From: an uncultured Burkholderiales bacterium
Lineage (GTDB): Bacteria; Pseudomonadota; Gammaproteobacteria; Burkholderiales; Burkholderiaceae_C
DNA: 64,000 bases
Direction of reading: 5' to 3'
NCBI GenBank assembly: GCA_903932865.1
Contig: CAIZHQ010000020.1
Location: 204,468-268,467 of the forward strand
Shown: piece after piece, positions 1 through 64,000 of the stretch
Layout of the letters: each line of letters begins with the position of its first letter
Position numbering within the stretch: the first letter of the stretch is position 1
Made by a program: the position numbers and the translations under genes
The notes under the pieces: generated by a model
The model's input: the letters and a program-made list of their open reading frames with translations, nothing else
Told to the model about the DNA's origin: nothing
The model's database searches: none

Positions 1-2
1 TC

Positions 3-245
3 CTCGATCGCCCTGTCCAACCCTTGTCTGGCCACCCTGGTTCCTGCCTCGGAGCCGCATGGATGGCAGCGCTTGGCTGTGGCCTGAGTACAAACTGGCA
101 GGGTGCGCAGGCTTTTGTTTCTCTGGGCACACCCGTTGAACCCGACCCCAGGAATCGACGCGTTTATGACCAAGCGTATGGCGATTACCACGAACTTTAT
201 CGCGTACTTAAACCCTTGTTCCAAACGATGGGCGCCAAGCAATGA
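3..245 (+). CDS. FGGY-family carbohydrate kinase (xylulokinase-like), C-terminal part, truncated by window edge
   Basis: Frame open to the left edge; C-terminus ...NRRVYDQAYGDYHELYRVLKPLFQTMG resembles xylulokinase C-termini; overlaps the next gene by 4 nt. Confidence 0.6.
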   Translation, partial: LDRPVQPLSGHPGSCLGAAWMAALGCGLSTNWQGAQAFVSLGTPVEPDPRNRRVYDQAYGDYHELYRVLKPLFQTMGAKQ

Positions 246-955
246 ACCGCACGCGCGCCATGGCTTGGGACATCGACGGCACCTTGGTTGACAGCGAGCC
301 TTTGCACCTGCGTGCGCTCCAGTCGGTCTGCGATGCACATGGCGTTGACATCACGGACTATGGCGACACACCCTTTGTCGGGGTGGCGATCGGCGATGTC
401 TGGCGCTTACTTGCCACCCGTTTCGAAAGTAAGTTCGGACAGCAATCAGGTAACGCCGAGGGCGAGTTCAGGCGCGCCGTTACCCGGTATTACCTCGAGC
501 ATTCAAGTGAGGTTCGCGTATTGCCCGGCGCACGTCAGGCCCTCGAACACCTGTCAAGCTTGGGAGTCTCGTTGGCCGCCGTTTCTAACTCTGAGCGACC
601 GATCGTGCTGGCAAACTTAAAGACGATCGGTGTCCTCGAATTGTTTCAGGTCATCGTCTCACTGGACGATGTGGGGCAACCAAAGCCAGCGGCAGAACCC
701 TATTTGCGGGCGCTAACCACAATGGCGGTACCGGCTCGGGAAGCATGGGCCGTGGAAGACAGCGTTAGCGGTGCGCGATCAGCGCGGGCGGCAGGCCTGA
801 GGGTGCTGATCGTTGGAGAAGATGAGCTACCGCAAGGTGATCAGCGCCTTCACGACCTGCGGGACTTTCAGCAATGGTGGACAACAACAGGTTCGCAAAG
901 CGGTCCGGCCCAGCATGAGTCAACTCTGCTGGCGACTACTGGAGAAAACGAATGA
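242..955 (+). CDS. HAD-superfamily hydrolase (beta-phosphoglucomutase/phosphatase-like)
   Basis: N-terminal WDIDGTLVDSEP (DxDGTL), motif II AVSNSERP, QPKPAAEPYL. Confidence 0.85.
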   Translation: MNRTRAMAWDIDGTLVDSEPLHLRALQSVCDAHGVDITDYGDTPFVGVAIGDVWRLLATRFESKFGQQSGNAEGEFRRAVTRYYLEHSSEVRVLPGARQALEHLSSLGVSLAAVSNSERPIVLANLKTIGVLELFQVIVSLDDVGQPKPAAEPYLRALTTMAVPAREAWAVEDSVSGARSARAAGLRVLIVGEDELPQGDQRLHDLRDFQQWWTTTGSQSGPAQHESTLLATTGENE

Positions 956-1710
956 CATCTATCGTGGTGGTAACAGGCGGCGCCTCAGGAATTGGTGCGG
1001 CCATCTGCACCGAACTGGCGAGTCGGGGCTATACGGTCGTGGTGACGGACATGGACGAAGCTGGCGCCGAGAGTGTCGCGTCAGGATTGCCCGGTGCGCA
1101 TGCACGCAAGCTGGATGTGACACGGGCATCGACCTGTCATGAGGTGGTCACGTCTATCGAATCGGATATCGGCCCGATTCAAGCATGGGTCTCGAATGCG
1201 GGTGTCTCCAGAATGGCGCGGTTCCTAGACATCGATGAAAAACAGTATGACTTCACTCTGGACGTCAACCTGAAAGGACTGTTTTTTTCAGGGCAAGCAG
1301 CTGCACGCGCTATGGCCAAGCGTCAATCCGGCTGTATCGTCAACATCGCCTCAATGGCTGGAAAACAGGGGCGAGTCCCCTTCCTTGCAGACTATGTCGC
1401 CAGCAAATTTGGCGCAATCGGGCTCACGCAAGCGATGGCTTTTGAGCTTGCGCCGTTAGGCATTAGGGTGAACGCGGTATGTCCCGGGTTCGTAGCCACC
1501 TCCATGCAGGTGCGCGAGCTTGAATGGGAGTCGAGCCTTCGCGGCACTGACCCTGAAAGCGTAAAGCGCCAGTGGATCGCCGACACACCCATGGGGCGCC
1601 TAGAGCAGCCACATGATGTGGCGCGGGTCGTTGCTTTTCTTTTGTCCAACGATGCCGGTTTCGTGACCGGGGAGTCGATCGCCGTCAACGGTGGCGCCTT
1701 CATGGATTGA
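952..1710 (+). CDS. SDR-family oxidoreductase
   Basis: TGGASGIG nucleotide-binding motif, YVASK catalytic motif, C-terminal VTGESIAVNGG. Confidence 0.9.
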   Translation: MTSIVVVTGGASGIGAAICTELASRGYTVVVTDMDEAGAESVASGLPGAHARKLDVTRASTCHEVVTSIESDIGPIQAWVSNAGVSRMARFLDIDEKQYDFTLDVNLKGLFFSGQAAARAMAKRQSGCIVNIASMAGKQGRVPFLADYVASKFGAIGLTQAMAFELAPLGIRVNAVCPGFVATSMQVRELEWESSLRGTDPESVKRQWIADTPMGRLEQPHDVARVVAFLLSNDAGFVTGESIAVNGGAFMD

Positions 1711-1763
1711 TTTTCTTTTGATTCCCGTCCCCTCTGTTCCACCTTTTTAAGGAGTATCCCGTC

Positions 1764-2603
1764 ATGAGCACCTCAAGAACACCCCTGTTCCTGCGTCGTT
1801 ATGTTGCTGCCGTCGGAATGGCCGCATGCGCTTTGTGGGCCGCGACGCCCACGCAGGCACAGACCCCGCGGGTCCCTGCACCGGCTGCCCTGGCCGCCAA
1901 AGGGACGATCAACTACTGCGCCACCATCGACAACCCGCCACGGGCATACTTCGACGAAAAACAGCAACCGATCGGTTTCGAGGTAGATCTGGGCGTGGAG
2001 ATCGCAGCCCGAATGGGCCTGAAGGTCAGCTGGATACAACTCAAGTTTCCCGGTTTGGTCCCGGCTCTGCAGGCTCAGCAGTGCGATGCGCTCATGCAGG
2101 AGCTTTTCATAAGGCCCGAGCGCCTAGAAATCATAGATATGGTGCCGTTTTCGCGTACCGGCCAGCAGATTGTTGTTCGCCGTAACGACAACAGCCCTGG
2201 GGCCGGACTTGAGGACTTGGGTGGCAAGAAAATCGCCGTGCCCAACGGCACGACGATTCACAACCTCGCAATCGAAGCGAACAAAAAGCTCAAAGAATCA
2301 GGCAAACCTGAGATCAACCTCGTCGTCTTGCCCACCACGACCGACACCTTCCAGCAATTGGCAACCAATCAAGTTGATGCAGTGGGAACCACCTCGACTG
2401 CAGGCGCCTACTACGTGAGACTGCGTCCGAATGACTTTAAAGCCAAAGGCAACCCATTTGGACTGATAGGTACCGGCATCGGGATTCGAAAGGGCAACAC
2501 CGACTTGACGAACGCCATCAAGAAGTCTTTTGACAGCATAGTGGCGGACGGCACGTATAAAAAATTGATCGACAAGTGGAACATGCAGGGCATGGAACTC
2601 TGA
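1764..2603 (+). CDS. Amino-acid-type ABC transporter substrate-binding protein
   Basis: Signal peptide, SBP_bac_3-type sequence (IGFEVDLGVEIAARMGLK), followed by permease and ATPase. Confidence 0.9.
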   Translation: MSTSRTPLFLRRYVAAVGMAACALWAATPTQAQTPRVPAPAALAAKGTINYCATIDNPPRAYFDEKQQPIGFEVDLGVEIAARMGLKVSWIQLKFPGLVPALQAQQCDALMQELFIRPERLEIIDMVPFSRTGQQIVVRRNDNSPGAGLEDLGGKKIAVPNGTTIHNLAIEANKKLKESGKPEINLVVLPTTTDTFQQLATNQVDAVGTTSTAGAYYVRLRPNDFKAKGNPFGLIGTGIGIRKGNTDLTNAIKKSFDSIVADGTYKKLIDKWNMQGMEL

Positions 2604-3388
2604 TGGATTTCGACTGGGCATTTTTCGTCGAACGCATCGTCAATCCAGGGGCTCCCTACCTCAACGCGTTGGGCCGCACGGTATCCATGGCCGTGCTGGC
2701 CATGTTCCTGGGGCTTCTTATCGGATTGGTGGTGGGTTTTGGCCGACTTTCACGCTACGGCCTGATTCGGTCGGCCTGCGGCTTCTACGTGTGGTTGATC
2801 CGGGGCATTCCTGTCCTGGTTCTTTTAGTGATGCTGTTTTCCGGTATGGCTGCGGCAGGGCTATTTCGATTCACAGATCTTGAGTTTGCAGGGTTCAAGT
2901 TGACAGCATCCTTCCAAGCTGCGGTCATTGGGCTGGCCATTCATGAAGGCGCCTACATGGCCGAGATTGTGCGCAACGGCATCCAATCCGTGGCACGCGG
3001 CCAAATTGAGGCCGCACGGTCACTGGGAATGAATCCTTGGCTTGTGACTTGGAGAATCGTGATTCCTCAGGCCACCCGCGTCGTCATGCCACCTTTTGGC
3101 AATGATTTCAACCATATGTTGAAGACCACTTCGCTCGCCAGCGTGATCGGTGTACCTGAGATCTTCCAGCTTACAGAAGCCATGTCGGCCACCACATTTA
3201 AGACCTTTGAATTGCTGACGGTGGTGGCCCTCAACTATCTTGTACTCACCGCGATCTGGAACACGATCCAGGGCGTTATTGAAACTCGCTTACGTGCCCA
3301 CGAAATAGACCGGCCCGTGCGAAGTTGGTGGCAGAGCTTTGTCGTGTACTTAACGCCAAGCACGAATAGCTCGGAGCGTCGATCATGA
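2603..3388 (+). CDS. Amino acid ABC transporter permease (HisM/GlnP-type)
   Basis: Hydrophobic; EAARSLGMNPWLVTWRIVIPQATRVVMPPFGN permease loop; ATG at 2603 overlaps preceding stop. Confidence 0.9.
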   Translation: MDFDWAFFVERIVNPGAPYLNALGRTVSMAVLAMFLGLLIGLVVGFGRLSRYGLIRSACGFYVWLIRGIPVLVLLVMLFSGMAAAGLFRFTDLEFAGFKLTASFQAAVIGLAIHEGAYMAEIVRNGIQSVARGQIEAARSLGMNPWLVTWRIVIPQATRVVMPPFGNDFNHMLKTTSLASVIGVPEIFQLTEAMSATTFKTFELLTVVALNYLVLTAIWNTIQGVIETRLRAHEIDRPVRSWWQSFVVYLTPSTNSSERRS

Positions 3389-4161
3389 GAACAGAGAATT
3401 CCCAGCCGCTTGTGAGGGCGATCGATGTACGAAAGCGCTTCGGAGATACGGAGGTTCTGTGCGGCGTTAATTTAGAGGTGCATCGTGGAGAAGTTCTTTG
3501 CATCATCGGCCCTTCTGGATCCGGAAAGAGTACCTTCCTGAGGTGCATCAATCAACTCGAGATCTATCAAGAGGGGAGAATTTTGGTCAACGGTGAGTTG
3601 ATAGGTTACAAGGAAACGGGAGGCCGTTTGCTCCCGATTGGTAACCGACAGGTCGTACTGCAACGACGCCGAATCGGTATGGTGTTCCAGCAGTTCAACC
3701 TTTTTTGGCACATGACTGTGATGGAAAACATCATTGAAGCCCCTGTCCGCGTGCTAGGTCAATCGGTAGCTCAGGCCAGGCAAAACGCGATGCGACTGCT
3801 TGAACGAGTCGGTCTTGCGGCCAAGGCTGAGGCCTACCCGATGAAGTTATCTGGTGGCCAACAGCAACGTGCCGCAATCGCTCGCGCATTGGCCATGAAT
3901 CCTGAGCTGATTCTGTTCGACGAACCTACGAGCGCACTAGATCCGGAAACAACAGGAGAAGTACTTTCAGTGATCTCTGAGTTGGCCTCCACTGGCATGA
4001 CCATGATTATCGTGACACACGAAATGGGGTTTGCACGGCAGGTTGCAAACCGCGTCGTGCTCATGGAAGAAGGCCAGATCCGGCATGAGGCCCCACCCGA
4101 TCAATTTTTTGGCAATCAAGCGCCAGCGCGTCTGCAAGCGTTTCTCTCCACCATTCACTAA
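3385..4161 (+). CDS. Amino acid ABC transporter ATP-binding protein
   Basis: Walker A GPSGSGKST, signature LSGGQQQR, Walker B LILFDEPTSALDPE. Confidence 0.95.
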   Translation: MRTENSQPLVRAIDVRKRFGDTEVLCGVNLEVHRGEVLCIIGPSGSGKSTFLRCINQLEIYQEGRILVNGELIGYKETGGRLLPIGNRQVVLQRRRIGMVFQQFNLFWHMTVMENIIEAPVRVLGQSVAQARQNAMRLLERVGLAAKAEAYPMKLSGGQQQRAAIARALAMNPELILFDEPTSALDPETTGEVLSVISELASTGMTMIIVTHEMGFARQVANRVVLMEEGQIRHEAPPDQFFGNQAPARLQAFLSTIH

Positions 4162-4171
4162 AGTAAAAAAT

Positions 4172-5737
4172 ATGCTCACACTTGGCGCCATTGCCTCACC
4201 ACATGCCCTGGCCACACAGTCGGGCCAGCGTGTGCTCCACGACGGCGGCACTGCAGTTGACGCGGCTATTGCAACCTGCGCAGTGCTGACTGTCGTCTAC
4301 CCGCACATGAACTCAATTGGCGGCGACATTCAGGCGTTGTTAGCCCTTCCAGACGGCCGCACTAGGGCGCTCGGCGGCAGTGGGGCAGCTGCAGCGGCGT
4401 TAAGTGCACAGGCCTTGCGCGGTAAGCATGCATCCATGCCGATCCACGGTGTTCACCCGATCACCGTACCAGGCGTGATCGCCGCATGGGGGGAACTGCA
4501 CGCTCAAGGCGGACGCCTGCCGTGGGCACGACTTCTGGAGGATGCCGTTGCTCTTGCGCAAAACGGGGTGCCAGTAGCAGCGGCTCTTGGGAGAGACCTC
4601 GACGCATTGCAGGAACGGTTACGTTTAGATGCAGGGTTATTTGGCGTTTTTTTTCGACCCGACGGGCGCGTATTGCGCACGGGCGAAATCCTCAAGCAAC
4701 CAGCCCTTGCCGCGAGTCTGGCGCTGATCGCCAAAGACGGGCCTGATGCGTTCTACAGGGGCGAAGTAGGTGCCAATTTTGTCAACGGGGTGCGGGCTCA
4801 AGGTAGCCTGCTGACCCGCGCAGATTTGGCGAGCCATCATTCACTTTGGCTTGAACCGCTGTCCACGAGTTTCGGGCCTTATGAAATTCTGACAACGCCG
4901 CCCGTATCCCAAGGCTTTGTGCTTATGCAGTTGCTGGCCGCGATGCGCCAAATGGACCTCGAGTCGGCCGATCCGAGCGACAAAGCTGCGACAACGCTGG
5001 CACGCCTGTGCGCCATCACAGCAGACCTTCGAGACCGTCACCTTGGGGATCCAGAGCATGCTCGCGTCGACATCGACTACCTACTTTCCGACCGCATGAT
5101 CGGAGACTTGGTTCGCAGAGCCAGCGATCTAACCATGCCAATACCGGCAACTCCGCCCCTACCTCGCCCCAGTGGCGACACCGTGGCAATAGTGGCACAG
5201 GATGCGCTGGGTCATTCAGTGACTGTCATCCAAAGTATCTTTCACGCATTCGGGGCCGGTATGTTGGAGTCGTCAACGGGCATCGTGTGCCAGAACCGCG
5301 GTGCCGCATTCACACTGCACGAAGGTCCTGCGGTGTTAACAGGTGGGAGCAGACCCCCGAGCTCGTTGACAGCAACTTTATTGCGCCGCAATGGAGAGAT
5401 TGAGGCTGCCTTGGGCTGCATGGGGGGCAAGAGTCAGCCGCAAATTCTCGCTCAGGTACTCATGCGCCTGCTGGCAGGAACTGCGCCCGCCGATGCGCTA
5501 GCGGCTCCCCGCTGGGTTGTGGGTACGTTCGGCCAAGGCAATGAAAATGTAGTGCTGGCTGAATCTGCGCTGGGAGATGCAGGCCGTCAAGCGCTTTCCC
5601 AAGTAGGGCTACCGCTGGTGTTTGGCGCCGAGCGCGACGATCGGGCAGGTCATGTTCAATTCGTACGCCGATACCCGGACGGGCAGTTTGAAAGCGCCAC
5701 TGATCCTCGAGGAGATGGCCTTCAGACGTCAAGCTGA
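4172..5737 (+). CDS. Gamma-glutamyltransferase family protein (Ntn hydrolase)
   Basis: N-term ASPHALATQSGQRVLHDGGTAVDAAIAT; candidate nucleophile region SGDTVAIVAQDALGHSVTVIQS; no obvious signal peptide. Confidence 0.8.
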   Translation: MLTLGAIASPHALATQSGQRVLHDGGTAVDAAIATCAVLTVVYPHMNSIGGDIQALLALPDGRTRALGGSGAAAAALSAQALRGKHASMPIHGVHPITVPGVIAAWGELHAQGGRLPWARLLEDAVALAQNGVPVAAALGRDLDALQERLRLDAGLFGVFFRPDGRVLRTGEILKQPALAASLALIAKDGPDAFYRGEVGANFVNGVRAQGSLLTRADLASHHSLWLEPLSTSFGPYEILTTPPVSQGFVLMQLLAAMRQMDLESADPSDKAATTLARLCAITADLRDRHLGDPEHARVDIDYLLSDRMIGDLVRRASDLTMPIPATPPLPRPSGDTVAIVAQDALGHSVTVIQSIFHAFGAGMLESSTGIVCQNRGAAFTLHEGPAVLTGGSRPPSSLTATLLRRNGEIEAALGCMGGKSQPQILAQVLMRLLAGTAPADALAAPRWVVGTFGQGNENVVLAESALGDAGRQALSQVGLPLVFGAERDDRAGHVQFVRRYPDGQFESATDPRGDGLQTSS

Positions 5738-5759
5738 TCTTAGGGGCACAATCGGTCAT

Positions 5760-6626
5760 ATGGTGATTTCTAATTCAGCGCCCTTGATGGCCCCAAGCCA
5801 GAAACCGCAGCGAACCAAGCAGACGACCCTGCCAGCTGCGGTTCGGCAACAGCGAATCTTTGAACTCGTAAAACAGGACGGGTACGTGCGAGTCTCAGAT
5901 TTGGCGAAGCATTTTGGAATTTCTCAGATGAGCGCTAGACGGGACCTAGACTCGCTGAGCAGGCAAGGGTTGATCCAGCGTTCTCAAGGGGCCGCAGTAG
6001 CACTGTCAGCAGAGTTAACGTCAAACGGAAACAATGGCCTGAGCGATGCGGACATGCGGGAGTTACAGTACGAGACACGGCGGCGAAGGCAGATCGCCGC
6101 CAAACAATCGATTGCCCGCTCTGCTGCGGTGCTTTTGTCATCTGATGACAATATTGCACTGGATGTCGGCAGCTCGGTGCTGACGCTTGCCCGTGAACTG
6201 AGCAAGCACGCCGGTATGCACGTATTCACGAACCATCTGCGCGTCGCGAGCCTGCTGGCAGGATCACGCTGTGTTGTGCTGATGCCAGGGGGAATCGTCC
6301 GGGCCCAGGAACTCTCCATCTGTGGTGAGCAGGCAGTGAAAGATACCTCGCAGCGCTGGTTCAGCAAGGCTTTTATCGGTTTGGCAGGTCTGACCGAGGA
6401 CGGCGGGTTCGATTCATCACCTGAGGACACGCTGGTCAAGCACGCCTACATCAAGCATGCCGACCAAGTCATTCTTCTGTGCGATTCCAGCAAGTTCGGC
6501 AAGCGATCTCTTGTGCGGGCCTGCGCACTGGATGAGATTGATGTGCTCATCACAAACGCACCTCCTCCACGAGCACTTGCGACCGCCCTGGCCGCCGCTT
6601 CGGTCAAGGTGTTAGTGGCCAACTGA
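5760..6626 (+). CDS. DeoR/GlpR-family transcriptional regulator
   Basis: RQQRIFELVKQDGYVRVSDLAKHFGISQMSARRDLDSL HTH and DeoR sensor domain. Confidence 0.9.
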   Translation: MVISNSAPLMAPSQKPQRTKQTTLPAAVRQQRIFELVKQDGYVRVSDLAKHFGISQMSARRDLDSLSRQGLIQRSQGAAVALSAELTSNGNNGLSDADMRELQYETRRRRQIAAKQSIARSAAVLLSSDDNIALDVGSSVLTLARELSKHAGMHVFTNHLRVASLLAGSRCVVLMPGGIVRAQELSICGEQAVKDTSQRWFSKAFIGLAGLTEDGGFDSSPEDTLVKHAYIKHADQVILLCDSSKFGKRSLVRACALDEIDVLITNAPPPRALATALAAASVKVLVAN

Positions 6627-6915
6627 TCTGAAAGTCGGAGTGAATCGCCCTGGATTTTTAAGAGGCTAGACACTTTGAGCTGATGGCACCTGAGCAAGAA
6701 TTCACGCCTACCTGCTCCATTGAGCACCCAGTTCCATTGAGCCGGACGGAGCAAGCTTCTCGACCAGCTCAGCCTCCATGAGTTCGAGCGCCAAGGTGAT
6801 ACTGCGCTCCGAAAAGTGTCTACAGGTTTGGGGAAATGCCAGGTTCGCTGGGCTGAATAGCTGGACTCATTTCAAAACAAACGTAGCGTTTTTTTCAAGC
6901 TGAGCACAGCGCTAG

Positions 6916-6935
6916 TTGCCTCTGCGCAGAGGCAA
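6916..6935. repeat. Perfect 20-bp palindrome TTGCCTCTGCGCAGAGGCAA
   Basis: Read directly. Confidence 0.9.
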
Positions 6936-7080
6936 AAAGCAAGGCCGCATTGACACTATGCTGGCGTCACTGATAACAGATTGAATTGGAGTTGTTTGAC
7001 TGTTCCGAAATCTATGAAAAGACTTCGAAAAATCTATGAGAAGTAGTAAACTCGGGCCATACTACTTTTAACATAAGAAA

Positions 7081-7108
7081 AAGCACCTAGAGTTTCCTCT
7101 AAGTGCTT
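7081..7108 (-). terminator. Rho-independent terminator downstream (on the - strand) of the tRNA 3' fragment
   Basis: - strand AAGCACTTAGAGGAAACTCTAGGTGCTT followed by TTTCTT. Confidence 0.7.
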
Positions 7109-7127
7109 GATTTCATTGGGAATTTTT

Positions 7128-7172
7128 TGGTGGGCGATGCAAGTTTCGAACTTGCGACCCCTGCAGTGTGAA
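7128..7172 (-). other. tRNA 3' half (anticodon loop to CCA), tRNA-Val(CAC)-like; attachment-site fragment
   Basis: - strand TTCACAC-TGCAG-GGGTC-GCAAG-TTCGAAA-CTTGC-ATCGCCC-A-CCA; 5' half of tRNA not present. Confidence 0.7.
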
Positions 7173-7384
7173 AACGCCAACATTTCACCCTTTTCCCCTT
7201 TAAAAACAACAACTTAGCTGTTTTCAACAGGGTCAAAGTAGTATACTTGTAGTATGCCCATGTAATTATAAAGTGATATTATACTTTCACTTCTGTGACT
7301 CCGGCTGTAAACCAGTGTCATTTCTTTTTACGGTGCTGTTTTTTAAGCACTTGCAGAACATTCATTGTGGCTCAGAAACGGCTC

Positions 7385-7560
7385 AATGTATATAGAGTTT
7401 TGGTTCGAGCCGGCTCAATGTATATAAAGTTTCAAGCCCCGGACCGGCAATGTGTATGGAGTTTTGGTTGGCACCGGGCAATGTATATAAAGTTTTCGCT
7501 CAAACACACTCAATGTATATGGAGTTTTGGTTGGCACTGGGCAATGTATATAAAGTTTTG
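7385..7560 (+). repeat. Array of six ~32-bp imperfect units (AATGTATATaaAGTTTT / AATGTATATggAGTTTTGGTTGGCAC)
   Basis: Unit starts at 7385, 7416, 7449, 7480, 7512, 7543 (spacing 31-33 bp). Confidence 0.9.
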
Positions 7561-7942
7561 ATGGCGACCATTGAGCACCCTCTTCCTATGAGTTGGGCAC
7601 CGCAAGATGGCGATTGCTTTGTGCGCGCCCGATCCAAAGTCAATATGCGGAATTTGATAACAGTTAAATCGCCTGAACAATTTCACAACTTTGATCAAGT
7701 GTCATTCCTTTTTACGCTGAAACTTTTTCGAGCCACAACTTTTAATCGAACCACAGGTAGAGCCGTCGCTCAATGTGTATAAATTTTTTGTTTGAAGTGC
7801 CCGATTTGCATGAAGTTTGCGATTTGTACTTCGCCCTTCCCAATTAGTCTTGCACACAATGTGCCACTACGCGACGGCGAACTTGTTGTGTATCGCCGCA
7901 GCCGCAGTCTGCTGTATCAATGTCGCTAACGTTTGGCTGACG

Positions 7943-8456
7943 GCAGTTGGGTGAGACAAACAACGGGTATGCGGCACGGCACAGAGGCAATGGGCATTAG
8001 GTGGCGGGACTTGGAGTGGCACACAAAGGATGGTGTGCGGTATCTGCGTGTGTGGGTGGATGGCAAAACGGGCGGACGCTGGCTCATTGCCAAGCACAAG
8101 GCAGTGGATGTCTTGCGTAGGCTACACGCACGACAGAAGGCCATTTGCCAAATGTCGTTTGAAACGACATTTACAGAGCGTGTGCCGCACTTGCTGTTCA
8201 GCTTCAGTGATGGACACCAGCCGCACAGTTTGGTGGGACATTCCGCAGATTGATGCGAGATAGTGGCTTGCTGTTGGATAGTGCGGGACAAACGCGAACC
8301 TTCTATTCGCTGCGACACACCTACGCCACGCTGGCGTTGCTGGAGGGTGGTGCTGACATTCACACATTGAGCAAACACATGGGCAATAGTGCTGCAATGA
8401 TTGAACGGCACTACAGCAAACTCACAGCGACTATGGGGGCAGATAGGTTGGCTTGA
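7943..8456 (+). pseudogene. Frameshifted/truncated tyrosine recombinase (integrase) remnant
   Basis: TTGMRHGTEAMGIRWRDLEWHTKDGVRYLRVWVDGKTGGRWLIAKHKAVDVLRRLHARQ in one frame, then AAQFGGTFRRLMRDSGLLLDSAGQTRTFYSLRHTYATLALLEGGADIHTLSKHMGNSAAMIERHYSKLTA in another. Confidence 0.8.
8150..8172. repeat. Palindrome AAATGTCGTTTgAAACGACATTT
   Basis: 11-bp perfect arms; related copies at 9572-9588 and 9698-9714. Confidence 0.85.
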
Positions 8457-8643
8457 GTTGGTTTCGTCTAACTTGTCAATAAAAGTGGCTAAAAACGGGA
8501 ATCGACACATTCTGAAATTCTCAAAAATTAGTTCTCAAATAAATTATTAGTCGCGCACTTTATTGGTGCGCCACTCTCTTAACTCAAAGATTTATCAAGA
8601 AAATGGTGTATAAACTATCCAATTTTTTAAATGTGACAAAACA

Positions 8644-9171
8644 ATGAAAAAAGATGAACCCCTTGTAAGTGCAGCAGAACTTGAGGCTCTTATCCACGGA
8701 TGGGGTTCTAAGACCCAAGCCAAAAGCGTGGATAAATTCTTTGCATTGCGTTATTGGTTCGTCTGCTTAGTAGCGGCTTCGTATGCAATTGCCTTACTTT
8801 TTTCCCCAGGCAAAGTTGCACAAACTCTTTCAGTTCATCCAGTCGAAATAGCCAGGATCACCAATTTCTTATATTTCAGAGGCTGGTTTTTGGTCATCGC
8901 CTTGTCATTTGTGACTTTTTGCTACGTTAAAAATTGGTATTTTGGTATCGTGCTTTGTGCCATTGCTCTGCTCGCCAGCGTCAATTTGGTCTTCGATTTG
9001 TTCAATGTGTATGCGGAACAATTGTCAAATCCGTCACCTAGGCTCACATTTTTGTTGCTGATCAGGCTTGTGTGTCTTTCGTTTGTGTTTTTAGCCATCA
9101 AGAATATCTCCCGTATGCCTGTTGGTGAGGGACGCTTGAGCATCTTTTTGCCATTTAAAAAGTATGCGTAG
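8644..9171 (+). CDS. Hypothetical membrane protein
   Basis: 175-aa ORF with several hydrophobic segments; no family recognised. Confidence 0.55.
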   Translation: MKKDEPLVSAAELEALIHGWGSKTQAKSVDKFFALRYWFVCLVAASYAIALLFSPGKVAQTLSVHPVEIARITNFLYFRGWFLVIALSFVTFCYVKNWYFGIVLCAIALLASVNLVFDLFNVYAEQLSNPSPRLTFLLLIRLVCLSFVFLAIKNISRMPVGEGRLSIFLPFKKYA

Positions 9172-9540
9172 GGCAGAAGAGAATACAAGAAGCAGTTGCT
9201 TGAATTGTTCCTATCTGCTCTTGACTGAAACTATGGGTAGCCCATACAGATGTGGTCAAGCCTATTTCAGCTTGCCCCCTTTGGAACGAAGGGTTGAGCG
9301 TATGGACAACTATCCTCAAGTCTCTCCTGATCAGTGTTGTGATCAGTGGAAGCTTCAAGGGTCAAGCAAATAGAGGGTGCCAATGCCCAGCTGAGACTGC
9401 TTGAGCTAACTGTTGAACCTGTATTGGGCGTAGAGACGAAAAGCTTGACTAAGCTGAATCTACATCTGGCATTTCTCGTGAATTTGATTTGACTGAAGAT
9501 TCATTGTTCTGAATTTAGAAATTTTCACTCAGAATCAAAA

Positions 9541-9566
9541 AAGCCCGCTCAATGGCGGGCTTTTTC
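9541..9566 (+). terminator. Rho-independent terminator
   Basis: AAGCCCGC-TCAATG-GCGGGCTT followed by TTTC. Confidence 0.85.
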
Positions 9567-9571
9567 TATTG

Positions 9572-9588
9572 TGTCGTTCAAAACGACA
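9572..9588. repeat. Palindrome TGTCGTTCAAAACGACA
   Basis: Identical to the copy at 9698-9714, similar to 8150-8172. Confidence 0.85.
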
Positions 9589-9593
9589 TTGGT

Positions 9594-9884
9594 TTAAGGT
9601 GGGCTAGCACTCTGCTTGCGGCGAGCAAGGCGTTTGACACGGCTCATCACCTCACGCATTGAGCCATTGAAGGCGGCAATCTCCGTCGTTAGTTCTGTGT
9701 CGTTCAAAACGACATTCAAATCAGCAGCAACCTTGCGGGCGATGGGCAGCAGTCGTCCTGTGCTGGCAGCGTTCATCTCAACCAAAACGCACCTGTCTTT
9801 CAGTCCTTTTGCATAAGGTCTGGAGTGCACCTGTTGCGGTTGGTCGTGTCCCGCAGTCACTTCTGGGCTTACAGCCAGAAGCAC
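9594..9884 (-). CDS. Small hypothetical protein
   Basis: 96-aa ORF; carries a palindrome copy in frame (NVVLND); coding status uncertain. Confidence 0.35.
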   Translation of the reverse strand: MLLAVSPEVTAGHDQPQQVHSRPYAKGLKDRCVLVEMNAASTGRLLPIARKVAADLNVVLNDTELTTEIAAFNGSMREVMSRVKRLARRKQSASPP

Positions 9885-9886
9885 GT

Positions 9887-10711
9887 TTAACGCACCCCGA
9901 CTTGACGTCCGGCCATGTTGACAAATTGGACCAGCGCGGGCCCTATCGTCTTCAGTAAATCATTGGGCTTGGCACGGTACCCTGGTACAGCACAGTTAAA
10001 CAACAGCCTGCGCGAGCCGTAACGGATGTCAGAAGCCACGCCAACGGCCAGAACACCAAGACCGGCATCCCCCATATTGATCGCGAAGCCGCGCTTGCTG
10101 TAATGGGTGATACTTTCTTTCAGACCCTCTGTGCTGCGCGTGTATTCGTCGGGCCTCTCCTTGCGTGCTCTCACAAGAAAGCGGTTTCGATCGGCAACTG
10201 ACAGTTGCGAGAGCCACGAACGACCCATCGCAGTTTCGACGATACCGCGCACTGCCCCCACACCCGGCCGCTTGAGCGTGCCGCTCTCGTGTGTACATGT
10301 TTCGATATAGACAACGTCTAAGTCCATGGTCACCCCAATGGAAACAGCGCCTTCAAAGCGATCCGCCATGGATTGAAGTGCCGGCTTCAGGTGCGTAAGT
10401 AAGGGTGTGTTGATCACATAGGGATACCCGAGTGCTACTGCGGCTGGGCCAATAAAGTACCTGTCCAGCCGTTCGTCGTGATCAAGAAATCCCAATGCTT
10501 GAAGACTTCGACACAAGCGGCTGACCGTTGAGCGCGGAATTCCCAAGATTTCAGCGAACTCGCTGTTCGCATGAGCGCGCGGATTGCGAACAAAACATTG
10601 CAGGATCATCAATCCCTTGGCGAGCGTTCCGGAAAAGTCGGGGTCATCCGCACGCACGCGCTGGAGGTCCAGCTGGTTTTTGATTTGATGAACTGTTCGT
10701 TCTTGTCGCAT
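9887..10711 (-). CDS. IclR-family transcriptional regulator
   Basis: LAKGLMILQCFVRNPRAHANSEFAEILGIPRSTVSRLCRSLQALGFL HTH plus IclR effector domain; start chosen at MRQERTVHQ. Confidence 0.9.
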   Translation of the reverse strand: MRQERTVHQIKNQLDLQRVRADDPDFSGTLAKGLMILQCFVRNPRAHANSEFAEILGIPRSTVSRLCRSLQALGFLDHDERLDRYFIGPAAVALGYPYVINTPLLTHLKPALQSMADRFEGAVSIGVTMDLDVVYIETCTHESGTLKRPGVGAVRGIVETAMGRSWLSQLSVADRNRFLVRARKERPDEYTRSTEGLKESITHYSKRGFAINMGDAGLGVLAVGVASDIRYGSRRLLFNCAVPGYRAKPNDLLKTIGPALVQFVNMAGRQVGVR

Positions 10712-10809
10712 ATTGACATTTTCGCGTGGAACACACTTGTCTGCACATCTCAGTTCCAATAGTTGAAACATTGGTTTGAAGTCAAGGAAGACTTGCCTAA
10801 AGTATTTGC

Positions 10810-11976
10810 ATGATTCGCAATAACGCAAAACTTGACACGCTGTTGGAAGATATCCGCTCATTTGTTCGCGAACGATGGCATCCCATAGAGGATGAAATTG
10901 AACGCTCAGAAGAGATTCCAGAGTCGATCGTCTCAGAACTGCGCACCAAGGGGTACTTCGGCTGGAGTATTCCAGAGTCATATGGAGGACTGGGACTCAC
11001 GGCAGAAGAACTTGTTTTGTGCGCGATGGAACTCTCCCAAGCTTCAGTAGCGCTGCGCGCGCGCGTGGGAACTAATACTGGCATCGGCTCAGAAGCACTC
11101 GTCGCAGATGGCACTGAAGAGCAGAAAAGGCGCTGGTTACCGCGTATGGCCTCCGGCGAGCTCACTGGCTGCTTAGCACTCACTGAACCGGACGCAGGAT
11201 CTGAAGCGACCAATATTCAGACCACTGCACGACGTGATGGCGACAACTATGTGCTCAATGGAATGAAGCGCTACATCACCAATGCACCTGTCGCAGACGT
11301 GTTCACAGTCATTGCACGCACTGAGGAGGATTCACGTGGTCATGCAGGGCTGACCCCCTTCCTGGTTGAACGGGGTCCGGGGTTGCGAACTGGCGCTCAG
11401 TACAAAAAAATGGGGCAAGCTGGATCGCCGGTTTCAGATGTTTTTTTCGAGAACTGCCGTGTGCCCGCCGCTAACGTGATCGGTGAGAAAGAAGGCGTTG
11501 GCTTCCAAACCGTGATGAAGGTTCTGAACAAACAAAGGATGCACTTGGCAGCGCTTTGCACCGGACCGGCAATCCGCATGCTTGATCTCGCTGTGACCCA
11601 TACGACGCAACGTGCACAGTTCGGCCAATCAGTTGCCAACTTCCAGTTGGTTCAAGCGATGATCGCTGACTGCCGTACAGAAATTTTTGCGGCGCGCTCC
11701 ATGATTCTCGAAGCAGCGCGTGCACGTGATCGTGGTGAGGATGTAGCCCTCACGGCTTCCATGTGTAAATACTTCGCCTCTGAAATGTGTGGTCGGGTAG
11801 CAGACCGCTGCGTTCAGATGTTTGGCGGTGCTGGCTACATCGCAGACTTCAGCTCGATCGAGCGTTATTACCGCGATGTGCGTCTTTTCCGCTTGTATGA
11901 GGGTACGAGCCAGATTCATCAACTCAACATCGCCAAGCTGACACTGCGTGAACATGAAAAAGCAGCTGTCAAATGA
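10810..11976 (+). CDS. Acyl-CoA dehydrogenase
   Basis: CLALTEPDAGSEATNIQTTARRDGDNYVLNGMKRYITNAP, QMFGGAGYIADFSSIERYYRDVRLFRLYEGTSQIH. Confidence 0.95.
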   Translation: MIRNNAKLDTLLEDIRSFVRERWHPIEDEIERSEEIPESIVSELRTKGYFGWSIPESYGGLGLTAEELVLCAMELSQASVALRARVGTNTGIGSEALVADGTEEQKRRWLPRMASGELTGCLALTEPDAGSEATNIQTTARRDGDNYVLNGMKRYITNAPVADVFTVIARTEEDSRGHAGLTPFLVERGPGLRTGAQYKKMGQAGSPVSDVFFENCRVPAANVIGEKEGVGFQTVMKVLNKQRMHLAALCTGPAIRMLDLAVTHTTQRAQFGQSVANFQLVQAMIADCRTEIFAARSMILEAARARDRGEDVALTASMCKYFASEMCGRVADRCVQMFGGAGYIADFSSIERYYRDVRLFRLYEGTSQIHQLNIAKLTLREHEKAAVK

Positions 11977-12114
11977 AATTGCGTGAAATTGAGCTTGACC
12001 CAATGATCACATCCCTTGCAGACCACCAAACCCTGAGCATGCCCGCGAAGAATTTTCTGCAGGGTCTGAAAAGATGATCACTTTCCCTAACCAAAACACC
12101 ACCAGGAGATGCAT

Positions 12115-13068
12115 ATGAAAAGACGTTCCATGATCCTTTCGGGGGCAGCTATCGCCGCATTGCCTTACAAGGCCCTGCAGGCGCAAGAGGCGTTTCCCGC
12201 AAAACCCATTCGAATCATCGTGCCTTATCCTGCAGGTGGTGTGGTGGACGTTCAAACACGGGCCATGGCACAAGGTCTGGAACTGGGTCAACCGGTTGTC
12301 ATTGAAGCGCGACCAGGTGCTAACGCCAATATCGCCGCAGAAGCTGTTGCGCGAGCCAACGCTGATGGTTATACCTTGCTGGTGTCAGCACCCTACCTGC
12401 TCAACAATCCATTGCTGGAACAAAATCTCCGATGGGCGCCAAAAGACTTCATCCCTGTCGCGCGCTTTTCTCTATCACCCAGCTACCTTTGCGTACCCGC
12501 TTCATCACCCGCACGCAGTGTGCGAGAGTTCATCGAAATGGCGCGTAAGGCGAATCCGGCATTGCAGTATGGTGATGGCGGCTCGGGCACCACCCAAACC
12601 ATGGCCACCGAAATCCTCAAGCAAGTCACCGGCATCAAGCTTGACCCGATTCCCTACAAAGGCGCACCACCGATGGCTGTAGACCTGATCACGAACACCT
12701 TCGCGGTGGGAATTTTGCCTTCCAGTGTGGCCTTTCCTCACATCAAATCAGGCAAGTTGCGCGCTCTGGCCAACACCAGTGCCAACCGCTCACCCCAACT
12801 GCCAGAGGTTCCCACCATTGCTGAAGTAGGATTTCCAGAAGTGACTGTGTTGTCTTGGTACGGTCTGCATGCGCCAGCAGGAACCCCACCGGAGGCCATT
12901 CGCAAACTTGAAGCTGGTGTGCAGGCTGCTTTACAAAAGAACGATACAAAAGAACGGCTGACCACTGCGGGTGGCGAAGCCGCTTTCTTGTCCACTGCCG
13001 ATTTCAGCCAATTCATGCGCAATGACTTGCAGATGTGGGAACGCATCAACCGCATGCTCAAAAAGTGA
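12115..13068 (+). CDS. Bug-family (TTT) tripartite tricarboxylate transporter substrate-binding protein
   Basis: AFPAKPIRIIVPYPAGGVVDVQTRAMAQGL...VIEARPGANANIAAEAVARANADGYTLLV. Confidence 0.9.
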   Translation: MKRRSMILSGAAIAALPYKALQAQEAFPAKPIRIIVPYPAGGVVDVQTRAMAQGLELGQPVVIEARPGANANIAAEAVARANADGYTLLVSAPYLLNNPLLEQNLRWAPKDFIPVARFSLSPSYLCVPASSPARSVREFIEMARKANPALQYGDGGSGTTQTMATEILKQVTGIKLDPIPYKGAPPMAVDLITNTFAVGILPSSVAFPHIKSGKLRALANTSANRSPQLPEVPTIAEVGFPEVTVLSWYGLHAPAGTPPEAIRKLEAGVQAALQKNDTKERLTTAGGEAAFLSTADFSQFMRNDLQMWERINRMLKK

Positions 13069-13075
13069 CAAAGCC

Positions 13076-14239
13076 ATGACCGCTCACACCCCATCGGTGC
13101 AAGTATTGCTTGAACGGGCCAGACGCTTCATTGATGAAGAAGTCATTCCGCGTGAAAACCTGCGCCGTGCACACGAGCGAGACTACAACTTGGCCTTGGT
13201 GCAAGAGTTGCGTGCGCTGGCCGTCTCCCAAGGTCTGACAGCGCCTCGTGGCGCCGTGGCCGATGGCGGTCTGGGCCTGAGCTGGGCGCAGTGCTGTGCT
13301 TACCTTGAAACTGCTGGCCGCAGTTTTCTTGGACCGGGGGCGCTGCAGTGCGCGGCCCCGGGCCAGCCGGACATCACCACACTCGAGGCTTTGGCCACAC
13401 CATTGCAGCGCGAACGTTACTTGCGCCCACTGTTACAAGGGACCCAGCGCTCGTGCTTTGCAATGAGCGAACCAGCCCCGGGTGTAGGGTCAGATCCTCG
13501 CATGCTCAGCAGCCGCGCTGAGCGTACGGCACGGGGTTGGCGACTCAATGGCCACAAATGGTTCGCCACTTCAGCCTCAGTGGCTGATTTCGCCATCGTT
13601 ATGGCACGTACCGAAATCGGCCCCTCGCTTTTTTTGGTCGATGTCCAGCAGCCAGGCTTTGATATCGTACGAGACGTCCCCACGGTCGAGCCCTTTGACT
13701 TGGGCGGTCACGCCGAGATTCGTCTGCAAGACTGTGAAGTGCCTGCCGATGCGTTGCTGGGTGAAGAAGGAAAAGGCCTTGAACACGCGCAGCTGCGGCT
13801 AGAGGGCGCCCGCCTGTTTCACTGCATGCGTCTGATCGGTCTGTCCTCGCGCGCCATGAGCTTGGCGCAGCAATATGCTCTCGAACGTCAATCACACGGT
13901 GCCCGGGTATCCGAGCACCAAATGGTGCAAGCCATGGTGGCCGATGCGCACATCGAGTTGCATGCTGCACGCCTGATGACTCTGGACACCGCTCAAAGGC
14001 TCGATGCAGGTGAATCGATTCGACACCATTCGGCCATGACCAAAGTCTTCGTGTCAGAGGCCGTTAACCGCGTGGCTGATTCAGCTGTACAGATCACAGG
14101 TGCTCTGGGTATTTCTGAAGATTGGCCACTGTCCATGATCCAGCGACTGTTGCGCCCATTCCGTATTTACGACGGGGCCTCCGAAGTTCACCGATCCGCC
14201 ATTGCACGGCGCGTGTTCCACCAAGGTCTGGAAGCATGA
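13076..14239 (+). CDS. Acyl-CoA dehydrogenase family protein
   Basis: FAMSEPAPGVGSDPRMLSSRAERTARGWRLNGHKWFATSA; C-terminal QRLLRPFRIYDGASEVHRSAIARR. Confidence 0.9.
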   Translation: MTAHTPSVQVLLERARRFIDEEVIPRENLRRAHERDYNLALVQELRALAVSQGLTAPRGAVADGGLGLSWAQCCAYLETAGRSFLGPGALQCAAPGQPDITTLEALATPLQRERYLRPLLQGTQRSCFAMSEPAPGVGSDPRMLSSRAERTARGWRLNGHKWFATSASVADFAIVMARTEIGPSLFLVDVQQPGFDIVRDVPTVEPFDLGGHAEIRLQDCEVPADALLGEEGKGLEHAQLRLEGARLFHCMRLIGLSSRAMSLAQQYALERQSHGARVSEHQMVQAMVADAHIELHAARLMTLDTAQRLDAGESIRHHSAMTKVFVSEAVNRVADSAVQITGALGISEDWPLSMIQRLLRPFRIYDGASEVHRSAIARRVFHQGLEA

Positions 14240-14334
14240 GATCCATCTGAAGCACATGTCAAAAATAGATGCCTATATTTGAAAATTTGGGCCAGACAAA
14301 AATCCACCATCCTTAAGAAGAACATAAAAAAGAC

Positions 14335-16464
14335 ATGTCCACTGCCCAATTCGACCTCTTGCGCATGTTCAGCGCCCGCAGCATCGCCGTCATTGGTGCC
14401 TCCACCACGGGCAGCAAACCCAGTGGACAGCCTTTGCTGCACCTGCGTAATCTGGGCTATGAGGGCCAGGTCTACCCAATCAACCCGCGCTACACAGAAG
14501 TTTTTGGCTGGCCGTGTTTTCCGGACGTGGCTGCGTTGCCCGAAGTGCCCGATGTGGCGCTGATCGCAGTGAGCGCCGATCAGGTCATCGCCCAACTGGA
14601 AGCTTGTGGTCGCAAAGGCATCTGTCAGGTCATCGTGATCACCTCCGGCTTTGCCGAGATGGGTGGTGAGGGTGTGGCTGCCCAGCAAGCACTGGTCGAT
14701 ATGGCCAATCGGTATGGCATCGCCATGATGGGGCCCAATTGCCAAGGCATGATCAGCGTGGGTCAGGGTTTCAGCTTGGGATTTGGTGCGCCCTATGGGC
14801 TGCGGTACCGAAAAGGGCCCATCAGCATGAGCTCACAAAGTGGTGCCTGGGGCAACACCGTGCTGATGCTGGCCAACGATGCTGGACTGGGTTTCCAGCA
14901 CTACCAATCTACCGGTAATGAAGCCCAGACCACCAGTCTCGACCTGGTGCAAGCTTGGGCAGACGATCCGCAGACTGGCATGGTGGTGTCGTATGTCGAA
15001 GGCTTTAAGGACGCCCACCGCATCGTTGATGTAGGTCGTCATATTTTGCGGGCCGGTAAACCTTGGTTGCTGTGGAAGGTGGGCACTTCCGAGGCCGGTG
15101 CACGCGCTGCCGCCTCCCATACTGCCAATTTGGGCGGGGACGCTGCGCTGTATCAGGCTGCATTTGCTCAAGCTGGGGCCATCGAGGTCACGGATGTTCA
15201 AGACCTGGCTGACCGCGCACTGGCACTGCTGTCGCCACGCCAGCCCACTGGACCTCGTGTCGCGGTGGTCACGCTTTCGGGTGGAGCGGGCGTGCTGCTG
15301 GCCGACCACTGCGCACCCGCAGGCTTGGTGCTGCCGCCTCTGTCAGAGACAACCTTGGAGGCGTTAAGACAAGTGCTGCCGCCCTATGCCGGACTACACA
15401 ACCCGATCGATGTGACGGGCAACATCATCGCGCAAGAAGACAAGCTGATCACCTCCCTGCGTCTGATCGTGAACGATCCTGCGGTAGACATGATGGCCGT
15501 GTGCCTGGCAGCTGTCTCCGGGCCGGTGGGTATCAGGCTGGCCCAATGGGTGGCCGAGGTGGCTCAGGCAACCGACAAGCCGGTGCTGGTGTCCTGGACC
15601 GCCGACACCGCCACCACACAAGCCGGATATGACGCGTTGCTGGAAGCGGGTGTGCCGCGCTATGACACTCCTGTTCGCTGTGCCACCGGTATGGGAGCCA
15701 TGTGGCAATTTGTCGCTGCCTGCAGTCGCGAAGCCGAGCGTGCGCGGGAGCCGATGCTCAACTGCTCTCGCCCGTTGCGGCGCCAGCAACTGGCAACTGC
15801 CCACAAGGACCTGACCGAATACGAGGCCAAGCAGCTGCTGGCCGACTATGGCCTCCCGGTCACAGCCGAAGCATTGGCACACAGTGCTGACGAGGCCGTG
15901 CAGCAGGCTGCTGCCATCGGGTTTCCAGTAGCCTTGAAAGTGGTCTCACCCGACATTGCACACAAGACCGAAGCGGGGGGTGTGCGCATCGGCCTTAGCG
16001 ATGCCGATGCCGTGCGTCAAGCTTACGATGAGATCCTTCTCAATGCGCAGCATCATGCGCCACACGCCACCATCGACGGGGTGCTGGTGCAATCCATGGT
16101 CCCTAGCGGGGTCGAGGTGATCTTGGGGGTCACGAACGATCCGCTGTTTGGGCTGGCCATCATGTTCGGTCTGGGCGGCATCTATGCAGAGGTACTGCGT
16201 GACGTGAGCTTCAGGATGTTGCCCATCACCCGCAGTGAAGCCGAGGCCATGGTGCGCGAGATCCGTACCTTCGCCTTGCTGGATGGTGCACGCGGTCAGC
16301 CCAAGGCCGATGTCGATGCGCTGGTGGACACCATCCTGAAGCTGGCGGCATTGGCACAAGATTTAGGCGAACACATCTCCGGCATCGACATCAACCCCTT
16401 GTTCGTCAAACCGGCTGGGCAAGGTGTTGTGGCGGCCGATGCGCTGATCCAGATCAAGCGCTGA
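14335..16464 (+). CDS. Acetate--CoA ligase (ADP-forming)-like / acyl-CoA synthetase with ATP-grasp domain
   Basis: FSARSIAVIGAS CoA-binding N-term, MMGPNCQGM, ATP-grasp LADYGLPVT...GFPVALKVVSPDIAHKTEAGGV. Confidence 0.9.
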   Translation: MSTAQFDLLRMFSARSIAVIGASTTGSKPSGQPLLHLRNLGYEGQVYPINPRYTEVFGWPCFPDVAALPEVPDVALIAVSADQVIAQLEACGRKGICQVIVITSGFAEMGGEGVAAQQALVDMANRYGIAMMGPNCQGMISVGQGFSLGFGAPYGLRYRKGPISMSSQSGAWGNTVLMLANDAGLGFQHYQSTGNEAQTTSLDLVQAWADDPQTGMVVSYVEGFKDAHRIVDVGRHILRAGKPWLLWKVGTSEAGARAAASHTANLGGDAALYQAAFAQAGAIEVTDVQDLADRALALLSPRQPTGPRVAVVTLSGGAGVLLADHCAPAGLVLPPLSETTLEALRQVLPPYAGLHNPIDVTGNIIAQEDKLITSLRLIVNDPAVDMMAVCLAAVSGPVGIRLAQWVAEVAQATDKPVLVSWTADTATTQAGYDALLEAGVPRYDTPVRCATGMGAMWQFVAACSREAERAREPMLNCSRPLRRQQLATAHKDLTEYEAKQLLADYGLPVTAEALAHSADEAVQQAAAIGFPVALKVVSPDIAHKTEAGGVRIGLSDADAVRQAYDEILLNAQHHAPHATIDGVLVQSMVPSGVEVILGVTNDPLFGLAIMFGLGGIYAEVLRDVSFRMLPITRSEAEAMVREIRTFALLDGARGQPKADVDALVDTILKLAALAQDLGEHISGIDINPLFVKPAGQGVVAADALIQIKR

Positions 16465-16644
16465 CCATCGGCCAGCGACCAGCCACGCCAATACCCGCCC
16501 TGGGTGGTCAGTGCGCCTGCGTCCATCCGCATGCATCGAACGGGCTGGGTTTGTCGTACAGGTGACGAAAAATCTGTCACCCAAGTGCCATTCACAGGGT
16601 TTTTGGCGTTGTCAGAGTGGTTCAGTTTGACTACTCTCAAAAAC

Positions 16645-17946
16645 ATGAATGCACATTCACAAAATCAATCACCCCAAACGGCGGTCACTGCGGTGATGGC
16701 CAAGCCTCTGGTGCTGTGGGGCTACCCCTTGCTCGAAGTCCTTCGAACCTGCCAAGTGCAAAGCAATCCAGAAGCCACACCTGCATTCGGTCGCGGCCCC
16801 TTCGGGATGTTCCACGGCAGTGACAGACCCTGGACACACGAAGACCGAGATATCGTCACACCCTCGTGCGATCTGTTGTATTACAACGCTTGGATCTGGA
16901 TCGGAGCTTCCCCGGTTCGACTGCACATCCCTCCGAACCACGGCCGGTATTACGTGGTGCAACTGATGGATGCTTGGAGCGAAAACTTCCACAACGTGGG
17001 CCTGCGCAACACGCCAGCCGAAGGTGCGGATTGGTGGCTGATTCACACCGAGGACCCGATGCCAGCGGGAATTGATCCAGCGCGCGTGGTGCGCTGCCCC
17101 ACTCGCTTGGTCTGGCTGCTGGGGCGCGCGCTGGTGGGGGATCTCTCCGATGTGCCCAAGGCACGCGCATTTGCAGATGGCGTTCAGTTGCAAGGCAGCG
17201 GACCTCGCCCTTCATGCGTTAGCCAGTGGCGAGACAGCGGCCATGCCGCCGACGATTTTTTTGCCAACCTGCTGCAGGCGGTCGATGAGATCGGGGTACC
17301 GAGCAACGCCAGTGACCTGCGTCCACTGATGCGCAGCTTGCGCTTGCCACCAGGTGGGCTGGATGCGCTGGAGCGCAGCAGCCAGCGTGTACGAGAGGGC
17401 TTGCGACATGCCTACTCCGAAGGGATACATCTGATCGAACAGCACATCGTTAACTTGACACGAAAGCCCTGGACCTGGAGTCCCCATTTGGGCATCTGGG
17501 GCGACAACATCCTGATGCGCGCCACAGTGGCCATGAAGGGGCTGGGCGCGTTAGCGGCCACCGAAACCCTCTATGCACAGGCCGATTTCGACGCCGACAG
17601 TGAACCTTTACACGGCCAGCATGGCTACACCTTGCGCTTTGAGGGTGGCCACATGCCGCCGGCAGACGCCTTTTGGTCGGTATCGCTCTATGGCGAAGAC
17701 CGCTATTTCGCGGCCAATCCGATGGGTCGCTATGCGATTGGGGATCGAACCAAAGGCTTGCGACTCGGTCAAGACAACTCTCTGACGCTTCAAATTCAGC
17801 ACGAACGCCCCGCCGAAGGCGATGCGAACTGGTTGCCAGCGCCATCAGGACCGTTCTACCTGATTTTGCGCATGTACCACCCGCGCGAAGAGATGCTCAA
17901 CGGCCGCTATACCCTCCCCCCCGTCCAACGCGTCAAAGAAAGATGA
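16645..17946 (+). CDS. DUF1254/DUF1214 domain-containing protein
   Basis: DIVTPSCDLLYYNAWIWIG, YVVQLMDAWSENFHNVGLR, PPADAFWSVSLYGEDRYFAANPMGRYAIGDR. Confidence 0.85.
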   Translation: MNAHSQNQSPQTAVTAVMAKPLVLWGYPLLEVLRTCQVQSNPEATPAFGRGPFGMFHGSDRPWTHEDRDIVTPSCDLLYYNAWIWIGASPVRLHIPPNHGRYYVVQLMDAWSENFHNVGLRNTPAEGADWWLIHTEDPMPAGIDPARVVRCPTRLVWLLGRALVGDLSDVPKARAFADGVQLQGSGPRPSCVSQWRDSGHAADDFFANLLQAVDEIGVPSNASDLRPLMRSLRLPPGGLDALERSSQRVREGLRHAYSEGIHLIEQHIVNLTRKPWTWSPHLGIWGDNILMRATVAMKGLGALAATETLYAQADFDADSEPLHGQHGYTLRFEGGHMPPADAFWSVSLYGEDRYFAANPMGRYAIGDRTKGLRLGQDNSLTLQIQHERPAEGDANWLPAPSGPFYLILRMYHPREEMLNGRYTLPPVQRVKER

Positions 17947-17950
17947 CCCC

Positions 17951-19249
17951 ATGAACCGCAACGATCTGGCCAGAGAGGCCATCCTCTACACGCTGCCCTT
18001 GTATGAAACAGCACGGATGCAAGCAGCAAGCAGTCCACGCAAAAATACAGAAGGGCTCTTTGCGGACCCGGCGGGTGGTCCCGAATCTAAGCGCCGCTGG
18101 GCCAATGTGTTTTCACACACGCGCCAACTGCTCAATGCCAAAGACCGCCGAGTGGTCACACCCAACACTGACACGCTCTACACCAGTACCTGGATCGATC
18201 TGTCAGACGGACCTTTGTTGTTGCACACCCCGGACACTGGCGAGCGCTACTACGTGCTAGGGCTGTTGGACTTCTACACCAACCCTTTTGCGCATCTGGG
18301 CACCCGCTTGAATGGCAATGCGGCCCACACGTTTTTTCTTCATGGACCTGGCTGGCAAGGCACCCCACCGGCTGGTACGCTGCCCATTGAGTGCGCCACC
18401 CCAACGGTGTGGCTGATTGGCCGTATTCTGGCCCTCCCACATGAGGACCTGGCCCCTGTTCACGCACTCCAGGACGCCTTTCGCTTGACCACCCTTCAAG
18501 GCGAGCCAGCGGCCCGTATCGTCACATGCAGCCTCCATGGGCAAGACAAGCTGGGCGACGCCGCCACCTTCGTCCAAGTGGTCAATCGACAGCTGGCCAT
18601 CAACCCACCACCTGCTGATGAAACGTCCGACCTGGCTCGCTTCGCAGTCTTGGGCATCGGAGCGGGTCTGGACTCATCACAGGCCGACTTGCCCTTGTTC
18701 CAACAAACCTTGACCGAGATCCTGTCCGAACTGGATGCCCCGGCTTCTTCTGATTTGGAGGGCGGCTGGAATGCCTCGGTCGAAGTCACTGACCACTATG
18801 GCCGCGATTGGTTTACCCGAGCCCGCGTGGCCCGTTGCTACATTGGTCTGCTGGGTACGCAGGAAGTCATTTACCAGATGGCGCACCGCGACAGTCAGGG
18901 CCGCCCACTGGACGGGCGTCACCGTTACCGCCTGCGGTTCGCACCAGGAGGCTTGCCACAGGTCGATGCTTTCTGGTCGCTGAGCCTATACCGCAAAAGC
19001 GATTACCTGTTCGTAGACAACCCGCTGCAGCGCTACGCCATCGGGGACCGCACAGCCGGCTTATGCACCGACCCCGATGGCGGTTTGACGATCTGGCTAG
19101 GCCATACGTCACCCCCGCAGACCAGCAACTGGTTGCCCGCACCGGCTGATACTTTTTACGTTGCCCTGCGCCTGTATCTGCCTCGCGAAGTTCACCAGAA
19201 TGGCCATTACAACTACCCGCTCATCGAGCGGGTCAACGACAGCGCCTGA
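17951..19249 (+). CDS. DUF1254/DUF1214 domain-containing protein (paralogue of preceding)
   Basis: RRVVTPNTDTLYTSTWIDLSDGP, GLPQVDAFWSLSLYRKSDYLFVDNPLQRYAIGDR. Confidence 0.85.
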   Translation: MNRNDLAREAILYTLPLYETARMQAASSPRKNTEGLFADPAGGPESKRRWANVFSHTRQLLNAKDRRVVTPNTDTLYTSTWIDLSDGPLLLHTPDTGERYYVLGLLDFYTNPFAHLGTRLNGNAAHTFFLHGPGWQGTPPAGTLPIECATPTVWLIGRILALPHEDLAPVHALQDAFRLTTLQGEPAARIVTCSLHGQDKLGDAATFVQVVNRQLAINPPPADETSDLARFAVLGIGAGLDSSQADLPLFQQTLTEILSELDAPASSDLEGGWNASVEVTDHYGRDWFTRARVARCYIGLLGTQEVIYQMAHRDSQGRPLDGRHRYRLRFAPGGLPQVDAFWSLSLYRKSDYLFVDNPLQRYAIGDRTAGLCTDPDGGLTIWLGHTSPPQTSNWLPAPADTFYVALRLYLPREVHQNGHYNYPLIERVNDSA

Positions 19250-19278
19250 GGATCAGGCCTGACCGCAATGCCTGCGCC

Positions 19279-21027
19279 ATGAACCTGACATCCTCAACCA
19301 AGGCGTCACTTATGACCACCGACCTTCATCCTGCAACGGCCACTTACCGTCTGATTCTTGACCATGTTCAGGACCACGAAGTTCAGCGGGCTGACCAGGT
19401 CTACCTGACCCAGCCTGTGGGTCAAGGCCAAGTGCGTGATTACACTTGGCGCCAAACACTCGATGAGGCACGCCGCATGGCGCGGCACTTGCAGTCGCAA
19501 GGCTTCGAGCAGGGCACTCGAATCGGTCTGATCACCAAGAACTGTGCCCATTTCATCATGGCGGAACTGGCCATCTGGCTGGCCGGTGGCACAACTGTGG
19601 CCTTGTTCCCGACCGAGTCGGCCGACAACATTCGCTTCGTCCTGGAGCACAGCGAGACACGCCTGCTTTTCGTGGGCAAACTCGACAACTGGGCGCGTCA
19701 GCAAACAGGCGTGCCCCAAGGTCTTACCTGCATCGCGCTGCCCCTGTCAGATGCCACAGCACATCAGCCTGATCTACCCCGTTGGGAAGACATCGTCGCC
19801 AGCACCGAAGCATTGAACGGTCGCATTAGGCGCGATTCGAAGGATCTGGCGCTTATTTCTTACACATCCGGATCGACCGGCGAACCCAAGGGAGTCATGC
19901 ACAGCTTTGGCGGTATCAGCGATGCTTCCGAACGCACCATGGCGTTGATCAACGAGCGCACAGGTCACCCGTCTGAGCACCGCGTCTTGTCGTATTTACC
20001 GCTGTCCCACGTATTCGAACGCTCAAAGATCGCCTGCTGGTCTCTGGTAGCTGGCAATGTGCACGTGTTCTTTTCCGAATCGCTGGTCACGTTTGTGGAT
20101 GACCTCAAGCGCGCACGGCCCAACTCCTTCATTTCAGTGCCCCGGCTGTGGCTCAAGTTCCAGCATGGTGTCTTCGCCAGAATGCCGGCAGAGCAGCTGG
20201 ACGCGGCGCTGGCAGACCCTGTCAAAGGCCGAATGGTCGCCAAGCAAGTACTGGCATCGCTCGGTCTGGACGCGGTGGTGTCGGCCGGCAGCGGCTCGGC
20301 GCCCATCTCAGCCGAGCTGATTGAGTGGTACCGCAAGCTGGGGCTGGACTTGATGGAAGGCTACGCGATGACCGAAGACTTTGCGTATTCACATGGTTCG
20401 CTGCCGCAGTACAGCAAACCGGGGTATGTTGGAGGAGCGCTTCCAGGCGTGCAATCGCGGCTATCACCCGAGGGTGAAATTTTGGTCAAGTCGCCTGGCT
20501 GCATGGTCGGATACTACAAACGTCCTGACCTGACGGCCGAAGCCTTCACCGATGACGGCTATTTCCGCACTGGCGATTGCGGACATTTCGAGCCCAATGG
20601 CATGCTCAAACTCACTGGACGGATCAAGGAGCTGTTCAAGACGACGAAAGGCAAATATGTGGCACCTGCACCGATCGAAAGCCGATTGAACAACCACCCA
20701 ATGATCGAACTCAGCATGGTGTGCGGCACCGGTCAGAGCGCTGCATGCGCCTTGGTTCAGCTGTCAGAGCAGCACCAGACACAGCGCCAGGACCCTGCGA
20801 TGCGAGAACAGATCGAACTCGAGCTGGCGCGGCTGATGGAGGACGTCAATGCGACACTGAGCGATCACGAACAGCTGCGCTTGATGGTGGTGATGAACGA
20901 GCCATGGACCATTGACAATGGTTGCCTAACGGCCACGCTGAAAATCAAGCGCAACGCCATCGAGGCCAGCGTCCAGCAACGTCTGTACGGCTGGTACGCA
21001 CAACCGGATCAGGTCCTCTGGGCCTGA
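19279..21027 (+). CDS. AMP-dependent synthetase / long-chain acyl-CoA ligase
   Basis: LISYTSGSTGEPKGVMHSFGG AMP-binding motif, YFRTGDCGHFEPNGMLKLTGRIKELFKTTKGKYVAP. Confidence 0.9.
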   Translation: MNLTSSTKASLMTTDLHPATATYRLILDHVQDHEVQRADQVYLTQPVGQGQVRDYTWRQTLDEARRMARHLQSQGFEQGTRIGLITKNCAHFIMAELAIWLAGGTTVALFPTESADNIRFVLEHSETRLLFVGKLDNWARQQTGVPQGLTCIALPLSDATAHQPDLPRWEDIVASTEALNGRIRRDSKDLALISYTSGSTGEPKGVMHSFGGISDASERTMALINERTGHPSEHRVLSYLPLSHVFERSKIACWSLVAGNVHVFFSESLVTFVDDLKRARPNSFISVPRLWLKFQHGVFARMPAEQLDAALADPVKGRMVAKQVLASLGLDAVVSAGSGSAPISAELIEWYRKLGLDLMEGYAMTEDFAYSHGSLPQYSKPGYVGGALPGVQSRLSPEGEILVKSPGCMVGYYKRPDLTAEAFTDDGYFRTGDCGHFEPNGMLKLTGRIKELFKTTKGKYVAPAPIESRLNNHPMIELSMVCGTGQSAACALVQLSEQHQTQRQDPAMREQIELELARLMEDVNATLSDHEQLRLMVVMNEPWTIDNGCLTATLKIKRNAIEASVQQRLYGWYAQPDQVLWA

Positions 21028-21040
21028 CAAATCGAAGGGC

Positions 21041-23017
21041 CTACTCAGGCAGCTGAAAACTGCTAATAGGTGGCAAAGGCTCCAGCACAGCGAAGCCACG
21101 GTCAAAGGTGTCGAGCAGCATCAGGAATTCCTCAAAAATTTCCCGCGGGCCTTGCAGCTGTATGCGCCCGCTGTCCAGCGCATCTGCAAAACTCAGCTGC
21201 TCGAGAGAAATGTCATCGAGTGTCGCGCGGCTCAGGCGCAATTGGACATCCACTTTGTCAACAGGTTCTTCGCAGGCATGGCGCAACACACCATTCGACA
21301 GTGTCAACACATGGCTGGCGTCTGGTTCGCTAAAAAGCCAATGCATCACCAGGCGATGCCGCGCTGCGCGAGGTCCGTTCAGGCGCATGGCCAAATAATC
21401 AAAATAATGCGACAGGGGCAGCGCACGGATCATGTCGCGGCTGGCAGCCATCCCTGATGCCAAGCGCGGCGACCCCTGGCGCAGCTCCCGGGCGCCTTGC
21501 AGGTAAGCATTACGCCAGGTGGATGACTCGGTCTGATAACCCAGTTGTTCCATGGCTTGGGCGCACAGTCGGCGCGCTTCGGCGCAAGACGGATCCACCC
21601 ACACAATCCGGGCACAGACATCGGCCACCCAACGGTATTCACCCGCAGCCAAGTCGGCACGTGCCTTGCTCAATACGACGTCCACGCCGCCCATGTAATC
21701 GATGGTCTTGCGCGCCTGTGCTTCACGCGGCAACGGGTCCAGGAATGCCGGGTGGCCTTCATAGGCACCCAGGTAGCGCTGGTACACGGCCTTCACGTTG
21801 TGCTTGAGGTGACCATAAAAGCTGTGTGTTGACCAATCCTGTTGGAGTGCCTCTGGCAAGCGAATGGCTTCGGCGATGTCGCCACCCGTGTGTCCGTGGT
21901 TCATCAACCGCAATGTCTGGTCATGCACGAACTTGTAAAGATCGTGCTGGCGCAACAGATACTCGCCCATGGACTGACTGCCCCAAACTGGCCAATGGTG
22001 CTGAGCAATCAGCACATCGCTGTGAGCAGCATACCGTTGGCGTGCACCTACCAAATAGCTCGCCCAGGCACGGGCATCGCGCACCTGGGCTCCGCGCAGG
22101 GGCAACAGGTTGTGAAAGTTGTGGCTGGTGATCTCGGCCATGTTGAGCACGCGCAGGCCCGGGTGATGGATGATCATCTCGGCTGGGGCTTCAGCCCCGG
22201 GCGTAAGCTCGAACACACATTCGATGCCATCCACCTGGAGACTCTCCACCGGTTGGGTGATCAGCCGATTGGGCGCAATCAGTGTGACGGTTCCGGCTGA
22301 CACGGCCTTGCCCAGACCAGCATCCACCTGACCGCGCTCGCCACGTGGTAGCAATGCGCCGTACTGGAACAAGGCGCGCCGTGTCATGGCATTGCCAGCC
22401 ATCACGGTTTCGCTGATGGCGTCATCCATGAAGCCCACAGGTGCAATCACCTGAACTCGGCCGGCTAGGACATCGGCCTCGTCGATGACGCCACGCACGC
22501 CGCCAAAATGGTCCACATGGCTGTGTGTATAAACCACCGCCACCACCGGCCGTTGTGGCCGGTGTTGGTGATACAAGGCCAACGCCGCAGCGGCCACCTG
22601 GGTCGACGTGAGCGGGTCAATGATGATCAGTCCGGTGTCACCTTCCAGAATGGTCATGTTGGCCAGATCCATGCCGCGAACTTGGTAAACACGGTCACAG
22701 ACCTTGAACAAGCCGGTGACCATATTGAGGCGGGCATGTCGCCACAGACCGGGGTGCACACTGTCGGGCGCCTGCTCATGAGCCAGGAAACCATAGGCCT
22801 GCAGGTTCCAGACCGGGCGGCCGTTGGGGCGCAGAACGCCTTCGGGCGGCAAGGGTGCGACCAGTCCCCGACGCGCATCGTCAAACGCACGGTCATCGTG
22901 CAAGGGCAAATGCAGCCGCTGGGCGGCTTGGCAGGCACGGGTGTGCATCGAGGCCGGTTGAGGATCTTCTGTCGCCAGGTTTTTTTCAGGCTTACGAGCA
23001 GGTGTGTCAGAGGTCAT
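21041..23017 (-). CDS. Alkyl/aryl sulfatase, SdsA1-type metallo-beta-lactamase fold
   Basis: THSHVDHFGG metal motif, EITSHNFHNLLPLRGAQVRDARAWASYL, DYMGGVDVVLSKARADLAAGEYRWVADV. Confidence 0.9.
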   Translation of the reverse strand: MTSDTPARKPEKNLATEDPQPASMHTRACQAAQRLHLPLHDDRAFDDARRGLVAPLPPEGVLRPNGRPVWNLQAYGFLAHEQAPDSVHPGLWRHARLNMVTGLFKVCDRVYQVRGMDLANMTILEGDTGLIIIDPLTSTQVAAAALALYHQHRPQRPVVAVVYTHSHVDHFGGVRGVIDEADVLAGRVQVIAPVGFMDDAISETVMAGNAMTRRALFQYGALLPRGERGQVDAGLGKAVSAGTVTLIAPNRLITQPVESLQVDGIECVFELTPGAEAPAEMIIHHPGLRVLNMAEITSHNFHNLLPLRGAQVRDARAWASYLVGARQRYAAHSDVLIAQHHWPVWGSQSMGEYLLRQHDLYKFVHDQTLRLMNHGHTGGDIAEAIRLPEALQQDWSTHSFYGHLKHNVKAVYQRYLGAYEGHPAFLDPLPREAQARKTIDYMGGVDVVLSKARADLAAGEYRWVADVCARIVWVDPSCAEARRLCAQAMEQLGYQTESSTWRNAYLQGARELRQGSPRLASGMAASRDMIRALPLSHYFDYLAMRLNGPRAARHRLVMHWLFSEPDASHVLTLSNGVLRHACEEPVDKVDVQLRLSRATLDDISLEQLSFADALDSGRIQLQGPREIFEEFLMLLDTFDRGFAVLEPLPPISSFQLPE

Positions 23018-23243
23018 GCGTTGAAGCGACTACAAGTCGTGCTGGGTGACGAAGTTTGGCCGTTAAAAATGGATACGAATCAGGCGCTTTGCAAACCCTT
23101 CGTGATCGCATGATGAGCGAGCCGATTGGAATCAAACACATGGTTTTCCCTTGGTTCTTAAAGCTGGTGCTTGACAAGTGCTGCCAGGCGGAATTATTGT
23201 GAACCTGAATTCATGTTCTGTATTTTGCTTTTGAAAGCCGCAC

Positions 23244-24026
23244 TTGTCCACCCTTCCATTGACTGCCTCTGCAACCTCTAGAAAACCAGCTTCAAACATG
23301 GAGAAAAAAACCATAGAGGCTGTCATCAAGGCCTTTCCAGCCAAGCAGCAAAGGTCCGAACAAACCCACGAAAAATTGCTGCAGTCAGGTCTCGATTTGT
23401 TGCGCGATGGGGTTTTTGATGACATTTCCATTGCGCAAATTGCGGCCCGAGCAGGATGCGCTGTGGGTTCCTTTTATCTGAGATTTCGCAACAAAGAGGC
23501 TTTTTTCAAATTTCTCATTGAAAGCATCAGCGAAACCTTAGAAGCAGACCTGCACGCCAATCTCACCCCAGAAAGCATCAAAGAACTCAACCTGGCACAA
23601 ACGGTACGTCACTGTGTAGACCATTACGTGGAGACCAACCGACAGTACGAAAGCATCATTCGTGCGGCAGTGCAATACAGCATCAATGACAGCGATGACT
23701 GGCAACCCGTAAGGGACAACGGGCTAAAGCTGCACGATCACTACATTGAATTGATCCTCAGTAAATCAAGAAAATCAAACCAAGAAGAAGTCCGACAACA
23801 ACTGATCGTCGGCTTACAAATCATCAGTGGACATTTGGTCAACAGCATTACTCACCCGATCAACCGCTTACCCCTGCATGACCCCAACCTCAGCTATTGG
23901 CTTTATGAAGTGGTCATGCACTGCTTAAAGGTCAAGCCGCCAGTACCCGCCATGTCGCAGCAAAAAAAGGGGCATTTGCGGACTGCATCCCCAGTGAAAA
24001 AAGCCATAACCAAAAGGAGCAAATAA
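23244..24026 (+). CDS. TetR/AcrR-family transcriptional regulator
   Basis: LLRDGVFDDISIAQIAARAGCAVGSFYLRFRNKEAFF HTH; exact start uncertain (23298 possible). Confidence 0.85.
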   Translation: MSTLPLTASATSRKPASNMEKKTIEAVIKAFPAKQQRSEQTHEKLLQSGLDLLRDGVFDDISIAQIAARAGCAVGSFYLRFRNKEAFFKFLIESISETLEADLHANLTPESIKELNLAQTVRHCVDHYVETNRQYESIIRAAVQYSINDSDDWQPVRDNGLKLHDHYIELILSKSRKSNQEEVRQQLIVGLQIISGHLVNSITHPINRLPLHDPNLSYWLYEVVMHCLKVKPPVPAMSQQKKGHLRTASPVKKAITKRSK

Positions 24027-24027
24027 A

Positions 24028-25110
24028 TTGAAAGCCGCCGTATTTCATGGCCCAGGTCAGCCCATGACTATCGAGAGCATCGAGATCGAAAAACCCAAAC
24101 GCAACGAGGTGTTGGTGCGCACCCGTGTCAGCGGCCTGTGCCACAGCGACTTGCATTTCATCGAGGGCAAATACCCGACCCCCGTGCCCGCCGTACTCGG
24201 CCATGAAGCCGCTGGGGTGGTCGAAGCGGTGGGTGAAGACGTCACCCACGTCAAGCCTGGTGACCATGTGGTCACCTGCTTGTCGGTGTTCTGTGGCCAT
24301 TGTGAGTATTGCGTGACGGGTCACCAAACCATCTGCAGCAACACCGCAGTCAAAATGCCTCCCGGCGTGGCCAAACGCCTGCGCTGGAAGGGGGAACACC
24401 TCAATCAGTACCTCAACCTCTCCACTTTTGCTGAGCAAATGCTGGTGCACGAGAACGCGGTCGTCAAAATTCGAGAAGATATGCCCCTGGACCTGGCGGC
24501 TTTGCTGGGCTGTGGCGTTCTCACGGGTTATGGCTCGGTGGTGCACAGCGCACAACTGGAGCCTGGCACCACAGTGGCTGTGCTTGGTTGCGGCGGCGTA
24601 GGCCTGTCCACCATTCATGCGGCGCATCTGGCTGGCGCAGCCCGGATCATTGCCATCGACATCGACCCCGCCAAGCTGGAGATGGCCAGGATATTTGGAG
24701 CCACAGATGGCATAGATGCTAAAGACCCGGACATGGTCGCCAAGATCATCGAGATGACCCAAGGCGGCGTGCATTACGCATTCGAGTGCATAGGTCTGAA
24801 GACCACGACCGAAGCTTCATTTGCCATGCTGCGTCCTCGCGGTTTGTCCACCATTGTGGGCATGATTCCGCTGGGCACCAAAATTGAGCTGCACGGCTTT
24901 GACTTTCTACGAGAGCGGCGCATTCAAGGCACGATGATGGGTTCCAACCACTTCCGACTAGACATCCCCCGCTTGGTGGAATTTCACATGCAGGGCCGGA
25001 TGAAACTCGACCAGTTGGTTTCGAACCGACTCAAGCTGGAGCAAATCAACGACGGTTTTTCCGCTCTGCAGCGAGGTGGTATCGCTCGCAATGTGATCGT
25101 TTTCGATTGA
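24028..25110 (+). CDS. Zn-dependent alcohol dehydrogenase (MDR family)
   Basis: GHEAAGVVEAVGEDV, CGHCEYCVTGHQTIC structural Zn cluster, GCGGVGLSTIHAA; TTG start. Confidence 0.9.
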   Translation: MKAAVFHGPGQPMTIESIEIEKPKRNEVLVRTRVSGLCHSDLHFIEGKYPTPVPAVLGHEAAGVVEAVGEDVTHVKPGDHVVTCLSVFCGHCEYCVTGHQTICSNTAVKMPPGVAKRLRWKGEHLNQYLNLSTFAEQMLVHENAVVKIREDMPLDLAALLGCGVLTGYGSVVHSAQLEPGTTVAVLGCGGVGLSTIHAAHLAGAARIIAIDIDPAKLEMARIFGATDGIDAKDPDMVAKIIEMTQGGVHYAFECIGLKTTTEASFAMLRPRGLSTIVGMIPLGTKIELHGFDFLRERRIQGTMMGSNHFRLDIPRLVEFHMQGRMKLDQLVSNRLKLEQINDGFSALQRGGIARNVIVFD

Positions 25111-25121
25111 TGGAGCGCCCC

Positions 25122-25994
25122 ATGAAACGATTGCAAAACAAAGTCGCCGTGATCACGGGCGCCTGCTCGGGCATTGGCTTGGCCACCACCGAGCTGTTTC
25201 TTTCAGAAGGCGCCCAAGTGGTGGCAGCGGACGTGCAGGACGAGGTGGGACAGCAACTGCAAGAGAAGTATGCAGGTCAGCTGCACTTTGCGCATTGCGA
25301 TGTGACCCAGCTCGATGAGTTACGCGCCGCCATCGACTGTGCCGCCGAACATTTTGGTGGTCTTGACATCCTGTTCAGCAATGCGGGTCGCATCGGCACC
25401 ATGGGCGGCGTTCAGGCTTTTAACGCCGAGGCTTGGGACAACACCCAAAACCTTTTGCTGCGATCTGTCGCGGCAGGCGCGAGCTACGCAGTGCCCCACA
25501 TGATCAAACGGGGCGCAGGCGCCATCGTGAACACATCGTCCATTTCGGCCTTGCAGGCTGGCTACGCCCCGCTGGCCTATTCGGTGGCCAAAGCGGGCGT
25601 TCTGCATTACACACGGGTGGCAGCGGCCGAACTCTGCGCCTTGAACATCCGCATCAACGCGGTGGTGCCGGGCTTCATTGCCACGCGCATCTTCGGCGGC
25701 CTGTTTGGCATGGACCAACAGGCCTCGCAAGACCTGGCCAAACGTGTGAGTGATCACAGCAGCAGCGCCAATCCGATTGGCCGTGCCGGTCAGCCGCAAG
25801 ACATTGCAGAGGCTGTCCTGTATCTGTCTAGTGATGCCGCGCGGTTTGTCACTGGCACCCACATCACCGTGGATGGGGGGATCACCATCGGCCCCCGACA
25901 CAGTTGGGACCCCCAAACAACCAGCCCCATGAGCCAAGCACTCGGCGTGTCACGCGAGCAAATCGAAGCCATGCGCAAGTCAGCCGATTCCTGA
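25122..25994 (+). CDS. SDR-family oxidoreductase
   Basis: TGACSGIG, YSVAKAGVLHYTR, VTGTHITVDGG. Confidence 0.9.
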   Translation: MKRLQNKVAVITGACSGIGLATTELFLSEGAQVVAADVQDEVGQQLQEKYAGQLHFAHCDVTQLDELRAAIDCAAEHFGGLDILFSNAGRIGTMGGVQAFNAEAWDNTQNLLLRSVAAGASYAVPHMIKRGAGAIVNTSSISALQAGYAPLAYSVAKAGVLHYTRVAAAELCALNIRINAVVPGFIATRIFGGLFGMDQQASQDLAKRVSDHSSSANPIGRAGQPQDIAEAVLYLSSDAARFVTGTHITVDGGITIGPRHSWDPQTTSPMSQALGVSREQIEAMRKSADS

Positions 25995-26024
25995 ATTTTG
26001 ATTTTTCCAGAAAGATTTTTGTCC

Positions 26025-26345
26025 ATGCCCCAAGTTCATTTCATCAGCTTTGACGGTATTCGCCGCAGCGTTGAGACCCAGATTGGCGAGAACCTGATGC
26101 GCGCTGCCACCGATAACGCCGTGCCTGGCATCGATGGGGATTGCGGCGGCCAGTGCGCTTGCGCAACTTGTCACGTGTTCGTATCTACGCCCTGGGCAGA
26201 GCGTCTGCCCATCATGCGTACCAATGAGAACGATATTTTGGAATTCACCAACGAGCGCCGGGAATCTTCCCGTCTGGCCTGCCAGATCGTCATGACCGCC
26301 GAGCTCGACGGTATCGAAGTCCATATGCCCGAAGGCCAGCACTGA
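26025..26345 (+). CDS. 2Fe-2S ferredoxin (adrenodoxin/putidaredoxin-type)
   Basis: GDCGGQCACATCHVFV ... RLACQIVM cysteine ligands. Confidence 0.9.
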   Translation: MPQVHFISFDGIRRSVETQIGENLMRAATDNAVPGIDGDCGGQCACATCHVFVSTPWAERLPIMRTNENDILEFTNERRESSRLACQIVMTAELDGIEVHMPEGQH

Positions 26346-26372
26346 AGCTGTCGATGAAGCGAAAGAAAAAAC

Positions 26373-27635
26373 ATGAAACTGTCACAAGCCGAAATTCAGG
26401 CTTCAGCCCGCGCCGAAGCCTTTGCCATGCCGATCGAGCAGATCGACCCCGGAACACCAGCTTATTTTGAGAACGACACCGTTGGTCATTATTTCGAACG
26501 CCTTCGACGTGACGACCCTGTCCACCACTGCAACAGCGCTTTGTACGGACCGTATTGGTCGGTGACCCGTTTCCAGGACATCATGCAGGTGGACACCAAC
26601 CACGGCATCTACTCTTCAGACTGGACAAATGGTGGTATTGCCATCACCGAACCACCACCGGGTGAAGCGAAGTTGCAGATGTTCATCGCCATGGACCCTC
26701 CGCGCCATGACGTGCAACGCAAGGCCGTTCAGCCCATCGTAGCGCCGGGCAACCTGGCCAACATGCAGAACCTCATCCGGGAGCGGACCTGCAAAGTTCT
26801 CGACGGCTTGCCTCGTGGCGAGACCTTCAACTGGGTAGAGCATGTGTCTATCGAGCTCACCACTTTGATGCTGGCGACTCTTTTTGATTTTCCGATCGAG
26901 GACCGTCACCTGTTGACGCACTGGTCAGATGTGGCCACCGCCAACAAGGATGTTGACCCCAACGCGCCAACGCGTGAAGAACGCCTGGCTGAATTGCAAA
27001 AGATGGCGGCTTATTTCACCCGCCTGTGGAATGAACGCGTCAACTCAAGTCCAGGATCCGACCTGATTTCCATGATGGCCCACAACCCGGAAACCCGGAA
27101 CATGTCTCCGCAGGAATTCATGGGCAATCTGGTGTTGCTGATCGTGGGTGGTAACGACACCACTCGCAACTCGATGACCGGAGGCCTGCTGGCCCTGCAC
27201 AACAACCCGGCCGAATGGGACAAGCTGCGAAACAATCCAGCCTTGGTGGACAACATGGTCTCGGAAATCATTCGCTGGCAGACACCGCTGGCCCACATGC
27301 GCCGCACAGCCTTGCAAGACACAGAACTGGGCGGCAAACAGATCAAAAAAGGCGACAAGGTGGTGATGTGGTATCTCTCGGGCAACCGCGACGAGGAAGC
27401 CATTCCCAACGCGAGCCAGTTCATCATTGATCGGCCACGTGCACGCCAACACTTGTCTTTTGGCTTTGGCATCCACCGCTGTGTGGGGAACCGCTTGGCA
27501 GAGATGCAACTGCGGATCCTGTGGGAAGAAATTCACAAGCGCTTTCCCGTCATTGAAGTCGTGGCCGACCCGGTGCGAGTGCGTTCGCCCTTTGTGCGTG
27601 GCTTCACCGAACTCATGGTGCGCATACCCACATGA
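26373..27635 (+). CDS. Cytochrome P450, CYP153-like
   Basis: Heme loop LSFGFGIHRCVGNRLAEMQLRILWEEI; MDPPRHDVQRKAVQPIVAPGNL; SIELTTLMLATLFDFPIEDR, all CYP153-like as I recall the family. Confidence 0.85.
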   Translation: MKLSQAEIQASARAEAFAMPIEQIDPGTPAYFENDTVGHYFERLRRDDPVHHCNSALYGPYWSVTRFQDIMQVDTNHGIYSSDWTNGGIAITEPPPGEAKLQMFIAMDPPRHDVQRKAVQPIVAPGNLANMQNLIRERTCKVLDGLPRGETFNWVEHVSIELTTLMLATLFDFPIEDRHLLTHWSDVATANKDVDPNAPTREERLAELQKMAAYFTRLWNERVNSSPGSDLISMMAHNPETRNMSPQEFMGNLVLLIVGGNDTTRNSMTGGLLALHNNPAEWDKLRNNPALVDNMVSEIIRWQTPLAHMRRTALQDTELGGKQIKKGDKVVMWYLSGNRDEEAIPNASQFIIDRPRARQHLSFGFGIHRCVGNRLAEMQLRILWEEIHKRFPVIEVVADPVRVRSPFVRGFTELMVRIPT

Positions 27636-29137
27636 ACGAGGCGCCTGACATGAAGCCGTTGCCCGAGCAATTGGATGTGCTGATCATCGGCGCCGGTATT
27701 TCTGGCGTCGGTGCTGCCTGCCACCTGCAGCAACAGTGCCCGGACAAGCGTTTTGCGTTAGTCGAGGCCCAGGCCAGTTTCGGCGGCACATGGCGGACTC
27801 ACAACTATCCCGGCATTCGCTCCGACAGCGATCTTTTCACCTTTGGCTACCGATTCAAGCCGTGGCGCGGCAACCCGATCGCCAGTGGCGATCAGATCTT
27901 GAACTACATGAACGAGGTCATCGACGAATACGACTTGGCTGCGCGGATCCATTACCGAAACCGTGTGACCTCGGCCCGGTGGTCTTCTGTCGACGCCCGC
28001 TGGCATGTCGAGATCCTGCAAACGCCACAAGAAAGCAAGCCTGTCATCCGCCAAGTGCGTTGTCAGTTTTTATGGATGTGCCAGGGTTACTACAGTCACG
28101 CCGCGGGTTACACGCCGGAATGGTCCGGTATGAATGACTTTGCCGGTCGCATCGTCCACCCGCAACAATGGCCGAGAGACCTCGACCTGACCGGTCAGCG
28201 TGTGGTGGTGATCGGTTCTGGCGCGACCGCCGCAACACTGGTACCTTCCCTGGCGGGCCGCTGTGCGCATGTGACCATGCTCCAGCGATCACCCACTTGG
28301 TTTGCAACTGGGCGCAACGCCAATGAACTGGCCGACACGCTGCGCGCACTGGACATACCGCACGAATGGACCCATGAAATCGTGCGCCGCAAAGTGCTTT
28401 TTGACCAAGCCCACATCCAGCGGCGATGTGTCCAAGAGCCCGAGACTGTGGCGGCTGAACTGCTCGCCGCAGCCAGAGAGGCACTCGGCCCCGAACACGC
28501 ACACTTGGTCGATGTCCATTTCAAGCCGACCTATCGCCCATGGCAACAGCGTTTGGCCTTTGTGCCCGATGGCGACCTTTTCAAAGCGATACGTCATGGG
28601 CAGGCCAGTATTCAAACTGGTTCGATTGAGCGCTTCGTGCCAGAAGGCATTCGCCTGAGCAACGGTGAGACTGTGCCCGCCGATGTGATTGTGACTGCCA
28701 CAGGTTTTAACCTGAACGTATTGGGTGACATTGATTTCCAGATCGATGGCAAGCCGCTGGACTTTGCGAGCAGCGTCACTTGGCGCGGTGCCATGTTCAC
28801 AGGCTTACCCAATTTGTTGTGGGTGTTCGGCTATTTCCGTGCCAGTTGGACGCTGCGCACCGACTTGCTGGGCGACTTTTTCTGCAAGCTTGTGAAGCAC
28901 ATGGACCAACACAAATTGCGCAGTGTGGTTCCAGCGCTTCGACCTGAAGACCAAGACATGACCTTGAGCCCTTGGGTGCGACCCGACAACTTCAATCCCG
29001 GTTACCTGGCTCGGGGCATGCATCAGTTGCCACGCCAAGGTGATCGTGCACCCTGGTTGCACCTGCAAGACTATTCGACCGACAAGAACGATCTTCCAGT
29101 GGCCGCACTCGATGACGGCTCTTTGATTTTTAACTGA
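27632..29137 (+). CDS. Type I Baeyer-Villiger / flavin-containing monooxygenase (EthA-like)
   Basis: GAGISGVGAACHL; YPGIRSDSDLFTFGYRFKPW; BVMO fingerprint FAGRIVHPQQWP (FxGxxxHxxxWP). Confidence 0.85.
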   Translation: MNEAPDMKPLPEQLDVLIIGAGISGVGAACHLQQQCPDKRFALVEAQASFGGTWRTHNYPGIRSDSDLFTFGYRFKPWRGNPIASGDQILNYMNEVIDEYDLAARIHYRNRVTSARWSSVDARWHVEILQTPQESKPVIRQVRCQFLWMCQGYYSHAAGYTPEWSGMNDFAGRIVHPQQWPRDLDLTGQRVVVIGSGATAATLVPSLAGRCAHVTMLQRSPTWFATGRNANELADTLRALDIPHEWTHEIVRRKVLFDQAHIQRRCVQEPETVAAELLAAAREALGPEHAHLVDVHFKPTYRPWQQRLAFVPDGDLFKAIRHGQASIQTGSIERFVPEGIRLSNGETVPADVIVTATGFNLNVLGDIDFQIDGKPLDFASSVTWRGAMFTGLPNLLWVFGYFRASWTLRTDLLGDFFCKLVKHMDQHKLRSVVPALRPEDQDMTLSPWVRPDNFNPGYLARGMHQLPRQGDRAPWLHLQDYSTDKNDLPVAALDDGSLIFN

Positions 29138-29190
29138 GTTTTTCTCAACGCACCTAGAAAATTTTCACCACCACAATCAGGAGACACTTC

Positions 29191-30162
29191 ATGAGAAATG
29201 CATTGACACGCCGCCAGACTCTTCAAGCGTTGGGGGCCAGCTTGCTGCCGATGCCGCTGATTGCAGTAGCGCAAGCCGCTTTTCCAAATAAGCCCGTTCG
29301 AATCATCGTGCCGCTGCCTGCCAGCGGTGCAGCCGACGTGTCGGTGCGGATCTTGACAGAATTCATGCAACAGCCTCTGGGCCAAAGCCTCGTGGTGGAG
29401 AACCGACCCGGTGGAATTTACCAAATCGGCATTCAGGCCATCACCAGCGCTCCAGCGGACGGTTACACCCTGATTCACCTCAATGCAACCATGTGTGCCG
29501 TACAGGCTTCGCTCAAACGCTTTGACATGCTCAAACAACTCATTCCCGTGGGGTTGATGGGCTCAACAGATGCCATGCTTTGCATTGCCAACAATGCGCC
29601 ATTCAAGACTGCACAAGAAATGGTTGCATGGGGCAAGGCCAACCCCGGCAAGCTCAACTATGGCTCCACAGGTCCGGGCTCGATGGAGCATTTGAGCATG
29701 GTCAGCATCATGCAACGTGTCGGCATCACGGGGAACAACATTCCATTCAAAGGCGGTCCAGATGGTGCCTTGGCGCTGGCGCAAGGTGAGATCCAGGCTA
29801 TGGCATTGCCAGCGCCACTGATCATCCAGTTCAGAGACAAAATCAGACCTGTGATTGCCCTGACGGAACAAAGGATTGGCTTCTTGCCTGATTTGCCCAC
29901 CGCCAAAGAGCAGGGGCTGGATATCCCCACGGTGAATTACTGGGGTGGCCTAGCTGTCCCTGTTGGCACCCCAACTGCTGTCGTCGAGACCCTTGAAAAA
30001 GCCATGAGCGTTGCCGTGAATAACCCGGCGCTGTCTCAGCGTTACACCCCATTGGGACTGAATGCACGATTTGCAGGTGGCGCCGCATTCAAAACCATCA
30101 TCGAGCGTGACCTTCAGTGGCTGGGCGATGCGGTCAAGTCGGCCAATTTGCAATTGAGCTGA
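29191..30162 (+). CDS. Bug-family (TTT) substrate-binding protein
   Basis: AAFPNKPVRIIVPLPASGAADVSVRIL...ENRPGGIYQIGIQAITSAPADGYTLIH. Confidence 0.9.
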   Translation: MRNALTRRQTLQALGASLLPMPLIAVAQAAFPNKPVRIIVPLPASGAADVSVRILTEFMQQPLGQSLVVENRPGGIYQIGIQAITSAPADGYTLIHLNATMCAVQASLKRFDMLKQLIPVGLMGSTDAMLCIANNAPFKTAQEMVAWGKANPGKLNYGSTGPGSMEHLSMVSIMQRVGITGNNIPFKGGPDGALALAQGEIQAMALPAPLIIQFRDKIRPVIALTEQRIGFLPDLPTAKEQGLDIPTVNYWGGLAVPVGTPTAVVETLEKAMSVAVNNPALSQRYTPLGLNARFAGGAAFKTIIERDLQWLGDAVKSANLQLS

Positions 30163-30235
30163 TGCACTCAATCCAAGAGCGGGCCGGCCTATCGCTTGCC
30201 CGCTTAGTGGCTTCATCACGTACCCCTTGCATGCC

Positions 30236-31228
30236 ATGACTACCTACCCGGATCCTGCCTTGCTGAACCCTGGCAGCATTTCACCAGACATTCACCAGCG
30301 AAATGCGCTCATCGCCCAAGCGATGGCTGCGATGCCCGAGTGGTGGGAGATTGGAGCGCCCGCTTTTCGCCAGAAGCAGCGCGAGGGCGCAGGTATTTTT
30401 CCACCCGTGGTTTTCAGCGAGCGAGCCCATACAAGAACCATTGATGGCCCGGCAGGCCCCTTGCGCTTGCGTGAATTTCTTCCAGCCCAAGGTCAAGCCC
30501 GTGGCGTTTACCTGCACATGCATGGCGGCGGTTGGGTCATTGGTGGGGCCGACATGCAAGACACCATGTTATTGGCACTGGCGGACCATGCGCAGGTGGT
30601 GGTGCTGAGTGTGCATTACCGACTCGCTCCTGAGCACCCTTACCCTGCAGCCCCTGACGACTGCCAAGCAGCCGCGCTTTGGCTGCTGGATCACTGCTCT
30701 CAACTTTACGGTTGCGATCAGTTGCTCATTGGCGGCGAATCCGCCGGAGCACACCTCAGTGCCGTCACCCTTCTGCGCTTGCGCCAACAACTTGGGGTTT
30801 GCCCCTTTGCAGGTGCAAATTTCAATTTCGGCCTGTTCGACATGGCATTGACGCCCAGTGCGCGCGCCTTTGGTAATGAACGGCTTTTTTTGCGCACCAT
30901 CGACATGGTTCAATTTCGGGACGCATTTTTACCGGGAGAACAAAACCTGCGTGACCCGGATATTTCCCCACTTTATGGTGACCTTCAGAATTTATGTCCA
31001 GCGCTTTTCACTATTGGTACGCGGGACGCCCTCCTAGACGACAGCCTATTCATGCATGCGCGATGGTTGGCGGCTGGAAACGCAGGGCAACTCGATGTCT
31101 ATCCAGGCGCACCTCATGTGTTCTTTCGGTTGGGTGATGCACACGGCCAAAGTTCCATGACACAGCAAATTCAATTTATCTGTCGCCAATTGAAATCAGC
31201 AGCATCTACATCAGGAGACCATAAATGA
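30236..31228 (+). CDS. Alpha/beta hydrolase (hormone-sensitive-lipase-type esterase)
   Basis: YLHMHGGGWVIGG oxyanion motif, VLSVHYRLAPEHPYPAAPDDC, GGESAGAHLS nucleophile elbow. Confidence 0.9.
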   Translation: MTTYPDPALLNPGSISPDIHQRNALIAQAMAAMPEWWEIGAPAFRQKQREGAGIFPPVVFSERAHTRTIDGPAGPLRLREFLPAQGQARGVYLHMHGGGWVIGGADMQDTMLLALADHAQVVVLSVHYRLAPEHPYPAAPDDCQAAALWLLDHCSQLYGCDQLLIGGESAGAHLSAVTLLRLRQQLGVCPFAGANFNFGLFDMALTPSARAFGNERLFLRTIDMVQFRDAFLPGEQNLRDPDISPLYGDLQNLCPALFTIGTRDALLDDSLFMHARWLAAGNAGQLDVYPGAPHVFFRLGDAHGQSSMTQQIQFICRQLKSAASTSGDHK

Positions 31229-32193
31229 CCCCCTCGCACCGAATCCGCACCATCGTATGGCTCACTGCCGCACTCACCGCTGGTCCAGCCCTTGCTTCCT
31301 ACCCCGACCGCCCCGTCAAGCTGGTCGTACCTTTTCCTGCAGCTGGCAGCACTGACCTTGTAGCGCGTGCTCTTTCCGCTGAGCTGGGGGCCACCTTGGG
31401 GCAGCAGATCGTCGTTGAGAACAGAGCGGGTGCTGGCAGCCTGATCGGGTCCGAGGCAGTGGCAAAGGCTGCGCCAGACGGCTACACCATTCTGATGGCC
31501 GGGCTCACCAACGTCTTCCTGCCCTACGTGTACAAGGACTTGAAGTGGAACCCGATTGATGACTTTGTGGGCATCGGTCTTGTTGCAGATCTGCCCAACG
31601 TGATCGCAGTGAATTCAAAAACGCCTTACATGTCGCTGAGCCAGCTCGTTGCGGCCGACAAAGCCAAACCGGGCGCCATGTCGTTTGGCTCTGCCGGGGT
31701 TGCCACGCCATCGCACTTGGTCTGCGAAATGGTGAACCATCAGACCCAAATCAAGCTCCAGCACATCCCCTACAAAGGCAATGCACCTGCAGTGAACGAC
31801 CTCATGGCCGGACACATTCCTGTGATGTGCAACAACCTCGGTGGCACGCTGCCTTTCATGCAAAGTGGACAAATTCGCATCCTTGCACAGACTGGCAGAA
31901 CCCGTTCAGCAGCTGTGCCAGACGTTCCAACCTTCAGCGAGCTTGGGTTGCCTGGGCTTGATGCAGGGCTCTGGATGGGACTGGCGGCGCCCAAAGGCAC
32001 GCCAAAACAAGTTATCGACACATTGAACGCTGCACTTACCAAAGTGATGGCCATGCCGACAGTCAGGGAAAAACTGTCCAAGCTGGGTGCTACCCCGCTG
32101 AACCCATCACCGACTGCATTCGTCGAGCGCGTTCAAGCGGACCGCAAGGCATGGGATCCTGTTCTAAAAACTCTTGATTTAAGGCCCAACTGA
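31225..32193 (+). CDS. Bug-family (TTT) substrate-binding protein
   Basis: SYPDRPVKLVVPFPAAGSTDLVARALS...VENRAGAGSLIGSEAVAKAAPDGYTIL. Confidence 0.9.
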   Translation: MTPSHRIRTIVWLTAALTAGPALASYPDRPVKLVVPFPAAGSTDLVARALSAELGATLGQQIVVENRAGAGSLIGSEAVAKAAPDGYTILMAGLTNVFLPYVYKDLKWNPIDDFVGIGLVADLPNVIAVNSKTPYMSLSQLVAADKAKPGAMSFGSAGVATPSHLVCEMVNHQTQIKLQHIPYKGNAPAVNDLMAGHIPVMCNNLGGTLPFMQSGQIRILAQTGRTRSAAVPDVPTFSELGLPGLDAGLWMGLAAPKGTPKQVIDTLNAALTKVMAMPTVREKLSKLGATPLNPSPTAFVERVQADRKAWDPVLKTLDLRPN

Positions 32194-32277
32194 ATAGCCC
32201 CGGATTTTGGGTAGGCGCCACACTTTCAGAAGATGGCGCCTTAAGCATGAATTCAAACTGCTTTGCTCAACCAATCA

Positions 32278-33252
32278 TCACACCGCCGACAACGCCCATG
32301 TTGGATTGAGCTGCGCAGTTGACGAACTGACCGATTGCCAACGCGCTTGTTGCGCCTCCAAGAGTGACATATGGTCCAGGTGGCCATATCTCCGAAGCAA
32401 CATGGTCTGATCCCGATGCCCGAGAATTTGCGAGGCAACCCCAACACCCACGCCATTCCTCAACAGCGATGCAGCGACCCAATGCCGGATGTCATGCACT
32501 CGCAGATCTGGACGACGCAACATGCCCGTCACGCTGCTCCACTTCTTTCGATAGCAAATGGGCGTGATGCCGTTCTTGCCCGCAAAGATCAATCGATCCC
32601 CAGAACCCGCAGTCAATGCAGGCTTCAAACGTTTGGCCAATGCCATAGTTTCGGGCGTAAAAAACAGTGTTCGCGAATCCCCGTTCTTGGTTCTGGGTAC
32701 GATGAGTTTTCCGCCTCCGATATCAAGCTCTTGCCATGACCTTTGAAGCAGCTCACTCTTGCGTGCGCCAGAGTCCACCAGCATCCAAACGAACAGCGTG
32801 AACAAGCGGTCTCTGCCCATTTTTGCGGCCAGGCGCAAGGACAAAATATCCTGCTCTGACGATGCCACGTAACGAATTTTTTCCTCGAAGCGCTTGACGG
32901 CAAGTGTGGGTGAAGTGAATCCTCTTGGAGCCATCCGACGACTCACAACAGCCCATCTATAGACTTGTCCCAGTGCACCGATGTCGCGGTTGACCGTGGA
33001 AGTTGCGTAACCAACTTCGACCAATGCCTCGGCTGCTTTTTGCAGTCGTTCACTGGAAATGGACCATGCCGATTCGTGACCGAAACCATTGACTGGGTCG
33101 CACCACTTTCTGAGCCGCAGCTCCAGTTCAAGACGGGGTTTTGCAAGCGAATGCGCTTGGACCAGTTCAGCCAACGTGACGTCAACGGGAACAAAAGATG
33201 AAGCCGCATCCGCTGCAGCTTTGAGATCGATGGGGTGTTTGAATTTGCGCAT
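32278..33252 (-). CDS. Tyrosine recombinase / site-specific integrase (island 1)
   Basis: Catalytic set present: GARKSELL (R), VPRTKNGD (K), HDIRH (HxxR), LGHRD (H), LLRRYGHLD (Y); lies immediately inside the right direct repeat. Confidence 0.9.
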   Translation of the reverse strand: MRKFKHPIDLKAAADAASSFVPVDVTLAELVQAHSLAKPRLELELRLRKWCDPVNGFGHESAWSISSERLQKAAEALVEVGYATSTVNRDIGALGQVYRWAVVSRRMAPRGFTSPTLAVKRFEEKIRYVASSEQDILSLRLAAKMGRDRLFTLFVWMLVDSGARKSELLQRSWQELDIGGGKLIVPRTKNGDSRTLFFTPETMALAKRLKPALTAGSGDRLIFAGKNGITPICYRKKWSSVTGMLRRPDLRVHDIRHWVAASLLRNGVGVGVASQILGHRDQTMLLRRYGHLDHMSLLEAQQARWQSVSSSTAQLNPTWALSAV

Positions 33253-33342
33253 GGGGTTTCCTAGAACACTGCCTTAGAAAACCTAAAACAAGTGTGAAGA
33301 AAACCCTAACAGCCGTTGATTTGGAAGAGGAAATTCCAAAAG

Positions 33343-33387
33343 TGGTGGGCGATGCAGGGTTTGAACCTGCGACCCCTGCAGTGTGAA
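33343..33387 (-). other. tRNA 3' half, tRNA-Val(CAC)-like attachment-site fragment (second copy)
   Basis: - strand TTCACAC-TGCAG-GGGTC-GCAGG-TTCAAAC-CCTGC-ATCGCCC-A-CCA. Confidence 0.7.
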
Positions 33388-33600
33388 AACGCCAACATTT
33401 CACCTTTTTCCCATTTAAAAACAACAACTTAGCTGTTTTTGACTGGATCAAAGTAGTATACTTGTAGTATACCCATGTAATTACAAAGTGATATTTAAAT
33501 TTCACTTATTTGACGCTGACTGTAATCCAGTGTCATTTCTTTTTACGGTGCTGTTTTTTTAAGCACATCTCACAGTGTCATTGTGGCCCAAGAACGGGTC

Positions 33601-33743
33601 AATGTATATAGAGTTTTAGTTCCGAATGGCCAAAGTGTATGAAGTTTTAGTTCGCACTGGCTAATGTATATAAAGTTTTCGCTCAAACACACTCAATGTA
33701 TATGGAGTTTTGGTTGGCACTGGCCAATGTATATAAAGTTTTG
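33601..33743 (+). repeat. Array of five ~32-bp units (second copy of the 7385-7560 array)
   Basis: Unit starts near 33601, 33632, 33663, 33695, 33726. Confidence 0.85.
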
Positions 33744-34398
33744 ATGGCGACGATTGAGCACCCTCTTCCTATGAGTTGGGCGCCGCAGGATGGGGATTGA
33801 TTTGTGCGCGCTCGATCCAACGTCAATGTACAGAATTTGATGTCAGTTAAATCGTCGGAACAATTCCATAGCTGTGATCAAGTGTCATTTTTTTACGCTG
33901 AGAAATTTTCGAGCCACAACTTTCAAGCGAGTCACACGTAGAGCCGTCGATCAATATATATAAATTTTTTGTTTGAAGTGCCCGATGTGCATGAAGTTTG
34001 TGATTTGTACTTCGACCTACCCCCTTCGCTTTGCTGACGATTAGCGGCAGGGAGCTCATAAATTTCACCTGCGTCGATGACTCACCAGGTTATTTTTTAT
34101 AACTGCAATGCAGCGATTGCCGCCGGTCGTGTCCTACAGTCATTTCGGGGCTTTCTGCCAAAAGCAGTCACTCAAACTCAGTCGTCACTGTTTCCTCCGC
34201 TGACCGCTTTCAGGTGACCAACTGACAGTTGCAAAGCTCTGGATCGCTTTAAGGTGATGACGGTCCGCTATATTGAAATTAATCACCGATTGGCAAATAG
34301 ACGAGCTTTTTTTAGTACCACTAATGAAAAATTATCCGCCACCTAAGTTCAGCAGTGGTCATAGATTTTCATGAGTAATTCAGCACAAGAAAAAATTT

Positions 34399-35688
34399 CT
34401 AAAACCAACTAAGCGATACAAGTGCCAATTGTGGCCAAGCAATCAAGATCCCGACAGCGATCAAGTTTGCAATTACAAACGGCATCACACCCTTGAAGAT
34501 GGTTGACAATTTCACATCAGGCAAGAGAGATTTGACCGTGAACACGTTCATGCCGACGGGTGGTGTCAGCATTCCGATTTCGATCATCATGACCACAAAA
34601 ATACCAAACCAAATTGGCGACGCACCCAATTCAACTGCAATAACTGTAAAGATAGGCGCGGTTAGCAGCAGCAATCCCATTGCTTCCATTAGGGCGCCTA
34701 AGACCAGGTAAATCAGCACCATCACCAAAAGAACGCCCAACAGCGAGAAGCCGCTGTTTTTGATCCACTCAACCAACTGAAAAGTGAGTCCAGAAAGTGT
34801 GATGAAATTTGCGAAAACAAGCGCACCGAAGACGATCGCAAAGATCATGGCAGTTGTTGAGGCTGTCTCCTTCAGACATTCAAGCGCTGCCTGAAAATTC
34901 ATCTTTCGACGAGCAACTGCAATCAGTAATGCCCCAGAGGCACCCATACCAGCGCATTCAGTGGCTGTGAAAACGCCTCCGTAAAGGCCGCCCATCACAA
35001 AGGCAAACAACACGATCGTTGACCAGACACCTTTCAAAGCTAAAAAGCGCGCTTTGATTGGCAAGCGCGTGCCCCGCGGACCTAGCGCAGGATTCAGCAT
35101 CAAGGTGACCCAAACCGCGCCCAGAAAAAGAATGAGCAACAAAATACCGGGAATAACGGTTGCAATGAATAGTTGTCGGATATCGGTCTCGGTGAGCAAA
35201 CCAAAGATAACAAGCGGCACCGAAGGGGGAATCAGTACACCCAATACCCCACCGGAAGCGATTGTGCCGGTTGACAGGCTATCGTGATACCCCAAACGGC
35301 GCATAGGAGGCATGGCCACCTTGGTCATGGTGGCCGCTGTAGCGATCGAGCTGCCCGAAATGGCCGCAAACAAACCGCATGCAGCGAGCGTAGCGTGTGC
35401 CAACCCACCTTTAAGATGGCCAAGCCATGCATTGGCTGCGTCGTAAAGCTCACCACTGATATCAGCTTTGTGGACAAACAAGCCCATCAAAATGAACATA
35501 GGCAATACAGACATGCCGTAATTCGTCGAAGCATCGACGACCACTTGGCCCAACATGTGAAGCGAAGGGTCTATGCCGCGAAGGGCCGCGTAACCGCCTA
35601 CACCGGCAAGCAGCATGGCAAAAGCCAGTGGAACGCCTGCAAATGCCAGCAAAAAAACAGCGGCAAAGCCAATCAGTGCTGCGGTCAT
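34399..35688 (-). CDS. TRAP transporter large permease (DctM)
   Basis: Highly hydrophobic; GLFAAISGSSIATAATMTKVAMPPMRRLGYHDSLSTGTIASGGVLGVLIPPSVPLVIFG. Confidence 0.95.
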   Translation of the reverse strand: MTAALIGFAAVFLLAFAGVPLAFAMLLAGVGGYAALRGIDPSLHMLGQVVVDASTNYGMSVLPMFILMGLFVHKADISGELYDAANAWLGHLKGGLAHATLAACGLFAAISGSSIATAATMTKVAMPPMRRLGYHDSLSTGTIASGGVLGVLIPPSVPLVIFGLLTETDIRQLFIATVIPGILLLILFLGAVWVTLMLNPALGPRGTRLPIKARFLALKGVWSTIVLFAFVMGGLYGGVFTATECAGMGASGALLIAVARRKMNFQAALECLKETASTTAMIFAIVFGALVFANFITLSGLTFQLVEWIKNSGFSLLGVLLVMVLIYLVLGALMEAMGLLLLTAPIFTVIAVELGASPIWFGIFVVMMIEIGMLTPPVGMNVFTVKSLLPDVKLSTIFKGVMPFVIANLIAVGILIAWPQLALVSLSWF

Positions 35689-36194
35689 ACTACCCCCTCA
35701 TGGCTGGTCAATGTTTGCCAGATTAGTGCCAATACCAAGCAGGTCGTTAGACCAGCGAAAAATGTCAATGCAAAGCTCAGTGGGGCGTGAGGTAAGTTAA
35801 GTACGATCGTGGCGGAGCCCGATTGCAGATCATCCAATCCTTGTAAGTACAAACGCCATGTCAGAAGACCCAGCGCCAAGGCGCTGACGGCATCGCACAA
35901 AATAATTTTTATTTTTTTACTGCGCAAACTTTTGACCATACCGTCTATCAGACTGACAGTGACATGCTCTCGTTGACGAGTCACTAATGGCAGTGCCGTA
36001 AAAATGACTAAAGCCATAGCAAATTCAATAATCTCCATGCTTCCACGGACAGGTGAGGAAAAAACGTAACGGGCAAATACATCTGCAAATGTCAAAACCA
36101 CGATCAATGCCACTGGAAGTGCGCTCAGCCACCCCAATACGCGAAATAGCAGATCCGAACGGTTTGCTTGTAAAGCAGAGCTGTTGTTGTTCAT
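35685..36194 (-). CDS. TRAP transporter small permease (DctQ)
   Basis: Four-TM small protein, FARYVFSSPVRGSMEIIEFAMALVIFTALPLVTRQREHVTVSLID; overlaps DctM by 4 nt. Confidence 0.9.
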   Translation of the reverse strand: MNNNSSALQANRSDLLFRVLGWLSALPVALIVVLTFADVFARYVFSSPVRGSMEIIEFAMALVIFTALPLVTRQREHVTVSLIDGMVKSLRSKKIKIILCDAVSALALGLLTWRLYLQGLDDLQSGSATIVLNLPHAPLSFALTFFAGLTTCLVLALIWQTLTSHEGVV

Positions 36195-36237
36195 GTTTTT
36201 GGTCTCATAGGTGCTGGTTTGGCTGAGTCGGGGTCAG

Positions 36238-37353
36238 TCAAGCAGGCATTCTCAAAACAGGTTTAACAGTGACACCAGATTTGGCATCTTTTATCGCCTG
36301 GTCGATGGCATCAAAAGGGTAGATTTTCATTAATTTTTCAAAAGGGAAACTGCCCTGTGCTTGCATCCGGATCAGATCGGGAATAAACGCGTCTGCATTG
36401 GCGTCGCCCTCAACAATACCGCGCAACGTCTTACCGTTGAGCATCATGTCTCGCACATCCACTTCCAAAGTGGTACCCAAAGGAGCGCCGCCAACAAAGC
36501 CGCAGCGTCCCAATGATCCGAGACAATCCAAGGCTTGTCGAAGTACAACACTGACAGCTGTGGTGTCCAAGCTGCATTGAGCGCCGCCGCCTGTGATCTC
36601 TCGAATGCGGGCCACCACGTCGGTCTGACCATCGGCCAAGACAGTATGCGTTGCACCCAAATCAGTGGCAAGGGTCAATCGCTCAGGCACCTTGTCGACA
36701 GCAATTAGAACAGCGGCACCAATAGCTTTAGCCGCCATCAAACCCGCCAGACCAACAGCACCCGCTCCAAAGACAACGAAAGATTCTCCCATTTGTGGTT
36801 TGAGCACATTGATGACAGCACCTGCACCGGTCTGAATGCCGCAACCCAGTGGCCCCAACAGTTCGAAAACCTCATTTGGTACAGAGTCCGGCACTTTCAC
36901 TGCGTTGTTCTCGCTGCACAGGCAATGGGTGGCAAATGATGACTGTCCGAAAAAGTTATGCCGAACGGGTTGTCCTTGACGGGATAAAGCGGTGCTGCCA
37001 TCACGACGCTGACCCAGAAAGTTATGCCCAAAAAAGTAGTGGCAGTAACTGGGTGCATGTCGTTGACAACTTGGGCATTCGCCGCAAAAGTTGTAGCTCA
37101 GGACCACACGATCGCCAACTTTCACTTTGGTAACCGCACTGCCAATGGATTCCACTATCCCCGTACCCTCATGGCCCAGCACAATAGGTTGTGACACTGG
37201 GAACGGTCGACCCATCACGGAAATGTCGGTATGGCAGACACCTGTTGCTACCAAACGCACCCGAATTTCAAGCTCACGTGGCGCTTCTAGCTCCAGTGTT
37301 TCAATCTCCAGTTGACCTTGAGGTGTATTCAGTACAGCGGCTTGAATTTGCAT
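36238..37353 (-). CDS. Zn-dependent (aryl-)alcohol dehydrogenase
   Basis: LGHEGTGIVESIGSAVTKVKVGDRVVLSYNFCGECPSCQRHAPSYC, GAGAVGLAGLMAAK; likely start MQIQAAVLNTPQG. Confidence 0.9.
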   Translation of the reverse strand: MQIQAAVLNTPQGQLEIETLELEAPRELEIRVRLVATGVCHTDISVMGRPFPVSQPIVLGHEGTGIVESIGSAVTKVKVGDRVVLSYNFCGECPSCQRHAPSYCHYFFGHNFLGQRRDGSTALSRQGQPVRHNFFGQSSFATHCLCSENNAVKVPDSVPNEVFELLGPLGCGIQTGAGAVINVLKPQMGESFVVFGAGAVGLAGLMAAKAIGAAVLIAVDKVPERLTLATDLGATHTVLADGQTDVVARIREITGGGAQCSLDTTAVSVVLRQALDCLGSLGRCGFVGGAPLGTTLEVDVRDMMLNGKTLRGIVEGDANADAFIPDLIRMQAQGSFPFEKLMKIYPFDAIDQAIKDAKSGVTVKPVLRMPA

Positions 37354-37354
37354 A

Positions 37355-38404
37355 TCAATCCGCCTTGGCAATGGAAATGGTTTGAGCCGATACTGCCGCT
37401 TCCTGCTCTAGCAAACGTTCAGTCATATACCGCACACGTCCCAGTGCTGCATCGTTGCGCACAGATTTCATCTTTGCATCTGGCTGGCTGTTGATCACAG
37501 TTTGCTGCGCCTCGATGACCCAGCGATCTTCTGCAAATGCGGTGGCAATGCCTTGGCCTACGCGATCAATCATGCTGGCGTCGTCATGGGGAAACTGGCA
37601 GGGCTGCAACCAGAAATAATGTGTTGTTTGGTCAGTTTCTGGGGTGAGCAACGAAAAATGGCGCAGGTGTAATGCACCCTCTCGTTCATGTGGCTCGCCC
37701 TCACCCAGTGGCACAGACCCGGCCCAGTTTTCAAAGATCGAAGGAAGCCACCAAACCTGGCGATTCCAAAAATCCACTTTGCCCTCAAACTTCCCCGCCA
37801 TGCCATGCAAAGGCGAGGGATCACAATTGTGAATCACTCGGTTTAAACGGATGCCCCGTTCAAACGGCGTGATTTCTGGACGCGCATTGGGGAAAGCATT
37901 GTTCGCCAGGGTCGTCCGGTGTACAAACGTCAGGTGGGTGAAGTCCAGCAGGTTGTCTGCTATCAGTTGGTAGTTTGCTTGGTAGTGGATATACCCGGTG
38001 GCAGTAGGCCACCCTGGAGCTCCGTTCCAGTGGACATCAACAATCTCGTCAGGGTTGGCGTTGACTGGATCACCCATCCATATCCAAAGCAAGTTGTGTC
38101 GCTCAACAAGGGGAAAGCTGCGGACGCACATACCGGGGGGAATTTGGGCTTGCCCAGGAATTTCCACGCATTGCCCGTTATCGTCAAAAACCATGCCGTG
38201 GTAGCGGCAACGGATGCCATGACTTTCCACATCGCCTAGGGATAGTGGGGCAAAGCGGTGGCAGCAACGATCTTCCAAGGCTACTGCTGTGCCAGCCGCC
38301 GTACGGAACAAAACCACCTTTTCATTCAGGAATGTACGGGCTAGTGGTTTGTCTGTGCACTCCACAGACATCCCTGCTGCATACCAAGCATTTTTTACAA
38401 ACAT
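37355..38404 (-). CDS. Rieske aromatic-ring/O-demethylase-type oxygenase alpha subunit (VanA/TsaM-like)
   Basis: Rieske motif RCCHRFAPLSLGDVESHGIRCRYHGMVFD; start MFVKNAWYAAG. Confidence 0.9.
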   Translation of the reverse strand: MFVKNAWYAAGMSVECTDKPLARTFLNEKVVLFRTAAGTAVALEDRCCHRFAPLSLGDVESHGIRCRYHGMVFDDNGQCVEIPGQAQIPPGMCVRSFPLVERHNLLWIWMGDPVNANPDEIVDVHWNGAPGWPTATGYIHYQANYQLIADNLLDFTHLTFVHRTTLANNAFPNARPEITPFERGIRLNRVIHNCDPSPLHGMAGKFEGKVDFWNRQVWWLPSIFENWAGSVPLGEGEPHEREGALHLRHFSLLTPETDQTTHYFWLQPCQFPHDDASMIDRVGQGIATAFAEDRWVIEAQQTVINSQPDAKMKSVRNDAALGRVRYMTERLLEQEAAVSAQTISIAKAD

Positions 38405-38464
38405 GTTGAACTCCAACCAAATTGAAGGGCTTCTTGGCTAAGCCAAGAGCCCTAGCGTCGCTGT

Positions 38465-39481
38465 TCAGCGGTTGGCAATGGCCTCAGTGCGATAAAAGTC
38501 AAGAGCCTCACGACCGTTCACCCCCAACTTTTGAGCATCGGTTAGCCATGACTGGGTGAGCGGAGCACCCAAGGCCTGTAGGTCTTTGTTGAAACTGTCA
38601 CTGGCCCTATGAAACTTGATGCCACTGGCTGCAGCATCTGCGCGCGCTTTGATTTCCAGATCGTCATACATCTTCATGCTCTGAGCAAGCGCTTCACCGC
38701 TGATAGATTCAATGGCTTTACGATCTTTTTCAGACAATCCAGTCCAGCGCTTTTTGTTGATGAACAAGACAAATGATGGGGCTGTCAGATTACCCGTAAT
38801 GTCTGTGACGTCTGTAGCGTAGGATAAGGTCTTCAGACCGTTGGCATCCGACACCGAGTAGCCAGCAAAAGCATCTACGGTCTTTCCCGATACGATTTCA
38901 TGACTGCGGGCAGCAGGTGCTGCCACCACGCCAGCACCTGCTGCCTGAAGAAGTGTTGCAGGCACACCGGGCAAGGCGTAAACCTTACGTCCCTTGAGCT
39001 TGTCCATGCCATCAATAGGGCCCTTCATGCCGTAGAAAACACCTGGGGGCAAGACGAACATGCCGAGCACATGAACATCTTCGATTTCCTTGACCTTGGC
39101 GAAATGTTTTTGGTAAGTGCGCCACAAAGCGACTGAACTTCCGCGCGAAGTGGTGTTGACAAAAGGAAGATGAGCAATTTGGTTGAGTTTGACCTGCTCA
39201 GCCATGAGCCCATGGAACTGATAGGCAACATCAAAGACTCCTTTGTTCACGCTCGCTATTTGCTGGTGGGGTGCCGCCAGACTTGATGGCGCTACATCAA
39301 CCTTCACACGACCTTCGGTCACCTGGCCAATTCTTTCAGCCCAAGGCTTGATGACCATGCTGGTCACCGGATGTTGAGGTGCAAGAAAACTGTTGAGCAG
39401 CAGTGTGTTGCTTTGCGCGATACCGCTCAGGGGCAGGGTCAGCGCTAGCACGCAGGCGAGAAGGGAGCGACGAAGGTTCAC
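38465..39481 (-). CDS. TRAP transporter substrate-binding protein (DctP)
   Basis: Signal peptide; FLAPQHPVTSMVIKPWAERIGQVTEGRVKVDV; KLKGRKVYALPGVPATLLQAAGAGVV. Confidence 0.85.
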   Translation of the reverse strand: MNLRRSLLACVLALTLPLSGIAQSNTLLLNSFLAPQHPVTSMVIKPWAERIGQVTEGRVKVDVAPSSLAAPHQQIASVNKGVFDVAYQFHGLMAEQVKLNQIAHLPFVNTTSRGSSVALWRTYQKHFAKVKEIEDVHVLGMFVLPPGVFYGMKGPIDGMDKLKGRKVYALPGVPATLLQAAGAGVVAAPAARSHEIVSGKTVDAFAGYSVSDANGLKTLSYATDVTDITGNLTAPSFVLFINKKRWTGLSEKDRKAIESISGEALAQSMKMYDDLEIKARADAAASGIKFHRASDSFNKDLQALGAPLTQSWLTDAQKLGVNGREALDFYRTEAIANR

Positions 39482-39638
39482 GGTTGTCTCCTGTTATGTG
39501 ATGAACGGATTGAATGATAGGGAACGGCTTGTGCAAGATGCAAATCGATTTTTTGAGCCATTGATCAGAAAAACAAATCACAGGCGTGACATCTCTGTGA
39601 AAGCTACTAGGAGCCTTAAAAGTTGCAAACGATCGTTT

Positions 39639-40379
39639 TTAAAGCCAGATATGACGGGTCAAGGACAAGCCACTGGCAATCAGCAGCAACGCAATGGTTC
39701 TTTTCATGATGACCGCCGGAATTTGTTTTGCCAGTCGGTTGCCAATCAGTACCCCAAGAGCGGCTATTGGAAGGCCAATGATCCAACGTTCAAAGGTTTG
39801 AGCACTGTTAACCTGATCTGAAATAGCCAGTACGGCGATGGCCACCGAGCCAGCCACAACCATCACCACGGGAACTGTGGCTCGAATTTCGGCAACATTC
39901 GGCAAGCGCCGTTGTAACAGCGCCAAGACAACTGGGCCTGCCGTTGCAAACATCACTTCAACAACGCCCAATACCGTGCTGCCTGCGTGATAGCCCCAAC
40001 GGGAGGCGGTCGTAGTTGTGGGTGTAGCCGCCACCCTTAGTGCTCGAAGTCCAACGATAGCGATGTAGATCCCGAGTACGAACAGCGGCCAGCGTTTGTC
40101 GAGTTGACCCAGAAGCCATAAACCCACAACAGAGCCCACCGCCATGCCAGGCAGCATGGCATTCAGAGCATTCCATCTGACTTGGCGAAAATTCAGACCG
40201 CCATGCAATATGGAAGCGGGAATATCCAACAAAATGGCCAGCACTACTACTTCTGGCAATGGCCATATCCAAGCCAACAAAGGTACCGTGACTAACGCTG
40301 AACCAAACCCAGTGATTCCCAAAACAAGGTAACCCAAACCTAAAACAATGGCTGGATACAGCCAATCGGTCCACTCCAT
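39639..40379 (-). CDS. TauE/SafE (TSUP) family permease
   Basis: Hydrophobic, GFGSALVTVPLLAWIWPLPEVVVLAILLDIPAS, C-term IGNRLAKQIP. Confidence 0.85.
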   Translation of the reverse strand: MEWTDWLYPAIVLGLGYLVLGITGFGSALVTVPLLAWIWPLPEVVVLAILLDIPASILHGGLNFRQVRWNALNAMLPGMAVGSVVGLWLLGQLDKRWPLFVLGIYIAIVGLRALRVAATPTTTTASRWGYHAGSTVLGVVEVMFATAGPVVLALLQRRLPNVAEIRATVPVVMVVAGSVAIAVLAISDQVNSAQTFERWIIGLPIAALGVLIGNRLAKQIPAVIMKRTIALLLIASGLSLTRHIWL

Positions 40380-40382
40380 GAT

Positions 40383-42440
<2,058 letters not shown>

Positions 42441-42444
<4 letters not shown>

Positions 42445-43394
42445 GTGTCGATATTGATGTCATCGTCAGCAGTGTGCGCGCAGTGGCGCGTGATGTGCTG
42501 GCGATAGAACTTCGCCACAAATCAGGGCAGAGCTTGCCCGCTGCACAAGCCGGAGCACACATCGACCTTGCCTTGCCCAACGGCCTCGTGCGCCAGTATT
42601 CATTGGTCAATGCCACAGGGCAAAAGAGTGCGGACTCCTATGTGGTTGCGGTTGGCTTAGACGCTAACAGTCGTGGGGGCTCGGTCTGGATCCATGACAG
42701 GCTCAAGGCGGGGCAGGCCATGCGGGTCAGTGCACCGCGAAATCTGTTTGAGATGGCACCCGAGCACCGCCGAGTTTTGTTATTGGCTGGGGGCATCGGC
42801 ATCACTCCCATCTATGCCATGGCCCAGGCCTGTGCTCATCAAGGGCTGGACTTTGAGTTGTGGGCCAGCGCTCGCTCTGCACCACGTCTAGCTTATCTAG
42901 AAGAGATCAAGAACCTGGCCAAAGGACGTTTGCATCTGCATTTTGACGATGAGCAAGGCGGCCCAATGGATCTCTCCTCCCGCTTGCAACAACAGCAGTG
43001 GGGTGCGGTCTATGCCTGCGGCCCAGCCCCCATGCTGGATGCACTCACTGCTGCTACGGCCCACTGGACATCTGGGTCGGTACGCATGGAGCGCTTTAAA
43101 GGCGCAGAAGTCAGCACCAGTGGGCGCAAACCATTTGAGCTGAAGCTCCAAAAATCCGGGCTGAGTACCACTGTCAACGAAAACGAGAGCGTGCTTGATG
43201 CCATGGAGCGACTGGGAGTGGATTACCCATGGTCATGCCGAGAAGGCATTTGTGGCACCTGCGAAGCCTCAGTGCTTTCTGGTGAGGTGCAACACCTTGA
43301 TTTTGTGCTCACCCCAGAGGAGCGTGCAGAACAGCGTCGCATTATGGTCTGTGTCTCGCGATGCGGTGGCGGTTCATTGGTTTTAGATATTTGA
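42441..43394 (+). CDS. VanB/TsaB-like phthalate-dioxygenase-reductase family protein
   Basis: RQYSLVNATG FMN region, LLAGGIGITPIYAMAQ, C-terminal ferredoxin domain PWSCREGICGTCEASVLSGEVQHLDFVL. Confidence 0.95.
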
Positions 43395-43399
43395 AAGAG

Positions 43400-44164
43400 A
43401 TGACCATGCAATTGAAAAACAAAGTAGCCATCGTGACAGGTGGCGCATCGGGGTTTGGCGCGGCTATTGCGCGGCGGTTGAGCCAGTGTGGTGCGGCTGT
43501 GATGGTTGCCGACCTGAATGCTGAAGGGGCAAATCGAATGGCCGCTGAATTGACCGCAGCAGGCGGCCGTGCAGCGGCCATGCCGTGCGATGTGGCACAA
43601 CAGGCGGATTACCAAAGCATGGTGGCTAGCACCATCGAGCAACTAGGTGGGCTGCATATTGTTGTCAATAACGCTGGCACTACCCACCGCAATAAGCCCG
43701 CTTTACAAGTGACCGAAGAAGAGTTTGACCGAGTTTATAGAGTAAATCTGAAAAGTCTCTATTGGTCAGCGCAGTTCGCTTTGCCACACTTCACGGCACA
43801 AGGTCATGGCGTGATGGTCAACGTTGCGTCCACCACTGGTGTACGGCCAGGGCCTGGGTTAACTTGGTACAGCGGAAGCAAAGCGGCCATGATCAACATT
43901 ACCAAGGGGTTGGCTCTGGAATTTGCTCGAGGGGGTATTCGCATCAATGCGGTCAATCCCATGATCGGTGAAACCCCAATGATGGCCGACTTCATGGGCA
44001 TGGAGGACACCCCCGCTAACAGAGAAAAATTTCTTGCGCGTATCCCTCTCGGACGTTTTACCCAGCCCAATGATGTGGCTTCAGCTGTAGCTTTCCTTGC
44101 ATCAGATGATGCGAGTTTCCTTACCGGCGTTTGTTTGGATGTAGATGGGGGACGCAACATATGA
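43400..44164 (+). CDS. SDR-family alcohol dehydrogenase (TsaC-like by position)
   Basis: TGGASGFGAAIA, YSGSKAAM, LTGVCLDVDGGRNI. Confidence 0.9.
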   Translation: MTMQLKNKVAIVTGGASGFGAAIARRLSQCGAAVMVADLNAEGANRMAAELTAAGGRAAAMPCDVAQQADYQSMVASTIEQLGGLHIVVNNAGTTHRNKPALQVTEEEFDRVYRVNLKSLYWSAQFALPHFTAQGHGVMVNVASTTGVRPGPGLTWYSGSKAAMINITKGLALEFARGGIRINAVNPMIGETPMMADFMGMEDTPANREKFLARIPLGRFTQPNDVASAVAFLASDDASFLTGVCLDVDGGRNI

Positions 44165-45600
44165 GCACCACCACTTTGACTTACGAATGCCCACCCATGT
44201 TGTTGGGTGGCGAGTGGCGATCGGGTCGCCATGCCCAACGCTCGCCAGTTCGAAATCCTGCCAACGGTGAGTTACTGGGAGAATTGGGGCTTGCCAGCAC
44301 GGATGACCTGCAATTGGCCTTGCAAACAACGCAAAAGGCTTTTGAGCATTGGCGCCAAGTGCCCGCCCATGATCGGTGTGCAAGGCTCGAGCGTGGGGTT
44401 GCTCGTTTGCGTGAAAACACAGAACGCATTGCCACCTTGTTGACTTTGGAGCAAGGTAAGCCTTTGGCTGAAGCGCGGGCTGAATGTGCCATGGCTGCCG
44501 ACCTGATCAAGTGGTATGCCGAAGAAGCGCGACGTGTCTATGGGCGAGTGGTCCCAGCACGTTTACCCAACAGCCGAATGGACGTGCTCAAATTTCCAGT
44601 CGGTCCGGTAGCTGCTTTTTCGCCATGGAATTTCCCCTTGGTTTTGTCAGCACGCAAAATTGGCGGAGCCTTGGCAGCTGGCTGCTCCATCATCGTCAAA
44701 GGGGCCGAAGAAACGCCAGCTAGCGTAGCAGCCATGGTCGAGTGCCTTAATCAAGAATTGCCGGCTGGTGTTTTGCAATTGATCTACGGCGTTCCCAGTG
44801 AAGTGTCAGAGATACTTATTCGGTCTCCCATCATCCGGAAAGTTACATTCACCGGCTCAGTCCCCGTGGGGCGTCATTTGGCGGGCATGGCAGCGCAGCA
44901 CCTCAAGCGCATCACATTGGAGTTGGGTGGGCACGCCCCAGTGATCATTTGTGGCGACACTGACCTGCAGCGTGCAGTCAATTTGATGGTCCAACATAAG
45001 TTTCGCAACGCAGGCCAGGCCTGTTTGGCTCCGACGCGCTTCTATGTGGAAAAGCGAATCTACGGCGATTTTTTGGATGCCTTTGGCGCAGCCATGCAGG
45101 CTTTGCGAGTGGGTTCGGGTATTGAAAGCAGCACTCAAATGGGCCCTGTGGCGAGTACACGGCGGCAATCGGCGGTACGCGACCTAATCGAACGTTCTGT
45201 CGCTATGGGGGCTCGCTCTGTGACGGGCTTGGCGCCAGAGCAAGGCAGCTTTGTAGCTCCAACCTTGCTGGCTGATGTGCCGCTGAATGCACCTGTGTTG
45301 ACAGAAGAGCCCTTTGGGCCTGTAGCGAGCGCCATGCCCTACGAAACATTGGAACAAGCCCTTGGAATGGCCAACAACAATCCCTATGGGTTGGCTGGCT
45401 ATTTGTTCACTGATTCGGCGAAAACCATCTTGTCGGTCTCAGAGCGTCTTGAAGTGGGCAGCCTGGCCATCAACGGCATGGGCGTTTCTGTACCAGAAGC
45501 GCCTTTTGGTGGAGTCAAAGACAGCGGCTACGGCAGTGAATCTGGCATTGAGGGAATGGAGGCCTTCCTTGACACCAAATTCACACATTACGTTGCGTGA
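44161..45600 (+). CDS. Aldehyde dehydrogenase (semialdehyde DH type; TsaD-like by position)
   Basis: AFSPWNFPL, TLELGGHAPVIICGD, FRNAGQACLAPTRF. Confidence 0.95.
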   Translation: MSTTTLTYECPPMLLGGEWRSGRHAQRSPVRNPANGELLGELGLASTDDLQLALQTTQKAFEHWRQVPAHDRCARLERGVARLRENTERIATLLTLEQGKPLAEARAECAMAADLIKWYAEEARRVYGRVVPARLPNSRMDVLKFPVGPVAAFSPWNFPLVLSARKIGGALAAGCSIIVKGAEETPASVAAMVECLNQELPAGVLQLIYGVPSEVSEILIRSPIIRKVTFTGSVPVGRHLAGMAAQHLKRITLELGGHAPVIICGDTDLQRAVNLMVQHKFRNAGQACLAPTRFYVEKRIYGDFLDAFGAAMQALRVGSGIESSTQMGPVASTRRQSAVRDLIERSVAMGARSVTGLAPEQGSFVAPTLLADVPLNAPVLTEEPFGPVASAMPYETLEQALGMANNNPYGLAGYLFTDSAKTILSVSERLEVGSLAINGMGVSVPEAPFGGVKDSGYGSESGIEGMEAFLDTKFTHYVA

Positions 45601-45609
45601 AAGCTGACC

Positions 45610-45639
45610 CTAAATGAAGAGAAATTTCTCTTCATTTAG
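45610..45639. repeat. Perfect 30-bp palindrome CTAAATGAAGAGAAATTTCTCTTCATTTAG
   Basis: Read directly; no loop. Confidence 0.95.
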
Positions 45640-45674
45640 AAATCTGAACCAGTACAGATCCAAACCATCAAAAC

Positions 45675-47015
45675 ATGACACACGTCAGCAAAAAACGGCC
45701 CAACATCATCTTCATCGTGGCCGATGACCTAGGCTTTGCGGATCTCGGCTGCTATGGCGGCCGCGACGCGAAGTTCGGCAAGGTATCGCCCGTGCTAGAC
45801 CAGTTGGCTGCAGGTGGTCTGAAGTTCACACAGGGTTATGCCAACTCGCCCGTGTGCTCCCCCACCCGCTTTGCGCTGATGACAGCCCGCTACCAGTACC
45901 GCCTTCGCGGCGGTGCCGACGAGCCGATCAGCAGTAAGAGCAAAGGCAGCACCGTGCTGGGCCTGCCGCCCGAGCACCCCACGCTGCCTTCCCTGCTCAA
46001 GGCCAGTGGCTACCGCACGGCGCTGATCGGCAAATGGCACCTGGGCTACCCACCCCACTTCAGCCCCATCAAATCCGGTTACGAAGAGTTCTTTGGCCCC
46101 ATGTCGGGCGGGGTGGATTACTTCACCCACGCCAGCAACAACGGCACGCACGACCTCTACAGCAATGAAGAAGAAAAGTACGAAGACGGATACCTGACCG
46201 ACCTGCTCTCGCAGCGTGCGGTCGACTACGTGAACCGCATGGCCCCGGGCGCTGAGCAGGGCACGCCTTTCTTTTTGAGCTTGCACTACACCGCGCCGCA
46301 CTGGCCATGGGAAACCCGTGAAGACCATGCGCTGGCCCAAGAGGTCAAAGACAACCTGTTCCACCTGCACGGCGGCAACATCCACACCTACCACCGCATG
46401 ATCCACCACATGGACGAAGGCATTGGCTGGGTGGTGGACGCGCTCAAAAAGACGGGGCAACTGGACAACACCCTGATCGTCTTCACCAGCGACAACGGCG
46501 GCGAGCGCTTTTCTGACAACTGGCCCTTGGTGGGCGGCAAGATGGACCTGACCGAAGGCGGCATCCGTGTGCCGTGGATCGCGCACTGGCCCGCCGTGAT
46601 TGCGCCGGGCGGCACCTCCACCCAGCACTGCATGACCATGGACTGGTCGGCCACCATGGTCGAGCTGGCAGGTGCCAAGGCCCATGAGGACTTGCCCTTT
46701 GACGGCGTGTCCATGCTGCCTGTACTGCGGGATGCCCAGCACCAGTTTGAGCGGCCGCTGTACTGGCGCATGAACCACCGGGGGCAACGCGCCCTGCGCA
46801 TGGGCGATTACAAATACCTGCGTGTAGACGGCCACGACTATTTGTTCAACATCCCGGCGGACGAACGCGAGCGGGCTAACTTGGCCAAGCACCAGCCTGA
46901 GAAACTTCAAGCTTTGCGTGCCGCTTGGGAAGCCTGGGACGCCACAGTGCCAGCCATCCCCGAAGACGCGGCGGTGAGCCTTGGCTACTCAAAAGCCGAT
47001 ATGCCGCAGAGATAA
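45675..47015 (+). CDS. Sulfatase (formylglycine-dependent, type I)
   Basis: RPNIIFIVADDLGFADLGCYGG; FGly motif CSPTR (CxPxR); GKWHLG; no obvious signal peptide. Confidence 0.95.
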   Translation: MTHVSKKRPNIIFIVADDLGFADLGCYGGRDAKFGKVSPVLDQLAAGGLKFTQGYANSPVCSPTRFALMTARYQYRLRGGADEPISSKSKGSTVLGLPPEHPTLPSLLKASGYRTALIGKWHLGYPPHFSPIKSGYEEFFGPMSGGVDYFTHASNNGTHDLYSNEEEKYEDGYLTDLLSQRAVDYVNRMAPGAEQGTPFFLSLHYTAPHWPWETREDHALAQEVKDNLFHLHGGNIHTYHRMIHHMDEGIGWVVDALKKTGQLDNTLIVFTSDNGGERFSDNWPLVGGKMDLTEGGIRVPWIAHWPAVIAPGGTSTQHCMTMDWSATMVELAGAKAHEDLPFDGVSMLPVLRDAQHQFERPLYWRMNHRGQRALRMGDYKYLRVDGHDYLFNIPADERERANLAKHQPEKLQALRAAWEAWDATVPAIPEDAAVSLGYSKADMPQR

Positions 47016-47018
47016 GTC

Positions 47019-47378
47019 ATGTCGGACCCATTGATGAGCGAAGAACATTTAGGAAAAGAGCCCGATTACCGTTTTTCTTTGGCCAATGAGCGAACCTTCT
47101 TGGCGTGGATACGCACTGCTTTGGCGTTGTTAGCCGGCGGTGTCTTGCTTTACCAGTACGGCACCCGGATCGAGCCGATTGGACTTCGCCTTGGTTTGTG
47201 CTCTGGACTCATCATGATGTCAGGTGCACTGTCACTCGGAGCCTATCTGCACTGGCGTCGATGTGATCATGCCATGCGGCACGACGCCCCGCTGCCTAAG
47301 TCTTTCTTGATTGTTTTGTTAGCGGCGGCAGTGATGGTTTTAGCGATGATTACTGCCGGATCTCTGGTGTTGCCGTGA
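47019..47378 (+). CDS. YidH/DUF202 family membrane protein
   Basis: RFSLANERTFLAWIRTALALLAGGV. Confidence 0.9.
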   Translation: MSDPLMSEEHLGKEPDYRFSLANERTFLAWIRTALALLAGGVLLYQYGTRIEPIGLRLGLCSGLIMMSGALSLGAYLHWRRCDHAMRHDAPLPKSFLIVLLAAAVMVLAMITAGSLVLP

Positions 47379-47683
47379 ATCTCCCTCATGACGCCGGTTT
47401 ACAAGCCGAAAGAACAGCTTTGGCTTGGAAAAGAACAGCCTTGGTCATGATGGCGACCGTTCTTATCGTTTTACGACTGGGAATACAAAAAGAGCAAGTG
47501 TCGTTGTTGTTAGCTTGTGCGCTTCTTTCGCTATTTGCCGGAGCTTTCGCGCTGCTCGCCTACCTTAGATGGGAGCGTCTGATTGCAAAACGGTGCAATT
47601 CAAACTCTGGCTTGGCTGTTGGTGTTGCAAGCTTTTTAACCACTGTGGCTGCTTTGTTTGGATCTTTCACCCTTTTGGTGTGA
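47375..47683 (+). CDS. DUF202 family membrane protein
   Basis: GLQAERTALAWKRTALVMMATVLIVLRLG; 4-nt overlap with preceding gene. Confidence 0.85.
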   Translation: MNLPHDAGLQAERTALAWKRTALVMMATVLIVLRLGIQKEQVSLLLACALLSLFAGAFALLAYLRWERLIAKRCNSNSGLAVGVASFLTTVAALFGSFTLLV

Positions 47684-47951
47684 CTGCGTTGAATTGCGGT
47701 CATCGGATGAGAGGTATGACGGGCTCTAGGCGGCCAATAGCAGTCAGCAGCATGGGCGCCTTGAAAATACGAAAATAATTGATTGATAAGTGAGTCAACA
47801 CGTGTTCGTGTCTCTGTATTGCCATCTGCATGCCAAATAATTTGATCTAATGACCGAGACCCTGATATCTCTTGCTTGTGCATGTTGATGCGCCTTCAAT
47901 CATTCACAAAAATCATCTTGATGCAGAGATGGAATTCAAGGACATACAGAG

Positions 47952-48635
47952 ATGGCTTCTCAAAATCTCGCAGCAATTGCACCAGATGAATACGACCTTT
48001 CACGTGAACTGACTCAACAACTTTTGGCTAAAGCTCGATTGAAACGATTTGCCAAGGGCGAAAGTCTTTTTCACCAAGGCTCGGCGCCCGACGCGGTCTA
48101 TTTTGTGAAGTCTGGTGCTGTACAGCTGAGCAATACGTCATCAACTGGCAGAGAAGCGGTTTTGGGTATCGCTGAGGCTGGCATGTGGTTTGGTGAATTG
48201 ACTCTGATCATTCAACAAGAACGCGTACACGACGCCAAAGCACTGGTCCCGACGGAGTTGATGGTGGTGTCTAAAACGCACTTCTTTGATGTGGTCAATG
48301 ACAACAAAGAATTTTTGAGCGAACTGCTGCACTTGGTGTGCCGACGCTACAAATGGGCCATTGAACGGATCGAAGCCACCATTCTTCGGCCCGTACCGGT
48401 TCGTTTGGCTGACCGTTTGCTGGCAGAACTTGACATGGCCCAACACACATCAGCAAGCCATCCGACCGAGCTCAATTTGTCACAAGAACAGCTCGGCCGC
48501 ATGTTAGGGGCCTCTAGGCAGACGGTCAACCGCTTGCTCAAGCAGTGGGAGTCGGAAAACATCCTCACATTGACCTACGGTCGCATCCGTTTGCGCAATC
48601 TGTCGGCATTGCGCCGGATCGTGACAGAGTCTTAA
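47952..48635 (+). CDS. Crp/Fnr-family transcriptional regulator
   Basis: cNMP-binding fold FAKGESLFHQGSAPDAVYFVKSGAVQLS; LSQEQLGRMLGASRQTVNRLLKQWE HTH. Confidence 0.9.
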   Translation: MASQNLAAIAPDEYDLSRELTQQLLAKARLKRFAKGESLFHQGSAPDAVYFVKSGAVQLSNTSSTGREAVLGIAEAGMWFGELTLIIQQERVHDAKALVPTELMVVSKTHFFDVVNDNKEFLSELLHLVCRRYKWAIERIEATILRPVPVRLADRLLAELDMAQHTSASHPTELNLSQEQLGRMLGASRQTVNRLLKQWESENILTLTYGRIRLRNLSALRRIVTES

Positions 48636-48723
48636 AGCGTAAACATCGGGGTGCTGGAAGCGCGCTGCCGAACCAGATGCTTACACCCTCCCAAAACGAG
48701 TTCCTGCCTTGATCTGCCACTTT

Positions 48724-48757
48724 TCATGCAACGATGCAGTGATGCATCATTGCATGA
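48724..48757. terminator. Long hairpin between convergent genes (possible bidirectional terminator)
   Basis: TCATGCAACGATGCA-GTGA-TGCATCATTGCATGA, one mismatch in 15-bp arms; no strong T-tract. Confidence 0.45.
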
Positions 48758-48766
48758 GCGGATTGA

Positions 48767-49753
48767 TCACTGCGTGATACGAATATTGGCGGCTTTTGTG
48801 ATGTCTGCGTAAATGGCTGCGTCGGCCTTGATCACCTGTGCAAACTCTTCAGGCGTACCACCACCAGGTGCCACCCCCATGGCTTTCAGGCGTGCCTGCA
48901 CGTCAGGCATTTGCAGGACGGCATTCACGTCTTTGCTGATCTTCTGTGCAATGGTGCTAGGCGTACCGGCTGGCAAGAAAAGCCCGTGCCAGCCCATAGG
49001 CTCAAATGATTTGTAACCCAGCTCCGTGAAAGTGGGGACACCCGACAACTCTGGAGGGCGTTGGGTGCCCGCAATGGCCAGAGGCCGCAGGTTTTTCATG
49101 TGCGGCAGTGCCGAAGGGATATCGATGAACGCGCTGGGCAGCTGATTGCCAATCAGGTTGGTGATCATCGGGGCCGAACCCTGGAAAGCCACATGCGTCA
49201 AATCCAGACCGGTTTGTTGCTTGAAAAGTTCGCCATTCAAATGCGCTGCGCTGCCGATGCCGTAGCTGCCATAGCTGCCTTGTGCAGTCTGCGATCGAGC
49301 CAGATCGATGAACTCCTTGAGTGTCTTGGCAGGCGAGCTGGCAGGGACGACGAAGATGTTGTTGGTCTTCAAGGTCGCAGTCACAGGCTGCAGGTCCTTC
49401 AATGGATCGTAGGGCAGCTTCTCCATCATCGATGGCTGCTGAATCAACACTGTGTTGTGGTACAGCAAGGTGTAGCCATCGGCCGCCGTTCTGACTACTT
49501 GCTGTGTGCCGATGATGCCTGACGCGCCGGGTTTATTGTCCACCACCACGGGCTGGCCCCAAGTCTGTTGCAACTTGTCTGCGATCATCCGAGCCACGGC
49601 GTCTGAACCACCGCCAGCGGGGTAAGGCAGCACGATTTTGACGGGCTTATTGGGATAAGTTGCTTGCGCGAATGTGGAGCCGGATGCGCAATACCCCAGG
49701 ACAGCGAGTGCAAGGGTTGCGACGTGTACAGAGCGGCGAGAAATTCGAATCAT
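48767..49753 (-). CDS. Bug-family (TTT) substrate-binding protein
   Basis: ATYPNKPVKIVLPYPAGGGSDAVARMIADKL...DNKPGASGIIGTQQVVRTAADGYTLLY. Confidence 0.9.
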   Translation of the reverse strand: MIRISRRSVHVATLALAVLGYCASGSTFAQATYPNKPVKIVLPYPAGGGSDAVARMIADKLQQTWGQPVVVDNKPGASGIIGTQQVVRTAADGYTLLYHNTVLIQQPSMMEKLPYDPLKDLQPVTATLKTNNIFVVPASSPAKTLKEFIDLARSQTAQGSYGSYGIGSAAHLNGELFKQQTGLDLTHVAFQGSAPMITNLIGNQLPSAFIDIPSALPHMKNLRPLAIAGTQRPPELSGVPTFTELGYKSFEPMGWHGLFLPAGTPSTIAQKISKDVNAVLQMPDVQARLKAMGVAPGGGTPEEFAQVIKADAAIYADITKAANIRITQ

Positions 49754-49798
49754 GGTTATGTCTCCTTGGTTGAGTATGTTGAAACAGGTCAGGGAAAT

Positions 49799-50713
49799 TC
49801 AAGTTTTGGCTTGCGCCGCCAGCATGCGATCACGTCGATCTTTCATCGCAGGAAACAGCTCGTACGGGAACTCTGGTGTGACTTGATTCAGGATGTTGTC
49901 CGAGCGCAGTTTGAACAAAGCAAGGCCTTCGGGACTCGGGAAGATGTAAAAACATCCTTGCTCTATGGACTTGAAGGTGATCTCTGCCACTTTTGTCGCA
50001 GTGATGTTCCCCTGAGCCACGGCCTGCTGCGCGGCCGCCAAAGATGCCATTTGCGCCTTGGTGGGTGGCTTTTCATTCAGAAGGTGAGTCGGCCTGTTGC
50101 GATCGGAGTTGCCAATCGCTGTAGGCACATAGGAGGGACAGAGCACAGCTGCCCTGACTTGAGGAGATACCAGCTGCAAGTCATAGTGCAGGCACTCCGA
50201 CAGCGCAACGACCGCATGCTTGGAGACGCTGTAGATGCCCATGCCCGGGCCTGCCAGGATGCCCGCCAAAGAAGCCGTGTTGACCACACAGCCCTCGTAG
50301 GCTTTGTCTGAGGCTGCTGCTGCCAGCATTTTGGGTGTGAAGCTGCGCACCCCATTGACCACGCCTTTGAGGTTGATGCCCAGCAGCCAATCCCAGTCTT
50401 TTTCAGTGCTTTCCCAAACCGGGCCTGACGATGTCACCCCTGCGTTGTTGAAGACCAAGTGGATGGCGCCGTAATGGATTTCAATTTTGTCGGCAACGGT
50501 TTGTATCGCTGCAGCATCCGAGACGTCGGCGGTGATGCCTACCGCTTCGGCGCCCATCTGGCGCAATTCATCCACAGATTGGGCCAAGGCATCGCTTTGG
50601 ATGTCGAGCAAAGCCAATTTCATGCCGCGCTTGGCGGCGGCCATGGCCAATGCTTTGCCAATGCCCGAGCCACCGCCCGTGATGACGGCCACTTTTCCGG
50701 TGAAGTTTTTCAT
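49799..50713 (-). CDS. SDR-family oxidoreductase
   Basis: TGGGSGIG, YSVSKHAVVALSE. Confidence 0.9.
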   Translation of the reverse strand: MKNFTGKVAVITGGGSGIGKALAMAAAKRGMKLALLDIQSDALAQSVDELRQMGAEAVGITADVSDAAAIQTVADKIEIHYGAIHLVFNNAGVTSSGPVWESTEKDWDWLLGINLKGVVNGVRSFTPKMLAAAASDKAYEGCVVNTASLAGILAGPGMGIYSVSKHAVVALSECLHYDLQLVSPQVRAAVLCPSYVPTAIGNSDRNRPTHLLNEKPPTKAQMASLAAAQQAVAQGNITATKVAEITFKSIEQGCFYIFPSPEGLALFKLRSDNILNQVTPEFPYELFPAMKDRRDRMLAAQAKT

Positions 50714-50737
50714 GGTTGATTTCCGAAGTGAGGTTGA

Positions 50738-52267
50738 TCAAGCGTTCTGTGCGTGTTGGCCTGCAGCCGCGTACACAAAAATCTCATCCGAAAAGTCCAC
50801 GTTCGGGAGGACTTCGCTTTCATACAAGTAATCCTGGCTGTGCTGCCATTCCGGCTTGCTGCCGCGTTTGGGCATGCGGTCAACGCCGCGCAAGACATAA
50901 CCGGCGTTCATGTCCTGCAGATCGGTCCACGGGAGCAGTTGCATGTCGGTGTCTTCTGCACGGATGGACGGTTTGACGCTGGCCAAATGGTGCTCTTGCA
51001 TGTGATGCAACAACTTGCAGACAAATTGGGCAATGAGTTCGGCGCGCAAGGTCCAGCTGTAGCGCCCATAACCGTAAACCCATGCCATGTTGGGAACGCC
51101 TGTGAACATGATCCCTCGGTAGCTCACCGTCTTAGCAAAGTTGACAGATTGGCCATCTACCGAAAACGGAATTTCACCCATCACAGACAACTCAAAACCC
51201 GTGGCAGTGACAACAACATCACAATCGACGCGCTCACCACTTTTCAGCTGGATACCCTTCTCATCGAAATGCTCGATATGGTCGGTGACCACCGAGGCCT
51301 GGCCTGAGCTGAAGGCCTTGAACAAGTCACCGTCAGGCACAAAAGCCACCCTTTGCTGAAATGGTCTGTAGGGCGGGGTGAAATGTTTATCGACATCAAA
51401 GCCTTCAGGCAGGCAAGCCTTGACACCTGCAATCAGGTGTTTCTTCATCACATCGGGATGGCTTTTGGCTTTCTCAATGATGTCGGCCCGTTCGCGAACC
51501 ACTTTTCGGCGCATGATTTCGTGAATCCATGCTTCATCAATGCCCAGACTGCGCAACTCTTCGGCCAGTGCATCGCTGTTGCGGCCCGTTGCAAAGTAAG
51601 TCGGCGTTCTTTGGAGCATGGTGACATGCGCGCATTGCCCGGCCATGGCCGGGATCAGTGTGGCCGCTGTCGCGCCAGAGCCAATGACGGTGACGCGTTT
51701 GCCCGTGAGATCCAAGTCCTCTGGCCAGTTCTGCGGGTGAATCACCTGGCCCTTGAACCGGTCCATCCCCGGCCATGCGGGCGTATAGCCATGGCTGTGG
51801 CGATAGTAGCCTTGGCACATCCAGAGAAAATTCGTCTGGATGTTTATCCGCCTCTGGCCTTCAGCGGTCTCGACCTCCAAAGACCAAGTGTTCGATGTGC
51901 TTGACCAATTGGCAGAACGAACGCGGTGCTTGTAACGGATGTGGGGTGCCAGATTGGCGTCCGCGATCACGGAGCCCAAGTAATCCAGAATCTGCTGCCG
52001 GGTCGCAATCGGATTGCCGATCCACGGTTTGAACCCATAGCCGAATGTGAAGAGGTCACTGTCTGAGCGGGTACCTGGATACTTGTGAATTTGCCAGGTG
52101 CCACCGAATGTTTCCAGTGACTCCAAAATCAGAAATCGCTTCTCGGGAAATGCCTGGCGTAAAGCATGAGCACTGCAAATGCCAGATATACCGGCACCGA
52201 CAATGACCACATCGTATGGCTCTACGTCCTTATCTGATTCTTTGTTATCGGGGGTGTTTTCAATCAT
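50738..52267 (-). CDS. Type I Baeyer-Villiger / flavin-containing monooxygenase (EthA-like), paralogue of 27632-29137
   Basis: GAGISGICSAHAL; YPGTRSDSDLFTFGYGFKPW; BVMO fingerprint FKGQVIHPQNWP. Confidence 0.85.
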   Translation of the reverse strand: MIENTPDNKESDKDVEPYDVVIVGAGISGICSAHALRQAFPEKRFLILESLETFGGTWQIHKYPGTRSDSDLFTFGYGFKPWIGNPIATRQQILDYLGSVIADANLAPHIRYKHRVRSANWSSTSNTWSLEVETAEGQRRINIQTNFLWMCQGYYRHSHGYTPAWPGMDRFKGQVIHPQNWPEDLDLTGKRVTVIGSGATAATLIPAMAGQCAHVTMLQRTPTYFATGRNSDALAEELRSLGIDEAWIHEIMRRKVVRERADIIEKAKSHPDVMKKHLIAGVKACLPEGFDVDKHFTPPYRPFQQRVAFVPDGDLFKAFSSGQASVVTDHIEHFDEKGIQLKSGERVDCDVVVTATGFELSVMGEIPFSVDGQSVNFAKTVSYRGIMFTGVPNMAWVYGYGRYSWTLRAELIAQFVCKLLHHMQEHHLASVKPSIRAEDTDMQLLPWTDLQDMNAGYVLRGVDRMPKRGSKPEWQHSQDYLYESEVLPNVDFSDEIFVYAAAGQHAQNA

Positions 52268-52644
52268 GCTGCGAACCTTGCTGAAGTACAGCTTTTGCTG
52301 TGACTTCAGTTTGGTGGCAAGGGCATGGGTAAGACTGTCGTGTTTGAGCAGTCTGAGGATTTACGGTGGCGTTTAATTGGACCTCATAGATCAATCGAAT
52401 CGAACGGTGCTTCCTCTAACAGGCCGTACTGCCATGTTCACGTGACCATTCGCCATCGATGAAATGACAACTCTGAAAAAATAGCTGAATGACTGCTTTG
52501 GGTCGGCTGCTGTCGGTGAATAACCCACTACGGCAGTCCGCTCACAGCCTCATCCCGGTGGGCTGAAGTGGAGCGTGAGCGGCCGGTCTAGATGGCATGC
52601 CTTGAACACTGTTCGACTTGCTCTGCGTTTTAAAGGTAACCAAT

Positions 52645-53547
52645 CTACAGAGAAGCCCACGGCGCCTCTCTCAGCCGGGCATCAAGAAACTCGACCAAGG
52701 CGCGCACCTTGGGCAATACGAATTTGCGCGTGGGATAAACCGCGTAAATCCCTAAAGTCACCGCCTGAAACTGCGGAAGGATCTCCACCAGTTCACCCCG
52801 ACGCAGTTCCTCGGCAATCAAAAATGTGGGCTGCATCTGGATGCCTGCCCCTTGAATGCAGGCTGCAATGCAACTGTCGCCGTTGTTGGACCACAGGCGA
52901 GGTCGAACCTTCACGCTCACAGGGCCATCGGGTCCATCAAAATGCCATTGATCGCCCGTAGCCAGCAGGCTGTAGCCCAGCACATCGTGCGCAGCCAAAT
53001 CCCTTGGGTGCAGTGGCGTGCCTTTGCGCTGCAGGTAATCTGGCGCAGCGCACAGCACCAACCGCGTGGCCACGATTTGCCTGGAGATCAGACTCGAATC
53101 TGCGAGGCGGGCGATGCGGATGGCCATGTCAAAGCCCTCGTCCACCAGATCGATGACACGGTCGGCCAGCTGCACATCCAGCTTCAATTGCGGGTGCAAA
53201 GCCAGAAACTCCGGCCAGAGTGGCGCCAAGTGGCGAATGCCGAAGCTGACTGGCACGCTCACCTTGAGCAGGCCGCTGACGCTGAGGCTGCGTGTGGAAA
53301 TCTCAGCCTCGGACGCCTCGATGCTCGACAGGATGTCCCGGCAGCGGCTCAGGAACACCTCTCCCTCGGGGGTCAAAGAGAGCCTGCGCGTAGTGCGGTG
53401 CAAAAGCCGCACGCCCAAGCGCTGCTCCAGCTCCGACACGTAGCGCGAGACAGCTGCTTTGGACATGCCCAGACTGTCCGCAGCTGCCACAAAACTGGAA
53501 GCCTCCACCACGGCGGTGAAGACACGCATTTCCTGATACTTGTCCAT
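52645..53547 (-). CDS. LysR-family transcriptional regulator
   Basis: MRVFTAVVEASSFVAAADSLGMSKAAVSRYVSELEQRLGVRLLHRTTRRLSLTPEG. Confidence 0.95.
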   Translation of the reverse strand: MDKYQEMRVFTAVVEASSFVAAADSLGMSKAAVSRYVSELEQRLGVRLLHRTTRRLSLTPEGEVFLSRCRDILSSIEASEAEISTRSLSVSGLLKVSVPVSFGIRHLAPLWPEFLALHPQLKLDVQLADRVIDLVDEGFDMAIRIARLADSSLISRQIVATRLVLCAAPDYLQRKGTPLHPRDLAAHDVLGYSLLATGDQWHFDGPDGPVSVKVRPRLWSNNGDSCIAACIQGAGIQMQPTFLIAEELRRGELVEILPQFQAVTLGIYAVYPTRKFVLPKVRALVEFLDARLREAPWASL

Positions 53548-53661
53548 TGTTCCGATATTCTAAACAGTCGGTTCCGCTATGGATTGTTTATCTTTGTTAG
53601 ATGAGCCAATAAAGTTGAGTCCATGCCCGCAGTGTGGGTCTAACCCCTGAAAGGATTCGCG

Positions 53662-54147
53662 ATGTCAACTTCAATCAACGCTCTCAAACTCGAGGATGCT
53701 TCCGGCACATCCGTCATCCAGCGCGTGCTGACCACCAAAGCCAGCTTGGCACCACTGGCACTGCGTATCCCTGTCGGCATCATCTTTGCCGCGCACGGTG
53801 CACAAAAACTCTTTGGTGCGTTTGGCGGCTATGGCCTGGAAGGCACCGGCCAGTTCTTCGAATCAATTGGCTTGACCCCCGGTTATCTGATGGCTTTGCT
53901 GGCTGGCGGCGCCGAGTTTTTGGGTGGCTTGGCTTTGATCCTGGGCTTGCTGGTGCGTCCGTCGGCATTGGTGCTGGCCTTCACCATGCTGATCGCCATC
54001 GTCACAGTTCACTTGGACAAGGGCTTGTTCATGGCCAACAACGGCTATGAATTTGGTCTGGCTCTGTTGGCCATCAGCGTTGCACTGGTCTTCTCGGGTG
54101 CGGGCAGTTTCTCAGTTGATCGGACCCTTAGCCGTTCGTCCAAATAA
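53662..54147 (+). CDS. DoxX family membrane protein
   Basis: LALRIPVGIIFAAHGAQKLFGAFGGYGLEGTGQFFESIGLTPGYLMALLAGGAEFLGGLALILGL. Confidence 0.9.
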   Translation: MSTSINALKLEDASGTSVIQRVLTTKASLAPLALRIPVGIIFAAHGAQKLFGAFGGYGLEGTGQFFESIGLTPGYLMALLAGGAEFLGGLALILGLLVRPSALVLAFTMLIAIVTVHLDKGLFMANNGYEFGLALLAISVALVFSGAGSFSVDRTLSRSSK

Positions 54148-54197
54148 TTGCGCACGTCGCTCACAAGCCTCTTGCCCTGTATCTTTTGGAGATCCAC

Positions 54198-55010
54198 ATG
54201 ACCCGCTGGCCATCCTTGTTCGTCTCACACGGCGCACCGACCTACGCCATCGAGCCCGGTCTGGCCGGTGCGCAGCTAGGAGCGCTGGGACGCTTGCTCG
54301 GCAAACCCCGCGCGATTGTGGTGGTCTCGCCGCACTGGATGACCTCGGGACTCGAGATCTCCGCCACCGAACGTCCCCAGACGGTGCACGACTTTGGTGG
54401 TTTCCCCCGTGCACTGTATGACCTGCAGTATGCGGCACCAGGTTCACGCGCGCTGGCCCTGCAGATCCAGCAGCAACTGGCCAACAGTGGCATGCCAGCT
54501 CATCTAGATGTTCTTCGCGGTCTGGACCATGGCGCGTGGGTGCCTCTGCTGCATCTGTACCCCGATGCGAACGTGCCAACCTTGCAGGTGTCCTTGCCCT
54601 ACGATGCCAATCCGAGCAGTGCTTTTGCGCTGGGTCAGGCTTTGGCACCTTTGGCAGATGATGGGGTCCTGATCATCGGATCGGGCAGCCTCACCCACAA
54701 TCTTTACGAGGTCCGCATGAGCGCATCGGAGGGGGATGCTGCTGCCTATGCACAGGAGTTCTCGGCCTGGATTCGTCAGGCGGTGGCAGCGGGTGACCTA
54801 GCCCGTTTGCGCCAGGCGCTGGATTTGGCACCGCATGCTGCCCGCGCCCACCCGACCACCGAGCATTTCCTGCCTTTGCTTGTGGCGGCTGGGGCTGCGC
54901 TGGAGCACACAGCCGTGACGGTACTCAACGGTGGCATTCGCCACGGTGTTTTGGCGATGGAGTCGTATGTGTTGGGGCAGGCTTTAGACCTTGAATTGGG
55001 GAAACCCTAG
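54198..55010 (+). CDS. LigB-type / DODA-type extradiol ring-cleavage dioxygenase family protein
   Basis: PSLFVSHGAPTYAIEPG, VVVSPHWMTSGLEISA, RGLDHGAWVPLLHLYPDANVPTLQVS, IIGSGSLTHNL. Confidence 0.9.
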   Translation: MTRWPSLFVSHGAPTYAIEPGLAGAQLGALGRLLGKPRAIVVVSPHWMTSGLEISATERPQTVHDFGGFPRALYDLQYAAPGSRALALQIQQQLANSGMPAHLDVLRGLDHGAWVPLLHLYPDANVPTLQVSLPYDANPSSAFALGQALAPLADDGVLIIGSGSLTHNLYEVRMSASEGDAAAYAQEFSAWIRQAVAAGDLARLRQALDLAPHAARAHPTTEHFLPLLVAAGAALEHTAVTVLNGGIRHGVLAMESYVLGQALDLELGKP

Positions 55011-55042
55011 TCTCCGCCAAACCTGAATTTTTACAGCATCCT

Positions 55043-55681
55043 TCAGGCACGCCACGCTGGTAATTGCCAGTTGCGCCAAAGAGCCAGTGCGCGAAGGCCG
55101 ACGGTGACAACAAGACATCCCAGCAAGGCTATCCAGCCTGGGGAGTCTGCGGACCAAAGAGCCACATAAGTCCAACCACCCGCAAAAGAACACACCGCAT
55201 AAGGACGGTGGTCTTTGAAGGCTTTGGGAATCTCGTTGCACACCATGTCCCGGAGCACGCCACCGAAAACTCCTGTGACCAGACCCATCATCACAGCGAC
55301 CACTGGTGGCATGTTTGACTGCAAAGCCTGATGTACGCCGGTGGCAGTAAACAGTCCTAAGCCTAGTGCGTCGGGCCAGAGTATTGTTTTTTCAGTGACC
55401 TCAAAATGCCGCTGACGCATGAATAGCATGGCCAAAACACATAGGGCCAGAACACCCCAAAGAATTTCGGTGTGACGCACCCAAAAAAACGGCCGCTGAT
55501 CAAGTAGTAAGTCGCGCAAAGTGCCGCCACCAAACGCTGCCAAGAACGCAACTACACACACGCCTACCGCATCAAGCCTTTTGCGCGCTGCCTCCATAAG
55601 CCCAGATAAAGCAAAAGCAGCAGTGGCTGATAGCTCGACCAGCAGGCGAAGGGTGTCTCCCCATGATTGAAGTGCGTACAT
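55043..55681 (-). CDS. Trimeric intracellular cation channel / UPF0126 family membrane protein
   Basis: ATAAFALSGLMEAARKRLDAVGVCVVAFLAAFGGGTLRDLLLD; GVFGGVLRDMVCNEIP. Confidence 0.9.
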   Translation of the reverse strand: MYALQSWGDTLRLLVELSATAAFALSGLMEAARKRLDAVGVCVVAFLAAFGGGTLRDLLLDQRPFFWVRHTEILWGVLALCVLAMLFMRQRHFEVTEKTILWPDALGLGLFTATGVHQALQSNMPPVVAVMMGLVTGVFGGVLRDMVCNEIPKAFKDHRPYAVCSFAGGWTYVALWSADSPGWIALLGCLVVTVGLRALALWRNWQLPAWRA

Positions 55682-55975
55682 GTCAGGATTATGTTGCCTT
55701 TAAAAGTTGCCATAGCCTTAGCTTTGGGCTAGTGGGTCAAGTACCCATTACCCAAACCGCAAGCAGTCGTTCCCCGGATCTATCGCAAACTGTCCTTTGA
55801 ACTGTGACTGCTGTGTGCTTTAGACCGGTCACGTGATGCGCTGCATAGCGAACGACAGGTTATGGCAAGCGCTAAATATCAGCATTAGTCTAGGGATGTC
55901 CGCTACCAGCCTGAAGAAGCCACTTTATTGGGATTTGATTTCAATCCTGGCCTGCTCTTGCGATGCAACTGTCAT

Positions 55976-56064
55976 CGAAGGACCATGCTGGGTTGAGCCG
56001 CGCTGATGAAACACTGAACGACTTCCACGGTGCTTGTTGCACCCCAAGAGTGACATACGATCCG
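55976..56064 (-). pseudogene. Relic of the 3' end of an integrase homologous to 32278-33252
   Basis: - strand GATCGTATGTCACTCTTGGGGTGCAACAAGC... aligns with GATCATATGTCACTCTTGGAGGCGCAACAAGC... (DHMSLLEAQQARWQSVSSSTAQLNPTW); 1-nt deletion shifts frame to VQQAPWKSFSVSSARLNPAW. Confidence 0.8.
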
Positions 56065-56185
56065 GATAATCTTTTAGTACGTATATTTAGATCTTGAAAT
56101 GGCCCCGTGCACATAGAGTTTTGTTCATCGAACCTGGTGTGTATCGAACTTTTCCGATGAACTGTTAACTCTTTTGAACTGGCTG

Positions 56186-56752
56186 TCATCCAACTAGCCA
56201 TTGGTCTAGAAGCGGCCCAACATAGTCCTTGCCCAAGTCATGATCACCACCAGGAACCACGATAACTGAGATTCCAGTGAGCCGACCCAAAGCCTGCACG
56301 TTGGCAGGAATGCTTTGCCAATCTTCTTCCCCGACATGCATCTCGCATTGACGCGGTACCTTGAAATGCCCTGCTTCAGCCAAATCCTTGAGTCTTGTTG
56401 GCCTTGGTGGAGAAAAACTAGTGCGGGCCTGGGCATTTGTGAACTCCCCCACGATAGGCGACAACAGCAGCACTCGCCCAGGAAAAGATGACATCTGAGT
56501 TTGAGCGTGCAAGAAAAGATACGCACCGAAGGAGTTGCAAATCACTTGGGCCTCCTCATGCCAAAAGTGATCTTTGAGGTCTTGACCCACCGTCGCGATT
56601 TGTTCATCAAAAGGCAATGAACGAAAGTCGCCTCGCGTCTCACGTCCGGCGACATCAAAGCCGCGATCCATCAATGCTCTGCCCAGCCCTGTACCCAGTT
56701 GACCGCCATAGCCAGGCAGGTAGTAGATGGTTTTTGCATTTGGATTTGCCAT
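56186..56752 (-). CDS. Small alpha/beta-fold hydrolase (YqiA/RBBP9-like)
   Basis: YYLPGYGGQLGTGLGRAL; VICNSFGAYLFLHA nucleophile elbow; VPGGDHDLG. Confidence 0.65.
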   Translation of the reverse strand: MANPNAKTIYYLPGYGGQLGTGLGRALMDRGFDVAGRETRGDFRSLPFDEQIATVGQDLKDHFWHEEAQVICNSFGAYLFLHAQTQMSSFPGRVLLLSPIVGEFTNAQARTSFSPPRPTRLKDLAEAGHFKVPRQCEMHVGEEDWQSIPANVQALGRLTGISVIVVPGGDHDLGKDYVGPLLDQWLVG

Positions 56753-56837
56753 GCTTTGATTGTGGCTCAGGTACGTACAAGCTTGGTGGTTTTTAAATGA
56801 CAGTTCTATTTGACAGTTTTACTGTATGATAGAAAAC

Positions 56838-57236
56838 ATGGACACCAATTTGACCCTGGACCAACTCAGCGCGCTGACCGATTTGCCGCTGAGAACGATC
56901 CGCTATTACATCCAACTCGGCTTGGTTGATCGACATGAAGGCGATCGAAAACATGCCCGGTACACCCAAAAGCACCTGGACCAAGTGCTGCAGGTTCGCG
57001 CCATGGCGGATCAGGGCATGCCCCTGGAACGAATCAAGCAACTGATCAACGGAATCACAACGCCCCCGCCCCTTCCAAAGGCTGCGGGTGACATCTCTGT
57101 CATCAGCAAAGTGTTCATCGCCCCCGGCGTTGAACTGCACCTAGAACCGCAAATTGCGGGTCTCTCGCCTGAAAAACTCCGTCTATTTGTCCGTTCCGTG
57201 CTCACTACCTGGGAAGAAATCAATGCAAGCGAATAA
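56838..57236 (+). CDS. MerR-family transcriptional regulator
   Basis: LTLDQLSALTDLPLRTIRYYIQLGLVDRHEGDRKHARYTQKHLDQVLQVRAMADQGMPLERI. Confidence 0.85.
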   Translation: MDTNLTLDQLSALTDLPLRTIRYYIQLGLVDRHEGDRKHARYTQKHLDQVLQVRAMADQGMPLERIKQLINGITTPPPLPKAAGDISVISKVFIAPGVELHLEPQIAGLSPEKLRLFVRSVLTTWEEINASE

Positions 57237-59652
57237 AAAACAAATTGGACTGCACGCCCAGGACATGGAAGCCAACATTGGGCTGGTGTCGGCCCATGTG
57301 ACTGGACGTCTCAATGGCTTGGTGGCCCAGATCAAGGTTCGCCAGGTTTACAAGAACTGGTCAGATGACAACGTCGAATGCGTCTACACCTTCCCTCTGG
57401 GATGGCAAAGCGTCCTTTTGGGCATGCGAGTGGAACTGAACGGCAAAAGCATGACCGGTACCGTCAAGCCCAAGAAAGTAGCCGAAGCGCAATATGAAGA
57501 GGCCATCAGCAGCGGTGACTTGCCAGTCATGCTGGAGCGGTCAGGTAAAGACCTGTACACGGCCAATATCGGCAACATACAGACTGGGGATGAGGTGGTC
57601 ATTGAACTTGACTACGCTCAAATCCTGAAAGCCGAAGATGGCGCAATTCGATTCAGCTTGCCCACGACCATTGCACCGCGATACGGGGATGCATCGGCTG
57701 CGGGCTTGAAGCCGCACCAACAAGCTGAACCCAATCCACAGGCCGAGCATCGCCTATTTCTGAATCTTGAACTGTCTGAGAACCTGAGCCAGGGCACGGT
57801 TTACAGCCCCAGCCATGAAATCCAGCTTAGCCGTCAAGGCAACCAATGCGCCTTGAAGTTGGAGGGCGCAGCATGGCTAGACCGGGATTTCATCTTGGTC
57901 ATTGACCGGCTGGGCGATATGAACTTCGCCGTCGCAGCGCATGACCCGATGCGCCCAGGAGAAGCCACCGTCTTGACTGGCAGTGTGTACCGTCCAACCT
58001 GCGTTAGAAAGCAGCACCCCGTCTCCATCAAGGTCCTGGTCGACTGCTCTGGCTCCATGGAGGGCGACAGCATTGAACAGGCCAAAGACTGCCTCAGCTG
58101 GCTGTTTGGGCAGCTGAATAATACGGACCAAGTCTCCTTCACGCGGTTTGGCAGCACTGTTCACCACGAACAACCGGAACTGAAGCCTTGCTCCATCATT
58201 TACCGCCAGCTCTTGAAGGCAGCAACACGTCGGTTGAATGCGAATATGAGCGGTACCGAGATTGATGCGGCGTTGAAAGAAGTCATCAGTATTGAGAGTG
58301 GTGAATCAGAGGAAACAAAAAATTCGGCGATCTTGTTGATCACCGACGGCGAGGTCTGGAACATTGAACAGACCATCGCCACAGTGCGCGCCTCTGGGCA
58401 ACGCATATATGCCGTGGGCGTGGGCTCTGCGCCATCAGAAAGTCTGCTCAAAGACATGGCAGAAGTCACAGGCGGCGCTTGTGAAATGGTCACACCCCGA
58501 GAAAACATGCAAAAAGCCGTCGAACGTCTGTTGATCCAGATTCGGCAAACACAGGCGATCGAACACGAGGTTGTATGTGGAGCGCCTAACGTCTGGCAGT
58601 CCAAATCCTCAGGGCATGCCGCAGATGGCAGCTCCTTGATGTCATGGATGCAAATCAATACTCAAGGCAGCCCGCTGGATGAACTGAACGTGGTCCAGAC
58701 CGTTTATCCCCACGGTCAACAAACATCCTGCCCCGTCATTTGGGATGAGACCCTTGACCTCTCTCGCATTGCAGCCGCATTGCGCTTGAACGATATAGCA
58801 AAGGCCAAAGAGCGAGAGCGCCTCGCTGTCGAATATCAACTGGTCACCAGCGAAACCAATTTAATTCTTGTTCACGAAAGAGCTGAAAACGAAAAAGCAG
58901 ATGACATGCCAGAGTTGCACCAGGTGAAGCCTATGCTGGCTGCCGGATGGAGTGGTAACGGAGTTGCTGCTTATAGAAGAGCAGCCCCTTCGCTTCAAGT
59001 CATGCGATCTGGTTGTGACAACGTACCCTTCATAGCTGAATCGCGAATCGATATGAGCATGTCTGTTCCGGCCATGTGGCGATCGAATCGATCACATTCT
59101 GCCGCCCGAGTTGATGGGATGGCTAATGCAGGCATGGATGACATTGAGATACCGGCTTTTCTGAGGAAACAAGAGTCGTCCTCCGATTCAAAGCCCGTCA
59201 AGACGTTCGTCCAGAAATTCAAGGACATCGTCAGTACACCCAATAAACCGCCGCAAAGCACGCACACGGTCAAAAAACCACAGGGCACATCAGATGAGCT
59301 GAAGGCCATCCTGGCCAATAAGACCAACGCAAAGAACCCAATTCATGAATTGCTGAGCAGCTTCAACCAGGTAGCCCTGACGCACACGAGATTCAGATCT
59401 GCACTTGCCGCATGCCTTCGAACAAACCAAGCCAACTACATGGAGTGGTTGATCACAAAGCACATGAAGGCTGCTGGCTCTGGAGCCCCAATTTGGGCGA
59501 TTTTCATCAACTGGGCAGCGGAAAACCTATCCGTCGAACTCGATCGGCATGCAGAAAGGATATTGAGCGACTTCCTGTCGCCGATTGACCGCGATCTACA
59601 ACAGGCGATCTATGCAGAGCTGTCCGAATTAAAACAAGAAGCTGCGGTCTGA
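57223..59652 (+). CDS. VIT domain + von Willebrand factor type A domain protein
   Basis: N-term VSAHVTGRLNGLVAQIKVRQVYKNWSDDNVECVYTFPLGWQSVLLGM (VIT); MIDAS IKVLVDCSGSMEGDSI (DxSxS); start overlaps MerR stop. Confidence 0.9.
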   Translation: MQANKKQIGLHAQDMEANIGLVSAHVTGRLNGLVAQIKVRQVYKNWSDDNVECVYTFPLGWQSVLLGMRVELNGKSMTGTVKPKKVAEAQYEEAISSGDLPVMLERSGKDLYTANIGNIQTGDEVVIELDYAQILKAEDGAIRFSLPTTIAPRYGDASAAGLKPHQQAEPNPQAEHRLFLNLELSENLSQGTVYSPSHEIQLSRQGNQCALKLEGAAWLDRDFILVIDRLGDMNFAVAAHDPMRPGEATVLTGSVYRPTCVRKQHPVSIKVLVDCSGSMEGDSIEQAKDCLSWLFGQLNNTDQVSFTRFGSTVHHEQPELKPCSIIYRQLLKAATRRLNANMSGTEIDAALKEVISIESGESEETKNSAILLITDGEVWNIEQTIATVRASGQRIYAVGVGSAPSESLLKDMAEVTGGACEMVTPRENMQKAVERLLIQIRQTQAIEHEVVCGAPNVWQSKSSGHAADGSSLMSWMQINTQGSPLDELNVVQTVYPHGQQTSCPVIWDETLDLSRIAAALRLNDIAKAKERERLAVEYQLVTSETNLILVHERAENEKADDMPELHQVKPMLAAGWSGNGVAAYRRAAPSLQVMRSGCDNVPFIAESRIDMSMSVPAMWRSNRSHSAARVDGMANAGMDDIEIPAFLRKQESSSDSKPVKTFVQKFKDIVSTPNKPPQSTHTVKKPQGTSDELKAILANKTNAKNPIHELLSSFNQVALTHTRFRSALAACLRTNQANYMEWLITKHMKAAGSGAPIWAIFINWAAENLSVELDRHAERILSDFLSPIDRDLQQAIYAELSELKQEAAV

Positions 59653-59663
59653 TTGGCATGAAA

Positions 59664-59715
59664 CTAGACCGCAATCCGGTTTAAAACATCAAGCTTCTGC
59701 TCCAGCGCGTAGCTC
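59664..59715 (-). pseudogene. Relic of integrase C-terminus homologous to 60902-61984
   Basis: - strand encodes SYALEQKLDVLNRIAV* versus GYTLEQKLEVLNRISI* at the end of the 60902-61984 integrase. Confidence 0.7.
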
Positions 59716-59797
59716 TACCAGCCCTACATCCAGGTTGACGATGAGTTTTTCAGAAACTATCATGCAGCATGAATGCATGAACTTTAAGGAAAGCGCA

Positions 59798-60058
59798 ATG
59801 TCTTACCCCGCAACTGACAGCAAGATGGTCAAATCCATCGGCGCAAGTGGCCAAATCTCTTTGGGCAAAGAGTTCGCGGGAAGACAAGTCCTGATTGAGT
59901 CGCCAGCTAAAGGTGTGTGGATCATTCGGACTGCCACCATAACTCCCGATCATGAGCCTTGGCCTGAAGAAGAAAAGGCTCAAACTGGACTCAAAAAAGG
60001 CCGTACCGGCAAGACACCATCACACGATCAAACGTCACGAAAAAAATCTCAGGCCTGA
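59798..60058 (+). CDS. Small AbrB/antitoxin-like hypothetical protein
   Basis: MVKSIGASGQISLGKEFAGRQVLIESPAKGVWIIRTATITPDHEPW resembles a SpoVT/AbrB-like fold; immediately upstream of fic. Confidence 0.5.
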   Translation: MSYPATDSKMVKSIGASGQISLGKEFAGRQVLIESPAKGVWIIRTATITPDHEPWPEEEKAQTGLKKGRTGKTPSHDQTSRKKSQA

Positions 60059-60110
60059 GGGCATCCGAGGTTTTCACAGAAATGACATTTGTCCATGGAG
60101 CAAGATAAAA

Positions 60111-60896
60111 ATGATTGACCTGTTTGCCGCTTTAGGCTTTAGCTGGAACTGCGAAAAGATTCCTCAGCAGATTCCTACCCACTCGATTGATCGAGTAACT
60201 TTTCATTTCCATCGAATGCTGACTACGTATGTTTGGGACGCATCAGTGCTTGAAGGCAATCCCTTTACGTTTCCAGAAGTGAAAACTTTGCTTGAAGGTG
60301 TGACGGTCGGTGGCCGGAAAATTTCCGATCAAGAGCAAGTACTGAACTTGGCCGAAAGCTCCAAATACCTGCTGTCACTGGTCAAAGCTGGAAAGTTCGA
60401 GCTGGACAAAATCACATTCACCCAGCTACATGGACTGGTAGCAAAAAATGAAGCGCTGGAATGGGGACATTTTCGTGGAGAAGGTCTAGAGACTAACTAC
60501 ACACCCGACGTTGGCCTAGGTCCTGAAGGTCGCTACACACCACTACCCACCGTGCCCGGAGCCCCGGAGCTCAACCGTGTTTTTTCCGAAGGCCTGCAAG
60601 CGTTAACCAATAAAGTCGAAAGTCCATTTGAAAGAGCTGGTGCATTTTTTCTGTTCGGAGCCTTGCAGCAGTTCTTTTTTGACGGCAACAAACGCACATC
60701 ACGCTTCATGATGAATGGAATTTTGATGTCCTCCGGTATGGATGCCATCAGCATTCCAGCGGCAAAGGCGCAAGACTTTAACGAAAAAATGGTCCGTTTC
60801 TACTTGACTAAAGACGCCACTGAAATGATGGAATTTTTAGTTAGCTGTCATCCAGATGCCATCACCATTCAACAAAACAATCCGCAAGTGGATTGA
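60111..60896 (+). CDS. Fic-domain protein with degenerate catalytic motif (Q in place of H)
   Basis: ALQQFFFDGNKRTSRFMMNGILM corresponds to HxFxDGN(G/K)RxxR; N-terminal ASVLEGNPFTFPEV resembles the inhibitory (S/T)xxxE(G/N) segment. Confidence 0.8.
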   Translation: MIDLFAALGFSWNCEKIPQQIPTHSIDRVTFHFHRMLTTYVWDASVLEGNPFTFPEVKTLLEGVTVGGRKISDQEQVLNLAESSKYLLSLVKAGKFELDKITFTQLHGLVAKNEALEWGHFRGEGLETNYTPDVGLGPEGRYTPLPTVPGAPELNRVFSEGLQALTNKVESPFERAGAFFLFGALQQFFFDGNKRTSRFMMNGILMSSGMDAISIPAAKAQDFNEKMVRFYLTKDATEMMEFLVSCHPDAITIQQNNPQVD

Positions 60897-60901
60897 TTGC
60901 T

Positions 60902-61984
60902 TTAAATTGAAATGCGATTTAAGACTTCTAGCTTTTGTTCAAGCGTATAGCCTACTGTGCCGTAGTTATTGAACTCAGAGCCACCACTGGAGTGGCCTGT
61001 GATACTTTCTGCCAAACGCGTGGGAATGTCGTTACAGGCCTTCATCCTGTCGATCAGGGCATGACGGAACATGTGACTTCTGAAGTCTAGGTCGGCCAGG
61101 TATTTGTTCATGATGGCCGAGCAGCTGTTGCTGCCATGGTAGTGCGCATACTGCGGCACCAGCCATTCACTGCCTTCGCACTTGGCCATCTCCACCAGTC
61201 GCTTGGCCGCAAACAGCGACACCCCTACCAACGGTACGGCACGAATACTGCTCTTGTTCTTTCGATTGGAGAGTGCATTTTTGCGGATCCAAATGTGCGG
61301 AATCGGGTGATCAAAAACACAATCCTCAACACGGGCGTACACAGGTTCAGACAGTCGCAAGCCAGTATTCATCTGGATCAGCCCAATGAGCTTGTAGGGC
61401 TTGAACCGCGTCATCAACTTTTGTTTGACTGCCAGCAACAAGTCATGGGTAATGACAGGCATTGGCCTGCGCTCATCTTCACCGGAAATTTTCAGAGCTC
61501 GGAATGGGCTCAATCTGTCGATGTCCAGACATCTGAATGCAACATTGAGCATGGCGTTCAAGATCGCCGTTTGCTTGCGGACTGTCACAGGCTTCAAACC
61601 CAAACTCAGCAAATGGTCGCGAAAAATGCAGGCATGCGCATAACGTAGATCACAGAGGTACAAATCACCCACCAAGGACGAGAAGCGCCTGAAAACATGC
61701 AAGACATCGCCCTTGAATTTACGGCCATCACCTGCATCACTTTCATGGAGATAAATCGCCACGGCATCCGAAATTTTGGGTTCGGCATGCATTTCTTTGC
61801 GGATGAAATAGTTGCCAATGAGCTCTGCAACAAACGACTCATCAAAGTCAACACCCCTTACCCTAACCAACCGCCGCAAGACGGCTTCAGGAGTTGATTT
61901 AACAATCTCAAAGTGGCCGTCACTCATGCTCAAAATGGTCAATTTGCATACAACAAATTTACTGTCAAAGACGCAGATGGACAA
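60902..61984 (-). CDS. Tyrosine recombinase / site-specific integrase
   Basis: MNTGLRLSEPV (R), SHMFRHAL (HxxR), ITGHSSG (H), FNNYGT (Y); start may be downstream (MSDGHFEIVK). Confidence 0.85.
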   Translation of the reverse strand: MSICVFDSKFVVCKLTILSMSDGHFEIVKSTPEAVLRRLVRVRGVDFDESFVAELIGNYFIRKEMHAEPKISDAVAIYLHESDAGDGRKFKGDVLHVFRRFSSLVGDLYLCDLRYAHACIFRDHLLSLGLKPVTVRKQTAILNAMLNVAFRCLDIDRLSPFRALKISGEDERRPMPVITHDLLLAVKQKLMTRFKPYKLIGLIQMNTGLRLSEPVYARVEDCVFDHPIPHIWIRKNALSNRKNKSSIRAVPLVGVSLFAAKRLVEMAKCEGSEWLVPQYAHYHGSNSCSAIMNKYLADLDFRSHMFRHALIDRMKACNDIPTRLAESITGHSSGGSEFNNYGTVGYTLEQKLEVLNRISI

Positions 61985-62293
61985 CCGGATTTAGACGAAT
62001 TTTCAGGTCGATCTAGACAGAAAACCCACGAAATTTTCTACCCAAACTAAGCGCTACAACACCTCTCCTGCAGGCCTTGGATCCGTGTCGATACCGGAAT
62101 CCAAATCAGCCGTGTAGCGCTTGTTTTATGCGTTGCAAGATGCCCGATTTATTGAATACCCAATAGAGCCAACAGACTTTGCCCGTGGGTATGCAGAAAC
62201 CATTTTTGCTATGCCTTTCATCCCCATGACCAAAGATTTTAAAAACAGCCATATTCGGGGCCAAAACCCCGCGTTTTCGGGTCTTTCGACGGT

Positions 62294-62689
62294 TTATCGT
62301 GGCATGTTGGCCTGGCCTGGCCCTATCGATTGTTGCTGCAACCCATAGGCATCGGCCTGGCTGAAGCTGCTTGAATGTGTGGGCCTGAGTACTGGCTGTG
62401 AGCTGGGCAGTGGTGGGGGCCTGTTGGGGGTCACTACCCTCGCCTGCTGGGGTACCGGACTTTTGGGTGGGAGTGGTTTCGGGGCTGGTGGTTTTGGCTT
62501 GGGGGCTGGTGGCTTTTTCGGAACAATCTTTTTAGGCTTGATCCTTTTAGGCTTGGGGGTGGCAGCAATTTGCGCCTTGAGCCTGGCCTGCTCCTTGGCC
62601 TGAGCTATCACGGCAGACCAAACGTTGTCTGATATCAATCGCCAAAGAGCAAGTTGATCGTCCGCACTGGCTATTTCGTTAAATCGCAT
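62294..62689 (-). CDS. Pro/Lys-rich hypothetical protein
   Basis: MRFNEIASADDQLALWRLISDNVWSAVIAQA followed by PKPKRIKPKKIVPKKPPAPKPKPPAPKPLPP. Confidence 0.6.
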   Translation of the reverse strand: MRFNEIASADDQLALWRLISDNVWSAVIAQAKEQARLKAQIAATPKPKRIKPKKIVPKKPPAPKPKPPAPKPLPPKSPVPQQARVVTPNRPPPLPSSQPVLRPTHSSSFSQADAYGLQQQSIGPGQANMPR

Positions 62690-62725
62690 AGTTGCTCTCC
62701 TTTCTCTATATTTATTTAGCAAAAA

Positions 62726-62739
62726 GACGAGATCTCGTC
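62726..62739. promoter_or_regulatory. Perfect 14-bp palindrome GACGAGATCTCGTC in a divergent intergenic region
   Basis: Lies between divergent starts 62689 (-) and 62772 (+); operator role is inference. Confidence 0.4.
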
Positions 62740-62771
62740 CCCTCAATTTCGATCTGCTCATAAATAAAAAT

Positions 62772-62993
62772 ATGCGGATCAACGAACTCATCAAACCTAA
62801 GTCTCCAGAGCAATTGAAGCTGGACCAACTTCGCGCCACGAGGGAACGCGCCACCACAGCAGTTCAACAGGAACGTGAACGTCAAAAGACACAGCGGGCC
62901 CAAAAAGCCCTGCACTTGTTGACAAAGCCTAAAGCCCCATCAGCCAAAACAACCAAACCCATTGGCACCATCAAGCCAATCAAATCAATCTAG
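62772..62993 (+). CDS. Small hypothetical protein
   Basis: MRINELIKPKSPEQLKLDQLRATRERATTAVQQERERQKTQ, charged, likely helical. Confidence 0.5.
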   Translation: MRINELIKPKSPEQLKLDQLRATRERATTAVQQERERQKTQRAQKALHLLTKPKAPSAKTTKPIGTIKPIKSI

Positions 62994-63069
62994 CCAAAAG
63001 AAAACCGACACTGGAATGCATTTCAGTGTCGGCCATGGCCGATAAGCAATGATTGTTTGAATCGCGGCT

Positions 63070-63564
63070 TTAAGTAGCAGGCTTAACGGGCAGCTTCAAT
63101 TTCCCTTTTTTCACCACGCCCTCCTCTTTGCCGAATGCGGCCTTGACCAACCCACTTACCGCTTCAATGCGTGCGTCTAACTCCCCGGCATCTACAGCGG
63201 CACGCAGTACCTCAAGCGTAGTGATGACGCCTGCAATGTTGTCGGTCTCAATGGCGTTTTTGCCTTCGATCACATCCAGCGTGCGTGCGCCATAGCGGAC
63301 TGTGATGCACATCTTTCCGTTATCTCCAGACCACCACCATGGTTTCAACCGCTTGGGAATTTCTACTCGTCGCATTTCGCCGGTGGCGTCGTCCCGGACT
63401 GTGCGAATCTTCACCGGTACAAACTCGGTACCTGACTGAACGGCTTTGGCCATTTGAATCTGCTCATGCAGCTTGGCGCTGAGCTTTTGCCGTCTGGCAT
63501 GCGCTGGGCTTGTGCCCTGCTGACGCTTGCTGGCGATGAATTTCAATGCATTGAGACCTGACAT
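63070..63564 (-). CDS. DUF6641-like hypothetical protein
   Basis: MSGLNALKFIASKRQQGTSPAHARRQKLSAKLHEQIQMAKA...RLKPWWWSGDNGKMCITVRYGARTLDVIEGKNAIE; family name from memory. Confidence 0.55.
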   Translation of the reverse strand: MSGLNALKFIASKRQQGTSPAHARRQKLSAKLHEQIQMAKAVQSGTEFVPVKIRTVRDDATGEMRRVEIPKRLKPWWWSGDNGKMCITVRYGARTLDVIEGKNAIETDNIAGVITTLEVLRAAVDAGELDARIEAVSGLVKAAFGKEEGVVKKGKLKLPVKPAT

Positions 63565-63680
63565 TTGCTACTCCTTGTGTGTTGCAGGAATAACAAATTT
63601 ATTGTCAGACCGTGGCTCTGGGCAACCGAATCATTGGTAACCCGACAGTCTGGAAGGACACCACTCGCAGCTTCAACCAA

Positions 63681-64000
63681 TCAAGATGTTGGAAAAACCG
63701 ATTTGTACCCTTTGGCCAAAGCTTCCTCTTGCTCGATTCTTTTCTTGTGCTCGCTTTCCTCTGCAGCAGCGTTCAAGGAACGCGGTTTGTAACGCTCCAG
63801 CTGCTTAGGGGTCAAATGCCAATAAGGATTACCCGTTTGCTCGCGCATCTGCATTTCAATCTCGGTCTTGAAATCCACGCCCAACCGCCGCTTGAAGAAA
63901 ATGGCGTCGTGAACATTGGCAATCGGTCTGTGACCTTTTGTGAGTGCTGTGCGTCTGACGATGTCCATGACCTGCGTCTCGCCGTGCTGATACAGGTAAG
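63681..64000 (-). CDS. C-terminal part of an unidentified protein, truncated by window edge
   Basis: Open to the right edge: YQHGETQVMDIVRRTALTKGHRPIANVHDAIFFKRRLGVDFKTEIEMQMREQTGNPYWHL; VHDA resembles polymerase motif C (weak). Confidence 0.45.
   Translation of the reverse strand, partial: YLYQHGETQVMDIVRRTALTKGHRPIANVHDAIFFKRRLGVDFKTEIEMQMREQTGNPYWHLTPKQLERYKPRSLNAAAEESEHKKRIEQEEALAKGYKSVFPTS

Follow-up and report, generated by a model that had tools for sequence, protein, structure and literature searches.

A three-turn-phased repeat array in the attachment arm of tRNA-Val(CAC) islands of Limnohabitans, probably a docking array for a protein controlling island movement or expression

What role does a row of evenly spaced, directly repeated sites play at the ends of genomic islands in a freshwater bacterium? 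The question is raised by a window of 64,000 nucleotides from an uncultured Burkholderiales bacterium of the genus Limnohabitans (GenBank assembly GCA_903932865.1, contig CAIZHQ010000020.1, positions 204,468 to 268,467), the whole of which was analysed together with Limnohabitans genomes. Two arrays of an 18-bp direct repeat, the B unit (CAATGTRTATRRAGTTTT), advance through the window in steps of 31-32 bp, and both lie within an end repeat of approximately 700 bp whose first 44 bp belong to the 3' end of tRNA-Val(CAC). Each is probably a docking array for a putative protein that controls movement or expression of the island, and most likely a putative binding array of an island accessory protein.

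A preliminary description had read here a helically phased array inside an attachment-site repeat, and was partly supported: the location stands and the excisionase or accessory-array reading may hold, while the suggestions that the array serves IHF, the adjacent integrase or iteron-type replication gained no support. The unit positions were accurate to a base; counted from the AATG of each unit, copy 1 has starts at 7385, 7417 (previously given as 7416), 7449, 7480, 7512 and 7543 and copy 2 at 33601, 33632, 33663, 33695 and 33726, with spacings of 32, 32, 31, 32 and 31 bp and of 31, 31, 32 and 31 bp, respectively. The motif said to bracket each array, AGTGTCATT(T/C)CTTTTTACG(G/C)TG, is likewise present at 7314 and 7698 (384 bp apart) and at 33529 and 33881 (352 bp apart), the difference of 32 bp amounting to one extra unit in copy 1. 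Unguided tandem-repeat analysis (TRF) recovered both arrays independently, copy 1 at 7375-7560 with a period of 32 (score 145) and also of 63 (score 217), and copy 2 at 33600-33742 with a period of 31 (score 144). Units 3 and 5 of copy 1 are identical at 30 of 32 positions, linker counted in; the 63-bp signal reflects a two-unit duplication, which is the origin of the extra units of copy 1. The further phased pair reported beyond each array exists as well but is weaker, its members scoring 15.3-26.1 bits on a matrix that gives the array units 22-31 bits. Coordinates are collected in Table 1.

Table 1. Features of the island ends and recombinase genes in the window (positions are those of the 64,000-nucleotide stretch).
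Feature	Position	Strand	Remarks
Left flank, copy of the sequence after the native tRNA-Val gene	6842..7128	.	homology to C10 flank
att core copy 1	7129..7172	-	same sequence as 3' end of intact tRNA-Val(CAC), G000:C10 (L028 9502-9576)
GTAGTATA direct repeat copy 1	7238..7255	+	65 bp from core
A box copy 1 (AGTGTCATTTCTTTTTACGGTGC)	7314..7336	+	142 bp from core; 95% mean pairwise identity across copies
B array copy 1	7384..7559	+	six 18-bp units: 7384, 7416, 7448, 7479, 7511, 7542
Second A box copy 1	7698..7720	+	75% mean identity
Outlying B pair copy 1	7771..7819	+	units 7771, 7802; 26.1 and 15.3 bits
Broken-frame remnant of another tyrosine integrase, downstream of array copy 1	7813..8453	+	frame reading
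intA, XerC-like tyrosine recombinase, tRNA-proximal island end	32278..33252	-	PF00589 2.8e-18; start ~91 bp from core 33344
att core copy 2, T-arm variant	33344..33387	-	4 differences vs copy 1
GTAGTATA direct repeat copy 2	33453..33470	+	
A box copy 2	33529..33551	+	
B array copy 2	33600..33742	+	five units: 33600, 33631, 33662, 33694, 33725
Second A box copy 2	33881..33900	+	sequence reads AGTGTCATTTTTTTACGCTG
Outlying B pair copy 2	33952..34000	+	units 33952, 33983; 21.2 and 19.2 bits
intC, second tyrosine recombinase	60902..61984	-	PF00589 9.5e-10
p187 and DUF6641 genes, conserved with intC	62294..63564	-	91-97% identical in L023 and L074

The attachment-site setting proposed earlier is borne out by the cores at 7129 and 33344, which are direct repeats of the tRNA 3' end at island borders. 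One complete island of 26 kb (7129-33344) lies in the window and has intA at the right; a second island begins there and runs off the contig. The intact tRNA-Val(CAC) of this genome lies on a different contig (C10; the window is on C20), and positions 6842-7172 are 95% identical over 331 bp to its flank (L028 9217-9546). Several array-bearing relatives have this 331-bp sequence, too, to the left of their cores; past it the genomes differ. Homologues of intA, starting about 92 bp from the core, adjoin the intact tRNA-Val in six other genomes, which fixes the identities of the two ends: intA marks the tRNA-proximal end, and core, arm and array the tRNA-distal end. The closed genome G275 has the same architecture, with arms at 2,019,115 and 2,033,617 and the intact tRNA-Val at approximately 2,058,720; both there and in G001 the intact gene is accompanied by further cores in tandem. 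Cargo in the window is metabolic and includes TctC receptors, acyl-CoA and sulfatase genes, a P450, Rieske oxygenases and a TRAP transporter. The attachment cores differ from one another by paired changes in the T-arm (window copies; L023, L082, L087), and in G041 the core variant of copy 2 forms the 3' end of the intact tRNA-Val beside a 96% identical intA. From such comparisons, integration seems to leave the tRNA gene with the island's own version of the 3' end.

Several other loci show how these island ends are arranged. At L087 (4552-7168) three cores lie within 2.6 kb and bound elements of approximately 0.6 and 2.0 kb, the second containing an array and a fragment of intA; these short elements look like non-autonomous mini-islands. 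At L027 (6213-18444, genome G001) two cores and the intact tRNA-Val bound cargo segments of 4 and 8 kb, and only an N-terminal fragment of intA was found there. One attachment arm (L190, G043:C23 70045-71760) appears to be split by an insert of approximately 1.6 kb with a few arm bases repeated at the junction, which suggests an insertion sequence. A tRNA-Pro(GGG) gene occurs on an array-bearing contig in two genomes (L071 14490-14566; L023 12462-12538, outside the island end in L023). Cargo of the first island (27512-30055) is 90% identical to a stretch of G024 (L039 12457-15000) that follows tRNA-Val at a distance of 4.8 kb, and its order with respect to the tRNA is the same in both.

The geometry of the array is maintained across copies. 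Among 18 non-identical copies carrying one to six units each, 63 units are separated by 45 spacings of 31 bp (19), 32 bp (25) or 33 bp (1), with a mean of 31.6 bp, and the helical period that fits the unit positions best is 10.56 bp. Each end in the array lineage is laid out as core, GTAGTATA repeat (+65), A box (+142) and first B unit (+211; 210-212 bp from the core end across copies), the last usually followed by three further B units, with expansion or loss in some copies. In support of the preliminary description, homologous islands carry the array at the same distance from the core, unit number differs between islands and strains, and spacing remains helical, at 31-33 bp, despite divergence of the linkers. 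In multiple alignment, identity reaches 0.94 for the core, 0.93 for the GTAGTATA repeat, 0.95 for the A box and 0.96 for unit 1, and the DNA between conserved blocks drifts to 0.59-0.89 (0.82, 0.71 and 0.59 for the stretches between). Over 16 copies the first units have diverged by 0.063 versus 0.485 for the linkers behind them, a pattern that looks selected, although these copies are related by descent and the divergence figures are non-independent, so that selection is supported rather than proven. Some units may owe their similarity to gene conversion and recent tandem duplication, and it counts against the protein-binding reading favoured below that the outlying pair and the single B sites of older arms stand off helical register with the core. 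Three islands (L134, L074, L025) pass into unrelated cargo within or just beyond unit 1, 15-37 bp from where that unit starts, which looks as though the retained end terminates at this point. The array is thus a real, spacing-constrained multi-site element.

The B unit is also specific to its location. With up to two mismatches allowed, a search of 61 Limnohabitans genomes gave 33 matches to the unit pattern, of which 31 lie at these island ends, versus none for a reversed control pattern in the same genomes; the array is therefore not due to chance, nor is it the general genomic repeat that would have undermined the earlier proposal, and it was located only at these island ends. A matrix scan of 282 kb of other Limnohabitans DNA gave, besides one arm, two stray matches of 15-16 bits and none of at least 20 bits. 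The 679-bp arm with its array was matched in 15 of 91 Limnohabitans genomes, 13 of the 15 having true B units, and in none of approximately 197 genomes from the family's other genera. Named records with pattern matches are assemblies of Limnohabitans and other Comamonadaceae, with none from outside the Comamonadaceae; no similar DNA was found in plasmids, nor was the double-unit pattern found in viral contigs.

The GTAGTATA repeat defines arms in 22 genomes and stands 64-65 bp from the core in nearly all arms that keep one. Four loci (L233, L238, L242, L244) retain core and repeat and have no strong B site, and in three older arms B-like sites occur singly or in pairs, oriented like the array units (L222 at +288 and +826; the third core of L087 at +239; L223 at +227, weak, and +329). 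The B site thus appears older than the array, which looks like an amplification within one arm lineage. The array is dispensable for the wider island family, since related members that possess the core and the GTAGTATA repeat hold at most one B site, and B sites are not needed for integration within it.

The explanation favoured here, with about even confidence, is that protein binds the array at multiple sites, within the attachment arm that marks the tRNA-distal end of tRNA-Val(CAC)-targeted Limnohabitans islands. One DNA-binding protein would occupy the units cooperatively on a single helix face, and the resulting nucleoprotein complex would act on the neighboring core. Its most likely effect would be on when, or in which direction, the island excises and integrates, while intA would provide the catalytic activity. 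Candidates for this protein include an island-encoded factor, among them products of the intC gene block, or a host factor. Two of the binders named in the preliminary description, the integrase and IHF, fare poorly. Alignment of the 32278-33252 integrase with phage integrases begins only at position 162 of the 611-position profile (PHROG_1, at residue 23 of intA), its Pfam domains are the core-binding and catalytic ones only, and no N-terminal arm-binding domain is evident from Pfam or the PHROG_1 alignment; because intA aligns over these parts alone, a classical arm-type reading with intA as the binder is unlikely. An AlphaFold model of intA from the single sequence was unusable (pLDDT 36). 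As for IHF, no unit matches WATCAANNNNTTR, the array units contain no perfect match to the IHF consensus, and one-mismatch sites do not recur with the units. No RDF gene was recognised and no Xis gene was found. It is conceivable, though rather doubtful, that these islands embody a system whose catalytic integrase lacks an arm-binding domain and leaves the arm to be read by another protein with its own gene, possibly intC or its neighbors, through an expandable three-turn-phased array, unit number then tuning the behavior of the island.

The main alternative to this complex is transcriptional control of intA on the excised circle. More broadly, a repressor or activator may bind the units as part of a transcription control region, upstream of intA on the circle or between tandem islands or, read in the opposite direction, ahead of the cargo genes that come first. 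This reading is possible if unlikely. On the circle the core, arm and array precede intA, which reads away from the core, whereas the integrated proximal intA is preceded by tRNA-Val instead, and the array could thus report the excised state; furthermore, the array of L025 is closely followed by the start of a small DUF2080-like gene. The array contains no sigma-70-like site, however, and the wider region no more of these than shuffled sequences do. Cargo following the array also varies between islands, and neither the 61 Limnohabitans genomes nor the 282-kb matrix scan revealed a B-site regulon elsewhere.

More doubtful still is the proposal that the units are an arm-type site set of intC, or a target of p187, DUF6641 or a 530-aa protein, cooperating or competing with intA at a shared attachment site. 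An intC of at least 95% identity is present in 8 of 13 array-bearing genomes and in none of 78 others (hypergeometric p 1.5e-8, relatedness ignored), and this restriction to array-bearing genomes makes intC or its neighbors candidate binders. Approximately 80 N-terminal residues of intC lie outside its phage-integrase match, and in four genomes (G000, G018, G055, G044) the gene is found on the array's contig, on the cargo side and in the same relative orientation. Yet five array-bearing genomes have no close intC, its distance from the array ranges from 5 to 27 kb, in G070 it lies on the opposite side of the core, and the association could stem from shared strain ancestry. The gene sits in a conserved block (59735-64000; also L074 3036-7406, and L023) comprising a DUF2080-like gene, a Fic protein, intC, p187, DUF6641 and the 530-aa protein, for which no Pfam, PHROG, plasmid or phage match was obtained; a phage- or plasmid-like origin of the block is possible. 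An assignment of intC to the tRNA-proximal end was dropped, its distances to both ends being variable.

It is improbable that the array is a neutral tandem repeat that slippage or unequal recombination left behind in an outer part of the island end lacking any function. The near-identical units 3 and 5 of copy 1, as two-unit duplicates, are consistent with such an origin, as are the range of one to six units and the absence of the array from many arms, but the linkers are 49% diverged versus 6% for the first units with lengths held at 31-33 bp, and a neutral repeat would not keep 18 of every 32 bases. An iteron-type replication origin of the excised circle is very improbable: the direct repeats are phased and one exact DnaA-box match is found at 7774, but this box overlaps a B unit and is missing from copy 2, no initiator domain was detected among approximately 50 window ORFs tested (island 2 runs off the contig, and the conserved 530-aa protein has no assignment), and plasmids offered no similar DNA. 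Hardly credible at all is an IS21-, Tn7- or Tn5053-like transposon end in which the A and B boxes form several transposase sites, as the directly repeated, non-palindromic sites of approximately 18 bp and the A box start TGTCATTT, which resembles such ends and serves as a lead only, might suggest, for 20 IS21-type loci of the genus (1.5 kb flanks on each side) have no B sites and no convincing A boxes, the opposite island end has no inverted copy, and the core-to-A distance is fixed, unlike random insertion. Also rejected were a coding sequence (no conserved protein in the array frames, and stops that differ between copies), the A box as a genomic repeat (close matches fell at island ends or, in those checked, in unrelated DNA) and a host regulon (the 61 genomes gave two isolated matches to the pattern, about as many as estimated for chance). 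Rfam gave 0 matches in 6000-36000.

Transporters and genes for aromatic and acyl-CoA catabolism belong to the metabolic cargo that the islands move between abundant freshwater bacteria, and some of the segments moved are apparently without an intact integrase of their own. As a conserved, countable feature in a fixed place, the array gives a sharp marker for finding such islands, and it would offer a direct handle on control of a two-domain integrase.

In the literature searched, no account was found of a phased array in an island end, nor anything relevant on Limnohabitans islands. Several known systems share parts of the arrangement. The ends of Tn7, Mu and IS21 similarly present a row of long, non-palindromic direct sites; the Limnohabitans ends differ in having no cognate transposase, no opposite end and a position fixed to the tRNA core. 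Lambda-type attP regions, with their arm, IHF and Xis sites, resemble these arms in combining a core with ordered accessory sites at fixed distances, and the Limnohabitans arms do hold repeated sites at a fixed core distance (the GTAGTATA repeat at +65, B units from +211), but with no IHF match in the units, no evident arm-binding domain in intA and no Xis gene found. The attP of ICEMlSymR7A contains five P/arm-type IntS sites within 283 bp as well as RdfS-binding DNA, and an accessory factor coordinates the integrase and direction (PMC11963761). Several repeated non-core sites in the attachment region are common to both; those of ICEMlSymR7A are 10-bp integrase sites, whereas the Limnohabitans units are 18 bp long with three-turn spacing, intA seems to be without an arm-binding domain and no RDF was found. 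Tycheposons and related tRNA-bounded flexible islands have been described in Prochlorococcus and freshwater Methylophilaceae (PMC10872708). Shared with these are a border tRNA, repeats of the tRNA 3' end, a XerC/D-like recombinase, mainly metabolic cargo and planktonic hosts, including freshwater betaproteobacteria; the Limnohabitans islands have tRNA 3'-end direct repeats at their borders and a tyrosine recombinase beside the attachment site. Unlike tycheposons, they target tRNA-Val(CAC). By architecture alone, the Limnohabitans islands would belong with the tycheposons and other tRNA-bounded islands.
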